Origin: Manis javanica
Lineage: Eukaryota; Chordata; Mammalia; Pholidota; Manidae
Assembly (NCBI RefSeq): GCF_040802235.1
Contig: NC_133158.1
Span: 41,358,001 to 41,422,000, forward strand
DNA length: 64,000 nt
Reading direction: 5' to 3'
A program made the position numbers and the translations under genes. The notes beneath the pieces were generated by a model. The model saw nothing but the letters and a program-made list of their open reading frames with translations. It was not told where the DNA came from and did no database searches. Positions 1-64,000 of this stretch are shown piece by piece. How positions within the stretch are numbered: position 1 is the first letter of the stretch; the number at the start of each line of letters is the position of its first letter.

Positions 1-810
1 CCCTAGCTGAGAGACGCGTGGCAAAGAGCAGGGAAGAGGAGGCCACACACATCCACTCAAGGTCCCTACAGTGAAGTTAAAAATGAGAATACTCATTTTT
101 TTATAGACTTATTTTTTTCTGATTAAAAAATTATATATGATCATTGTAGGAAATTGAGACAAAGTACAAAGTGGAAATCACCTATAATCATAAAGTAGCC
201 AAATATTGGTATATATCCTTCCAGATTGTTTAAGGCACATATAAATGTTTAAGCATTTCAAAGGTGTGGGTATCCTGACCTATCCATTTACCTAATGCTG
301 TGCACCTAGAGGCTGTTCTTATGGGCTTGCCACTTTAGAAACAGGCTCCACAAGCCATCCCCGCGGATCTAAGAGGGTAAGAACAGCAGCAGGCCACAGG
401 GGAAGCTCACACGCGTCAAGACAAGGAGCCCTGGGGGGGTGCTCAGAGCCAGAAGGAGAGCTGCAGAGACAATGGGGGCCTCTCACAGACACTAGTCCAC
501 TCTGGGATATTTGAACACACCCGAACACTGACACACCACAAACCAACAAATCCCAAAGCGGCAGCAACAGCGTAAGGCCCTGGGAGGAAGCCCTGCGAGC
601 CGGAGGCGCAGGTGCCCGTGGGCTGGCGTCGCCGGGCAGACACGGTGCTGTTACGCGCCTCGGCTTCCTCAGGCGGCGTTCGGGGCAGACCCGCCCCGTG
701 AAGTGCTGGGTTGTGGCCAGTGCCTTAATTCCAACAAATGTATCAATGTATTAAAAACTGTCTGATGAAACTTTATTAAAAGACAAGGCTGCTCAAGGAA
801 ATTCTCTCAC
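1..810. other. RRP1B intron 8 (partial), old repeat remnant
   Basis: No exon is recognisable. About 60-250 resembles an old interspersed repeat (AT-rich, with AAATCACCTATAATC and TATATCCTTCCAG landmarks), too decayed to name. About 600-710 is moderately CpG-rich without a visible gene. Confidence 0.4.
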
Positions 811-992
811 CTGTCTTCTCTGCACTGATTGTCTTTCTCTGTGCCACCTTGTTTTCAGGTACCCCTTCTTCAGTGAGGCCACTGTCACCCACTTTAGTTC
901 TCTGTTCCTCGATTGTCTCTTCAGGTACAAAAGGAGACTGATCTACAATGACTTCAAAAACACCCCTAGCTATAGTCTGTACCAGTGTGTGG
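811..992 (-). CDS. RRP1B: RRP1B exon 8 (last exon in window)
   Basis: Encodes residues 205-265, still in frame with exon 7 (the D codon is split GA/C). It carries the end of the Nop52-type domain, around TLVQTIARGVFEVIVDQSPF, and then an acidic low-complexity stretch. The acceptor is CCCTCAG just above 992 and the donor is GACAG/GTGAGA below 811. The exon ends in phase 1. The remaining exons, including the basic C-terminal tail, lie beyond the left edge, since nothing in 1-810 matches them. Confidence 0.93.
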
Positions 993-2362
993 CTGAGGGC
1001 GGAAGCACAGCAGAGAGAATGTGGTTAATCAAACGGTCTGGACTTGACCTGGAGGCGTGCAGAGGGAAGGGTAGAGGGGAGTCACTGCACGGCCCATTTC
1101 AGCCTACCTAGCACCCGGGTGACCCTTTGGCTGGGCAGCCAGCATCGCATTCTTAACTACCCTTCCACGCTGACCACTTGGGGCTGGAGGAGCCAGCTAC
1201 GTGCTAAGGGATGGAAGCCATGGGACTAGCAGGTGTGGGAGGGTGTGATGCCTAGGATGACTGGGGTCAAACTGCAAGGCCAGAAGGTGATCAGGATCCA
1301 AAGCTACAGGTCTAGTGAATAGAATCAAGAGCCCGGCTGCTCTCAGCTCTGGACGACCACCTCAGGCACCTTGCCACAAGTTCCATGAAAATTCCATGGC
1401 TGTCACCTGGGACTAGGCACTGACCGGGGCAGTAGAAACAGGTGCGAGTGACTTACTCCTTTGTCTTGGCAGCAACTCTGCAGAAAGGGTCGATGAACTT
1501 GAGATTCTGGTCTGCCAAGAGCTGAAATTAAGAAGTGAAACAGGAAAAGGAATGAGGGAAAGAGCCTTTTCTCCTTTCTGATGCGCCCGTAAGAAGCCAC
1601 TGCATTTCTCATAGGTCATATCAGACTTAGACTTAGGTCCCAAGGCCCAAAACACACCCACACGGATTTCCCAGATGTCTGGGGCTGGCCACTCAGGCAC
1701 TGTGGCAAGTGGCCAGAGGAAACCGCCCAGTCCATCCTGTGCTGTCCCACACCCCCAGAGCGCATTCCCTCCTCCATGGAGTAGCTCTATGTGGACGCTA
1801 CCAGAAACTGTAAGATGAAGGAATTAAAAATAGAGTATTTGCATTTTCTTTTAATAATAAAAAAAAGCATGGTCTCTGCATAACATGTGTGAAAGAAAGT
1901 AAAACTTGCTCAAAATCCCAAGCACTGGATAACAAATGTGCTTCCTTCCCAGCCCTTTGTGTACTTGAAAAAGTTTCACCCTTTTTGCACCGCTTCGCCT
2001 ACTGCCCTTTTGTCCTGTGCTTTTCAACTGGGTATCATGAGCATTTCCTCATGCTATCAAATTTCTTACTGGACTGTGTAGGCTGCGTGCATCTGTTTTG
2101 TAAGTAACACGGCCATGTGCACCCCTAGTGCATAAATCTTTTTCCACGTGGCCCATTAGCGGTATCTGCACATTAATAGATGGGGAGGGACTGTGTCTAA
2201 CGATAGGCCGAGCAGGTGTGCAAGGCACTGACACTGGTCATGCACAGCCAACAACAGGCACCTCATTCATGGCTCATGGGATGCTCAAAGAGGAGTCAGA
2301 GCCCCGTGCAGGTCAGCTGCGGTCTCACCACACAGCTGGCAGGATGTCTGACTGCTCCTTAC
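993..2362. other. RRP1B introns 6-7
   Basis: Apart from exon 7 there is no coding signal. About 1840-2160 is an old AT-rich repeat remnant. I see nothing else that can be named. Confidence 0.4.
1457..1521 (-). CDS. RRP1B: RRP1B exon 7
   Basis: Encodes residues 184-205, including the conserved segment LLADQNLKFIDPFCRVAAKT that is diagnostic of the RRP1/Nop52 family. Acceptor TTTCAG and donor GGA/GTAAGT are both strong. Length is 65 nt, entering in phase 0 and leaving in phase 2. Confidence 0.95.
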
Positions 2363-2492
2363 CTCCTTCCTGCCCACTTTAGACAGTTCATCCAGATAAA
2401 TATCAATCATGTGGAATTTCACTCCATTTGGAGCCTGGCTCTCAGGATGCAGGATCTCCTTCATCAGGATATCTAGAAAAAGCTTGATTTGG
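2363..2492 (-). CDS. RRP1B: RRP1B exon 6
   Basis: Encodes residues 140-183, with the family-conserved run LDILMKEILHPESQAPNGVK followed by HMIDIYLDELSKVG. The acceptor is CTTCAG and the donor GGAG/GTAAGG. Entry is in phase 2 (Ser codon AG/C shared with exon 5) and exit in phase 0. Confidence 0.95.
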
Positions 2493-2846
2493 CTGAAGAG
2501 ACAATACACGTGGTTCTATTAATGACATCATGCCAGCCCTTTCTCCTCCCCAAAAGAGAACAGTTCAGTGCTGCACTGCACGGCCTGGTGGGCGATGTAA
2601 GGCCGGCCATGTTCACACGGAGCAGAGCAGCTGCTGACATCGGTGTGAAGCGCTGGCCGTCCTGGGTGTTCAGCTCTTCTGTGACCTGCTACTGGGGTCT
2701 CAGGTCTCTCGTGTGAGGATGAGTTGCCTCTCACAGCGCTCAACAGAGTGGAAGGCAAAGCCCAGGGAATTCACATGCACGGATCAATCAAAAGGTTTGA
2801 AAAACACAGGATTACTTTACGAATGACATCCCCAATAGTTACCCAC

Positions 2847-2908
2847 CTTTCCTCCCAGCCATTTTGCTTCAGAGCTTCAAAAGACTGCCTCAGGACCAGA
2901 CGGATCAG
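2847..2908 (-). CDS. RRP1B: RRP1B exon 5
   Basis: Encodes residues 120-140 (LIRLVLRQSFEALKQNGWEE). The acceptor is TCTTTAG and the donor AAG/GTGGGT. It is 62 nt long, entering in phase 0 and leaving in phase 2. A short LINE-1 insertion (about 3069-3233) lies in the intron upstream of it. Confidence 0.95.
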
Positions 2909-3068
2909 CTAAAGACAGACAATGTTTGTTACAAAAGGGGAAGTAAGGAACACTGATCAGCTCAGCAGAGTGAGGAGACCAATGAGTCTGATACAGTCTG
3001 AGTCCCCAAAGTGAAAAAATATCCACAATAATCCTATTTAACTTCTAGACCAAGAAATGTTCACTAAG

Positions 3069-3233
3069 AAGGCAGGATAGCACAGAGAAGAGAAGCAGTG
3101 ATTCCATAGCATCTTATTATGCTGACAGACAGTGACTGTAATGGGGCATGTGGGGGGGACTTGATAATGGGGGGAGTCTAGTGACCACAATGTTGTTCAT
3201 GTAAGTGTATATTAATGATACCAAAAAAAAGAG
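3069..3233 (+). mobile_element. 5'-truncated LINE-1 3' end in RRP1B intron 4
   Basis: A 165-bp fragment of LINE-1 3' UTR in plus orientation ends TTAATGATACC plus eight A. It is the reverse complement of the 3' end seen at 16144 and 44337. AGAAATGTTCACTAAG at 3053-3068 recurs perfectly at 3234-3249, a 16-bp target-site duplication that fixes both boundaries. It is antisense to RRP1B. Confidence 0.9.
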
Positions 3234-3453
3234 AGAAATGTTCACTAAGGACCCCCAACCTCATCCCCAGTAGCTGAAGAGCCCCAACAGAGCAGCCGCT
3301 GGGCACATGAGCAGAATGTATCTGATGACCCCATCCCTTATCTACCAAGTCTGGTGTGCACTCTGCTGCACAGATAAGCTCTGCTCTGAGATGCCCTGTC
3401 CCTCCCGTCATGGGAGCTGGGCTGTGGGCTGGGACCCAGGCACTTGGTCTTAC

Positions 3454-3539
3454 CCTGCGGTACCTGCCCAGGCGCAGCCGGTCTATCCCCATCCACTCGC
3501 GGCTCATGGTCTGCCAGAAGGTCTGAATGAACAGGTGCT
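3454..3539 (-). CDS. RRP1B: RRP1B exon 4, with an unusual GRYRR run
   Basis: Encodes residues 91-119: HLFIQTFWQTMSREWMGIDR followed by LRLGRYRR. The acceptor is TCTGCAG and the donor CAGG/GTAAGA; length 86 nt, leaving in phase 0. The last five residues (115-119, GRYRR) replace what is DKYYM in human RRP1B and similar in RRP1, although the flanking residues are conserved. An alternative donor, GGCAG/GTACCG, lies 11 nt upstream in the transcript, but using it would break phase with exon 5. Confidence 0.92.
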
Positions 3540-6324
3540 CTGCAGCAGACAAAAGGCTTTGAGTGCTGGGTCTCCAGGTCAACATATAACCACACAGTAG
3601 GAAACAAACCAGGAACATTTACTATGGACTCTCAAGAATTCTTGGGCAGCTAGAAAATATAGCCCACCGTGAAATATGCTCACAATTTCTTCTACATTTA
3701 CATAAAAGCATATTATAATCACAGTCACAGGGAGGCTGGCAATATCTTAATGTTCAACTACAATGCTCTCAGAAGCATTTTCCTTTAAAACATTGTTTCT
3801 ACTAAAATCAAATGCCCTGAGCCACATCCACAGGCCCTTCCCACCCGACATGTCCAACAATCAATCCAAAGCCACTAATTTTGATGACTGCTTGGATGGT
3901 CCATGCAGACACTCAGCTTTTTGTTTCATGTTTGGTGAGCTCTCAAAAACATCCGATTTTTCTCTTCTGAGTCAATAAACTAGTGTTTTCATATGAAAAT
4001 GAATTGTTGATTCTGGCTTTACTTCTTACACAAACCTCTCTTATGGAAACCTACACCGCATGTCATGTGCAGGACTTTGTTCAGTGAGTCACCCGGGACC
4101 CTGCTGAACCTCTGAGCCAGGGAGGGTCACTAAGGTTGTTAAGAGGGTTTATTCTGCTCTCCAGGTTGAACTAATGACACTCTTTTTCCTCCTTTATGTG
4201 ATCAAAGCCTGAGTGCCTCAGAAATGGTTCTTCCTCCCTTTATTCTTTCTGGTAGAGAGGGGTCACTTCACAGTTTATTACCGGGGATGACCTTAACTGG
4301 CTCTCGTCTTAGGAGGACGTCCCGGCAGCCACAGCACAGGCACACAGCCTCTAGACAAGATCAAAGTAATGCCGGGTTTGGAGATGGCGGTGGACTGCGT
4401 GTTCTTAAATACTGTTGGAGATCTTTGCAACTCAAAGGTGGTATTCCACAAGACATGCTCTTCGCATGCCCTCTTAGTTGGCAGCTAAGTGCTTCAGCGT
4501 TCTCTCCACAGGTTTGTCGCCTGACACCACACAACAGTGGCCCCAGGTTCACGCTAAATTAGGCCACTGGGAAACCGAAACTCTGAAGGAAGGAAGAAGT
4601 GACAGCAGAGACTAGATTCCCAGGCGAGCTACTGAATCTGATGAACACGAAGTTTTTAAAGTCAGGAAAATACCAGGACTTACGAGCCTCTGAGTTGTTG
4701 ACAGCATGGATGAGCTGGGAAAGAGAGGTCGCGAGCTCCTCCTACAAGGGTGGGTGGGGAGAAACGCTGGGTCATTACGTGGCAGCTCTGTGGCAGGGTC
4801 GCCTGCTCCTCCTTCCATCTGCCAGGGGAGGGGCTCAAACCTCTCGCTATGGGAATGTTTGAATTTTATCAAATGTAAAATCCCCAACTTCAACGGGCTA
4901 TTATGCCTACTGAATATGCCCCTGAAAAATTTTTAAGTCACATGTTTAAAAAAGTATTGCTGGTTATCACATCAAAAGACCTACAGAAGAAATGAACTAG
5001 CTGTCAATTCCTGGCTTTAGAAATATATTCTAACCTAAACTGAGATTTTATCCTAATACCCAGAATAATAAAAACACAGATGCCAGTTGCTGGGAGTGGA
5101 GTTGCTGGGGTTAGACACTGGGACTCACTCTGTGACGCTCAGTGTGGGGAACCAGGAGGCCCTCTCCTTGGCTCTCTTGGGGACAGGCTGCAGTGGTGGG
5201 GGGTGCAGAGAGCAAAGGGTGACAGCACCTCCAGGCTCTGTCTTAGGCAACAGAGCCATCTGCGGAGCACATCCTGCTAAGACGCAGCAAGACATTTTCG
5301 GGGGGAGGTTGGTGGTCTGGGCTACAAAGAAGCCTATCTTGGAGAGTGTCAGCAGAATTCTGCTCTCAGTTGATCAGAACATATGGTCCCGTCTGTAGTC
5401 TTTGCACGTGAACTCAAGTTCTCACCCGTTCTAACTGGACTCCCAGACTTGAATATAATGCTCCTGCTCATCTGTTTTCTTCCTCCACTAAAGCTGTTGG
5501 TTGTTACTTTAGAATATAATTTTAAAATATTTTGCCCTGCTATCCTACTCAAAATATGTTCAGTCTAGTAAAGGCAACCAATCGAAGCAAGTTATTCCAT
5601 GGCTTGGGAAACATGGCAAAGCTGCCCATCAAAACCCAGGCAAGTGAAATCTGCCCGTGGCGTGTATTTTATGCATCAGAAGGTTTCAGCGTTCCTCGAG
5701 GCGGAGCGTCTGCTTCCACAGAGGCAGGTCTGCTTTAACACACCAGAACAGAGCAGGGCTTTTTTTAAACAGTGAAAAGCATTTTCTCACTCAGCTTTGG
5801 TGGTACGGCTCAGTGTGCTCAGTAGACAGGGCCCAGAAGTACATGGATGTCTTTGCCAAGTTCCCAGGGAGTGACTTTCAGGGTGGGCCATCAGATGTGG
5901 GGCTACTGCTTGCTCTGACCCAGCAAAGTGGCCCCCAGGCCCAGGGGAGCTCAAGTTGTGCCAGAGGAGGGCCCGAAGCCCCTCAGACTGGTGCCATGCC
6001 ATTTCTGACCACAAATAATAGCAGATGAAACATAACCCTCAAAGTCAGTCACATAAAACCTACCATGGAACCTATGAACCCGGGACAGAGAAATAACAGA
6101 TTTGTATTTGTGTGTATTCTTCCTTATTTGGAAAGATAATTAACCTCACTGCTTGGGCACTGAGTTCCTCCCAAATGGACAAGGGAGGTGAACATGGAGT
6201 TCCTGAGGCAATGATTTTCAGTTTGCTGGGGTACCTCAAGAGGCTGATCTGGAATAGAAAGCAAGTCTCTTTCACCCATCTGTGCCCCAAAGCATAGGAT
6301 TACGGTGAAGGGACTGCAGGTTAC
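3540..6324. other. RRP1B introns 2-3
   Basis: Non-coding apart from exon 3 at 4684-4741. I recognise no repeat family with confidence, and the open frames are short and unconserved. Confidence 0.4.
4684..4741 (-). CDS. RRP1B: RRP1B exon 3
   Basis: Encodes residues 72-91 (EELATSLSQLIHAVNNSEA plus a split Q codon). The acceptor is CTTGTAG and the donor GCTC/GTAAGT. Length is 58 nt, entering in phase 0 and leaving in phase 1. This is the most diverged of the early exons compared with the human protein, but the LSQL.HA.NN.EA pattern is kept. Confidence 0.93.
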
Positions 6325-6407
6325 CTGTAGAAGGGGTTCATCCTGCATCCACATGCAGTAGAAGAGTCCTTTCCAGATTTTTAGAAGTTCTTCTGGACTG
6401 AAACCTC
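6325..6407 (-). CDS. RRP1B: RRP1B exon 2
   Basis: Encodes residues 44-71 (GFSPEELLKIWKGLFYCMWM then QDEPLLQ), the most conserved block of the RRP1 family. The acceptor is GCCTTTAG and the donor CTACAG/GTAACC. Entry in phase 1 completes the Gly codon split with exon 1. Confidence 0.96.
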
Positions 6408-8134
6408 CTAAAGGCAAAACAGCACAAAGACCCCATCTTAGAGTCCCCGAACTCCAGCAGTGAAAACAATACCATATGGAATTCATTCACTCACCTGCAC
6501 AAGCCCTCTGTCATTTGAGTATACAATTCCTCATTGTTACAAATGAACACATATAAATAATAAACACATACATAAACGTAGTTTTATTAGCGATGGGGCA
6601 GGCTGGCAGTGGCGTTGCCTGCATTATCTGAGTAATCGAAGAAAGCCAAGGTCATCACAACAAAAACCCAGCTAATGGTGCGGACCTTTATAGGATGAAT
6701 TCCCCTAAGTGCCCTGCTCTGCTGAAAGCTAGCATCTCACCCTGTACACCAGCATTTTCACTGATCTTGCAAAGTAAACTGCAAACCCTACAAAAGATTC
6801 AGGATTTGCTCAAGCTCCATACAGCTGGCCCTGGGGAAACTGGTGAAACTTTGGGATACTTTTGCAAAGATGACTCCTTTGAGGTTAAACTTGTCTATAC
6901 CCTGAGCTCCCTGCCTCCTTGTTACGGTCTTCATTTACTGGGCAATGTTAATCTTATTTTAAATGGCATCAGCTTGGTTAGCCTTGTTCTGACTCATCAT
7001 TCAAGCATCCGACATCTGCTGGCACCGTCTACAACCAAACCACAAGCTGCGCACACTTTTCTACCTCCTGGGGCCCACAGGCCACGGGACAAAGCTGAGA
7101 AATGTGAGGAGCCGCACATTAGGTAAAGCACACACCTGTCGTTTCCAAGCCTATGGAGAGCAAGCATAATCCTCGCGTCTTGATGGATGTTATGAACAGT
7201 CTTCATTAACATTTCACTAGGAGGTACAAAGACAAATCTTTTGGAAGAGCAAAGTAGGATAAACTAGGTGAATGTAAGCAAGTACTGGGTATATTATGAT
7301 CTTTTAGCATCGGTTTCCTCACCAATAATACCTATAAGGTTTATGGTCAGGGTCAAAATTAAGAATATGTATAAGAAGCACTGCATAAGAACAAAGCACC
7401 TATTCAGTTGGTCTTACGTCTTCTATCCATAGGTTGTTGAGGCTCTTTCTCCTTTTAAAACATCTATTTTCTATATACACACAGACCACTTGTTTTCATC
7501 CAGGAATTTAGCTAGTAAACAGGAATTTAGCAGGTAAAAACAAGAAGCCAGTTTTGAAGCATTTAAAGCAAACCAGAGAAATGCTCATTATTTAATTTCT
7601 TTAGAAACCCTGAAGGTAAAGCACATTAGCTGAGGCAGTTTCCTTCCAGGATTGTGTTTAGATCTGTCTTTTCTGCCTGGGGTTGAGTTTCTTAATACAG
7701 TTAAGTTTCTGACAACAACATAGGTGAGCATGAAAGTGAGATGAGGGTAAGGAAATACCAAAGAGCTGAGAAGTTAGAAAATCCAACAGCCACTCCCTCC
7801 AGGAAATGAGCATAGGCCAGGGGGGTGGGGTGAGGGGTTATACTTGACCATACTTGACACTGTGTGAAAGCATCCACAGCTCCTCATTATTAAAACCCAC
7901 GGCTCTAGAGACCCCTGACCCTATCAGTATGAATACACACATATTTCCCCCATTACTACCAATGAGTCTAAGACGCCACCACCTGTAAGGTGTACCATTA
8001 TTTCCTGTGCTACCGAACAAAAGTGAGAGTACAAACGAACTGTCACAGGCTGATTGCACAATACAGCCCAATTTCAGTCCATGTTAAATACTTAAAGCTG
8101 CAGAACTGACAAAAGAGGCAGGGAAGTTTGTTTT

Positions 8135-8222
8135 TTTCACTGTATTCCCAGTGCCAAGATAAGAACAGCATATAGCAGGTGCGCACATGTCTGTGCTGAA
8201 TACAAGAATGAGTGAAGAGGGG
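8135..8222 (+). repeat. LINE-2 3' end fragment
   Basis: The order CCCAGTGCC, ATAGCAGGTGCGCA and GAATGAGTGAA matches the L2 3' tail (CCCAGTGCC...AGTAGGTGCTCAATAAA...GAATGAATGA). The match is from memory of the consensus and is old and diverged. Confidence 0.5.
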
Positions 8223-8989
8223 CAAAGAACGCAGCCCTTGGGTAAGACTGCAGACAGTGACCACACTATGTGAAGACTGAACACGAACAGAGCAATGTTT
8301 AGTTGCTTCTAGCTCTACAGAGATTTCCAATTTTGTTTTCAAAATCACAAAGCTATCAATGTTGCTGATGGGCAGTTATACTAATATGTAACATTCCAGA
8401 TTTCCTTTACTGTGCCTAAGACGAGGCAAAAAAATCTGAGCCGGTCAATGAGATTCAAATGTCAGGCCAAGTTATTTCTGAACTTGCATTTCTATTTTGA
8501 TGGGGCACAGCTGTGGCAGAGACCTTGTATATTTTGTCCTATCATCACTGTCTATAACAATCACTTCGCAGTTATTTTTTTGAAGGCTTGCTATTCTCCA
8601 TGCAATGTGGACGTGGTGGTAAACAAGAGGCACAAGCTAAGTAACTCTAGGTATGATGGGTGCTTCAGACAGGCTGCATGGCACTGGTGTAAGCACTCTG
8701 GTCTCAGGCCCGTGTCATCTGAGAATTGCACATCCTGGGGCCTGTTCACTAAAGGGGAGTGAACAACAGGCTCCGTCTGACCGTCTCAGTCCACAGGCAT
8801 TACATCTGGTCTTCTCTTCTTGTACACACACAGGCCCTCATATGCCTGGATGTGCTCCCACTTCCAGCTAAGAAAATAGAACCTCTCAATGTTTTGGGGG
8901 AAAAGTGACACAGTAACAGATAATTAAGAAGCAATGTAGTTCAGTGTTACAATACACACTGGGTATTTTGGAATCCTATGGGAGTGCAG

Positions 8990-9560
8990 GTGAGATGACA
9001 GGGAAAGCGCTTTGGAGGAAGTGGGTACTGAGTAGAATGGTGGGAGTGCACCAAGGGTGGGGAGCTTCTCAGAGTGAACAGGAGATGCAAAGGCAGAGGT
9101 GAGAAATGGTGTGCATTATACCAGGAACCAGTGAAGCAGTCACACTGGTGGTGGGGGGCGGGTTGAGGTGGGAACAGAAAGGCATCATAACCCACACACC
9201 TGCAATTCCAGGAAGGTGGTGGTGTGATCAGAGCTGTTTTGGGAAAACAACTCTGGGCTGATCTGCGGAGAACAGGTTTGTGGGGGACACAAATGGTGTT
9301 AAGGACATCAGTTAGGAAGTAAGCAAGCTCAGAAGCCTAGATGAGATAAAGAGGGCAGAGCAATTCAGGAGATGGAACAAGTAGAACTGAGGGCTGGGGG
9401 AGAAGATGAAGGAGAGGAGTCCAGGACTATGCCGGTGTCCTCCCGGAGACCAAATAAGAGAGCAGAGGCAGCAGAAGAGAACAAGTTTTGGGGGGAAGAA
9501 CACGAGTCACTTTTGGACATTCTGAGTCTGAGGTGCCTGGAGGACATCCACATAGAGAGT
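8990..9560 (+). repeat. Old purine-rich mammalian repeat, family not assigned
   Basis: Landmarks such as CAAGTTTTGGGGGGAAGA, TTTTGGACATTCTGAG and GAGGTGCCTGGAGGACATCC follow a widespread ancient mammalian repeat whose name I cannot recall. A related or different part of the same family may lie at 44816-45440. Confidence 0.45.
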
Positions 9561-9944
9561 ATTTTTGAGCTGAAAGTAGCAAAAATTTGGGCTAGGAATT
9601 TAGGTTCAGGAACTTTCAGGACGTATGTGATACCTGAAACCATAATAAATCCAATCTCAGGGAGGGCTCTAACAGACTTAGGTCAGGAATCTGGTCTTCA
9701 TTCCTTTCCAGCAGACTTCCCATCAAATTGTATTTTCTCTTTCCTGGGTAGTCTTTTTGATTTCTCTTCAAAATAAAAACAACTGAGAATGTCAGCACAG
9801 GGGGAGGTAATATTTATTCTTTCAAGTAGGCTCCAAATGCATCAGTATTCGCAGTAAAAAATTGTATCTCAGCAAAACATAAAACCTCCATTACTATTGT
9901 AGTTCACAACCTCGAGGGTTTACGAATGTATTTTGGATCCGGTA

Positions 9945-10331
9945 AATGAAATCCTTCAACGGCACCCCACTGCAGTTAAAATCCAAACTACAAATCTGTG
10001 TGACCTGGCCGCTGCCTGCTTTCCAACTTTCTGTCCTGACACCCTCATCCTCCCTCCCTTGTCTTCCAGACGCTTCTAAGGCAGGCTCTGCTCTCCCGCC
10101 TCTGTTCAGACCTGTTAACATCACCGCTGAGAGGCGATCCTGGGACAGCTTATGTAGAGAAGCGCTTTTCCGGATTTCCATTTCCTTTACTAGACTTACA
10201 TAAGCTCTATTTTGGTTATCTATCCCCCCACCCCCCAAATGTACAAATTCTTCTAGAGCAGGGATGCTGTCTCGTCTCCTGTGACCCCAACGCCTAAATG
10301 TGTTGGTAAAACGACAGCGTGAATCAATGAA
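9945..10331 (+). repeat. LINE-2 3' portion
   Basis: AAATCCTTCAACGGCACCCC at the left, GTCCAAAC-like and TGACCTGGCC words, then TAGACTTACATAAGCTC and AGCAGGGATGCTGTCTC at the right are the order of L2 3' landmarks. It has internal deletions. It lies about 250 bp downstream (minus sense) of RRP1B exon 1, in intron 1. Confidence 0.65.
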
Positions 10332-10578
10332 GCACCCCAGAATAAACGAGGCTGAGTCTAGTGACTCCGGGTGCAGGCTCTTGGAGAACAGGCTGGGTCT
10401 GCCCTCAGCCTCCCCACTCTCTGGCTTTCAGCAGACTACCTAGTCCTGTCGGCGGCAGTCCCTCAGCCGTAAAACCGGACTAGAAGCAGCAGGAAGCGGG
10501 TCCGCCGGTGCGAACACGGAGGCACGCGGCAGGCCCCCGCCCGCCGCCATGTGGCGCGCCTGCCCGCCGGCAGCCCAC

Positions 10579-10708
10579 CTGTCTCCCTCTGCGTCTTCAC
10601 GCTGATGTACTCGCGCAGCTTCTTCACCGCCCGGTCTCGGATGCCCTTCTCGTGGGACGCCAGCCGCCGAGCGAACTGGATCTCTGCGGGCTGCATGGCG
10701 GGGGCCAT
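10579..10708 (-). CDS. RRP1B: RRP1B exon 1 with start codon (ribosomal RNA processing 1B)
   Basis: RRP1B is a nucleolar protein of the Nop52/RRP1 family. Family knowledge links it to pre-60S rRNA processing, to PP1 targeting at nucleoli and chromatin, and to splicing regulation. This exon encodes residues 1-44, beginning MAPAMQPAEIQFARRLASHE. That start favours RRP1B over its paralogue RRP1, and the head-to-head HSF2BP neighbour agrees. The ATG sits in a good context (GCGCAATGG) inside a CpG island, and the donor is GACAG/GTGGGC (phase 1). Eight exons in the window splice into 265 codons without a stop or phase clash, so the gene looks functional. The PP1-binding and basic C-terminal region lies outside the window. 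Confidence 0.96.
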
Positions 10709-10837
10709 TGCGCCCGCTCGAGCATCCCCAACCCTGCCCGCCGCCTCTCAGCCTCCCGCCGCGCGGAGTGACAGCCTTGGAGTCGCCGGAACCGCGACTG
10801 CGCAGAAGGCGAAGGCGGTGGCGGCAGCGCGCGCTAA

Positions 10838-10845
10838 TGACGTCA
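10838..10845. promoter_or_regulatory. Perfect palindromic CRE (CREB/ATF site)
   Basis: TGACGTCA lies about 130 bp upstream of the RRP1B start codon inside the CpG island. The full 8-bp palindrome is the consensus CREB/ATF site, and full CREs near start sites of CpG-island genes are commonly active. Use by RRP1B is inferred from position. Confidence 0.7.
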
Positions 10846-11249
10846 CGGAGCGCCGGCCGCGGGCCACGACGGGCAGCGCGCCCTGGGAGCGAGCGCGGCG
10901 GCCCGCAGCAGGCTGAGCGGCCAGCCCCTGTCCGCGTCGCCCCTTCTCGCGCACTCTCTGTCTTTGGTTGCCAAAGCTCTGGGCTTTGTCAGCGAGGTTA
11001 GGCAGCGATGGGTCTTGGCCGGGAGGAGACGGAGGACCGGTTTTAACTGATCTAGAGCCCTTAAGGCACCCCACAAAAACGCCGTGCGATTGGCAGCTGT
11101 CCTGTGAAGTACATGGGACCGAGTTTTTAACTATTGAACTCCTCGGGTCGCCTCGGCGGGGTGGAGACTGGGAAGAGGGGTTTTTAGCGGCATGTTGGGA
11201 GCAACCCCATCAAGGGGGCCGCTCTGGTGGGGGCCCAGCCTGGGCCTGT

Positions 11250-11520
11250 ACTGCCGGTGGAGGATCCGGGCAGGGCAGGTACAGGGGGTAGCAGGGACGG
11301 CCCCTGGTGCAGGGGGTGTCAGGGCTGGACAGGTACTGGGGATGGCAGGGGTAGCTCCCCGGGCAGGACATATCAGAGTAGGGGCAGCTCCTGGTGCAGG
11401 AGATGTCAGGGCTGGATTGGTACAGGGGTAGCTCCCCAAGCAGGACATGTCAGCGCAGGGGCAGCTTCCCGTGCAGGAGATGGCAGGAGCAGGGGCAGGG
11501 CAGGTGCAGAGGCAGGGATG
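11250..11520. repeat. Degenerate GC-rich minisatellite
   Basis: An imperfect tandem array, unit about 30 bp, in which GGGGCAGCTCC, GTGCAGGAGATG and TCAGGGCTGG recur in altered copies. It lies between the RRP1B promoter and the ERV fragment. It is open in several frames only because the unit length is near a multiple of three; no gene is called. Confidence 0.75.
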
Positions 11521-11781
11521 GGGAGTCCATGATCTTGGGTCTGCCCTCGACTGGAGAGTACGCACTCCGGAACTCGGCCAGTGTTGACTTCCTGCGGGTT
11601 TCAGAGACATGAAGTCGTAGCTGTGCAGTAACCTGGTACATCTGAACGCATAGCCTGCACGTTACTTTGCCATCAGTGGGCATGTTGGGGCAATGCATAC
11701 ACTAGGTGACGTCTCCAAGTTCACGAAGGACATCTCAGCTACTGGGCCAGCTGCTCGGACTGACACCCTATCCTAGGGGCC

Positions 11782-12206
11782 TGTTGTCGGAAAGCTTTGC
11801 CCTTGCAAATGGAGCTTAGTGCTGAGCGTGGAAGCAGGGCCACTGGCTGTACGGGTGGTGGTTCCCTTGAACACATGGTGCTTTAGCATGTGAGAAACAC
11901 ACTCACTGGTCCAAACTCAATAAGTGGACATGTAGACAAAGAGAATGGTGGAGCGAGGCTTTAATGAAGGTCTTGCAAGATCGGGTGTCTGGTGGGCAGG
12001 CACACCTGAGGCTGTTGGCGCCGAGTAATTTATTCCCTAGTACTCGAGTCCCTTCTCTTGTTCTTCATTGGCTGAGTACTACATGGTTCACATTCTTTAC
12101 CGGACGTCGCCTAAGCCAATTATATCCACATTGGGCCTTCTCACATTTGTCTTAATTTCATTGGTAGGTTTAAAAAAATCAAACAGGTATAGCCAGGCCC
12201 TTACCA
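11782..12206 (-). mobile_element. Solitary-type 3' LTR of an endogenous retrovirus
   Basis: Read on the minus strand it starts TGGTAAGGGCC at 12206 and ends CCGACAACA at 11782, giving a TG...CA-bounded unit of 425 bp. Immediately before the TG is a purine-rich run (minus strand, about 12207-12230, GGGGGGTAGGAGGGG) that looks like a polypurine tract. Possible poly(A) signals on the minus strand are AATAAA (12029-12034) and ATTAAA (11960-11965). I cannot assign the family. It sits about 0.5 kb upstream of HSF2BP exon 1 and may influence that promoter. Confidence 0.65.
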
Positions 12207-12455
12207 ATTCCCCTCCTACCCCCCACTCTCAGCCTGAGCAGCTTCCTGGCATATTTTCCACCACGTGGCTCTTTGTTTATACTCTATTGTTAAAATGTTT
12301 AAACCTCCTGGTGGTAATAAATCACGTTTAGGTTTTATGCTTTTTCTAACAAGCGTTCCTCCGCTAACAGGAAAGGTCCAATTCCATTTATTTCATTTAC
12401 CATTTACACGTGAGTTTCACTGCCCTACTTTACAGTTAACAAGTTAAAAATCCCG
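12207..12455 (-). mobile_element. Short internal fragment of the same endogenous retrovirus
   Basis: This segment directly abuts the LTR on its 5' side in minus orientation. It ends in the polypurine-like tract next to the LTR boundary. Earlier frames are interrupted and too short to name a viral gene. The far boundary near 12455 is uncertain, and no 5' LTR is visible, so the provirus is a truncated remnant. Confidence 0.45.
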
Positions 12456-12559
12456 ACTAAGCAAGCCAAAGAGCTGACACAGGATCTCGCCAAGCCCATC
12501 CTCCATCCACCTGTTCGAGAATGCTGCGCAAACTAGAGGAGGTTTGCGTCTCATGGCTC

Positions 12560-12664
12560 TCTGTACGCAACCCTCCTGGCGTGGACACGTTCCCACACTT
12601 TCTGGCGTGAAGGGTCAGAGGGCGCGCCACTGCGCAGGCGCACGGAGGCGAGGCCGCGGCCGCG
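12560..12664 (+). promoter_or_regulatory. HSF2BP proximal promoter with NRF1-like site
   Basis: This GC-rich stretch lies directly before the HSF2BP start codon. It contains TGCGCAGGCGCA at 12631-12642, which differs from the NRF1 consensus at one position, and GCCGCGGCCGCG just before the ATG. There is no TATA box. Transcription start and 5' UTR length cannot be read from sequence alone. Confidence 0.6.
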
Positions 12665-12700
12665 ATGTGCGAGGCGCGCAGCCCTGAGGAGACCTGCCGG
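12665..12700 (+). CDS. HSF2BP: HSF2BP exon 1 with start codon (heat shock factor 2-binding protein / MEILB2)
   Basis: HSF2BP (MEILB2) is a germline protein that binds BRCA2 and, with BRME1, brings BRCA2, RAD51 and DMC1 to meiotic double-strand breaks. Exon 1 encodes only MCEARSPEETCR, aligned with MGEAGAAEEACR in human, and ends at CGG/GTCAGT in phase 0. The six exons in the window give 230 codons of about 334: the N-terminal coiled coil (about residues 19-120, exons 2-4) and the beginning of the armadillo-type domain that holds BRCA2 (exons 4-6). Exon 2 offers a second in-frame Met at residue 14. The gene is divergent from RRP1B, and its ATG lies about 1.96 kb from the RRP1B ATG. Confidence 0.9.
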
Positions 12701-13412
12701 GTCAGTGGGGAAGCCCAGGCCTTCACCCGTGTGTCCGAGCCGGCACTGTTCGCCTCCGCTCAACGTGCTGCGTCTCACCTGGGCCTCGCTCAGTGTGCCC
12801 TGGAGGCCCTGGCCGTCGTCCACAGGCAGCGTGGCCTGGGCCGGGAGGTGGGGTGGTGGGTGCGAGCGTGGGAGGTGGCAGGCGCGCCCCTCTGGCCCTG
12901 ATGCTTGTTCAGGACTTAGTGTAAGGCTCAGAGCCAACCCGGGTGGCAGCTTGACCAGGTACCACTCCCACTGTGCGGGAGGAGGAGAGACCCGTGTCCG
13001 GGTCCTGGTTCCGACCCCGGTGCCTCCGATTCTGACCTGGACAGCCTTGAAAGGTGGCGGGGATCACTGAGTGAGATGCCCAGCAAAGGGCTCGGCACAC
13101 CCAGCAGGAACCCAGTAACTCTCTTTTCTTCCTGGTTGGCGTGGTGCCGAAACGTTATGAAAAAATTGCTGGCGTTTTCTTTGGCTTTCAGGAATAGGGT
13201 CTCGTGCACCCTTAAGAAAACTTGGCCCCCATAGGGGAGTCTGGGGCTTCGCTCTCCAATGTAGTAACATAGCAGAGGACACGTTAGGTAAAGACATGGT
13301 TCTGAAACAATTATGAACACAAAGCATTAAAGAAAAGGGAGCAAGGTACTTGGGCTGCTGGTTTTAGTCATCTGAAGAGAAATGTAATCTTAAGATCTGT
13401 TTGTTCTTTTAG
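12701..13412. other. HSF2BP intron 1
   Basis: A short GC-rich first intron with no recognised repeat or gene. Its left end continues the promoter CpG cluster. Confidence 0.5.
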
Positions 13413-13563
13413 CACATGGGAACTAAAGAAGAATTTGTGAAAGTCAGAAAGAAGGACTTGGAAAGGCTGACAACTGAAGTGATGCAAATCCGGGACTTCT
13501 TACCCAGAATACTAAATGGAGAAGTATTGGAAAGCTTCCAGAAGTTAAAAATCATAGAAAAAA
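13413..13563 (+). CDS. HSF2BP: HSF2BP exon 2
   Basis: Encodes residues 13-63, starting H-MGTKEEFVKVRKKDLERL and continuing TTEVMQIRDFLPRILNGEVL. It is nearly identical to the human protein. The acceptor is TTCTTTTAG and the donor AAAAAA/GTGAGT, leaving in phase 1. The Met at 13416 would be an efficient alternative start if exon 1 were skipped. Confidence 0.97.
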
Positions 13564-16143
13564 GTGAGTCTTCCTCTTTAGCAGTCATTGGTGGTGACAA
13601 GAAGCAGTTCCAGCAGATTTACGTTACGTAAATAACTGTAATGTAATAGCAAATAAATGTTAGGCTTCTGTTACAGCCCTTTTCATTACACTTGAGAGTC
13701 AGACGAGACATAAGAAAGGGAGGTTCCCTCAGTGGGTAACTCGTGCATACGTTGATCTGTGTTGGAGGAAGGGTGGTCAGGTTTCTAGAGTATCTATCGC
13801 CAGCTTCTCTTTCTCTCCATTTCTCTTCTTCGATAGAAAAATTCTATACCTTTGTGACTGAAAAGCTCTACCCTAAAAGTTAAATCCTTACTTGCTAAAG
13901 TTAAGACTCTTGCCATGTGGAAACCTTACATGAAGTTAGATGTGTCTGTTGAGATAGATGTGTTTTCTTGTCTCCTGGTTGATGGATGGGTCAGTTTCTA
14001 CCACTGATTAAGTTCAGGGTTGCTAAGACTTGTCCATTCAGACTTTTGAGATTTGAACTGAGCCTTTATTTCACATGTCAGTTCAGGAGCCTATTGAAGT
14101 TACTGGAGATATTCTGGAATTGATTCCACACTTGCCTAATTGGGTGTGGCTCTAGAAGAGGTGTGTCTAGGGTGCCCAGGCCGGGTCTCTGTTGCTAGTC
14201 CATATGAGAAGCCATCTGGACTTAACAGTGCACGTTCCTGGTTTGTGCAGATGTGTCTGGTCAAGGGGGCAGCTGTGGTACCTGTCCTGTGTATTCTCTC
14301 TCTGCCCTGTGGTGTGCTCTGTGGGCTGGACACTTGTGGGCTGTGCCTCTGGCTTTGCTGGCTGCCAGTAGGGCTCACCAATGGAAGGGTGCAGTGGTGG
14401 GGAGAGGTTGGGGTGTCTTCTCCCTCCAAACCTGTCACTCCCTTCCAGGGGCCTCCTCCACAGTCCAGCTCTCAGTTGGCTCCAGTAACAGCTCTTCCCC
14501 TCATTCCTTCAGCTGGAGAGCTGTTTGCTGGTCCCTTGGGGCCTCACCAGTCCTTGTTCGGTCTCTTAGGTAGTTCTTCCCATGAATTCTCAATATCTGG
14601 GTTGATTTGTTTCCCATTGGGACCCTCCCTGCTAGATGTGCTCCATGTCACTGGTTATCATATCTCTCAGTCAGTGGTCTCTTAACTTCTCTGTTTCTGA
14701 TCCCTTCCACATCCAGCAACTTTCTGAGAACAGTTAGCCTGTGTACGTTTATCTTCAGGGAAGGAAAGTGCTGACTAGTAGCAGAGTATGTCAGCCTGCT
14801 GCGTGGTTTATTGCAAATTAATAAATGGGCATTCTGAAAAATGCATCAGGATCTCATGAATTTGTTAGCACATATCAATCTTTGGAGATCATTTCTCTGC
14901 CAAAATCAAATTACTGTGCTTGTAAAAGTGAGGGCCACAAGTGAATCTGTGGTAACTTGATCAGTTGCATTTTAGGAGATCTTGCCTTGCAGCCCCTGGC
15001 CTTTCCCAGGCTGTGTCGTCACTTTTTTTTCCACTCACCTCTCTGGCCACCTCTCAGTCTGCTTTTCTGACTCATCCTCTGCGGTAGTCTTTCAGCTAGT
15101 GAAGTGGCTTGAGGTGCAGGCCTGGGTCCCCTTTCCCTCCATGGGCTCTCCATGGTAAGCTCATGCACACTCATAGCTCCAGGTTCTATCTTGATGCCAG
15201 GGCTCTGGGATTTATCTCTGGCCCAGTCCTGTCTTTCAATCTCACGACCCTCTATCTGACTCCCTCTTGGCATTTCTTGTTGCTTGTTTCACAGTCATTT
15301 CATTCTGAGTGAGTGTCCAGTCCACAACCGCCAGGAAGGACCTGAGGTCTGACAAGGTCAGGTATCCTGGCTCATGTAACTAGAGAGACCACACACCAGA
15401 GGAGCTGGGGGTGTCCTGCCAGCAAAGGAAAGGGCAGAGTTGCTCTAGGATATGGGGCAGGGTGGGATTTAGGTGGAGTGTGAATGAAACCAAGCTTTGA
15501 TGGCCGCCTAGCAAAGTGGGCTGTGTGTGGGGTCAGTATCACGTCTCACGGCAGTGGACCCAGGTCCGAGTTCTTTGAAAACTACAAAATTAGACATGGA
15601 ACAGTGTGTCTAAAGTTCCTCATTAAGCTATGCAGCTAGCTGGAAACTCTGGGTCACAGTGACTCCATCCTGCAGGAGAGAGTGGGATGCTTCCTTCTTA
15701 CTGGTTTAATTTCAAACAGCCACATTTTGATAGTCTGGTATTTTACCAAGTAAGTTTTCTCTGAATAAGAAGTCAAGTAAACATAATGTTCCTCATGTAA
15801 TTGTAGATTAATGATACCAAAAAAAAAAACCAGGCAAGTAAGTTGAATAAGATATAAATATGAAAGGAAAATATGTGTTTAAAAAAAAAAAAGAAGTCAG
15901 CAGTCACTGAAAGAAAGGGTCATCATGGCACTTTACGGTTGCAGTGTGTCCCTGGGAGATGTACGGGGATCTTTGAACTTGAGCTGGCCTTTGGAGACTG
16001 AGGCTGCTCCAACCTGAGGCCTGGCCTACAGTCTGCCTTTCTAAGGCATCTTTCACCTAATTTTGGCTTTTGGATTTTTACCACGTGAGTGACATGAGGA
16101 AAGCAAACATTCTCCCCTTGACGTTTTTTTTTTAAGTTATAAA
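13564..16143. other. HSF2BP intron 2, left part
   Basis: A pyrimidine-rich unannotated stretch (about 14140-14700) holds long but unconserved open frames. Near 15770-15829 a tiny plus-strand LINE-1 3' end (TTAATGATACC plus A-run) is present, possibly flanked by repeats of CAAGTAAGTT. Confidence 0.45.
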
Positions 16144-19100
16144 TTCTTTTTTTTTATTAAGGTATCATTGATATATGCTCAGGTTTCACATGAGCAACAT
16201 TGTGGTTACTAGATTCCCCCTATTATCAAGTCCCCACCACATACCCCATTATAGTCATCACTGTCCATCAGCGTAGTAAGATGCTATAGAGTCACTACTT
16301 GTCTTCTCTGTGCTATACTTTTTTCCCCGTGCCCCCCCTATATTATGTGGGATAATCATAATGCCACTTAATCCCCTTATCCCTCCCTTCCCACCCACCC
16401 TCCCCAGTCCCTTTCCCTTTGGTAACCATTAGTCCATTCTTGGGTTCTGTTAGTCTGCTGCTATTTTGTTCCTTCAGTTTTTGCTTTGTTGTTTGATACT
16501 TGTCTTTCTCTGCCTGGCTTATTTCACTAAGCATAACTCCCTCTAGCTCCATCCATGTTGTTCAAATGGTAGGATTTGTTTTCTACTTATGGCTGAATAA
16601 TATTCCATTGTGTATAGGGACCACATCTTCTTTATCCATTCATTTACTGATGGACACTTAGGTTGCTTCCATATGTTGGCTATTGTAAGTAGTGCTGCGA
16701 TAAACCTAGGGGTGTGTATTGTCTTTTTGAATTTGTGATCCTGTTTTCTTAGGGTAAATTCCTAGGAATTGAATACCTGGGTCAAATGGTATTTCTATTT
16801 TTAGTGTTTTGAGGAACCTCCATATTGCTTTTCACAATGGTTGAACTAATTTGCATTCCCACCAGCAGTGTAGGAGGATTCCCCTTTCTTCACATTCTTG
16901 CCAGCATTTGTTGTTGCTTGTCTTTTGGCTGTTGGCCATACTAACTGGTGTGAGGTGATATCTCATTGTGGTTTTAATTTGCCTTTCTCTGATTAGCGAT
17001 GTGGAGCATCTTTTCATGTGTCTGTTGGCCATCTGAATTCCTTCTTTGGAGAAGTGTCTGTTCTGATCCTCTGCCCATTTTTTAATTGGGTTATTTGCTT
17101 TTTGGGTGTTGAGGCATGTGAGCTCTTTATATATTTTGGATGTCAACCTCTTACTGGATATGTCATTTACAAATATATTCTCCCAAACCATATGATGCCT
17201 TTTTGTTCAACTAATGGTGTCCTTTGCTGTACAGAGCTTTTTAGTTTGATGTAGTCCCACTTGTTCATTTTTGCTTTTGTTTCCCTTGTCTGAGGAGATA
17301 TGTTCATGAAAAAGTTGCTCATGTTTATATTCAAGAGATTTTTGCTTATGTTGCCTTCCAAGAGTTTTATGGTTTCATGACTTATATTCAGATCTTTGAT
17401 CCATGTTGAGTTTACTTTTGTGTATGGAGTTAGACAGTAATCCAGTTTCATTCTCTTACATGTAGCTGTCCAGTTTTGCCAACACCAGTTGTTGAAGAGG
17501 CTGTCATTTCGCCATTGTATGTCCATGTCTCCTTTATCATATTAATTTGCCTTATATGTGTTGGTTTATATATGGGCTCTCTAGTCTGTTCCATTGGTCT
17601 ATGGGTCTGTTCTTGTGCCAGTATCAAATTGTCTTGATTCCTGTGGCTTTGTAGTAGAACTTGAAGGTGGGAAGCGAGATTCCCCCCTGCTTTATTCTTC
17701 CTTCTCAGGATTGCTTTGGCTATTCAGGGTCTTTTGCGGTTCCATATGAATTTTAGAACTATTTGTTCTAGTTCGTTGAAGAATGCTGTTGGTATTTATT
17801 AGGGATTGCATTGAATCTGTAGATTGCTTTAGGCAGGATGGCCTTTTTGACAATATTAATTGTATTTCCATGTATTAGTGTCCTCTTTAATTTCTCTAGA
17901 GTGTCTTGTAGTTTTCAGGGTATAGGTCTTTCACTTCCTTGCTTAGGTTTATTCCTAGGTATTTTATTCTTTCTGATGCAATTGTGAATGGAATTGTTCT
18001 TCTGATTTCTCTTTCTGCTATTTCATTGTTAGTATATAGGAATGCAACAGATTTCTGTGTATTCATTTTATATCCTGCAACTTTGCTGAATTCAGATATT
18101 AGTTCTAGTAGTTGTGGAGTGGAGTCTTTATTTTTTTTTATGTACAATATCATGTCATCTGCAAACAGTGACAGTTTAACTTCTTCCTTACCAGTCTGGA
18201 TCCCTTTTATTTCTTTATGTTGTCTGATTGTCTTGGCTAGGACCCCCAGTACTATGTTGAATAAGAGTCAGGAGAGTGGGCATCCTTGTCTTGTTCCTGA
18301 TCTTAGAGGAAAAGCTTTCAGCTTCTCGCTGTTCAGTATGATGTTGGCTCTGGGTTTGTCATCTATGGCCTTTATTATGTTGAGGTACTTGCCCTCTATA
18401 CCCATTTTGTTGAGAGTTTTTATCATGAATGGATGTTGAATTTTGTCAAATGCTTTTTCAGGATCTGATGATCATGTGGTTTTTGTCCTTTTTGTTGATG
18501 TGGTGGATGATGTTGATGAATTTTCAAATGTACCATCCTTGTATCCCTGGAATAAATCCTACTTGATCATGATGAATGATCTTTTTGATGTATTTTTGAA
18601 TTCGGTCTGCTAATGTTTTGTTGAGTATTTTTGCATCTACGTTCATCAGGGATATTGGTCTGTAATTTTCTTTTTTTCTGGTGTCTTTGCCCTGTTTTGG
18701 TACTACAGTGATGCTGGCCTCATAGTATGAGTTTGGAAGTATTCCCTCTTCTTCTACTGTTTGGAAAACTTTAAGGAGGATGGGTATTAGGTCTTCACTA
18801 AATGTTTGATACAATTCAGCTGTGAAGCCATCTGGTCTCGGGATTTTCTTCTTAGGTAGGTTTTTGATTACCAGTTCAATTTTGTTTTGGTAATTGGTCT
18901 GTTCAGATTTTCTGTTTCTTTCTGGGTGAACCTTGGAAGGTTGTATTTTTCTGGAAAGTTACCCATTTCTTCTAGGTTATCTAGTTTGTTAGCATACAAT
19001 TTTTCATACTATTCTCTAATAATTCTTTGTATTTCTGTGGTGTCTGTAGTGAGTTTTATTACCTCTGGTGACTGCTGTTGAACCTTAGGAACACTTCCAT

Positions 19101-20920
19101 CTATAGCAGTCCCTCCAAAATAGACTGTAGAGATGGTCTGTGGGAGGTAAATTCTCTCAGCTTTTGCTTATCTGGAAATTGTTTAATCCCTCCTTCAAAT
19201 TTAAATGATAATCTTGCTGGATAAAGTAATCTTGGTTTGAGGCCCTTCTGCTTTATTGCATTAAATACCTCATGCCACTCCCTTCTGGCCTATAATATTT
19301 CTGCTGAGAAGTCTGATGATAGCCTGATGGACTTTCCTTTGTATGTGATCTTATTTCTCTCTCTGGCTGCTTTTAATAGTGTGTCCTTATCCTTGATCTT
19401 TGCCATTTTAATTATTATTTCTTGGTGTTGTCTTCCTTGGGTCCCTTGTGTTGGGAGATCTGTGCATCTCCATGGCCTGAGAGACTATCTCCTTCCCCAG
19501 ATTGGGGAATTTTTCAGCAATTATCTCCTCAAAGACACTTTCTATCCCCTTTTCTCTCTCTTCTTCTGGCACCCCTATAATGTGACTATTGTTCCGTTTG
19601 GATTGGTCACACAGTTCTCTCAATATTCTTTCATTCTTAGAGATCTTTTATCTCTCCATGCCTCAGGTTCTTTGTATTCCTCTTCTCTAGTTTCTATTTC
19701 ATTCATCGTCTCCTCCACCGTATTCAACCTGCTTTTAGTACCCTCCATCGTTCTCTTCAGTGACTGGATCTCTGACCTGAATTCATTCCTCAGTTCTTGA
19801 ATATCTTTCTGTACCTCCATGAGCATGTTAATGATTTTTATTTTGAACTCCCTTTCAGTACGATTCATGAGGTCGATGTCATTTAAATCTTTCTCAGGAG
19901 TTGTATTAATAATTTTACTTTGAACCAGGTTCCTTTGGCATTTCATATTTGTATATGGTGCCCCCTAGTGCCCAGAAGCTCTACTCTCTGGAGCTGCTCA
20001 GCCCCTGAAGCAATGTTGCGGGTCACAGGGGAGTGGTATTGGTGCCTGGGGGGGAAGAAAGAGTTGTTTCCTGCTTCCCGGCTGCTATGCCTGTCTCCAC
20101 TACCTGAACCAGTGGGCAGAGCACACAGGTATAAGCCTCTATGCTTTGCGTTTGTAGCTGCTGTAGGCGGGCTTCCTTTTGGCTGGCCTGATGCCAGGGT
20201 AGGGTTTGCTGGTTTGCAAGCCAGGTGTGGACTGGCCGGGAGAAAGGTGCAGTAGGGTGCGTATTATGGAGGGGGTCCTTGGAGCTATGTAGCTAGCCAG
20301 GGAGCTGGAACACCTGGAGATCATGAAAGCTCCCAACCTGCTGGGCAGAGTGCACCTGGACAATTTTGTCTACCTGTCCTTTCTCCTGAGCAGTAAGCTC
20401 TGTGCAGTCCTTGGCCCTTTTAGCAGCCCTCTTGCTAAGGGCTTCTTTGGTAGGATGTCTCTCAGACTGCCCTCCTTTCTTTTGTCCCAGAGCAGCTGGA
20501 TATGGATCCCTGCTTTCCAGAAGTGGATGGAATCTCAGTCTCTCCAGGAATTCTGCCTATCTTAGCTTTCCAACCCCCTGATCGTGAGAGTATCATGCAA
20601 TGTAGGCTTGTGCTCCCAGAGCAGATCTCCAGAGTTAGATATTCAGCAGTCCCAGGCCTCCACTCCCTCCCTGCTCCGTTTCTCTTCCCTCTGCTGGTGA
20701 GCTGGGGTGGGGGAAGGGCTTGGATCCCGCTGAGCCACAGCTTTGGTACATTACCCTGTTCTGTGAGGTCTGCTCTTTTCTCCAGGTGTGTGCAGTCTGG
20801 TGCCGTCCTCTTTCCTGTTGCTATTTCAGGATTAGTTGTATTAATTATATTTTCACATTATATGTGGTTTTAGGAGGAAGCCTGTGTCTCATCTCTCACG
20901 CTGCCTTCTTTAATCCTAAT
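16144..20920 (-). mobile_element. Older LINE-1 with endonuclease region deleted
   Basis: The 3' end (minus strand ...ATCAATGATACCTTAATAAA plus A-run) is at about 16144 and the 5' end near 20920, where a decayed version of the 5'-terminal motif seen at 43030 is visible. ORF2 reverse transcriptase and C-terminal pieces lie in 16340-18840 with frameshifts. The FADD-like region falls just above the fragment at 17896-18153. Near 19080 the reverse-transcriptase N-side joins directly to the end of ORF1, so the endonuclease half of ORF2, which occupies about 39160-40560 in the younger copy, is missing. ORF1 remnants are at 19408-19946. It is antisense to HSF2BP. Confidence 0.85.
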
Positions 20921-20929
20921 CCTGACTAG

Positions 20930-22060
20930 TACTCTTTGCCAGTGGAGAGGAAGGCTATTTTTGTGTGACTTAGCACCCTGCCTCTGTCAGCATGGTCTGT
21001 CCGTGGAGCTTGCTGTGGTGGTGACAGTGCTGGGTAACCCAGGCTGGCTGAATCTGTGTAAAGGGGGCCAGGAGCCACAGTCTTCCCCTCCTGTCCTAGG
21101 CGTTCTGTGTGTGGGTCTTCTATTTGCTGTATTACTTGTTTCCACATTGTTTTGTGTTAGTATTTGTGTTTGTGTATTTGCCACCTGGTGGTTTTCGTCC
21201 AGCTCCCTGATGATATTCCTTGTTGACTACTTTCTGGAACACATTACTCCCTTAGTTTAAAGTCTGAGTCTGGTAATTCCAATATGGATCACCTGTTTGT
21301 CTGCTTGTGTTGTCTGTTTTTCTTCTTGGTACTCCTGGTAATTTTTTATTGATTAATGTGTTTTTTAAAGTGATAACTTGGAGAGCCTCTGGATGGTGAT
21401 ATTTTTATCTAGCAGACTTCCCCCCTTCACTCCCTTTGCTTTCCCCCTTTGTCAGTTACTTAGAATAGAATCAGAGTAGACCACCTAACCCGTGAAGCAT
21501 TGAGCTGATTCGTAGCCAGTCTTAGTTGGGGCTGGACTGTTCTTAGTTCATTCTCCTGCTTAGGGTTTTAGTCCTTCATGGGGGTCCAGCTGAGAGCTTG
21601 GCTTGTTTCCCAGTGTCTCCCTGTCTGAGCAGGCTTGGTCTTCAGGTTCACTTTCTCCAGGACCATGAGATGATTGTAGCTCTGCTTGGCCTCCTGGCCT
21701 CTCTTCACAGCCTCTCTGTGCCGTGTGTACACTGCTGCACCCCGTAGGGGAGAGGTGGCTGCGACTCCCAGTGCTGCTTGCCCTGGTGTGGCTGGCTCTT
21801 TGGGCTGGCTTGATGGTGCTGTCTGCTGCACTGCCCAGCTCTGCTGCTCTCTACCTGTGCTGCTTTGCGATAGGCATGTGCTGTGGGGAGAGCGGAGTGG
21901 AAGCCATTTCCTCCTCTCTAGGGCTCGTCCCTTGGGGCCTGGGTGATGTGGTAATGCTCAGACAGCTTCCAGTGAGTTTGTTGAAATTCCACTTTTCTAG
22001 TTTATGGTGGGAAGATTCATCTGCATCACCGACATAGTTACAAATGGAAGTCCTTCCATG
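20930..22060 (-). mobile_element. Old L1M 5'-region fragment
   Basis: Minus-strand LINE-1 5' UTR/ORF1-side landmarks are present, such as GAGTCTGGTAATTCCAATAT on the plus strand near 21267 and TGGTAATTTTTTATTGAT near 21338. The same kind of sequence recurs at 63490-63600. The younger element at 16144-20920 abuts it. Boundaries are approximate. Confidence 0.5.
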
Positions 22061-24029
22061 TATGTTGTTGTGATTTTTAAATTGTTAAGAATATATTGTC
22101 ATATAGAAAAGTCAGGCTATGGAGAGGTTCCATGTTAAAGGACAGGTGACAGCTAAATGCAGCCTCTGACCCTAGATCAGATACTGCACCTTGAGGAAAG
22201 AAAACGGCAACAGGGACAATTTTGGGTCATTTAATAAAAGTTGAATGCTAATGATAGCTTAGGTAAAGGTATAATACTAATTTTTCTGGGGTTGACAACC
22301 ATGGATTGTGGGTCTACAAGATATTATCCCTGTTCTTGGGACGCATCCCTGAAGCTTCAAGGAGGGAAAGGCTGTGATGTATGTGCCCTTCCCTCAGCGG
22401 CTCCAAGGATGCCCGCTGTGTTTATGGTCCACATTGTGAGCCATTCGGGGAAATGTCAGCAGTAAGTAAGTCTGAGTAAAGGACACATGGGGATTCTTTG
22501 TATTATTTTATTCATGCAATGTTTTTAAAGTTTTCCTTATTTCCAAATAAAAAGCATATTGTAAAGTGGAAATATTACTTAAATGTTTACCAAGCCAGAA
22601 GCATCCTGAGGTGCACTTGAGTGCATGGCAGTGGGGTTTGAGGACCACTGCACCCCGTGAGATCTGAAGTGTGGGCGTTTGAGATGAATTTCCCAGGAGT
22701 TTGATTTTAATGAAAAGGGCGGGGCACTATTTCAGCTCAGAGAGAATTCTTGTTTCTGGCTTATAGAAATGTGGGCCAGGGAGATCAGCATGGGGAGTGG
22801 GACAAAAGAGTAAGTGTCAGGAAGAGATTCTATGACGTGACCACAGTTCACTGTGGCTCAGGTGAGGTGATATCTGACTGTATCATGCCCACATCCTCAC
22901 AGAAAACAGGGGTAAACGGAGAGCCAGGGAAGAGGTGACAAGGGTGCGGCAGGGCTCGGGAGCCAGAGAAGGGCTGCGAAGGCCCAAGCACTAGAGCAGG
23001 GTGCTGTGGCCTGGCCGGGAGCGGCTTCACTCACACGGGTGCTGGGCAGGACCACGGCCTCAACGGGAAGGATGAAGTTGCCTCTGTCTTGAAGCCTGGC
23101 AGGAGTGATGCAGTGGGGAAGTAAATGATCCCACCTGTCTCCTCCTGTCCTCATTTTGCTTGGGACCCACCATTGTCCAAACCAACAGGAAGCCATAAGC
23201 AAGGGAATTTGATGCTGTGGGTGTTGGCTTCAGCCTCTTGGGGCATAGAGCAGGGTGGAGAGCAGATGGGAAGGGCATTTGGGGCCTGTGCAGAGTACAG
23301 GGGGCTGGGAAGGAAGGACGTGCTACAGAGCAGGGCCCACAGGTGGGAGGAGGCCGAAGAGAGAGGGCCAGGCCCTGCCTGCGTGAGTGTGCCACACCTG
23401 GCCCCAGGGAGATCAGCGTGAGGAGTGGGATCTCTCACGCTGTGTTGGTGTGCTGACACGTGAAAAGCAGAGTCATCCCATCCTCTGGTGTGGGAAATAC
23501 TTTAACAGTTCATATGAGTTCAGCAAAATGATGTGTTTTTCTTGTGATAGTGTTTAAAGTCAGTGAATTTAGTCCATAAAGCAGTAGGTATCTGTCAGGA
23601 CTACTGGGTGGTGGTGGGGCTGTGAAGAGATTGGGTCTGTGCCTCTCCTGTGACAACTGGCAGGGCGACTGGGGAACTCCAGCGCCCAGGTGTGATGAGG
23701 CAGTGGTGCAGGGCAGTGCCCAGCGGGGCTGGGATTCCCGGCATAGGACACATTCCTGGAGACACATGTTCCCTTCCTCTTGTAAAAGATACTCCAGGGG
23801 CCTGTCAGTTGTTTCAAAAGAGTAGTTTTGGAAGATCTTTGGCAGTGCAGGAAAAAAATACTGTTTCCATATTCTGGCTCCCACTTTTCTATTCTCAAAT
23901 ATTTGACAGCTAATTAAAGTGTTATTTGGCTGGCTTAGAGTAGACACTAGGATTTCAAATGCATTTAAGCCATTTAACTAAGGTTTTAAAAAAGTGAACC
24001 CTGGAATATTCTCATTTTTTTCACTCACA
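22061..24029. other. HSF2BP intron 2, middle
   Basis: I see no gene and no confidently nameable repeat. The GC-rich part at 22900-23460 has several overlapping open frames in both directions with no family resemblance. Confidence 0.4.
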
Positions 24030-24366
24030 GGCTGATTGAAATGAGGTCTTTGGGTGGGCCCTAATCCAGTATGACTGGTGTCCTTGTAAAAGGGAAAATT
24101 TGTACACAGAGACACATATACACAGGGGAGATAATGTGAGGAGATGGGGAGAAGGCCAAGTGAAGGCAGAAGCAAATTGGAGTTATGCTGCCACACACCA
24201 GGGAGTGTCTGGGGGGCAGTCCACCACAAGTAGGAGAGGCAGGGAAGGATCCTCCTGCAGGTGGCCCTGCTGACGTCTTGATTTCAGACTTGCAGGAAAA
24301 AAACATTTCTGTTGTCATCTTCCAGTTCAAGCTACTTTGTTATGGCAGATTTAGGAAACTAATACC
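24030..24366 (+). mobile_element. MaLR-type LTR (MLT1/MST-like)
   Basis: Characteristic landmarks in order are GAGGTCTTTGGGTGGGCCCT, AATCCAGTATGACTGGTGTC, CACAGAGACACATATACACA, CTTGATTTCAGACTTGCAG, TTTCTGTTGT and ACTTTGTTATGGCAG...AAACTAATACC. This is the right-hand two thirds of a mammalian ERVL-MaLR LTR; its left end is decayed. Confidence 0.8.
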
Positions 24367-27333
24367 CTCCAAATCTCAACTCAAAGTAAAAAGAGAACCC
24401 ATTAGTAGCCAGTTCTAAATTCTTTTCTAAACCTGTTAGAAAGTGATAAGAAGGAAAAAATTAATGGCTATTAAGAGACCTTTATTTTGCATTTGAGGCT
24501 CTTTCCTTAGCTATTTTGATCAGAGACAAATATTTTCATATTAACATGAAACAATTGATAATTTGTTTTAAGTTACAAACATGCCAAGTAATAAAGAATA
24601 AGAGATAATGATTCCTTTTGCATAGTTTAAATTACTTTGATTGCTGTTTTAGAAACCCTGCTTTTCATTTAAGTTTGTTTCCTGCCTATGTGTAGTTCTC
24701 TGTGCCATTCTTGTGAATAAGTGGAGTATTGAGAGAGTCATTCTCGGCTTATTAAAAGTATCAAAAAAGAATTGTAAATTTCAGAAAACAAATTGATGTT
24801 GGAATAGCCTGATTTAGATTGCTTCTGTAGGAAGTATGTCTAGCGCACCCTTTCACTGACATTGAACAGTTTTTTTAACACTCAAGTGGAGAGTTCTTCA
24901 TTTTGAATGCTGAAGATTAGCAGTTCAAATACAGTGGAGGCTGGAGGGGGCAACCCCCTCCTGTTGTCTAATACTGAGGCTGGGTAGGATAATGTCTTGA
25001 CTGTGTAATATATCATTCACTGTCCGTATTATTTCTGTCCCTGGGTTTTAAAAATAGCATTTGAAAAGCAATGCATTCTCACTGTAAAAGAATGGGACAG
25101 AGAATCAAAGAGACATTAGCTTTGTGTTTTTCTCTGTTAGGATTACCAGCAGTGTATAAAGATGTGAAGTTCATTTATGTGACAAATATTATAAAATGTC
25201 TACACCCTGCCATGTGCTGTTCTGGGTTTTTGGGATGTATTAGAAAAGAAACCTTGAAAATCCCTGCCTTTGTGGTGGGTCAGGGGCCAGACATGCCTTG
25301 GGCAAGGTGGGAGATTTGTTAGGCAGCTGCAGCAGCGCTCCCATCTGACCACAAGGTGGCAGCCTGTGCAGCGGGAAAGCACCTGCTACCTTGGGCGGTG
25401 GTTGGGGTGTTTGTGTGTGCGTGTGTGCGTGCGCATGTGCGTGTGTAAAATTCTGTCGGGTAGTCTGAGCCAGTGTGGGAAGTTTTAGCCCTTAGGGATG
25501 ATGACCTTTTAGGCGATCAAAATTAATTCCTGCGTATTTTTACATGTAAGTCTTGTAGAGAGGTAATTTCCTTTCTCCACCGTGTTTGAGTAATACACAG
25601 TTTGATAATAGAATATAAACTGCAAAGGAAAAATTTTACACCACCACCAATTTTATCTTAGTTCCTTTTTTCATTTTTTTGTCTGTGACCACATGCAATT
25701 CATATTTTATTCATAATCATATATATAAATACTGTGTTTTCATTTAACATTGTTACAAAAGGCAGCTGTGTAGTTTTCCAAGCATAATGATTGATGATTG
25801 ATTTCCTGGGTGGCCAGGATTTTTAGGACAAAATGAAGACTTCAGTGAACATCATGAAGAGAAGAAAACTTGCTTCAAGGGGAGAGAGAGTCCCCAGTTA
25901 CTTACCCTAGTTTCCAAGAAGCATTTTCTGAGAAGCTTTGCCAGCCAGTTGCAAAATCTTTAGCTGAATATTTAGTTCTAGGTTCTACTCTTCCTTCCAG
26001 GGCAAAGGGTCTCTAGAAAAGGTAGGCTTCCTTCATTTCTCCAGAGTTTTTGGGATGCCGGGTTTCTCATTTGGGCTTCCCGTGGTGCCTCCCCAGACCC
26101 TGGGTTACAAAGCCGCACCCCTCTCTGCTGTGGGCTGGAGGAAGTGTGTGAAGCCTTTTCTCCTCTGGGTGGAGGAATGCAACCTCCTCAGGCGGCTGCC
26201 CTCTGAGGTGCTCTCACCCCTGGCCGCCTGCTGCCACCCTCCACTTTCCATGCTTGCACAACCTGAGGCTGGGCTCCCTCATTTGCTGGTGCTGGTTGTG
26301 GGTGCGTTTTTTTAGTGATGAGGGATCGGGCTGTTGTCCTGAGGCATTTGTTCTCAACATTTGTTTCCAGACCTTCATTGGGAACTCCCCTGGGAACGTG
26401 CTGGAAGGGTGGATTTTCAGGCCTGCTGCAGGCCTCCTGAATTGGATGCGCTGAGGGTGGGGCCCAGCAGCCTGGGTTCGGACAAGTCCTCAGGGTTCCG
26501 GTGGACACTCGCATTTGAGGGTTGCTGTCTGCAGCATTGCTGCTTTAACCAGGGCTACACCGCTGGCTCTGAGCACGTCCCCTCACATCTTGGAATATGC
26601 TGACAGAAAAACAGATGATGTCTTAGCCCTTGTGAAAACAAGGCACTCAAAATTATAAATTAATTCCTTTGCTTTTTGAATGTCCATATTTCTGCAGCAT
26701 AATGTATTTTATTTAGATTTGATAATGCTTTCAATTTGAGTTATATTGACATGGATGTTCTTTGGAGTTTTTGTTGGCCATTTGAATCATCATCCTAAAT
26801 GAATATGGTGGTGAGGAAGTATTCCAAGTTCCCCCCTCTCACTCCGGCCTTTTCTTGTCTTTTATCACTGTTGCTTCTCTTGCCCATTGACTGTGCTGCG
26901 GCTGCGCCCCTCGAGCCCATCTGCCAGCTGGTGAAACTCGCTTTGTGAATCGGCCCTGGCTGGCACCGTCTGCTCACGGAGCTGCCTTCTGCCTTTTATG
27001 GAGCAGATACAAGTCTGTGCCATCAGACAGTTGGGCTTCTCAGCCCTGCCTTTGGTCCTTTAAATAGCACACTTTCTTAAAGCCTTGAGTACCAGTCTGG
27101 CAGTAAAATGATGCCTTGGGAGCATAAAACAACAAAAAAAGTGTTTTCTGGTAAGAGCTAAAAACTGATAAAAACATAAAAAGCAGGACTTTAAGAATAT
27201 TAGTTATTCAAGGACTGGTTATGCAATAATCCTAAGAAATCAGTATAAGTTTTCTTAAAAGAAGATTAGGAAAATGGATGCTGTAGGAGAGCTTAGTGAT
27301 TTGAAATGTCAAGTATTTATATGTCCCTTCCAG
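24367..27333. other. HSF2BP intron 2, right part
   Basis: Mostly AT-rich, featureless intron. A TG-rich purine/pyrimidine alternation lies at about 25408-25446. No coding exon is recognisable before exon 3. Confidence 0.4.
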
Positions 27334-27437
27334 ACCTGGAAAGGAAAGAGCAAGAATCAGAGCAACTGAAAATGGACTGTGAACACTTCAAAGCTCGCCT
27401 GGAGACTGTGCAGGCTGACAGCATTCGAGAAAAGGAG
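27334..27437 (+). CDS. HSF2BP: HSF2BP exon 3
   Basis: Encodes residues 63-97 (LERKEQESEQLKMDCEHFKA, then RLETVQADSIREKE), part of the long N-terminal coiled coil. The acceptor is CCCTTCCAG and the donor GGAG/GTACGG. It enters in phase 1 (Asn split A/AC) and leaves in phase 0. It is flanked by introns of 13.8 and 16.4 kb. Confidence 0.96.
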
Positions 27438-29950
27438 GTACGGTGCCCCTTACCCGTGCCTCGAGCCCCCATTGTGGCTGCGTGCACACCGTGGCACTGG
27501 CTGGCTCCTCTCTAACCCTTAGGCCTCAAGAGATTGTTTTTAAATGTCTGTATTCTAGAGGGATTGGATTTTATAGTCATTTAATGTGGAGACTATTAGT
27601 GCCTTTAATTAGTCACTGTTAATTTCTTTGTTTAAGAGGTTGTTCTAAAACATCAAAATTCATAGTATAATTTTGAAAAAATGCACATATGATTTATAAT
27701 CATAGATATACTAAATAGAAATTTTGCAAACATTTGTGAATAAGGGATCATTTACTGACATTTTAGAAATAACCAGTTATATTTTATTTTAACATTTGGG
27801 GGGACTAATAATATTTCTTAAAAACTACACATTAATTTTTAGATTTTGTATGGAATAAATTATTTCCTCTTGTCCTCTGTAAAACTAGAACTACTCTGCC
27901 ACTTCTGGTAAAGTTTGGAGCTTGAATATATTTTTACTTTTGAACACTAAGGTAGTAATTGTAATAGCACTAGCACGTATTGTTTATGTGTGCTGGCAGG
28001 GGCCAGCAGCTTTCCACACTTCACTCATTTCTCCCAGCGTGGCCAGCGCAGCCAGAGCAGCCAGAGCAGCAGGCACTGATTACTACAGGAATGGTAGGTG
28101 CCTGGTCCAAGGTCCCCTGCCTCTGTGCTAAGCTTTGTTTCATACTGCCTATCTGTGGCTGCCATGGAAGTTTTCCAAAACTGGTGGATTCTGTGTAGAT
28201 TTTACTTCTGAACAAGTAGAAAAGGTTAGGGAAAGAGTTTTAGTCTCTAAACTGAGTTAGGTCGTGTATCACATATTGAAAGTTGAAATTTTAGCTTTGC
28301 CATATTCTGTTGACATCATCATAAACCAATAAGGCAGTGTGGTTCATTTGTCTGGGTCCAAAAGTTTCATGGTCTGAGGGAAGTTCACCAGCAGGCAAGG
28401 AGGAATTTGATAAATGTTAACAGTGCAACCCATTGGTTCAGTACTTCTTTAAAATGCTAGACATCCTTTTCAAGGTTGATGCTTAAATTTGGGAGACTCT
28501 TAGATTTCCTGTTTTTTATCGATAAGCAAAGGAAAAATGTATGTTATGCTGGCGTCTTAAATGGAATGCTTGACAGGAGCCAGCCTACCCAAGTGCCAGT
28601 GTACAGGATGACATGGCCATGATAAGGTGGTGTCAGACCACCAGCGTGCTCTTGCCCTGACACTTTGACCTTAATTAAAATGTGGGACTAGATTAAACTG
28701 TTTGCTAGTTCCAGTTAAGTTTCCTGTTTAATAGTCTCACTGATTTAGTGCACATGGGAGTCCCTGCAAGTTTGTGGCAACAGGGCCGTGTTTCTTCCTG
28801 CTGTGGAGGATGGGCAGCTGCCTCCCCTGTGGTCTCTCTCTAAGTCTGCACAGATCATGAGGCTACACTCTGGGAGCTTATTACACAGTTGAGGAACCAG
28901 GAGAGAATCCAGGGTCTAGATCCTAAATTATAGTATTGCTAGTAAGTACTTCAGTGTGGGTAAAAGTCGTTAGGAAAAGGCAGAAGTTACTGAATCTAGT
29001 AAAGAGGAAAAGACCACAAAAGAAAGTATGGACCCAGAAATCATAAAGATGTCTGCTTTGTAAACAGAAGGTCCTGTACCTTCTAGGGAATGGCTACTGG
29101 AGCACAGACAGCTTGGTCCTTGACCTCATGCAAGATGTTGCTTCAGTGATGATTGAAGTGGGTCGGTGGAGGGGGCTGATTGGGCTTGATGTGATCTCAG
29201 GGACTGGCCAGGGGAGTCCTGGCAGTAGCAGCCTTTGAACAGGAGAGAAGAGTCTGGCTTTCACTGTGTAGGTGAAACTGTGGAAGGATAGATAGGTGAG
29301 CAACTCTTTGAAGGACTGTGTGTTCCTGTATGTTAGCCGAGGCTCCCCATGGAGGGTCTGCTGGCCGAGCTTCTCGTGCCTGACCTGGCACCCCAGGCGT
29401 GTGAACTTTCCCCACATGACAGCAGGGCCCACCTGGGGGCCCTCAGGAGCAGCTGTGGCAGCTGCTTACCTTTGGTTTCACCCTCCCTGGTATTTTCTGA
29501 TGGCACTGTTCACAGTAAACTCACTCACATACCAACTGCCAGTTTTTATCTATCTTTTTATTAGTTTAATTTGTGATAACAGAAGGGAAGTTGTTGCAAA
29601 CATTGTTTATTATCTCAGGAAACTTTTAAAGGAAAAGCAAACTGATGGTATAAATTCAGTTGTTAAAATCAGAAATGAATAACAGAATGATTTTGAAGGA
29701 ATCTTCAAAGTTTTATGCTTGATACTCAGTTATATATGAGTATTCACTTTAAATAGGTGAATATACCTGGTCTTGATTATTCTTTTGTAAAAGCAGCACT
29801 GCTGAGTTATATTTTGTATCCTACAGCATTTACCATTGCTTATGTTTATAATGGGGGAGGCAATGCATGAGTGGGCACAGGGAGTACTGGAAAAGCTCTG
29901 TATTTTCCACTCAATTTTACTGCGAACCTAAAACTTCTCCAAAAAACATA
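27438..29950. other. HSF2BP intron 3, left part
   Basis: I see no gene, and no repeat I can name with confidence. A short GCAGCCAGAGCAGCCAGAGC micro-repeat occurs near 28045. Confidence 0.4.
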
Positions 29951-31184
29951 AGCATGGATTCAGCTGTAGTTTTGTAGGTGCTTTTTATCAAGTTGAGGAA
30001 TTTCCCCTCTATTCCTGATCTGCTGAGAATTTTTTTCATGAGTGAGTGCTGGTGTCCAGTGTTTAGAGCGTTTCCATCACATGTCTGCTGTAGCCCTTGC
30101 TTTCTTGCCCAGCCGTAAGCAATTACACATCTGCTTTCTGTCTGTATAGATTTGCCATTTTTGAGTATTTTTTAGAAATGGAATCATGCAATATGTGGTT
30201 TTTAGTGTCTATTGTAATGTTTGGAATTTCCTTCAGGTTAGCATACATCAGTTGTTTGTTCCTTTTTATTGCTGGATACTATTCTATTGGATGGATATAC
30301 CACATTTCTTTACCCATTCATCAGCTGATGGACATTTAGATTATTTCCAATTTTTGACTATTAGGAATAAGGCCACTATGAACATTCATATACAAATCTT
30401 TGTTTGGACCTATATTCTGATTTTTCTTGGAGAGATACCTAGCTGTAAAAGTGCTGAGTCATAGAATGAAATATGGTTAACTTTCTGAGAAGCTTCCCAA
30501 CTGTTTACCAGAGTGAGTGTACCATCCTTCCTTCCACCCAGCAATGTTTGAAGGTCCTATTGTTTCCATATTCTTGTGAACACTTGGCATTGTTGGCCTT
30601 GTGGATTATAGCCATTTTAGTGGGTGTGTAGTGATATCTCACTGTGGTTTTAATTTGCATTTTCCTCATGACTAATTATGTTGAGTTTTTTCCATGTGTT
30701 TATTACTTGTTTATTTCCTTTGGTTAAATATTTAAGTCTTTTGCCTATTTTTAATTGGATTATTTTATTTTTGAGTTATAAGAGTTCTTTTTATATTGTG
30801 CATACAAGTCATTTTTTAGATATGATTTAGAAACTTTTTTAGTTTGTGGCTTGTCTTTTCACTTAATGGTATCTTTTCAAAGGTAAAAGTTAAATTTTGA
30901 TGAAGTTGAATTTTTTTCTAATGGATCATTATTTTGTTATATATCTAAGAAATATTAGCTTAACCCCTGGTCATAGAGATTTTCTTATAGAAATTTTACA
31001 TTTAGGTCCACAAGTCATCATAATATTTTTCACCTATGAATATTAGCATCATTTGTTGAAAAGACTATACTTTTTCTATTGAATTGCCTTGGTACCTTTA
31101 TTAAAATTGATTGCCATAAATGTCAATATTTCACTGATCCATATGTCCATCCTTATGCCAATACCACACTGGTTTGATTTCTGC

Positions 31185-31191
<7 letters not shown>

Positions 31192-31215
<24 letters not shown>

Positions 31216-32850
31216 TGAGAGGGCATCTCTCATATTTATTGATCAAATGGTCGTTAACAACAATAAAAATCAGTATAGGGGGGTCAACGCTCAATGTACA
31301 ATCATTAATCCATCTCAAGCCAAATCTCGTCAGTCTCCAATCTTCTGAAGCATAACGAACAAGTTCTTACATGGTGAACGAATTCTTACATAGTGAATAA
31401 ATTCTTACATGGTGAACAGTACAAGGGCAGTCATCACAGAAACTTTCGGTTTTGATCATGTAATATGACCTATAAACAATCAGGTCAAATATGAATATTC
31501 GTTTGATTTTTGTACTTGATTTATATGTTGATCCCACATTTCTCTTATTATTATTATTTTTATTTTTAATAAAATGCTGAAGTGGTAGGTAGATGCAAGA
31601 TAAAGGTAGAAAACATAGTTTAGTGCTGTAAGAAGGCAAATGTAGATGATCAGATGATCAGGTGTGTGCCTATGGACCAAGTATTAATCCAGGCTAGACA
31701 AGGGCAGCAAGACATCCACGGATGCAGAAGATTTCTCTCAAAGCAGGGGGCGTGAGGTTCTGAGCCTCACCTCTGTTGATCCCCAAATTCTCACCTGATG
31801 GCCCCCCTGCGACTGTGCCTGTCTTAGGTTGTTCCTCCCTTGAGGAATCTTACCCGTCTCTGGCTAACCAGTCATCTTCCGGGGCCATACAGGGAAATGT
31901 AAAGTTGGTAAGTGAGAGAGAAGCCATATTGTTTGCAAAGGTTAGCTTTTTACTTCTTTGCAGATTTATGCCCTGTGGCTTCTATACCCAGCACTTGTCT
32001 CGAGGTATCTTTACCACCTGGAGGAATTATGATACTCGGTAAATTCGATATGAGGCACGAATTCTATTTAAGGGTTGTAATTAGGAAGGAAGAAGAAAAG
32101 CTATAGATGTAGCATATGAAGGAAACATGGGAGGATTGATTATTTCTTTGACATATCTTCTTGTAGAGTACCTTAAGTATGTATAGGTTTTAAACTACTA
32201 ACTAATTTGTACACACATATTAACATAATAGGAATACGGTGACATAAACAAAGCAAATCTATAATTACCATCCATCTCCAGTGAAGACAAGAAAACCATT
32301 TAGGCACCCTAGGCATTTGTGAAAATTTATCTATGATATGATGGATATTGTCCAACTGTACTTGAACCATCAGACAAATTAAAGCAGCCCATTTCTGGGA
32401 TCTGTTCACATCCCATATGTTCTTTTAACCATAGATAGTCTATAGTCATGAGATTTTGGAGTGCTACAACTTGCACCCCTCCCAACTCCTGGTTGAGTTC
32501 CAACAGTACAGATCCGGTCAAATTCGTTGTCTCACTGTATGCACATGCCAGCCTAGACATCTCCCTCCTCATTCTTATGGCAAGTTCAGGAGACGGTGGG
32601 CTGGATGCAGCCACAACCGCAGCATCGTCCGGATCCCTGTGGAGGCTTTTTGATGATCATCCCCCGGCACAAGTCCTCCAGAGAGTGCTGATGCCGGAAG
32701 CTCCTCCTCATATCGTATCTTAGTTCATTTTCTGGGTATCCAAGCTAGGCCCTGATCTTCTGCGTAGAAACAAACAGACCCTTTGCCCACACTTTGACAT
32801 GCCCTCTATACCACTGTGCAGAACTCATTGGAGGTCAGCACACAGTAACT

Positions 32851-32884
<34 letters not shown>

Positions 32885-33155
32885 AAGAGAAAGGAATATT
32901 ATCAGAAAAGAGTACCTCCATAACTGATCATCTGACACCCTTTAAGTGATCAACATTAAGGATATTTAAAGCATGCGTTGATCTTTGATTTACCAATAGT
33001 TTTATCCTGTTAAGGAGTAATCCCCCTTTTCTTTCTTTCTTCCTTTTTTTTTTTTTTTTTTTTTAATTTTTAATCTACACTTACATGAAGAATACTATGT
33101 TTACTATGCTCTCCCCTTTATCAGGTCCCCCCTAACAACCACATTACGGTTACTG
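31192..33155 (-). mobile_element. 5'-truncated young LINE-1: chimeric 3' module only
   Basis: TCTGCAGCTTTT occurs at 31180-31191 and again at 33156-33167, a 12-bp target-site duplication. The insert begins (3' end) with a T-run (A-tail) and GAGAGGGCATCTCTC and stops within the native LINE-1 3' UTR. It therefore contains no coding LINE-1 sequence, only the retrovirus-derived module and some native 3' UTR. It is collinear with 34259-36207 with only scattered mismatches by eye. Internal A-tracts (T on plus) are at about 32852-32880 and 33043-33064. Confidence 0.93.
32327..32614 (-). pseudogene. Retroviral env transmembrane-subunit-like remnant (copy 1)
   Basis: A 95-codon open frame inside the LINE-1 3' module. 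It shows the layout of a retroviral TM ectodomain: a leucine-rich heptad stretch, an ALQN...IDYL segment, then a C-X6-G-C-F motif where family members have C-X6-C-C. It ends in a stop soon after. A second frame (32173-32409) continues with a tryptophan-rich and hydrophobic stretch typical of the membrane-proximal and anchor region. It is a broken fossil carried as 3' UTR; no function is inferred. Confidence 0.6.
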
Positions 33156-33560
33156 TCTGCAGCTTTTATAGTAAGTTTTTGTTTTTGTTTTTGAAATCAG
33201 GCAGTGTTAAGTCCTCTAACATTGTTTTTCTTTTTCAAGCTTTTTTTTTTGCTTTTTCATATGAATTTAAGGATCAGATTATCATTTTGTACAGAAAAAT
33301 CTTTTGAAATTTTTACAGGGATTGCATTGAATCTATTGATCAGTTTAGAGAGAACACTGTCTACCAGTATGGAGTCTTCCAGTCCATGAAAATCCATGAA
33401 CATGATGTATCTTCCAATTTGTTTAGCTCTTCTTTACTTTTTCTCAGTAATGCTTTGTAGTTTTTACTGTACAGGTCTTGAATGACTTCTCTAAGTATTC
33501 CTAAATATTTTCTTATTTTGATGATGCTATAAATGGAATTATTTTATTTGAGTTTCTTTT

Positions 33561-34188
33561 GACATTATTGGACTATATGTGTAGCCCTGTGTCACAGCGT
33601 ATGGGCCTGCAGCCCATATGTGAAACAAATGTGAAAGATAGCCCTGTCTGGTTGTTCTCAGCAGTTCTTGTGGGGCCTTGCAGAACCACCATAACCAGAC
33701 TGACTGGAGTGCAGATGTCTGTAATTCTGAAAGGAAGTGCTGTGGCGCAGTTCCTGTGTATGTCACCACAACTTGACAGCTCAGCTACAGACACCTGGAG
33801 AATGACCTGGGGATCAAGACCATTGTTGTGATGCAGTCATATTAAAAACCCAGGGTCTGTGAAGCACACAAAGCAGTGTCGGCATGTGTCATAAGTTCAA
33901 GGACCATTTTTCTCCTAAAATAATCATGGATATATGTATGAACTTGTTGTAGCTCTGCATACTAAATGCATTGTCCCCGGTGGATATGAATGGGCCACCT
34001 AGCCAAGTTATGAAGTCAACAGAGTTTGATCTGTGGCTTGCTGCTCCCTCTTCACCCCTAGGCAGAAGCCCCCCCTACTTTAATTGTCCTGCGCTCAGCT
34101 CTCTAAAAGAAGCACCTAAAGCATGCAATATACTTTCGCATTGAGGGCTGTCAAGCTAATTATTCTTTGGTATGATTGAATTTAAGTA
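33561..34188. other. HSF2BP intron 3 between two young LINE-1 copies
   Basis: No gene is recognised. A 90-codon open frame at 33559-33831 was considered as a processed pseudogene but matches nothing I know. This ordinary intron or unclassified repeat separates the two copies of the chimeric module. Confidence 0.35.
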
Positions 34189-34258
34189 GGTTTTTGTATT
34201 TTTATTTATTTATTTATTTTATTTATTTTATTTTTTATTATTTTTTATTTTTTATTTT

Positions 34259-34581
34259 GAGAGGGCATCTCTCATATTTATTGATCAAATGGTTGTTAAC
34301 AACAATAAAATTCAGTATAGGGGGGTCAACGCTCAATGTACAATCATTAATCCATCTCAACCCTAATTCTCGTCAGTCTCCAATCTTCTGAAGCATAACG
34401 AACAAGTTCTTACATGGTGAACGAATTCTTACATGGTGAATAAATTCTTACATGGTGAACAGTACAAGGGCAGTCATCACAGAAACTTTCGGTTTTGATC
34501 ATGCATTATGACCTATAAACAATCAGGTCAAATATGAATATTCGTTTGATTTTTGTACTTTATTTATATGTTGATCCCACA
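34259..34581 (-). repeat. Partial retroviral LTR forming the LINE-1 3' end
   Basis: On the minus strand this unit starts TGTGGGATC right after the purine run AGGAGAAA, as a betaretrovirus-type LTR follows its polypurine tract. It ends at the poly(A) site GATGCCCTCTC. An AATAAA lies about 17 nt upstream of the tail. Only U3 and an R-like end are present and there is no U5, as expected if a transcript was cleaved at the LTR's own poly(A) site. Confidence 0.6.
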
Positions 34582-35372
34582 TTTCTCCTATTATTATTAT
34601 TATTTTTATTTTTAATAAAATGCTGAAGTGGTAGGTAGATGCAAGATAAAGGTAGAAAACATAGTTTAGTGCTGTAAGAGGGCAAATGTAGATGATCAGA
34701 TGATCAGGTGTGTGCCTATGGACTAAGTATTAATCCAGGCTAGACAAGGGCAGCAAGACATCCACGGATGCAGAAGATTTCTCTCAAGGCAGGGAGGGTG
34801 AGGTTCTGAGCCTCACCTCTGTTGATCCCCAAATTCTCACCTGATGGCCCCCCTGCGACTGTGCCTGTCTTAGGTTGTTCCTCCCTTGAGGAATCTTACC
34901 CGTCTCTGGCTAACCAGTCATCTTCCGGGGCCATACAGGGAAATGTAAAGTTGGTAAGTGAGAGAGAAGCCATATTGTTTGCAAAGGTTAGCTTTTTACT
35001 TCTTTGCAGATTTATGCCCTGTGGCTTCTATGCCCAGCACTTGTCTCGAGGTATCTTTACCACCTGGAGGAATTATGATACTCGGTAAATTCGATATGAG
35101 GCACGAATTCTATTTAAGGGTTGTAATTAGGAAGGAAGAAGAAAAGCTATAGATGTAGCATATGAAGGAAACATGGGAGGATTGATTATTTCTTTGACAT
35201 ATCTTCTTGTATAGTACCTTAAGTATGTATAGGTTTTAAACTACTAACTAATTTGCACACACATATTAACATAATAGGAATACGGTGACATAAACAAAGC
35301 AAATCTATAATTACCATCCATCTCCAGTGAAGCCAAGAAAACCATTTAGGCACCCTAGGCATTTGTGAAAAT

Positions 35373-35660
35373 TTATCTATGATATGATGGATATTGTCCA
35401 ACTGTACTTGAACCATCAGACAAATTAAAGCAGCCCATTTCTGGGATCTGTTCACATCCCATATGTTCTTTTAACCATAGATAGTCTATAGTCATGAGAT
35501 TTTGGAGTGCTACAACTTGCACCCCTCCCAACTCCTGGTTGAGTTCCAACAGTACAGATCCAGTCAAATTCGTTGTCTCACTGTATGCACATGCCAGCCT
35601 AGACATCTCCCTCCTCATTCCTATGGCAAGTCCAGGAGATGGTGGGCTGGATGCAGCCAC
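35373..35660 (-). pseudogene. Retroviral env transmembrane-subunit-like remnant (copy 2)
   Basis: A 95-codon frame nearly identical to the one at 32327-32614, with the same heptad stretch and the same C-X6-G-C-F motif. The first cysteine of the expected pair is replaced by glycine in both copies, so the change predates their spread. The frame at 35219-35455 carries the membrane-proximal part. It is an old, broken viral remnant inside a LINE-1 3' UTR. Confidence 0.6.
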
Positions 35661-37536
35661 AACCGCAGCATCGTCCGGATCCCTGTGGAGGCTTTTTGAT
35701 GATCATCCCCCGGCACAAGTCCTCCAGAGAGTGCTGATGCCGGAAGCTCCTCCTCATATCGTATCTTAGTTCATTTTCTGGGTATCCAAGCTAGGCCTTG
35801 ATCTTCTGCATAGAAACAAACAGACCCTTTGCCCACACTTTGACATGCCCTCTATACCACTGTGCAGAACTCATTGGAGGTCAGCACACAGGAACTGCTT
35901 TTTTTTTTTTTTTTTTAATTAAGAGAAAGGAATATTATCAGAAAAGAGTACCTCCATAGCTGATCATCTGACACCCTTTAAGTGATCAACATTAAGGATA
36001 TTTAAAGCATGCGTTGATCTTTAATTTACCAATAGTTTTATCCTGTCAAGGAGTAATCCCGCTTTTCTTTCTTTCTTTCTTTCTTTTTTTTATTTTTATT
36101 TTTATTTTTAAAAAAATTTTTAATCTACACTTACCTGAAGAATACTATGTTTACTATGCTCTCCCCTATATCAGGTCCCCCCTAACAACCACATTACGGT
36201 TACTGTCCATCAGCTTAGCAAAATGTTGTAGAGTCACTACTTGTCCTCTCTGTGTTGTGCAGCCCACCCTCCCCTTTCTCCCTCCCCCCCATGCATGCTA
36301 ATCTTAATACCCCCTTCTTCTTCCCCCCCCATCCCTCCCTGCCCACCCATCCTCCCCAGTTCCTTTCCCTTTGGTACCTGTTAGTCCATTTTTGGGTTCT
36401 GTAATTCCGCTGCTGTTTTGTTCCTTCAGTTTTTCCTTTGTTCCTATACTCCTCAGATGAGTGAAATCATTTGGTATTGCTCTTTCTCCGCTTGGCTTAT
36501 TTCACTGAGCATAATACTCTCCAGCTCCATCCATGTTGCTACAAATGGTAGGATTTGCCCTCTTCTTATGGCTGAGTAGTATTCCATTGTGTATATGTAC
36601 CACATCTTCTTTATCCATTCATCTACCGATGGACATTTAGGTTGCTTCCAATTTTTGGCTATTGTAAATAGTGCTGCGATAGGGGTGCATCTGTCTTTCT
36701 CAAACTTGATTGCTGCGTTCTTAGGGTAAATTCCTAGGAGTGGAATTCCTGGGTCAAATGGTAGGTCTGTTTTGAGCATTTTGATGAACCTCCATACTGC
36801 TTTCCACAATGGTTGAACTAATTTACATTCCCACCAGCAATGTAGGAGGGTTCCCCTTTCTCCACAGCCTCGCCAACATTTGTTGTTGTTTGTCTTTTGG
36901 ATGGCAGCTATCCTTACTGGTGTGAGGTGATACCTCATTGTAGTTTTAATTTGCATTTCTCTGATAATTAGCGATGTGGAGCATCTTTTCATGTGTCTCT
37001 TGGCCATCTGTATTTCTTTTTTGGAGAACTGTCTGTTCACTTCCTCTGCCCATTTTTTAATTGGGTTATTTGTTTTTTGTTTGTTGAGGCGTGTGAGCTC
37101 TTTATATATTCTGGACGTCAAGCCTTTATCGGATCTGTCATTTTCAAATATATTCTCCCATGCTGTAGGGTTCCTTTTTGTTCTATTGATGGTGTCTTTC
37201 GCTCTACAGAAGCTTTTCAGCTTAATGTAGTCCCACTTGCTCATTTTTGCTGTTGTTTTCCTTGCCCGGGGAGATATGTTCAAGAAGAGGTCACTCATGT
37301 TTATGTCTAAGAGGTTTTTGCCTATGTTTTTTTCCAAGAGTTTAATGGTTTCATGACTTACATTCAGGTCTTTGATCCATTTTGAGTTTACCTTTGTATA
37401 TGGGGTTAGACAATGGTCCAGTTTCATTCTCCTACATGTAGCTGTCCAGTTTTGCCAGCGCCATCTGTTGAAGAGACTGTCATTTTGCCATTGTATGTCC
37501 ATGGCTCCTTTATCAAATATTAATTGACCATATATG

Positions 37537-37643
37537 TTTGGGTTAATTTCTGGGGTCTCTAATCTGTTCCACTGGTCTGTGGCTCTGTTCTTGTGCCAGT
37601 ACCAAATTGTCTTGATTACTATGGCTTTGTAGTAGAGCTTGAA
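37537..37643. repeat. Source copy of a 107-bp intra-ORF2 duplication
   Basis: Identical, base for base by eye, to 38614-38720 in the same orientation, offset exactly 1077 bp. This copy sits where it belongs in ORF2 (downstream of the reverse-transcriptase core), as the collinear older LINE-1 at 17567-17671 shows. Confidence 0.9.
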
Positions 37644-38613
37644 GTTGGGGAGTGAGATCCCCCCTACTTTATTCTTCTTTTTCAGGATTGCTTTGGCTAT
37701 TCGGGGTCTTTGGTGTTTCCATATGAATTTTTGAATTATTTGTTCCAATTCATTGAAGAATGTTGCTGGTAATTTGAGAGGGATTGCATCAAATCTGTAT
37801 ATTGCTTTGGGCAGGATGGGCATTTTGACGATATTAATGCTTCCTAGCCATGAGCATGGGATGAGTTTCCATTTATTAGTGTCCCCTTTAATTTCTCTTA
37901 AGAGTGACTTGTAGTTTTCAGAGTATAAGTCTTTCACTTCTTTGGTTAGGTTTATTCCTAGGTATTTTATTCTTTTTGATGCAATGGTGAATGGAATTGT
38001 TTTCCTGATTTCTCTTTCTATTGATTCATTGTTAGTGTATAGGAAAGCTACAGATTTCTGTGTGTTAATTTTGTATCCTGCAACTTTGCTGTATTTCGAT
38101 ATCAGTTCTAGTAGTTTTGGAGTGGAGTCTTTAGGGTTTTTTATGTACAGTATCATATCATCTGCAAATAGTGACAGTTTAACTTCTTCTTTACCAATCT
38201 GGATTCCTTGTATTTCTTTGTTTTGTCTGATTGCCATGGCTAGGACCTCCAGTACTATGTTAAATAACAGTGGGGAGAGTGGGCATCCCTGTCTGGTTCC
38301 CGATCTCAGAGGAAATGCTTTCAGCTTCTCGCTGTTCAGTATAATGCTGGCTGTGGGTTTATCATATATGGCCTTTATTATGTTGAGGTACTTGCCCTCT
38401 ATTCCCATTTTGCTGAGAGTTTTTATCATGAATGGATGTTAAATTTTGTCAAATGCTTTTTCAGCATCTATGGAGATGATCATGTGGTTTTTGTCTTTCT
38501 TTTTGTTGATGTGGTGGATGATGTTGATGGATTTTCGAATGTTGTACCATCCTTGCATCCCTGGGATGAACCCCACTTGGTCATGGTGTATGATCCTTTT
38601 GATATACTAGCTA

Positions 38614-38720
38614 TTTGGGTTAATTTCTGGGGTCTCTAATCTGTTCCACTGGTCTGTGGCTCTGTTCTTGTGCCAGTACCAAATTGTCTTGATTACTATG
38701 GCTTTGTAGTAGAGCTTGAA
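38614..38720. repeat. Inserted copy of the 107-bp duplication
   Basis: Lies in the ORF2 region that should read through ...[11 protein letters not shown]. It replaces a few bases (the TTGAATTCGG-type word kept at 18596) and is bordered by short filler (CTAGCTA and TATATACTG on the plus strand). Perfect identity to 37537-37643 means the event is recent or homogenised. Confidence 0.9.
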
Positions 38721-40567
38721 TATATACTGTTTGCTAATATTTTATTGAGTATTTTTGCATCTACATTCATCAGGGATATTGGTCTGTAATTTTCTTTTTT
38801 GGTGGGGTCTTTGCCTGGTTTTGGTATTAGGGTGATGTTGGCCTCATAGAAAGAGTTTGGGAGTATTCCCTCTTCTTCTATTTTGTGGAACACTTTAAGG
38901 AGAATGGGTATTATGTCTTCTCTGTGTGTCTGATAAAATTCCGAGGTAAATCCGTCCGGCCCCGGGGTTTTGTTCTTGGGTAGTTTTTTGATTACTGTTT
39001 CAATTTCTTTGCTCGTAATTGGTTTGTTTAACTTTTGTGTTTCTTCCTTGGTCAGTCTTGGGAGGTTGTATTTTTCTAGGAAGTTGTCCATTTCTTCTAG
39101 GTTTTCCAGCTTGTTGGCATATAGGTTTTCATAGTAGTCTTTAATAATTCTTTGTATTTCTGTGGAGTCTGTTGTGATTTTTCCATTCTCATTTCTGATT
39201 ATGTTGATTTGTGTTGACTCTCTTTTTCTCTTAATAAGTTGGGCTAGAGGCTTATCTATTTTGTTTATTTTCTCGAAGAACCAGCTCTTGGTTTCGTTGA
39301 TTTTTGCTATTGTTTTATTCTTCTCAATTTTGTTTATTTCTTCTCTGATCTTTATTATGTCCCTCCTTCTGCTGACTTTAGGCCTCATTTGTTCTTCTTT
39401 TTCCAGTTTTAATAATTGTGATGTTAGACTATTCATTTGGGATTGTTCTTCCTTCTTCAAGTGTGCCTGGATTGCTATATACTTTCCTCTTAAGACTGCT
39501 TTCGCTGCATCCCACAGAAGTTGGGTCTTAGTGTTGTTGTTGTCATTTGTTTCTGTATATTCCTTGATCTCTATTTTGATTTGTTCATTGATCCATTGAT
39601 TATTTAGTAGCATGTTGTTAAGTCTCCATGTGTTTGTGAGCCTTTTTGTTTTCTTTGTAGAATTTATTTCTACTTTCATACCTTTGTGGTCTGAAAAATT
39701 GGTTGGTAGAATTTCAATATTTTGGAATTTACTGAGGCTCTTTTTGTGAGCTAGTATGTGGTCTATTCTGGAGAATGTTCCATGTGCACTTGAGAAGAAT
39801 GTATATCCTGTTGCTTTTGGATGTAGAGTTCTATAGATGTCTATTAGGTCCATCTGTTCTAGTGTGTTGTTCAGTGCCTGTGTGTCTTTACTTATTTTCT
39901 GCCCGGTGGATCTATCCTTTGGGGTGAGTGGTGTGTTGAAGTCTCCTACAATGAATGCATTGCAGTCTATTTCCCTCTTTAGTTCTGTTAGTATTTGCTT
40001 CACATATGCTGGTGCTCCTGTATTGGGTGCATATATATTTAGAATGGTTATATCCTCTTGTTGGACTGAGCCCTTTATCATTATGTAGTATCCTTCTTTA
40101 TCTCTTGTTACTTTCTTTGTTTTGAAGTCTATTTTGTCTGATATTAGTACTGCAACCCCTGCTTTCTTCTCACTGTTGTTTGCCTGAAATATGTTTTTCC
40201 ATCCCTTGACTTTTAGTCTATGCTTATCTTTGGGTTTAAGGTGAGTTTCTTGTAAGCAGCATATAGATGGGTCTTGCTTTTTTATCCATTCTATTACTCT
40301 ATGTCTTTTGATTGGTGCATTAAGTCCATTTACATTTAGGGTGACTATTGAGAGATATGTACTTATTGCCATTGCAGGCTTTAGATTCGTGGTTACCAAA
40401 GGTTCAAGGTTAGCTTCTTTAGTATCTTACTGCCTAACTTAGCTCGCTTATTGAGCTGTTATATACACTGTCTGGAGATTCTTTTCTTCTCTCCCTTCTT
40501 ATTCCTCCTCCTCCATTCTTCATATGTTGTGTGTTTTGTTCTGTGCTCTTTTTAGGGGTGCTCCCAT

Positions 40568-41458
40568 CTAGAGCAGTCCCTGTAGGATGCCCTGTAGAGG
40601 TGGTTTGTGGGAAGCAAATTCCCTCAGCTTTTGCTTGTCTGGGAATTGTTTAATCCCGCCATCATATTTAAATGATAGTCGTGCTGGATACAGTATCCTT
40701 GGTCCAAGGCCCTTCTGTTTCATTGCATTAAGTATATCATGCCATTCTCTTCTGGCCTGTAGGGTTTCTGTTGAGAAGTCTGATGTTAGCCTGATGGGTT
40801 TTCCTTTATAGGTGACCTTTTTCTCTCTAGCTGCCTTTAAAACTCTTTCCTTGTCCTTGATCCCTGCCATTTTAATTACTATGTGTCTTGGTGTTGTCCT
40901 CCTTGGATCCTTTCTGTTGGGAGTTCTGTGTAATTCCATGGTCTGTTCAATTATTTCCTCCCCCAGTTTGGGGAAGTTTTCAGCAATTATTTCTTCAAAG
41001 AGGCTTTCTATCCCTTTTCCTCTTTCTTCTTCTTCTGGTATCCCTATAATATGAATATTATTCCTTTTGGCTTGGTCACATATTTCTCTTAGTGTTGTTT
41101 CATTCCTGGAGATCCTTTTATCTCTCTCTATGTCAGCTTCTATACGTTCCTGTTCTCTGGCTTCTATTCCTTCAATGGCCTCTTGCATCTTATCCATTCT
41201 GTTTATAAATCCTTCCAGGGATTGTTTCACTTCTGTGATCTCCTTCCTGACATCTGTGATCTCCTTCCGGACTTCATCCCACTGCTCTTGCATTTTTCTC
41301 TGCATCTCATCCCATTGCTCTTGCATTTTTCTCTGCATCTCTGTCAGCATGTTCATGATTTTTATTTTGAATTCTTTTTCAGGAGGACTGGTTAGGTCTG
41401 TCTCCTTCTCAAGTGTTGTCTCTGTGATCTTTGTCTGCCTGTAGTTTTGCCTTTTCAT
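40568..41458 (-). CDS. LINE-1 ORF1 (RNA-binding coiled-coil chaperone), intact
   Basis: A 296-residue ORF1p, close to the family's usual 300-370. ORF1p trimerises through an N-terminal coiled coil and coats LINE-1 RNA. Visible order: basic N-terminus, coiled coil (about 30-125), RRM-like core (REICDQAKRNNIHIIGIPEE at about 125-145), then the C-terminal domain (RLTSDFSTETLQARREWHDI near 225-245). Within the coiled coil the 11-residue unit EMQRKMQEQWD is tandemly doubled (residues 40-61) and the 7-residue VRKEITD/E is doubled (63-76). No stop or frameshift. It ends 168 bp before the ORF2 ATG. Confidence 0.93.
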   Translation of the reverse strand: MKRQNYRQTKITETTLEKETDLTSPPEKEFKIKIMNMLTEMQRKMQEQWDEMQRKMQEQWDEVRKEITDVRKEITEVKQSLEGFINRMDKMQEAIEGIEAREQERIEADIERDKRISRNETTLREICDQAKRNNIHIIGIPEEEERGKGIESLFEEIIAENFPKLGEEIIEQTMELHRTPNRKDPRRTTPRHIVIKMAGIKDKERVLKAAREKKVTYKGKPIRLTSDFSTETLQARREWHDILNAMKQKGLGPRILYPARLSFKYDGGIKQFPDKQKLREFASHKPPLQGILQGLL

Positions 41459-43052
41459 GGTGATAGAGATAGTTTGAAGAGCTGGTACAAGTGACCGCTG
41501 GAAGAGCTTCCCTTCTTGTTGGTTTGTGGCCTTCCTCTCCTGGGAGAATAGCGACCTCTACTGGCTTGTGCTGGGCAGCTGTGGGCAGACAGGGCTTCTG
41601 CTTCCTGCCCGGTTGCTATGGGGTTTATCTCTGCTGTTGCTGTGGGCTTGGCCTGGCTGGGGCTGCGCCTCCAAAATGGTGGAGCCCCGTTGGAGGGGGA
41701 GCGGCCGGGAGGCTATTTATCTCCGTAAGGGGCCTCTGTGCTCCCTGCTGCCCAGGGGGTTAGAGTGCCCAGAGATCCCCAGATTCCCTGCCTCTGGTCT
41801 AAGTGACCTGTCCTGCCCCTTAAGACTTCCAAAAAGCACTCTCCAAACCAAAACAACAACAGCAACAATGAGAGAGGGAACAGAAAGAATAAAAAAGGAA
41901 AAAACACGCGATTTTTTTTTTTGTCCTCAGTTGCCGGTCCCAGGCACCCGCTCACTGGTCCTGCTGCCCTGTCTCCCTAGCACCAGGGTCCCTGTCCCTT
42001 CAAGGCTTCCAAAAACCACCCACCCACTGGTCCCGCAGGGAAAGAACACTCAATATTCTTTGTCCTCAGGTGCTGGTCCCAGGCACCCACTCACCAGTCC
42101 CGCCGCCCTGCCTCCCTAGCACCGGGGTCCCTGTCCCTTTAAGGCTTCCAAAAAGCACTCCCCAAAAAGAGAGAAAAAAAGGGGAAAAACGCGCGATTTC
42201 CTCCGTCCTCAGGTGTCGGTCTCAGGCACCCGCCCACCGGTCCCACAGGGAAAAACGCGGGATATTCTTTGTCCTCAGGTGCCGGTCCCAGGCACCCGCT
42301 CACCAGTTCCGCCGCCCTGCCTCCCTAGCACCAGGGTCCCTGTCCCTTTTAGGCTTCCAAGAAGCTCTCGCAAAAAAGAGAAAAAAAAAAGGGGAAAAAC
42401 ATGCAATTTCCTCTGTCCTCAAGTGCCGGTCTCAGGCACCCACCCACCGGTCCTGCAGGGAAAAACGTGGGGTATTCTTTGTCCTCAGGCACCGGTCCCA
42501 GGCACCGGCTTACCAGTCCCGCCGCCCTGCCTCCCTAGCACCGGGGTCCCTGTCCCTTTTAGGCTTCCAAAAAGCGCTCGCCAAAAAGAGAAAAAAAAAG
42601 GGGAAAAACGTGCAATTTCCTCCGTCCTCAGGCGCCGGTCTCAGGCACCCGCCCGCCGGTCCCGCAGGGAGAAATGCAGGATATTCTTTGTCCTCAGGCG
42701 CTGGTCCCAGGCACCTGCTCACCGGTCCTGCCACCCTGCCTCCCTAACAACGGGGGCCCGTCCCTCTAAGGCTTCCAAAAAGCACTCGCCAAAAAAAAAC
42801 CGCTCCGGTTTCTTTCCACCCGCCGGGAGCCGGGGGGAGGGGCGCTCAGGTCCCGCGGGGCCGGGGCTTGTATCTTACCCCCTTCGCAAGGCGCTGGGTT
42901 CTTGCAGGTGTGGATGTGGTCTGGATGTTGTCCTGTGTCCTGTGGTCTCTATTTTAGGAAGATTTTTCTTTGTTATATTTTCATAGCTCTATGTGTTTTT
43001 GGGAGGAGATTTCCACTGCTCTACTCACGCCGCCATCCTGGCTCCGCCCCTC
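41459..43052 (-). promoter_or_regulatory. LINE-1 5' UTR with tandem monomers
   Basis: CpG-rich and about 1.6 kb long. Recurrent GGTCCCAGGCACC anchors on the plus strand lie at 41936, 42075, 42284, 42494 and 42703, giving spacings of 139, 209, 210 and 209 bp: at least three ~209-bp monomers plus a partial one. Each monomer contains a shorter internal echo (GGTCTCAGGCACC). The arrangement resembles the promoter monomers of mouse LINE-1. The 5' terminus carries the YY1-like site. Confidence 0.85.
43029..43050 (-). promoter_or_regulatory. YY1-like and Sp1-like sites at the LINE-1 5' terminus
   Basis: On the minus strand the element begins with GGGGCGGAGC and then CAGGATGGCGGC. The second matches the YY1 core (ATGGCGGC) that sets transcription start in human L1, at the same distance from the 5' end. 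It supports this copy being truly full length. Confidence 0.75.
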
Positions 43053-43067
43053 GGTTTTTGTATTTTT

Positions 43068-43866
43068 TAAAGTTCTCTTTTATTAAAGAAATGTTTCCAT
43101 CTTTTAAGGGAATTTCAGGGAGCAAGAATTAGTGAAGTGGTGGTGGTGGCTGGGGAGTGCAGGAAACTCCACATCACCCAAGACCCCCCAGAAAGCAAAC
43201 CATTAGGAGAGCTCGTGTGGTCAGAGGGGACATCGGGCAGACAGGCCACTCATTGAGTCATGGCTGGGACTTGGCAGCTACATTTCTTCGGGTGCTGCTG
43301 GTGGAGGGTGAGAAATCTTCCCTGGCCTCCACCTGCTTGTCCCACTGGGGCTTAGCTCGCTGTCCCGGGAGGCTTCCCTTCCTGCTCCTCACCCTCCCCT
43401 GCTCCTGCCTTGCTTCCCTAGCCTGAGCTGTGCGCCATGGTGTTCTGACAGTGGGTGAGCCCTGCAGGCGGCAGACTCCTGCGTCGGGAGGGTCGCCCTG
43501 CGTGTGGACTGCTGTGCTGGGTCATTCTTCTTTCAGGTGTTGCAGCTGGTGCTGGTCCTGATATGCCTTGAGGCCTGATATGCCTCAGGTTGGGTTTTAC
43601 TTAAAGAAGGCGCATTCAAGTCTTTGGCAGTATTTATGAACTCAAATACAGTAGTGTGTTTTTTCTAAGAGTGTTATTTTTGGCTCTTAAGGTTTCTTTT
43701 TTAAAAACATGGATTATGGCTGCTAAAGACTTAGTTTTAATTTGCCAACTGTTTTCTGTAACCCGGTGTACATTTCTTAATAAAATATATTTGGAAGAGG
43801 AAACACAAAAGAGGTATTTCGAGGTTGAATGCTATTCATTTTTCTGATTTTTTGTTTGGGTTTCAG
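43068..43866. other. HSF2BP intron 3, right end
   Basis: A plain intron with no recognised repeat. It carries a polypyrimidine tract and acceptor for exon 4 at its end. Confidence 0.5.
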
Positions 43867-44016
43867 GAGAAATTGGCTCTTAGACAGCAGCTGAATGAAG
43901 CAAAGCAGCAACTCCTGCAGCAGGCGGAATATTGTACAGAAATGGGAGCGGCAGCTTGCACCCTCCTGTGGGGCGTCTCCAGCAGCGAGGAAGTTGTGAA
44001 AGCCATTTTGGGAGGT
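43867..44016 (+). CDS. HSF2BP: HSF2BP exon 4
   Basis: Encodes residues 98-147: EKLALRQQLNEAKQQLLQQA, then EYCTEMGAAACTLLWGVSSS and EEVVKAILGG. The end of the coiled coil and the start of the globular part are virtually unchanged from human. The acceptor is GGGTTTCAG and the donor GGT/GTAAGT; 150 nt, phase 0 at both ends. Confidence 0.97.
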
Positions 44017-44334
44017 GTAAGTGTGACCAGTGGGCTGTCAGATATTGTTGATCATGTGTACGTAACTCAGAGGATGCAGCGCATCTACCGAGGTGCTTAC
44101 AGACTAAATCCATTTCTTTTGTTCACTCACCACATAGTTTTGGACAACCAACTGTCTAGGGTCCATTGTAACCTGGTGCCCTGGGGGGTATGTAAAGTGA
44201 ATGGAGTAAGATCCCCTCTCCCAGATTCTGTGCCGTGTTTGTGGGGGTACTGCTTCAGTATTAGGACTTGACACCTATGTGCATTTAACAAAGTTTAAAG
44301 TGCTTTTACATATGTTATCCCATGGGCAATGAAA

Positions 44335-44735
44335 TTTTTTTTTATTAACGTATCATTGATATACACTCTTATGAAGGTCTCACAAGAAAAACAATGTGGT
44401 TACTACATTCACCCTTATCATCGAGTGCCCCCACCCCCATTACAGTCACTGCCCATCAATGTAGTAAGATGCCACAGAGTCCCTACTTGTCTTCTCTGAG
44501 CTACACTGTCTTCTCCGTGACCCCACACACACCATGTGCACTAATCATGATACCCCACAATCCTCTTCTCCCTTTCTCCCCACCTGTCTTCCCCCACGCC
44601 TCCCCTTTGGTAATGGCTAGTCCCTTCTTGGAGTCTGTGAGTCTGCTGCTCTTTTGTTCCTTCAGTTTTGCTTTGTTGTTATACTCCACAAATGAGGGAA
44701 ATCATTTGGTATTTGTCTTTCTCTGCCTGAGATCA
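44335..44735 (-). mobile_element. 5'-truncated older LINE-1 3' end
   Basis: Plus-strand landmarks TTATTAACGTATCATTGATA, ACAATGTGGTTACTACATTC and TCAATGTAGTAAGATGCCAC follow the 3' UTR of the 16144 element. ORF2's last codons are at the right end. This copy has the short native 3' end and lacks the retroviral module, so it belongs to the older lineage. CAATGAAAT/CAATGTAAT flanks are a weak candidate for the target duplication. Confidence 0.85.
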
Positions 44736-44815
44736 ATGTAATATTTAGTTCATTGAATGTTACATGTTATTTACCATATATGTATACATCAATACCGCAC
44801 ACACACATCAAGGAA

Positions 44816-45440
44816 CTTCACAGAGGATGAGAAGTTTGAGATGGAACTTGATCGGTGGAAAGAGGTAGCAATGGCAGATGATAGGGAGGGTAGCTCAAGA
44901 GGAGGGAATAGCGTAGCCAGAGGCATGGGGTGGGCGGCCTGACGGAGCATGGGTCAGCTGATGCGGAGAGGAAGGCTAGTGTGTGAGGTCGTAGGGAGGC
45001 GAGGCTTAAAAGGTAGAGTGGAATGTGACCGTGGAAGAGACCTCAGAAGCCAGATTGATGATTTTATCCAGGTGCTGGGACTTGAGGGAAAAAACTCCTT
45101 GAGGGTTTTGAGTAAAAGAGTGGTAAGACCAGAGGAGAATTTTGGGAAGATTCACCTGCCAGTGAGTGAGGACAGGTGGGAGGTGGGGTTGTGGGCATGG
45201 AGGCTGGGCCGGAAGGCGGACTGGAAGGCCCTCGGTGTGGCTCAGACTGGCTTGTGCTCGGCAGCGCCCTGATATGATGGGGGTCCGAGGCAGGTGTGGT
45301 GGCGGAGAATGAGAGGAGCCAAGGAGGACTGCAATGTGACGCTGGGGAATGGTGAGGGCATGAACGGGAGGAGAAGTTGAGGGGGAGGTTTGGTGGGAGG
45401 CCAATAATCAATCACTTTACACTTGCAAAAATGCAAGTTG
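44816..45440. repeat. Old purine-rich repeat, family not assigned
   Basis: Resembles the ancient mammalian repeat suggested at 8990-9560 in composition and word use (GAGTAAAAGAGTGGTAAGAC, GGAGGACTGCAATG). Assignment is tentative. Confidence 0.3.
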
Positions 45441-45463
45441 TGTGTGACTTTACAGAGATGGAA

Positions 45464-45620
45464 TGTAGTTTAAAGTTTATTGAGGTATAATTTATGGACC
45501 ATAAAATCCACCAGTCTGTAAGAGTACAATTCAGTGGTTTTTAGCTGATTGTTCCAGAGTTGTGTAATGGTCACCATAACCCAGGCTTAGAACGTTTATG
45601 TCACCCCATGAAGTGCCTGG
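45464..45620 (-). mobile_element. Old L1M 3'-end fragment
   Basis: TTTATTGAGGTATAATTTAT, ACCATAAAATCCACCAG, GTACAATTCAGTGGTTTTTA and AGAGTTGTGTAATGGTCACC on the plus strand are the antisense landmarks of L1M 3' ends. Confidence 0.75.
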
Positions 45621-46157
45621 TGCCGTTGGTCAGTGTGCTGGTTTTTAAATGACTACTAGAACCCCAGCACCCCAAGAAAGTCTGTTAAAGGTTCTGCAAA
45701 CTTGGAAGTACTTTTTGCCTAGTAATGAAGAGTTAAACTGCCAGAGAGCCATTCACTGTCCTTCTGTCTTTTATATGTTGAGGTTTCAGTTAAGATTATA
45801 TTTGAAAAACAGTTCTGCCAAAGGTTTAAAATTTCTGGTTTCATGCCGAGAACAGAGAATATATTTTTTCTAGTTTATTTCTTGCATATATTACACAATA
45901 TTTCCATCATTGTATAAATTTGAGCTGTTTCCCATAAATATATATATTTATTTATTTATTTTATTCTTCCTATCAGTCCTTAGGGTAATTTTCTATGTGT
46001 CCTAAACTTCATTTTGTTGATCTTTAAATGGCAACTTTTTGTGAAGCAATAGGTGTTTAAATATGGTGTCTGTAATTAAAACCAGAGTTTGTCTTCTGTA
46101 TCCTTCACTTTTAAAATGTTTTCATACTGGTGTCTGCTTTCATTTTCAAACTTTCAG

Positions 46158-46290
46158 GATAAAGCTTTGAAGTTCTTCAACATTACTGGCCAAACAATGG
46201 AGAGTTTTGTGAAGTCACTGGACGGGGATGTCAAAGAGCTTGATTCTGATGAAAATCAGTTTGTTTTTGCTTTGGCCGGAATAGTAACAA
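46158..46290 (+). CDS. HSF2BP: HSF2BP exon 5
   Basis: Encodes residues 148-192: DKALKFFNITGQTMESFVKS, then LDGDVKELDSDENQFVFALA and GIVT. The acceptor is CTTTCAG and the donor ACAA/GTAAGT, leaving in phase 1 so that exon 6 completes an Asn codon. It forms part of the armadillo-like region. Confidence 0.97.
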
Positions 46291-46352
46291 GTAAGTAATT
46301 GTTTTCAAACATAGTGACTGTTGGAGATGTGTTCTAGAGCAGTGGTTACAGT

Positions 46353-46392
46353 GAGGTGTGTGTGTGTGCGCACACACACACACACACACCTC
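46353..46392. repeat. GT/CA inverted dinucleotide repeat (hairpin)
   Basis: GAGG(TG)n GCGC (AC)n CTC: a left arm of TG repeats switches at GCGC to AC repeats, with matching GAGG/CCTC ends. The 40-bp tract can form a long hairpin or Z-DNA. It lies about 60 bp past the exon 5 donor, in intron 5. Confidence 0.85.
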
Positions 46393-47521
46393 TCAGGAAC
46401 TGTTTCCAAAATCATGTGGGTCTTACCCTAGAGAATCTGATTCACCTAAGTCTGGGTTAGGTACCCAGTTGTGTATGTGAACATCACCTCACGTTATCCT
46501 GATATGGATGGGTGAGTAAGGACTGATGTTAGGAAACAGGATGAATTTGCATGTTCTACTCTCTTCTGTAGGTTAGTCGACTCAAAACAAAACTGTACAT
46601 TCAGCTACTTGTTATTTAGAATAACCCTCATTTTACTGATGTGTAGGTAAGGTGAAAGCTTTTTAGCTAAGTTCTTGCTGCTGTTTTGGTACAATAAATA
46701 AAGAATCCCACAAACCTAAATTGTCTCTTAAATAATTTTCTCCCAGAGATTGTAGTTGCGATAGAATCCTGCATTAGCGCTGCGGCTGGGGATAAAGCTG
46801 AGTGACGCGGTCGTCAGTGAGGCCCCAGTACAGTAGGAGGCCTGTGTGTGGGCGCGTCTGAGGCTCTGTGCTCTGAGTCAGGAAATAGTTGAACGTTCTG
46901 CTGGGGCAGTTGTGTTTTCTGCTGCTCTTTCTTCTCTGCTGTGTCTTGTGCTAATCTTAGGGTAATTCTTTGCTGTCAGAGACAGAGTTTATTTTCCTCA
47001 TAGCATCATCCTTCATCTACTGAATCTGAATGTGGTAGATCCTGTGTAGACAACTTCATAGTCCCTCAAAAACCGGTGACTCTTCTGGGGTAGGTGCTGC
47101 ACTTGGGTGGTCTCTAGGCGGTCCTGATTCAGCACAGCGCCATCTGCTACTGGATGCCCTATGTGCTTTTATCAGCGTCTCTGGTTGGAGGAGGCTTGTG
47201 TTGCCCTACCTTTAAAAATTGTTCTGGAGTGTTTTTTTTAATTTGATGATTAGATTTTTTGCTATTTGCCTGTGACCCAAAAAGTCTGACATGTAATTTA
47301 TTTGTTGAGTCGCGAATCTGAGCTGAATGTCTGGGAGTTGAGTAGCAGGGAGGCGGCTGTCCAGCTGGTAAAGCCAGACTGTTGTCCGGGGTACAAGCTC
47401 ACCTTGTCTTCATTTTTCCCTGCTTGGAGTGGCTCACGTAGGAACTCTCATGCAGAGGCAGACGTGAGCATGTATATTTTTCACTTACACGTCAGTGAAT
47501 CTCACCGAGAAGGTTCCATGC
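46393..47521. other. HSF2BP intron 5, left part
   Basis: No gene or nameable repeat seen before the LINE-1 module insertion. Confidence 0.4.
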
Positions 47522-47538
47522 TGTGGTGCTGTGTTTTT

Positions 47539-48353
47539 TTTGTTTTTTGTTTTTTTTGAGAAGGCATCTCTCATATTTATTGATCAAATGGTTGTTAAGA
47601 ACAATAAAATTCTGTATAGGGGGGTCAATGCTCAATGCACAATCATTAATCCATCTCAAGCCTAATTCTCGTCAGTCTCCAATCTTCTGAAGCATAACGA
47701 ACAAGTTCTTACATGATGAACGAATTCTTACATAGTGAATAAGTTCTTACATGGTGAACAGTACAAGGGCATTCATCACAGAAACTTTCGGTTTTGATCA
47801 CGCATTATGAACTATAAACAATCAGGTCAAATATGAATATTCGTTTGATTTTTATACTTGATTTATATGTGGATCCCACATTTCTCCCTTTATTATTATT
47901 ATTATTTTTATTTCTAATAAAATGCTGAAGTGGTAGGTAGATGCAAGATAAAGGTAGAAAACATAGTTTAGTGTTGTAAGAGAGCAATTGTAGATGATCA
48001 TGTGTGTGCCTGTAGACTATGTGCTAATCCGAGCTCGACAAGGGCAATAAAACATCCACGGATGCAGAAGCTTTCTCTCAAAACAGGGGGGGTGAGGTTC
48101 TAAGCTTCACCACTGTTGTTCCCCGATTTCTCACCTGATGGCCCCCCTGCAACTGTGCCTGTCTTAGGTTGTTCCTCCTTTGAGGAATCTTACCCGTCTC
48201 TGGCTAACCAGTCCTCTTCCGGGGCCATACAGGGAAATGTAAAGTTGGTAAGTGAGAGAGAAGCCATATTGTTTGCAAAGGTTAGCTTTTTACTTCTTTG
48301 CAGATTTATGCCCTGTGGCTTCTATGCCCAGCACTTGTCTCGAGGTATCTCTA
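47539..48353 (-). mobile_element. 5'-truncated young LINE-1: terminal part of the chimeric module
   Basis: TGTGGTGCTGTGTTTTT at 47522-47538 recurs at 48354-48370, a 17-bp target-site duplication. The insert starts GAGAAGGCATCTCTC after a T-rich tail and ends at the equivalent of about 35056 in the full-length copy. It therefore holds only the LTR-like end and the spacer before it, not the env-like frame. It is more diverged from the other two copies than they are from each other. Confidence 0.92.
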
Positions 48354-48370
48354 TGTGGTGCTGTGTTTTT

Positions 48371-51300
48371 AATGTGCTACTTCGCTGAGGTCTTGCAGGC
48401 CTCTGCGTCTCCATTGTGAAGACCACTGTGGGCAGTGGGCAGTGCTGCAGAGACCTTGGTTTAGCTGCCAGATAGATCCTGTGCCTTCCACAATGAGGGT
48501 TTTTTTGATTTAAAAGAATTTAGAACTCACCCATTACAGATGTTTTTCTCATTGTTTTGCAGTTCTGAAAGTTTTAACATATGCACATAGTCATATGACC
48601 ACCACAGTTAGGACATGAAACCATTCCATTACCTCTCCCCACACCGCCCCCATCCCTTCCTTCTGTAGCCAGCCCCTCGGCCCCTCCTTAGGCCCTGGCA
48701 GCTGCTGACCAGACACTTTGTTAAAACTGGTAGCTGACTCTTCCTTGCTGGCTTGTATGGCATCTGGCATCTGCTCCAGGTACGTAAATACTTGCCTCAC
48801 ATCTCTCCTTGGGGCACCTGCCCCTTCTGGTTTTTCTTATTAGATTGAACCCCGGGCCTCAACTCTCTGACGTGTTCAAGGCAAGTTGTGATTTTCCAGG
48901 TTTCTTTCCCTGCCCTGCTTAAAGAATGGAGGTGTAACTCTTTCCGGTTTATTGTATCCTAAGCAAAATCTGAAAGCCACAGGTTTGTTTAAGCATTAAA
49001 TTGTTGTATTTCTTACTCATCCACCATTCTTAATAATAGGGTAGTATTGTGGCAAGGGGCTGGCCTTTTTAGGCCCAGCTCACCCGCTTCGCAGGGTGTG
49101 AATTCTCTAGACTTCATTTTCTTCATCCTCAGAGTAGAATAGTAACACCTCTCTGTATGCCTGACACAGTGTGGTGGGCATTCTGCTGAACTCAGGCTGG
49201 TGAGAGCACATTATAACCACGGTGCTGTATGACATAGAGGACGTGATTGTCTGCAGTAACTTTTATAAGAGGATTAATATAGAACTTAATGGAAGATGGC
49301 AAACTGTTATCACAGTCCCATGAAGATTAATTCACTTTGCTTGCAAGTAGAAAACTTGTTCTTCTAACTACTGTTTCTTTTTGATTATTTGAAGGCATAA
49401 TTGTACTCCTTCCCTCTTAATCCTGGGTTTATTCATTCCAACAATATTAGATGATGATTACAGAATAGAAATTTCTTTTTGATTATTGCCAGTTTATGGG
49501 CAGGACTGGGTCCAGTTATCCTTTCATGGACGTAAGAGGCCTGCAGAGTTGACAGCAGAGTATCCTGTGTCAGGGGCTGTGCCTGCTCCTGGCCCTGGCA
49601 TCCTCCACATCCTCTTCCCCTCCTCCACACTGGCATTGACACAGGGAAGAGGACAGATGTGAGCTGACCACCCGTGTCCAGCTCTGCTTGCACCACTCCC
49701 AGCCTGTGTTCATCTTCCAAGAGGAGAGTCTTAGCCCCAGGTGAGGATGCAGTTCTGGACCCTGACCTGGGGGTTTCTGGGATCCCCTAGTCCAAGTCTG
49801 CAGTGAAGAGGCTGCGGATGGGTGTTAGGACAGTTTCCGCCTTTTGGCTATTTCGGGCAATGCTGCTGGGAGCGTCCATGCCAAGTTGCATATGAACGTA
49901 TCTTTGGTTCTTGTGGGCATATACCAGGAGTGAAGTTGCAGGGTCCTGTGATAGTTCTGTGAGTTCTGTGTTTCACTTTTGGAGACTCTGCCAGACAATT
50001 TTTCACCATGGCTGCACTGTCTTACATCCTGGTCGCTACTCCTGCCCATGTCAGAACAGTCTGTGGTTTTCTGTGTGAGGGATCTTTGATATTGGAGGTG
50101 CTGGGTTCGTCGAGCTCTGGGGGAGATCATCAGGAGCCGTCGTGGCCTCTCAAAGGTGAGGCTGGCTTGTAGAGAGCTGATTTTCAGTTTGAGCACCAAT
50201 AGCTATGATTTCATCCTGTCTCTCTGAATCATCTGTTGAGTCAGCTGCCAGGACAACAGCCAAACAGAACTTCAAACTCAGGTAACAAGTACACGACAAG
50301 TGTAGCTTGAGGCGTCCTGAAGAGGAGGACACACTGGGACTGCACCCAGGGTGACTTCAGGACCAGCCTGGTGGTGCCCGTGTTTGCTCTGGGGACAAGA
50401 CCCCTCAACAGGCAGCGCTAAGTGAGGCTTTGGAGTAGGGACATCCTCCCCAAGCTCTGCCCTAGTGGATGCTTCTAGACTGCAGTTTCTGTGTTCCATG
50501 TGTGTGGCTCTGACATGTTTGGTTCAGTCCAATCGTATAGATATCTTGCTAATTCAGAAAAATTGGTGTCTATTACCTGCAGTATCCAGTTCATCATGGA
50601 AATTCTCAGTCTCTCAGTGGCTGTTCTTGGTTAATTTTGGCTACTTTGTAACCTTTCCTTCCATAATGCCCTTCCTTCAGTTGACAGAGGTGGCCTACAT
50701 AATGACCTGTTGTTTTGTGGAATTGGAGTGTTTCCTGAGAAGTTCATGTCCCTTTTTAAAAGCTGGTCCAGTGAGGAGATGAAATGGCCAACCTTAGAGC
50801 TTTCCAGATCATGGTGCCTATGAGGAGGCTCTACTTCCTGGGTCAGAGGATTCCTCCACAGGGGGCTCCCTGTACCCTTAAAGTCTGGGATAAAGACTTG
50901 AGAGAAGTAGGATGGAATTCGATTGAATCCCTGGGGACATCACTTTCTGGAAGAACTGTTGATTTTTAGGTAAAGGCAAGTAAATTGACTAACTTTGTAG
51001 GATTGGAAACTAAAGAAACCTGAGCATTGATCTGTTCCTATAAAGCATTTAGCTTTAGGTGGGCCAAAGAGAGGATGGCATTCAGGCTAGGCTCTGTAGC
51101 AAAGTGGGGTGTAATTATTCTGTTACTTGTTCACAAATCTGTATCCTTGACAGGTTTTTTTAAAACAGGTAACATAGTGTGATGGCAGGGACAGGTACAT
51201 GGAATTCCTGGTTCTTTTTCTTTCAGGTGGATCACAGTTGGCCTGCATCTTTCTATGGCTCAGCTCTAGAGAATATTTAGGAAGTGAGGTGAAGGTGTAG

Positions 51301-52889
51301 GGTAATCAGCTGGCCTCTTCTGGCTTTTACTCCAATTATTTGATTCTGTCCATAGAATCTTTTTCCCATAGGGATTTTGGGACCATAGTTAATTCTTTGA
51401 TTATTTCTTGAATGACTCATAGTGTGGGCAAATTAACCTTCAGATTGGCTGTCATTTTTGTATAGAGGAATTTTCTGGGACTTTTGAAAAATCATCCTTC
51501 TACAGAAGGATGTCGCTGTCATCAGTCTCGGTTGCAGAGTAATTCTCTATTCACTAAATGTTGCAGGGCTCATGGAGAGAAGGAAGGAGGGTCTTTCTGG
51601 TAATGGTCCCGGAGTCAGTTACAGGTTTGGAGAAATGAAGGTTTCTGGGAGTCTTCCTTCCCTCAGAGTGCAGCAGGGGGTGAGAGGAGGCACTGGGGGC
51701 CAGCTGGAACCGTGGAGCTGTGCTCGGGGATGATCTGTGGGAGATGGGCCTTTCGCTTGGAGCTGCTTTCTTCCTGGTGAATCAACAGGTGGTAGCGTTT
51801 GCCTGGAAGTAAACCCATGCCATCAGATGCCTTGCCATTGATTTTTCTGTGACTGGACTTCCTAACAGTGGCCATTCTCACTCCTCAGTGGAGACTCACC
51901 TAGCTTGGTGGGGCAGGTGTTACAGGGGAAGGCATGCACAGATGAGAAGAGATGTGGGAACCCCTCCTAGTGTCAGGCAAACAGCAGCCAACAGAGGACA
52001 GTAGGCTCATCTCTCTCAGTGGCCCTCAAGTTACAGAATGCTTCTCTCTAACACGACCTCCTTGCATAGAAACCCAAGTCAGACACATAGGAGAGAAACC
52101 GAATTCTAGGAGCCAGTTCCCAAGGGGACTGGACAGCCCCTCCAGCCCTGGGGAGGCTTCTGTAAATAGTCTTAAGAGGCAGACGGAGGTCTGCCCTTGG
52201 CCCTCACTCCCACTCCTGACACGGATAATTGACTTGGTAAGAAACCATCACAAGGAAGGCAAAGAAACAAAAACCAAACAATAAAACAGGGTCGCAGTAT
52301 TAACATCAGAGGAAACTTGCTTACGTTTCTTTCAGAAAATACGGAACACTGTTAAGTGCTGCAGGTAAGAAGTTTATAGGAAACAGGTCCAGGATGAGCA
52401 GTGGAGACTAAGTAATCCATTAAACATGAAAATTATATCCCTATTATTATTAATTTACTTTTTAATAGCTTTGCTGAGATGTAATAATATACCTGGCAAT
52501 TTTCAAATTTAAAGTATATAATTTTGTTGCTCTAGTATATTCCTGTAGTTGTACATCCCACATACACACCGAATCTATATCTATACACGGCCAAGAAGCT
52601 AGGACTGAGTGAGCAGCTTCTGCACAATGAGGGGGAGAAAGACCATATAGAAAACGACCATGGAGATGTGGCAGCTGCAAGAATAGGGAGGGATGCCCCT
52701 GAGGGACTCAGGCAGATTCTCTTGCTCCCGGGCATGGAAAAAATAGCTGTAGTTTAAAGGGCAACCGGACTCCCAAGTGAAGGAAGCTGATTTTCAGAAC
52801 TAAAGCATCAGCTCTAGATGTAACCGAGGCAGCCTCCTAGCCCCTGCCCACTGGGGGTCCAGCAGTCCCACCAGTCACCAGTGGAGAAG
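48371..52889. other. HSF2BP intron 5, middle, with old LINE-1 scraps
   Basis: Antisense L1M-like words occur at about 48488-48640 (AACATATGCACATAGTCATA), 49860-50050 (GGGCATATACCAGGAGTGAA) and 52455-52560 (GAGATGTAATAATATACCTG). A MIR-like tail may lie at 49060-49190 (ACTTCATTTTCTTCATCCTC). The rest is featureless. Confidence 0.45.
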
Positions 52890-53440
52890 AAAAATGCACA
52901 CCTGTGTTTATTACAGCATTAGTTACAGTAGCCAAGATACGGAAGCAATCTTAAGTGTCTGTTGATAAATGGATGGGTAAGGAAGATATATGTATACACA
53001 GTGAAATATTACTCAGCCATAAAAAAGAATGGAATCTTGCCATTTGCAACAACATGGATGAACCTAGAGGGTATTATGCTAAGATAAATAAGTCAGAGAA
53101 AGACAAATACCATATGATTTCACTTATAACTGAAGTCTAAAAAACATTGTCAAATCAGAAACAGAGTTAAACAGAAAAGGCTAGTGGTTGCAATGGGAGG
53201 ATGGGGAGATGGGCAAAATAGGTGAAGGGGATAAAAGAGGTATAAACTTCCGATTATAAAATGAATAATCACAGGGCACAGCATAGGAAATGCAGTCAAT
53301 AATATTGTACTAACTATATGGTGACCCGTATAACTACACCTATTGTGAGCATTTTGTAACATATACAATTGTTGAACCACTATGTTGTACACTTGAAACT
53401 GATACAATGCTGTATATCAAGTATACTTCAATAAAAAATA
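52890..53440 (+). mobile_element. 5'-truncated L1M 3' end, sense to HSF2BP
   Basis: TGGATGGGTAAGGAAGATAT, AAATATTACTCAGCCATAAA, AACATGGATGAACCTAGAGG and TTCAATAAAAAATAAG are plus-strand landmarks of ORF2's end and the 3' UTR of an older LINE-1. It is the only clear LINE-1 in the sense orientation in the gene. Confidence 0.85.
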
Positions 53441-55599
53441 AGTCAAAGAAAAACCTTGAAAAAGTAAGTACATTTTAACAGAAAATTAAGCCAGCAGTCT
53501 CTCATGGTCCTAGAGTTGACTCATAAGCATGCCAGACACATTGATGCAGACGAGAGCTATTTGTGTAGGAATTCCTTCACATCTGCTTCACGTCAGGGTC
53601 TGCTCTTCAGTTGCTGATCCCAGTGAGGTGCAGGGTTGGCATCTGCTGTTAGACACTGGATGCCTGGTGCAGGACCTCCCCCACCAGTCAAGTGGCTGTG
53701 TTTGTTGAGTGGCTGTGTCTGCTGTGACTCACTGTATTTTTTGCTCTGTGAATTTTTTCTTCAGTGATGTCTGAGTGATGTTTCTGTGTAACAGACCAAA
53801 ACTTCAGGGAGTGAACAGCTGGTGGCTTGAGGCATCTTTCTCTCTCCTCATGTAGTCTTAGAGTTTCTCCACCTTGTGCTCCTTCTATGGTCTGCATCTC
53901 TGGTGGCCTCAGGATAGGGAGATTTTTCTTTCCTAGCGACTCAGTGCTCCTAAAGCAAGTGATGAGAGACCAAGGATCCTTCCTATGTCACCTTGAGAGC
54001 CACACAGTGCAGTTCTGCTGCATTCTGCTGGTGACATATGAGTCATGGGGCAAGGGTAACCCAAGGGTCTGCATACCAGAGGCATGGTTGGGTAGAGAGT
54101 CATCCCTGGAAACTGGCTACCAAAGTGCACAGCCACAATGTGTGCCTAAGTGCCAGGTGCCCATGTGGAATCTGCTGTGGTCACATGAAGAATGCTCTCC
54201 CCTGAAAAACCATCTGAAAATGATGCTACAAGTATATGATGCAAATACTTAAATCTTCATTCACCCCCAGATACTTCTTTGGTAAAACTAGAAAATGCAG
54301 TCATCAGGTAGGTTCACATTCAATGGACAAAGAAGGTTGGTTTGTGTCACTGAATGGTCCTGTCCTCAGTCAAGTTACAGGTACCATGAAATTGTATACA
54401 GGTAACACAGTACCAGTACATGAGGCACACATGGCTGGGAAGACAAGCAGAAATGGGAAAAAACCTGTTCGTTAGAAGACTTTAATATACCTCTGTTGAT
54501 CCTTCTTAGTTCAGATCAACAAAAGTAAATAGGAATGTCCAAGACCTGATTCCATAAAGTTGATCTGCTAGCATAGATGAAATATTATACTCTGCCATCA
54601 GATCACAGTTAATCAAAGGCAGAGCAAGTAACGATAAAATCCATCCTCTGTTCTTGATGATTATTAGCAAACAAAAAGTAGAAGAGAACCTCCTTAAACT
54701 AGTAAAGATTATTGACCAGAATCATCCTTCAGACATCACCCTCACTGAATTACTAGAAGCATTTCTGTTAAGTCCGGAGGATGACTGGGCTGCTGCTGCC
54801 AGCTTCTCTTCCACCTTGACGTGCTCACTTGAGGGAGGAGCTTTAGTCACTTTGAGTCATGGTTTTACTGTTAGACCTGGCTAAAGAAAGATCCTGCCAG
54901 CATGTACATAAACAGACTTGCGTCGCTGGTGCGCCCCTGCAGGCATTTGGAAATGCTGACACAGGCAGTGTTTCCTGCCACATGTCCAGGGAGAGCTGGG
55001 GTAACTCCTTGGTCTGGTCTCCAGGGTGCCTCTGGAGGGCCCCAGCATGAAGAAGCATGATACTTGCTGACCCCCAGTAAGATGTAAAATTTAGAAAAAG
55101 TGTTTTTCAGAATCAGTTTCCATGCTTTCTTTTGACCTCATGATTTCAGTTTGGTATTATGGTTCAAAGTTATTAGGATTTCACTCATGGGGATTGAAAG
55201 TAGATTTTCATGTCCTTAGTCCCAGATGACGTTATCAGACTGCACCTTCTGTTTGGATCCTGACTGCCCACAGCTGTTTGGTCCAGTACCCAGAGCTGGG
55301 TGTCCACTTGCTGAGCTGCGGTCCGGCTGCAGGTGTCTTTGGATCGGAGTGCTCTGTTCTGCTAATGAGGCATCTGCTAATCACACAGGACATTACTCTC
55401 TGTCTTACTGTTGTGGCTGCCAGTTGCTCTTTCTGGGCTGTTGCCCTGTGGATAACACCATTTTTTAGTGCCTTGTGGGCTATTACGTGTTTTCTTTGGG
55501 CCTGTCCAAAGGAAAGCAATGGCATGTACTCTCGTGGACAAGCTTTTCTAGATTCTGCAGCTACAGTGACTGACGCTTGGTTTTGTCTTTCTGTTGCAG
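53441..55599. other. HSF2BP intron 5, right end
   Basis: No gene or clear repeat recognised. An open frame that runs into exon 6 from the left (55278 on) is only a continuation of the exon frame into the intron. Confidence 0.4.
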
Positions 55600-55717
55600 A
55601 CGTTGCTGCCATAGCCTGTGGTCGTGAATTCCTGGTTAACTCCAGTCGGGTGCTCTTGGACACCATACTGCAGCTTCTGGGGGACCTGAAGCCAGGACAG
55701 TGTACCAAACTCAAAGT
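55600..55717 (+). CDS. HSF2BP: HSF2BP exon 6 (last exon in window)
   Basis: Encodes residues 192-230: VAAIACGREFLVNSSRVLLD, then TILQLLGDLKPGQCTKLK. The acceptor is CTGTTGCAG. The donor is ambiguous: CTCAAA/GTGTAT (exon end 55715, phase 0) or CTCAAAGT/GTATGG (exon end 55717, phase 2). Both would restore the known LKV continuation. Exons for the C-terminal hundred or so residues are not found before the right edge. Confidence 0.94.
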
Positions 55718-58129
55718 GTATGGTGGATAGTAGTAAAAAGCTCATGTTGATTTACATATAGGTTGGAATTCACTTGTTGGGCCTCTTTTTCAAGTAAACA
55801 CAGTTAACTTGGCAGTTGTTCTAAAAAACAGAAGAAACAAATTGCCTGAAGAATTAAGGGACACACTCCATACTATTTTAGAAAAATAATATAAGCAAAA
55901 GGAGTGTTCTCCTTTGAGAGACATAAGAGAGCCCCAAATGCTATCATGTGATACTTCAGGGTTATATAATTTACCTCAAAATGAACTTAAATAGTATTTG
56001 TTATGGTGGCAGCCCTCTTCCAGGTACCAAAATCTGTATTCATTTTTTATTGCGTGACAGATCACTGCAAACTGAGTGGCCAGAAACACCTGCCATACAG
56101 CCCTGGAGGAGAGCAGCCTGCGGGGGTTTCTGCCTGGGAGCTCGCGTGGCCAGAGTCAAGGTGTTGCCCAGGCTGCGCTCTCTCTCCCAGCAGCCCCGGG
56201 CATGAGTCTGCTCCCAAGCATATTTGGGTTTTCTGGCAGAATCCAGCTCCCTACATCTGTAGGACTGAGGTCCCTGTTTCCTTGGCTGTCAGGTGGGGCC
56301 ACTTTCAGCCTCTAAGGCTGATTGGACTTCTTATCACACGACTCCACCCCATCTTCAAGCCACAACAGCGCCCTATATCCTCCTTACACGTGGAACCCCT
56401 TGGGCCCCTGCTGCCAGCACAGTGTCTGCATTAATTCTCCACTGTGTCCTTGGCACTCAGTAGCTCAGTCTGTTACCTAGAGTGTTGCGGCTTTGCGTGT
56501 CCTGCCTGTCACATGTTTCTGCAGCTATGCCCACATCCAGGGCCAGGCACCAGGACCTCAGAGGGCCTCAGTTCCTTCCAGTGGTGAGGAAGGTTCTCTT
56601 CCTTGAAGTTCAAGTTGCCTGGGGGCTCCCACCACTGTATGGTCCCTGCCAGCAGATGCTTGTCCTACTCCTACTCCTATTCTTTTCCTGGTGCTCCGCG
56701 TGGGTCAGCTGGTCAACCCTCCTGGGCCTGAGGGTTTGAGTGGCAAGCTCACTGCTGGTTGGCGGTTCTGACAGTTTAGGTCTTCTCCCCAAGCTGCCTG
56801 CTGCTCTTTACTTTTCAGGGTTTCACATAGCTGCTCCGTGTAATCCGTTCAGAATTTACAGCGTTCAGTGGAAGCAAGAGGGTGGGATGTATTTACTCCA
56901 TCTTACCTAGAAGCAGACTCTACAGTCCGTTTGGTGTTTTGTACTAACACATGTATGTGCCTGAGCAATACATGTAATACAGTACAGGAGAACTTACACA
57001 GTCCCGTGTGTATTTTTGCAGGGTGCCTAAGGATCTAGTTCTTTTAAATAACTTACATTAAAAGAGCTGTACCATTTGGATTGTCTTTCCCCTGACTGAG
57101 ACATTTAAGTTATTTTCAGGTTTTATTCTATAAGTATAATGTTGCAGTGCACATCTCCGGCAAATACTTCCTTGCTAAGTGGTATGAGAGCCCCTCTGGG
57201 GGTTTTTCCAGAGTGGGATGTTGGAGAAGCAGGGCACGCACATTTACAGTTTTATGAGATGCTGCCAGATCGGTCCCAAGGCAAGCACTTCCACCTGCTC
57301 TGTCAGTGTTCTGGGGTTCCTACACCCTCATCGACACTTCATTATATATTCTTACAAAGAGTATTTGCATTGTCTATCTATATGTTTGCCTATCTGTTTA
57401 GATTTAGATTGCCAGTGAGGTTGAGACTACTCTTCACATGTTAACATTTGAGCTTTTTTCTGTGAATTACCAGTTCATGTCTATTGCCCTTTTTCTATTG
57501 GGTTGTATTTTTCTTAATGATTTGCTGCTTTTCTTTATGTATTCTGGATACTTAACTATCGTCTCTTTTGTTTCTGTGGGCTGTGCAAGGTCAGTGTTTA
57601 TGGGACCAGCTAAACCCCTGCTCTGATTTCTAAGGTGAAGCTCTATGTGAGAGCTGGGTCTCTTCTAGCCTCTCTGGTTCCGGTACATGGAGCGCTGTGC
57701 ATCTGCACACTAATGAGCTCTTGTCCTTTGCAATGGGAGATTGCCTTCAGAGACATTCGCTTCCTCTCTTGGCAGTCTCCTATCGACTACTGAGCAAAGC
57801 CCAGGTGCAGAGGATCAGCCTCGTCCCCACTTGGGATCTCTGCATGCGCCGGCCCGAGGCAGGCCTTCTCACTCTGATCTTTGGCTGTCTTTTAATTTTG
57901 CACACCTTGTTCACTTTCTTCTTCATGCTTACGTCCAACCTTGAATCTTCTGGGACTAGGCCCTTTCTTTCTCCCCACCCCAACCCCAAGGACCATTCTT
58001 GTGCTATAAGTATTTCCTTTTCTTTTTGGCTTCTCCTTGCTTTGACTGTAACTTGCTTCTTTCTTGGGGATTTTGCTTTCCTTGCCACCTGCATGATCAA
58101 AGGCTTCTCTCATCCTCCGAGGTGGGAAT
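55718..58129. other. HSF2BP intron 6, left part
   Basis: About 56000-56425 looks like an old transposon or LTR (ATTGCGTGACAGATCACTGC, GTAGGACTGAGGTCCCTGTT) that I cannot name. About 56930-57600 is a decayed antisense LINE-1 3' half. No HSF2BP exon seen. Confidence 0.4.
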
Positions 58130-61100
58130 TTAAAAAAAAAGACATTTTTTATAGCAGTTTTAGTTTCACAATAAAATTGAGAGGAAGATATGGAGATTTC
58201 CCATGTACCTCCTGTTCACAAACATGTATAACCTTTGCCGTTGTCAACATCACTCATCAGTATGGTACATTTTTCACCATGGTTGAACCTACATTGACAC
58301 ATCATAATCACCCAGACACCATAGTTTATGTAGGCCTTTACTCTTGGTTTTGTACATTCAGTGCTTTTAGACAAATGTATTATATAATATCATCATTATA
58401 ATTCAACAGAGTATTTTTACTGCCCTAAAACTCCTCTTCTATCTGTTCATCTCTTCCCCACCTCTGGCAACCATAGTTACTATCTCCATACTTTTCCAGA
58501 ATGTGCTATAGTTGGAAACCTTCTCAGATTGGCTTCTTTCACTCAGTGATATGCATTTAAGGTCTTTCATATCTTTTCATGTCTTGATAGCTCATTTCTT
58601 TTTAGTGCTGAATAATATTCCATTATCTGGATGGCCCTCAGTTTGTTTATCCACTCACCCAGTGAAGCACATCTTGGTTGCTTCGATGTCTGGGCAATTA
58701 TGTATAAAGCTGCTGTAAAAGTTCATGTGCAGGTTTTTGTATACACATGAAGTTTTCAACTCCTTTGGGTAAATACCGAGGAATGTGATTGTTGTATCAT
58801 ATGGTAAGAGGATATTTAGTTTTGTAAGAAGCTTGCAAATTGTCTTCCAAGTGGCTGTACCACGCTATATCCCAATCAGCAATGATGAGAGTTCCTGTTG
58901 CTCCACATCTTCAGCAGCATTTGGTGTTGTCAGTGTTCTGGATTTTGCACATTCTAGTAGGTGTGCAGTGGCATCTCGTTGTTTTAGTGTGCGTTTCCCT
59001 CACGACATACGATGCGGAACATCTTGTCAGCTGTGTGTCAGCTGTCTGTCTGTATGTGTTCTTTGGTGAGGAGCCTGTTATGGCCTTTGGCCCATAAAAA
59101 TTTTGATGTTTAAGAGTTCTTTGCATATTTGTATGATAGTTCTTTATCAGATAGGTCAGTTTCAGATATTTTCTCCTACTCTGTGGCTTGGCTTTTCACT
59201 TGGTTGCCATTATCTTTCACAAAGCAGAAGTTTTTAATTTTAATGAAGTTGAGGTTATTGATTATTTTTTCTCGTGAATTGTGTCTTTAGTGTTGTATCT
59301 AAAAAAGGCACCACCTCACAGATCACTTAGGTTTTCTCCTATGTTATCTTCCAGGGCTTTTAAAATTGTGCATTTTATATTTAGGTCTGTGATCCAGTTT
59401 GAATTTTTGTGAAAGTGTAAAGTCTGTGTCTAAATTCATCTTTTGTATGTAAATGTTCAGTTGTTCCAGCACCATTTTTTGAAGAGACTGTCTTTGCTCC
59501 ATTGTATTGCCTTTGTTCCTTTGTTGAACATCAGCTAGCTAACTATATTTATGTGGGTCTATTTCTGGGCTCTCTGGTTCCATGGGTCTGTTTGTCTGTG
59601 TTACTGCCAGCACCAACCACACTGTCTTGATTACTGTAGCTTTAGAGTAAGTCTTGGAGTTGGTTATTGTCAGTCCTCCAGCTTTGTTCCTTTCCTTCAA
59701 TATTGTCTTGGTGATTCTGGGTCTTTTGCTTCTCCATATAAATCTTAGAATCTATTTGTCAATATCCATAAAATAACTCACTGGGGTTTTGATTAGGATT
59801 GCATTGAATCTGTACATTAAGTTGGGAAGAACTGACATCTTGACAGTATTGAGTCTTTCTATCTATGAATATGGAATATATATTTATTTAGTTCTTTGAT
59901 TTCTTTCATCATAGTTTTGTAGTTTTCCTCATATAGATCTTATATTTTTAAATTAAATTTATCCCTGAGTATTTCATTTTTTGGGGGGCGCTAATGTGAA
60001 TGTAAATGGTATTGTGTTTTTAATTTCAAATTACACTTGTACATTTTTGTTATACTGGAAAGTAATTGATTAATATTGTACCCTGCAATCTTGCTATAAT
60101 CCTGTTACTTCCAGGAGGGTTTTTTTGTTTGTTCATTCCTTCAGATTTTCTACGTAGATGGTTGAACAAAGACAGTTTTATGTCTTCATTCCCAGTCTGT
60201 ATACCTCATTTCCTTTTCTTGTTTTATTGCATCAGCAAGGACTTCCAGTATGATGTTGCAAAGGAGTGGTGAGAGGGGACATCCTTATCTTATACCTGAT
60301 CTTAGTGGGACAACTTTGAGTTTCTCACCATTAAGTTTGTTAGATGTAGATTTTTTGTAGGTAGTCTGTCAGGTTGAGATGTTATCCTGTATTCCTAGTT
60401 TACTGAGAGTCTTTATCATGGATGGGTGTTAGATTTTGTCAGACGCTTTTTCTGCATCTATTGATATGATTACATGATTTTTCTTTTTTAGTATGTTGAT
60501 GTGATATATTATATTAACTGTTTTTCTAATTTTGAACCAGACTTGCATACCTGAGATAAATCCCACTTGCTCATGATATATAATTCTATTTATACTTTTT
60601 GGATTTAATTTGCCAATATTTTGTTGAGGATTTCTGAGAGATGTTGATCTGTAGTTTTCTTGTAACGTCTTTGCTTGGTTTTGGTATCAGGGTAATGTTG
60701 GCCTCATAGAATGAGTTAGCAATTATTCCCTCTACTTCAGTCCTCTGTAGAGAATTGGTATAGTTTTCTTAAATGTCTGGTAGCATTTACTAGTGAACCC
60801 ATTTGGATCTGAAGCTTTCTTTTTGGGGAGGTTATTACATATTAATTCAATTTCTTGAGTAGATAAAGACCTATACAGATCATCTATTTCTTCTTGTGTG
60901 AGTTTTAGCAAATTGTGTCTTTCAAGGACTGGTCCATTTCATCTAAATTATCAAATTTGTATGTATAGAGTTGTTGATAGTATTTGATAATTGTCCTGTC
61001 AATTCCCACAGGATCTGTAGTGGTGTCCCTTCTTGCATTTCTGACATTTGTCACATATATCTTGTCTTTTTTATTTAGCTAGCGTGGTTAGAGGCTTGTC

Positions 61101-64000
61101 AGTTTAATTGATCTTTCAAAGAACCAACTTTTGATTTCATTGATTTTTCTCTAATTCTTCTTTCTTTTCTTCTGTATAGTTTGGATTTAATTTTCTCTTC
61201 CTTTTCTAGTTTCCTAAAGTGGAATCTTAGATTATTGATTTGAGATCTTTCCTCTTTTCTACTATATGCATCCAGTGCTTATAAATTTCCTTCTAAGGCC
61301 TTGCTTTTGCTGCATCACACAAATTTTAACAAGTTGGTTCTCATTTTCATATAGTTCAAAATATTTTTTATTTCTCTTGAGATTTCTGTTTTGACCCATG
61401 TGTTAACTTAGAAATGTGTTGTTTAATCTCTGCTATTTGGGGATTTTCTAGTTATCTCTCTGTTAGGGATTTTTAGTTTAATTCCATTGTGGTTTGGGAG
61501 CAGATATGGTATTTTTCCTGTTATAATTTGTTAAGGTGTGTTCTTGCCCCAGAATGTGGTCCCTCTTGGTGATGCTGAATGTTCCATGTGAGCTTGGGAA
61601 GAATGTGCATTCTGCTGCTGTTGGGTGAAGTCTGTAGGTGTCAGTCATATCTAGGTGATCGATGGTGTTCAGTCCAGCTGTGTTCCTTACTGATTTTCTG
61701 TCTGCTGGGTCTGTCCTTTGCTGATAGAGGGCTGTCAGAGTCTCCAGCTCTGACAGTGGACTCATCTGTTTCTCTTTGCAATTCTATCACTTTTTGCCTC
61801 ACAGTTTGGTGCTCTGTTGTTAGGTGCATATACCTTACTAATTGTTATGTCTTTTTGGGGAACTGACCACTTTATCATTATGTGCTGCCCCTCTTTATCC
61901 ATGATAATTTCCCTTGCTTTGAAGTCTGCTCTGTCTGAAATTAATACAGCTACTCCTGCTTTCTTTTGATTGCTGTTAACATGGCATATTATTCTCTATC
62001 CATTTACTGTCAATCTGTATGTCTTTAAAGTAGGTTATTGGTAGACAACATGTAGGTGAGTCTTGTTTTTTGATTCTCTGACAATCTGTCTTTTAATTGG
62101 TGCTTCAGAACACTGATGTTCAAAGTGGTTATTGATATAGTTGGATTAATGTCTGATGTATTCGTTACTATTTTCTATTTGTTGCCCTTAGACTTTGTTC
62201 CTGTTTTTGTCTCCCAGTCTTTTCCTTCCTTTTGTGGTTTTAGTTGAGCATGTTATATGATTCCATTTTGTCTCTTTTCTTAGAATATCAGCTACATTTC
62301 TTTATTTGTTTTATTTTTTTAGTGATTGCTTTACAGTTTGCAATACATTTATAGCTAATCCAAGCCCACTTTCAAATAATAATACACTTGCACTTATAGG
62401 GTGAGTGCCTTCAGATAATGAAATAACCCCACTTACTGCTCCCGTTCCTTGTATTGTTCCTGGTATTCATGTCACTTACACATAAGCATATATATGTATT
62501 TGTATATGCATGCAAACATAAGATAATACATAAGCATACATAATCAAATACATTACTACTATTACTTTGAACAAACTATTACATAATTAGATCAATTAAG
62601 AATAAGAAAACCAAAAGTTTTTACTTAACTGTCACTATTTCTTTTTTTAATGCTTTTCCTTGTACATCGAGTTCCTGACCTATGTTATGGTCTGTCTCTC
62701 TAAAGAACTCTTACATTTCTTACAAGGCAGGTCTGCTGGCAACAAATTCCAGTTTTTGTTTGTTTGAGAAAGTCTTTCTCTTTTCACTTTTTAAGGATAA
62801 TTGAACTAGATACACAATTCTAGGTGGGGTTTTTTTTTCTCTCAATGCTTTAAATATTTCACTCTACTCTCTTCTTGTTTGTGTGTTTCTGAAAAGTTGG
62901 ATACAGTTCTTTGTTCCTGTGTAGGTAAGGGTTTTTTTCTGTGGCTTTTTTTCCCATATGTTTTCTTTGTCTTTGACTTTCTGCAGTCTGAAAATGGTAT
63001 GCCCAAGTGTAGTTTGTTTCTGTATTTACCCTGGTTTGTGTTCTCTGAGTTATGGTTTGGTGTGACATTAGTGTGGGGAATTCTCAGCCATTATTGTTTC
63101 AAATACTTCTTCTCTTCCTCTCTCTCTTCTCTTTCTGGTGCTCCCATTATGTGTATGTCATACCTTTTGTAGTTGTCCCGCAGTCCTTGGATATTCTTTT
63201 TTTTTTTTTTTTTTCTCAGTCTTGGTTCTCTATGCATTTCAGTTTTGGAAGTTTCTATTACAGTATTTTCTACTTCAGAATTCTTTCCTCAGCCATGTCT
63301 AGTCTGCTAGTAAGCCTGTGAAAGGCAGTCTTCATTTCTGTTACAGTGTTTTTGATCTCAGGCATTTCTTTTTGGTTCTATCTTAGGATTTCTGTCTTTG
63401 CTCACACTTGCCCATCTGTTCTTGCATGCTGTCTGCTTTATCTGTTAGTACCCTTAGCATATTAATTGCAATTGTTTTAAATTTCTTCTCTGATAATTCC
63501 AACGTCCCTGCCATGTCAGAGTCTGGTTCTGATGCTTGCTCTGGTTCTTCAAACTGTGGTTTCGCCTTTTAGTATGCCTTGTAATTTTCCTCTATAACCA
63601 GAGATGATGTCCTGGGTAACAGGAACTGCTGTAAATAGGCCTGTAGTAACATGGTGAGGTTTGGGGGTTGTTGGACAGCCCTCTGATTAGGACTCCATCT
63701 GGCAGTGAGCCTGTGCCTCTGGTGCACAAGTACCCTCGGTATTTCTTCCCCCTCAGGAAGTGGGACAGGGTGGCTGGAGTGGGCTGGAGTTGGGAATTTC
63801 CCTTTCTGGGACTGGTCAGGCTCTGGCTAACTAGCTGCCCCTGGGGGTGGGCCTGGCTGGGAAGAACAGAGTTCTCTTTTTCCCACAAAGTGGTTCTTTT
63901 TTCCTTCTCTCAGCTGTGGAAACCTGGTTGAGCTCCTGGAGGTAAATTTTACGATTTGTGAGGCCTCCCAAACCCTGCACAGTGACCGGGTCGCCCTGGA
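58130..64000 (-). mobile_element. Ancient near-full-length L1M running off the right edge
   Basis: The 3' end is at about 58130 (TTTATAGCAGTTTTAGTTTCAC...AATTGAGAGGAAGATATGGA on the plus strand, typical of L1MA/MB 3' UTRs). Antisense ORF2 words run to about 62100, including the endonuclease region near 61480-62050. ORF1-like sequence follows to about 63560, and 5' UTR-like sequence to the edge. Many indels; only fragments such as 61478-61765 remain open. It lies in HSF2BP intron 6, antisense. Confidence 0.8.

Follow-up and report, generated by a model that had tools for sequence, protein, structure and literature searches.

A pangolin LINE-1 lineage ending in the 3' end of an endogenous retrovirus

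The usual account of LINE-1 (L1) elements is that their 3' ends are native and promote polyadenylation weakly, and that 3' transductions are transient accidents; SVA elements are non-autonomous. Among the systems closest to our case, a human L1 transduction family of 14 members was termed the largest found to date (PMC6425141, in excerpt), and the SINE-R part of SVA is derived from the 3' end of the HERV-K10 env together with the 3' LTR, with an A-tail after it (PMC12593883, in excerpt). A paper on LINE-1 chimeric insertions mentions LTRs at five places of its main text and uses neither 'endogenous retrovir' nor 'envelope' in the portions available (PMC13174262). For pangolins, the consulted sections of a survey of endogenous retroviruses (ERVs) describe an ERV-Beta of the Chinese pangolin that has betaretroviral gag-pol, an env of the CX6CC type, an LTR of 387 nt and a PBS-Lys; they also report an L1 inside a gamma ERV (Gamma.b9), which is a different family, and these sections contain no report of an L1 lineage with an ERV end (PMC12584738). 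More generally, none of the papers listed by searches of the open PubMed Central literature reported an autonomous L1 lineage that ends in retroviral sequence. We describe such a lineage here, starting from a full-length L1 in a 64,000-nucleotide stretch of Manis javanica DNA, which as a whole we call the window.

A LINE-1 with retroviral sequence behind its own tail

The full-length L1 lies on the minus strand and spans positions 43052-34259 of the window; all of its parts are given on that strand. Its 5' UTR (41558-43052), with 3.7 tandem 209-bp monomers at 42017-42795, is followed by ORF1 (40568-41557; Pfam PF02994 and PF17490) and by ORF2 with its EN and RT domains (36453-40426; PF03372 and PF00078), the latter being broken near a 107-nt duplication (38614-38720) that is absent from the other fetched copies covering that site. 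The RBD domains of ORF1 and the endonuclease and reverse transcriptase of ORF2, all recognized by Pfam, identify the element as a LINE-1. The native 3' UTR (36116-36452, its last motif at 36116-36130) is homologous to that of the older local L1s at 16.2-20.9 kb and 44.4 kb, which lack the extra sequence described below, as the preliminary description of this DNA had stated. Behind it comes what was formerly the L1 poly(A) tail and is now internal (36068-36115), found at the same position in older copies. The insertion closes with an A-rich tail at 34204-34258 and is bounded by a target-site duplication (TSD), the identical 15-mer GGTTTTTGTATTTTT, at 34189-34203 on the 3' side and 43053-43067 on the 5' side.

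Between the L1's own tail and the final A-tail lies a foreign segment, the arrangement that characterizes an L1 3' transduction. About 1.9 kb of additional sequence in L1 sense had been noted after the L1 body, and a module of about 1.8 kb in that orientation is indeed present behind the native 3' UTR and its A-rich tail. It runs from the end of integrase through an env remnant, in which the leader is fused to the transmembrane (TM) part and SU is missing, to U3-R. The initial reading of a captured env-LTR segment is therefore right as to TM and U3-R and has to be amended in two respects, since the segment begins in integrase and has no SU. The C-terminal part of integrase occupies 35779-36067, assigned through older module copies homologous to L051 and L049, and includes an internal A-run at about 35900-35917. 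It is followed by a remnant of the end of pol and the env leader at 35691-35778 (homologous to positions 1-217 of L049), by the joint at 35672-35690 where provirus L049 has 906 nt of SU-coding sequence, and by the TM remnant at 35218-35690, recognized by its match to the TM of ASLV. The stretch that separates env from the LTR, the retroviral 3' untranslated region, takes up 34582-35217 and is homologous to L045 and L047, and the element ends in an LTR U3-R at 34259-34581, homologous to the proviral LTRs L045-L048, in which U5 follows.

The finer marks of an LTR end are largely those first described. The LTR-like start TGTGGG is found near 34581; U3-R forms the last 320 nt, and the LTR-type AATAAA is present at 34282-34277 (minus strand), although 18 nt before the A-tail and not about 17. 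The polypurine-like run is a more qualified case, as the tract adjoining U3 is clear in the provirus but decayed in the L1 copies. The env TM-like frames are confirmed by a 109-aa frame (35373-35702, minus strand) that matches the fusion TM of ASLV (PDB 4jpr) at E 2.7e-7, and in L029, an older copy from the genome, this segment matches the ASLV TM in PDB at E 2.2e-12. Pfam gave no family for the TM piece of the window and weak unrelated matches only for the TM frame of an older copy.

We assign the start of the module to integrase because a proviral frame that spans the joint (L051) matches PDB integrases at E 4.7e-5 to 1.2e-4, presumably including that of mouse mammary tumour virus. Within L1 copies the similarity varies. 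The C-terminal integrase piece of L033 aligned to two local class II integrases with z of 6.1 and 7.6, none of 1,000 shuffles doing as well, and that of L029 aligned to the same two with z of 4.0 (4 of 1,000 shuffles) and 8.2 (none of 1,000). Five other pieces gave weak alignments: for the better pairing of each, 16, 18, 22, 37 and 71 of 1,000 shuffles did equally well, and for the other pairing 120 to 559 of 1,000. In PDB, the first integrase piece of an L1 copy found a single match, unrelated, at E 0.72, and the C-terminal piece of an L1 copy gave matches to integrase at E between 0.66 and 0.87, besides one to an unrelated enzyme at 1.4. Integrase, TM, polypurine tract and U3-R stand in the order of the 3' end of a class II ERV, and proviral relatives continue into U5. 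The window copy itself, with one truncated LTR, an A-tail and a 15-nt duplication, does not have the form of an ERV integration. Neither does it belong to SVA/SINE-R: ORF1 and ORF2 are present, and no hexamer repeat, Alu-like part or VNTR was seen between ORF2 and the module.

When the 64-kb window was queried with the module, three places matched, the L1 itself and two others on the same strand. The second insertion (31192-33155; aligned at 31216-33157 with 96.8% identity) consists of the module and 88 nt of the L1 3' end, the alignment extending by that length past 36120, and has its own TSD, TCTGCAGCTTTT, at 31180-31191 and 33156-33167. The third (47539-48353; aligned at 47557-48353 with 93% identity) is 5'-truncated inside the module and is flanked by TGTGGTGCTGTGTTTTT at 47522-47538 and 48354-48370. 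Both share the end base of the window L1 and the three TSDs all differ, in agreement with the earlier view that these are independent insertions. All three insertions thus bear the TSD and A-tail expected of LINE-1.

The hybrid family, its age and its parent provirus

The hybrid L1 has multiplied to thousands of copies, and its retroviral end is, as had been proposed, an amplified family trait. The R end followed by A6 (at most one mismatch) occurs at 24,022 places in the genome and the exact joint of L1 3' end, A-tail and integrase start at 991, with no occurrence of the reversed control pattern in either case; such short-pattern counts also take in segmental duplicates and second LTR pieces. 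The 991 exact joints are drawn from 2,515 places that have this L1 3' end motif. The exact module start is absent after the other 1,524 L1 3' ends, part of which are probably L1s without the module, mixed with mutated joints.

Individual copies agree with these counts. From a DNA search of the assembly, in which the best 40 of 667 candidates were scored, 20 of the 39 matches outside the window were fetched, together with L029 and L030. All 20 join the native L1 3' UTR to the module and its A-tailed end, the combination that the preliminary description had proposed to look for, and 13 of them reach the L1 5' end; the same join is found in L029 and in L030, which was fetched without its 3' end. 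Because L022, L023 and L026 share a 3' flank, the 20 represent at most 18 independent insertions. The R end and the A-tail could be read directly in 17 of the 20 (L010 included) and fall at the same point to within one base, while for L011, L013 and L028 the alignment ends alone were seen, at 34241, 34248 and 34232. L024 has an internal deletion within the module. A search of the assembly with the TM protein, in which the best 150 of 30,591 candidates were scored (90-95% identity), supplied 12 further loci, ten of which reach L1, one of these (L036) with a deletion over the joint. The other two stop inside the module, L032 and L040 consisting of module only.

Module distances (non-CpG K2P, with the duplicates L022 and L026 and the short L024 dropped and L030 unused) are 0.016 (1.6%) among 19 young copies, 0.040 within the 12 copies chosen by TM score, 0.105 between these and the young group, and 0.136 between L029 and the young group. 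In one copy, L027, the ORF1- and ORF2-type frames are still open, over 339 and 1,289 aa respectively, which as sequence features only suggest retrotransposition competence. Together, the distances and these open frames point to a lineage that is old and was recently active. The TM frame is open over 164-175 aa in older copies (175 aa in L029) and interrupted in the young subfamily. Its dN/dS between subfamilies is 0.25, a value that we do not use to claim selection on TM inside L1, because the fixed differences (15, 12 and 5 at codon positions 3, 2 and 1) follow no clear pattern and the 12 'old' copies were taken from a search ranked by TM protein score. Neither the state of the frame nor the codon differences gave evidence of a protein function of TM within L1.

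The parent provirus family is present in the same genome. The R end is followed by a base other than A at 58 places (reversed control 0), most of which read CA-repeats; four with a closely similar continuation were fetched. In two of these, L045 and L047, the end of env is followed by the 3' UTR, a well-preserved polypurine tract reading AAAAAAATAAGGGG, U3-R and U5. The third, L046, is an LTR that lies within an L1 and shows a GAGGG duplication; the fourth, L048, comprises a 5' LTR, a PBS-like site that we take to be of the lysine type, and gag (Pfam Gag_p24, E 1.6e-13). Farther upstream, L045 is preceded by TM, an env frame of 413 aa that contains SU, and then leader and integrase; the Pfam match of the proviral integrase to rve, at E 5.1e-5, is under Pfam's cut-off. 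This provirus, on C11, reads in order integrase, leader, SU, TM, 3' UTR, polypurine tract and U3-R-U5, so that the anticipated parent, in which env and LTR continue into U5, does exist. The LTRs measure roughly 394-413 nt to an end motif. In a second provirus (L050/L047) a different internal stretch, reaching from reverse transcriptase into env, is deleted. Two class II proviruses, L043 and L044, were rejected as parents, their env being unrelated.

The hybrid copies differ from the provirus in the loss of SU. L029 is 84-85% identical to the provirus on both sides of the 906-nt SU segment of L049, which it is missing, and the SU-less joint was read in the window copy and in 10 of the 12 loci from the TM search, the motif having missed L032 and L037. 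The left boundary of the segment, GGAATGAAG, is without GT in three of four proviruses, and the loss is thus no plain canonical intron; canonical splicing was rejected as its cause in spite of the CTTTTAG that precedes the right boundary in L050.

Origin of the retroviral end

Taken as a whole, these results are best explained, and in our judgement with high probability, by insertion of an L1 in a provirus, 3' transduction, and amplification of the lineage that ended in retroviral sequence. We posit that a full-length L1 inserted, in the same direction, in the integrase gene of a provirus of class II (betaretrovirus-like). Transcription would have continued past the native 3' end and A-tail of this L1 through the rest of the provirus, with cleavage and polyadenylation of the transcripts where R ends in the 3' LTR, and the SU-coding part of env would have been lost on the way or beforehand. 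The resulting RNA would then have been reverse-transcribed as an L1 with a 3' transduction, and since daughter L1s would carry the retroviral poly(A) site along, the transduced segment would become the heritable 3' end of the lineage. Promoter and proteins would still be the L1's own, the retroviral part would provide the site of RNA cutting and tailing, and the L1 machinery would start reverse transcription on the tail added at the LTR end. From the uniform genomic 3' ends we infer that the L1 uses the LTR poly(A) signal, and the common ends lend support to the earlier suggestion that it appears to have adopted a retroviral poly(A) site.

As to the founding step, the homology between module and provirus begins right behind the L1's old tail, at proviral ATT/AAAACGAAAAGGGGG (the slash marking the joint). 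TT/AAAA is the standard target of the L1 endonuclease; TTAAAA occurs at 4 of 4,142 positions of the scanned proviral stretches, and one of the four is the founding joint. A start at this position speaks for insertion of an L1 in integrase and subsequent 3' transduction as far as the LTR, and we lean towards insertion as the probable founding step. Among the loci examined, none showed an L1 still flanked on either side by the integrase of a provirus. The joint is also A-rich, however, so that an RNA template switch would be favoured there too: the L1 reverse transcriptase would have copied a polyadenylated ERV RNA and jumped at the A-rich AAAACGAAAAGG to the poly(A) tail of an L1 RNA, yielding L1, tail, ERV and tail in a single step, and that copy would be the master. 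Such switches seem to happen in this genome. In 5 of the 20 loci the A-tail is succeeded by a second LTR piece of greater divergence, which starts at an A-rich tract in four of the five, and in L016 and L019 a single target-site duplication surrounds both LTR pieces; a similar second piece is found in 2 of the 12 older-type loci (L033 and L037). Simple slippage on one RNA was dropped as the source of these pieces because their identity to the window copy is 79-93%, against 96-98% for the first pieces. A switch would also account for the loss of SU if the ERV RNA was already deleted. It does not, on the other hand, require a joint placed exactly at an L1 endonuclease target that is rare in the provirus, and we regard it as the main rival, though the less likely of the two origins.

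Two further readings dispense with the capture of a retroviral end altogether. The module is found on all 20 fetched young copies, as would be expected of a long-standing normal L1 3' UTR that resembles a retrovirus by chance, or from which an ERV had borrowed. Yet integrase, TM and U3-R follow one another in proviral order, in the provirus there are, over and above these, an integrase core, SU and U5, with PBS and gag at a related locus; moreover, the L1's own 3' end and A-tail are situated upstream of the module, and older local L1s do without it. The proviral counterpart refutes this reading, whose probability we put at practically nil. Alternatively, the module-only copies (47539-48353, L032 and L040) might suggest an independent, SINE-R-like processed ERV element that landed beside L1s by chance, but these copies fit 5' truncation of a unit made of L1 and module. 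One and the same L1-integrase boundary is common to all the exact joints counted in the genome, 13 of the 20 fetched copies are full-length L1s with the module, and the TSD of the window L1 surrounds L1 and module together, all of which makes chance association extremely improbable.

The retroviral end in comparison with known systems

The hybrid L1 is a 3' transduction that is unusual in its scale, its permanence and its source: one transduction accident would have become the fixed end of an autonomous L1 lineage. We offer tentatively, as a proposal with somewhat less than an even chance of being right, that the retroviral poly(A) site gave an advantage, that the lineage displaced native-ended L1s, and that the main L1 of a mammalian genome may now be a stable LINE-retrovirus hybrid in which the retroviral end has acted as a long-term terminator, for part of the time with an open TM frame. 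The lineage may in this respect be seen as a natural experiment on whether acquiring a retroviral terminator alters the success of an L1. It also shows how retroviral tails like that of SVA can arise, with many dated copies for study, and it carries a warning, in that env TM and LTR matches in this genome may be the tails of L1s and not retroviruses.

Like the L1 3' transductions treated in the accessible part of the human study, in which transcription passes the L1's own poly(A) site and ends downstream so that the offspring share a segment, the lineage described here is held together by a common transduced sequence (PMC6425141). It departs from the human transduction family of that same excerpt in that the exact joint alone is found at 991 places, and in that the transduced sequence is the end of a provirus, with at least three levels of divergence among its copies (PMC6425141). 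The parent provirus resembles by description the class II ERVs of pangolins (ERV-Beta-Mpen and ERV-Alpha-Mpen) as these are presented in the consulted sections of the survey, the ERV-Beta there having an LTR of 387 nt and a PBS-Lys (PMC12584738); the LTRs here measure roughly 394-413 nt, and the site behind the 5' LTR of L048 is apparently of the lysine type. LINE-1 chimeric insertions, to judge from the available portions of the paper, likewise join L1 to foreign RNA in one insertion; the speculation there is on new 5' UTRs, whereas here it is the 3' end that is new (PMC13174262). The likeness to SVA, as described in the excerpt at hand, lies in the same retroviral parts and the same use of an LTR end; the difference is that SVA has hexamers, an Alu-like part and a VNTR, whereas here the retroviral end sits on an L1 with both ORF1 and ORF2 (PMC12593883).

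Second LTR pieces and the module's TM frame

Behind its own 3' UTR and A-tail, the LINE-1 (L1) carries the module, in which an integrase end and an env TM remnant precede an LTR U3-R segment, and in five of the young L1 copies with this module (L010, L016, L019, L021 and L028) an additional, more diverged LTR piece of about 270-385 nt lies 3' of the A-tail. This second piece begins at an A-rich tract in four of the five, and such pieces also occur in two loci of the older type, L033 and L037. At L016 and L019 both LTR pieces lie within one target-site duplication, an arrangement that points to RNA template switching during a single insertion as the putative source of the second pieces.

The TM frame is still open over 164-175 aa in older module copies (L029, L031 and L033-L035), and that of L029 has CX6CC. 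Fixed differences between the old and young subfamilies gave no evidence of constraint on this frame; of the 94 such differences in the module, 53 lie within the initial 400 positions of a 1,265-position alignment, and A to G changes (L1 sense) make up 16 of the 32 in the TM part.

Copy counts and continuations past the R end

Some copies share flanks or occur as pairs about 18 kb apart at fixed spacing, namely L022, L023 and L026 (C4:164.0-166.1 Mb) and those at C1:2.46-2.48, 5.43-5.44 and 5.90-5.92 Mb. These are probably segmental duplications that raise the copy counts. Genome-wide, the R end, where the module stops, is followed by a base other than A at 58 places; most have CA-dinucleotide runs beginning at almost the same base, and these are perhaps former A-tails converted to CA repeats.

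The window L1 and its surroundings

The 5' UTR of the window L1 contains 3.7 units of a 209-bp tandem monomer (42017-42795), a mouse-like promoter layout, and the fetched full-length L1 copies have the same self-matching pattern. Within ORF2, a 107-nt repeat is present as two 100% identical copies (38614-38720 and 37537-37643) spaced 1,077 nt apart; the other fetched L1 copies spanning that place do not have the duplication, which would stem from a mistake in the assembly or from a template jump private to this copy. A plus-strand HSF2BP coding exon (43867-44016; PDB 7ldg, E 5e-27) lies less than 1 kb from the 5' end of this L1.

Envelope types of two class II proviruses

L043, another class II ERV of the same genome, has an env frame open over 594 aa (288-2069), of a type unlike the parent provirus env, with L1-module sequence downstream. 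In the C11 provirus, of the module's parent family, the env SU includes an Ig V domain like those of SIRP-alpha/beta/gamma (L049:302-640; PDB match SIRPA, E 1.2e-12), for which Pfam returned Ig_3 alone, at E 0.0049, below the cut-off. The genome search with SU scored 150 of 612 candidate places, and a literature search found no relevant report of a SIRP-like domain in a retroviral env. The domain sits within a single uninterrupted env frame of 413 aa, and the retroviral envelope of the C11 provirus in this way includes a host-like receptor domain, the SIRP-like Ig V.
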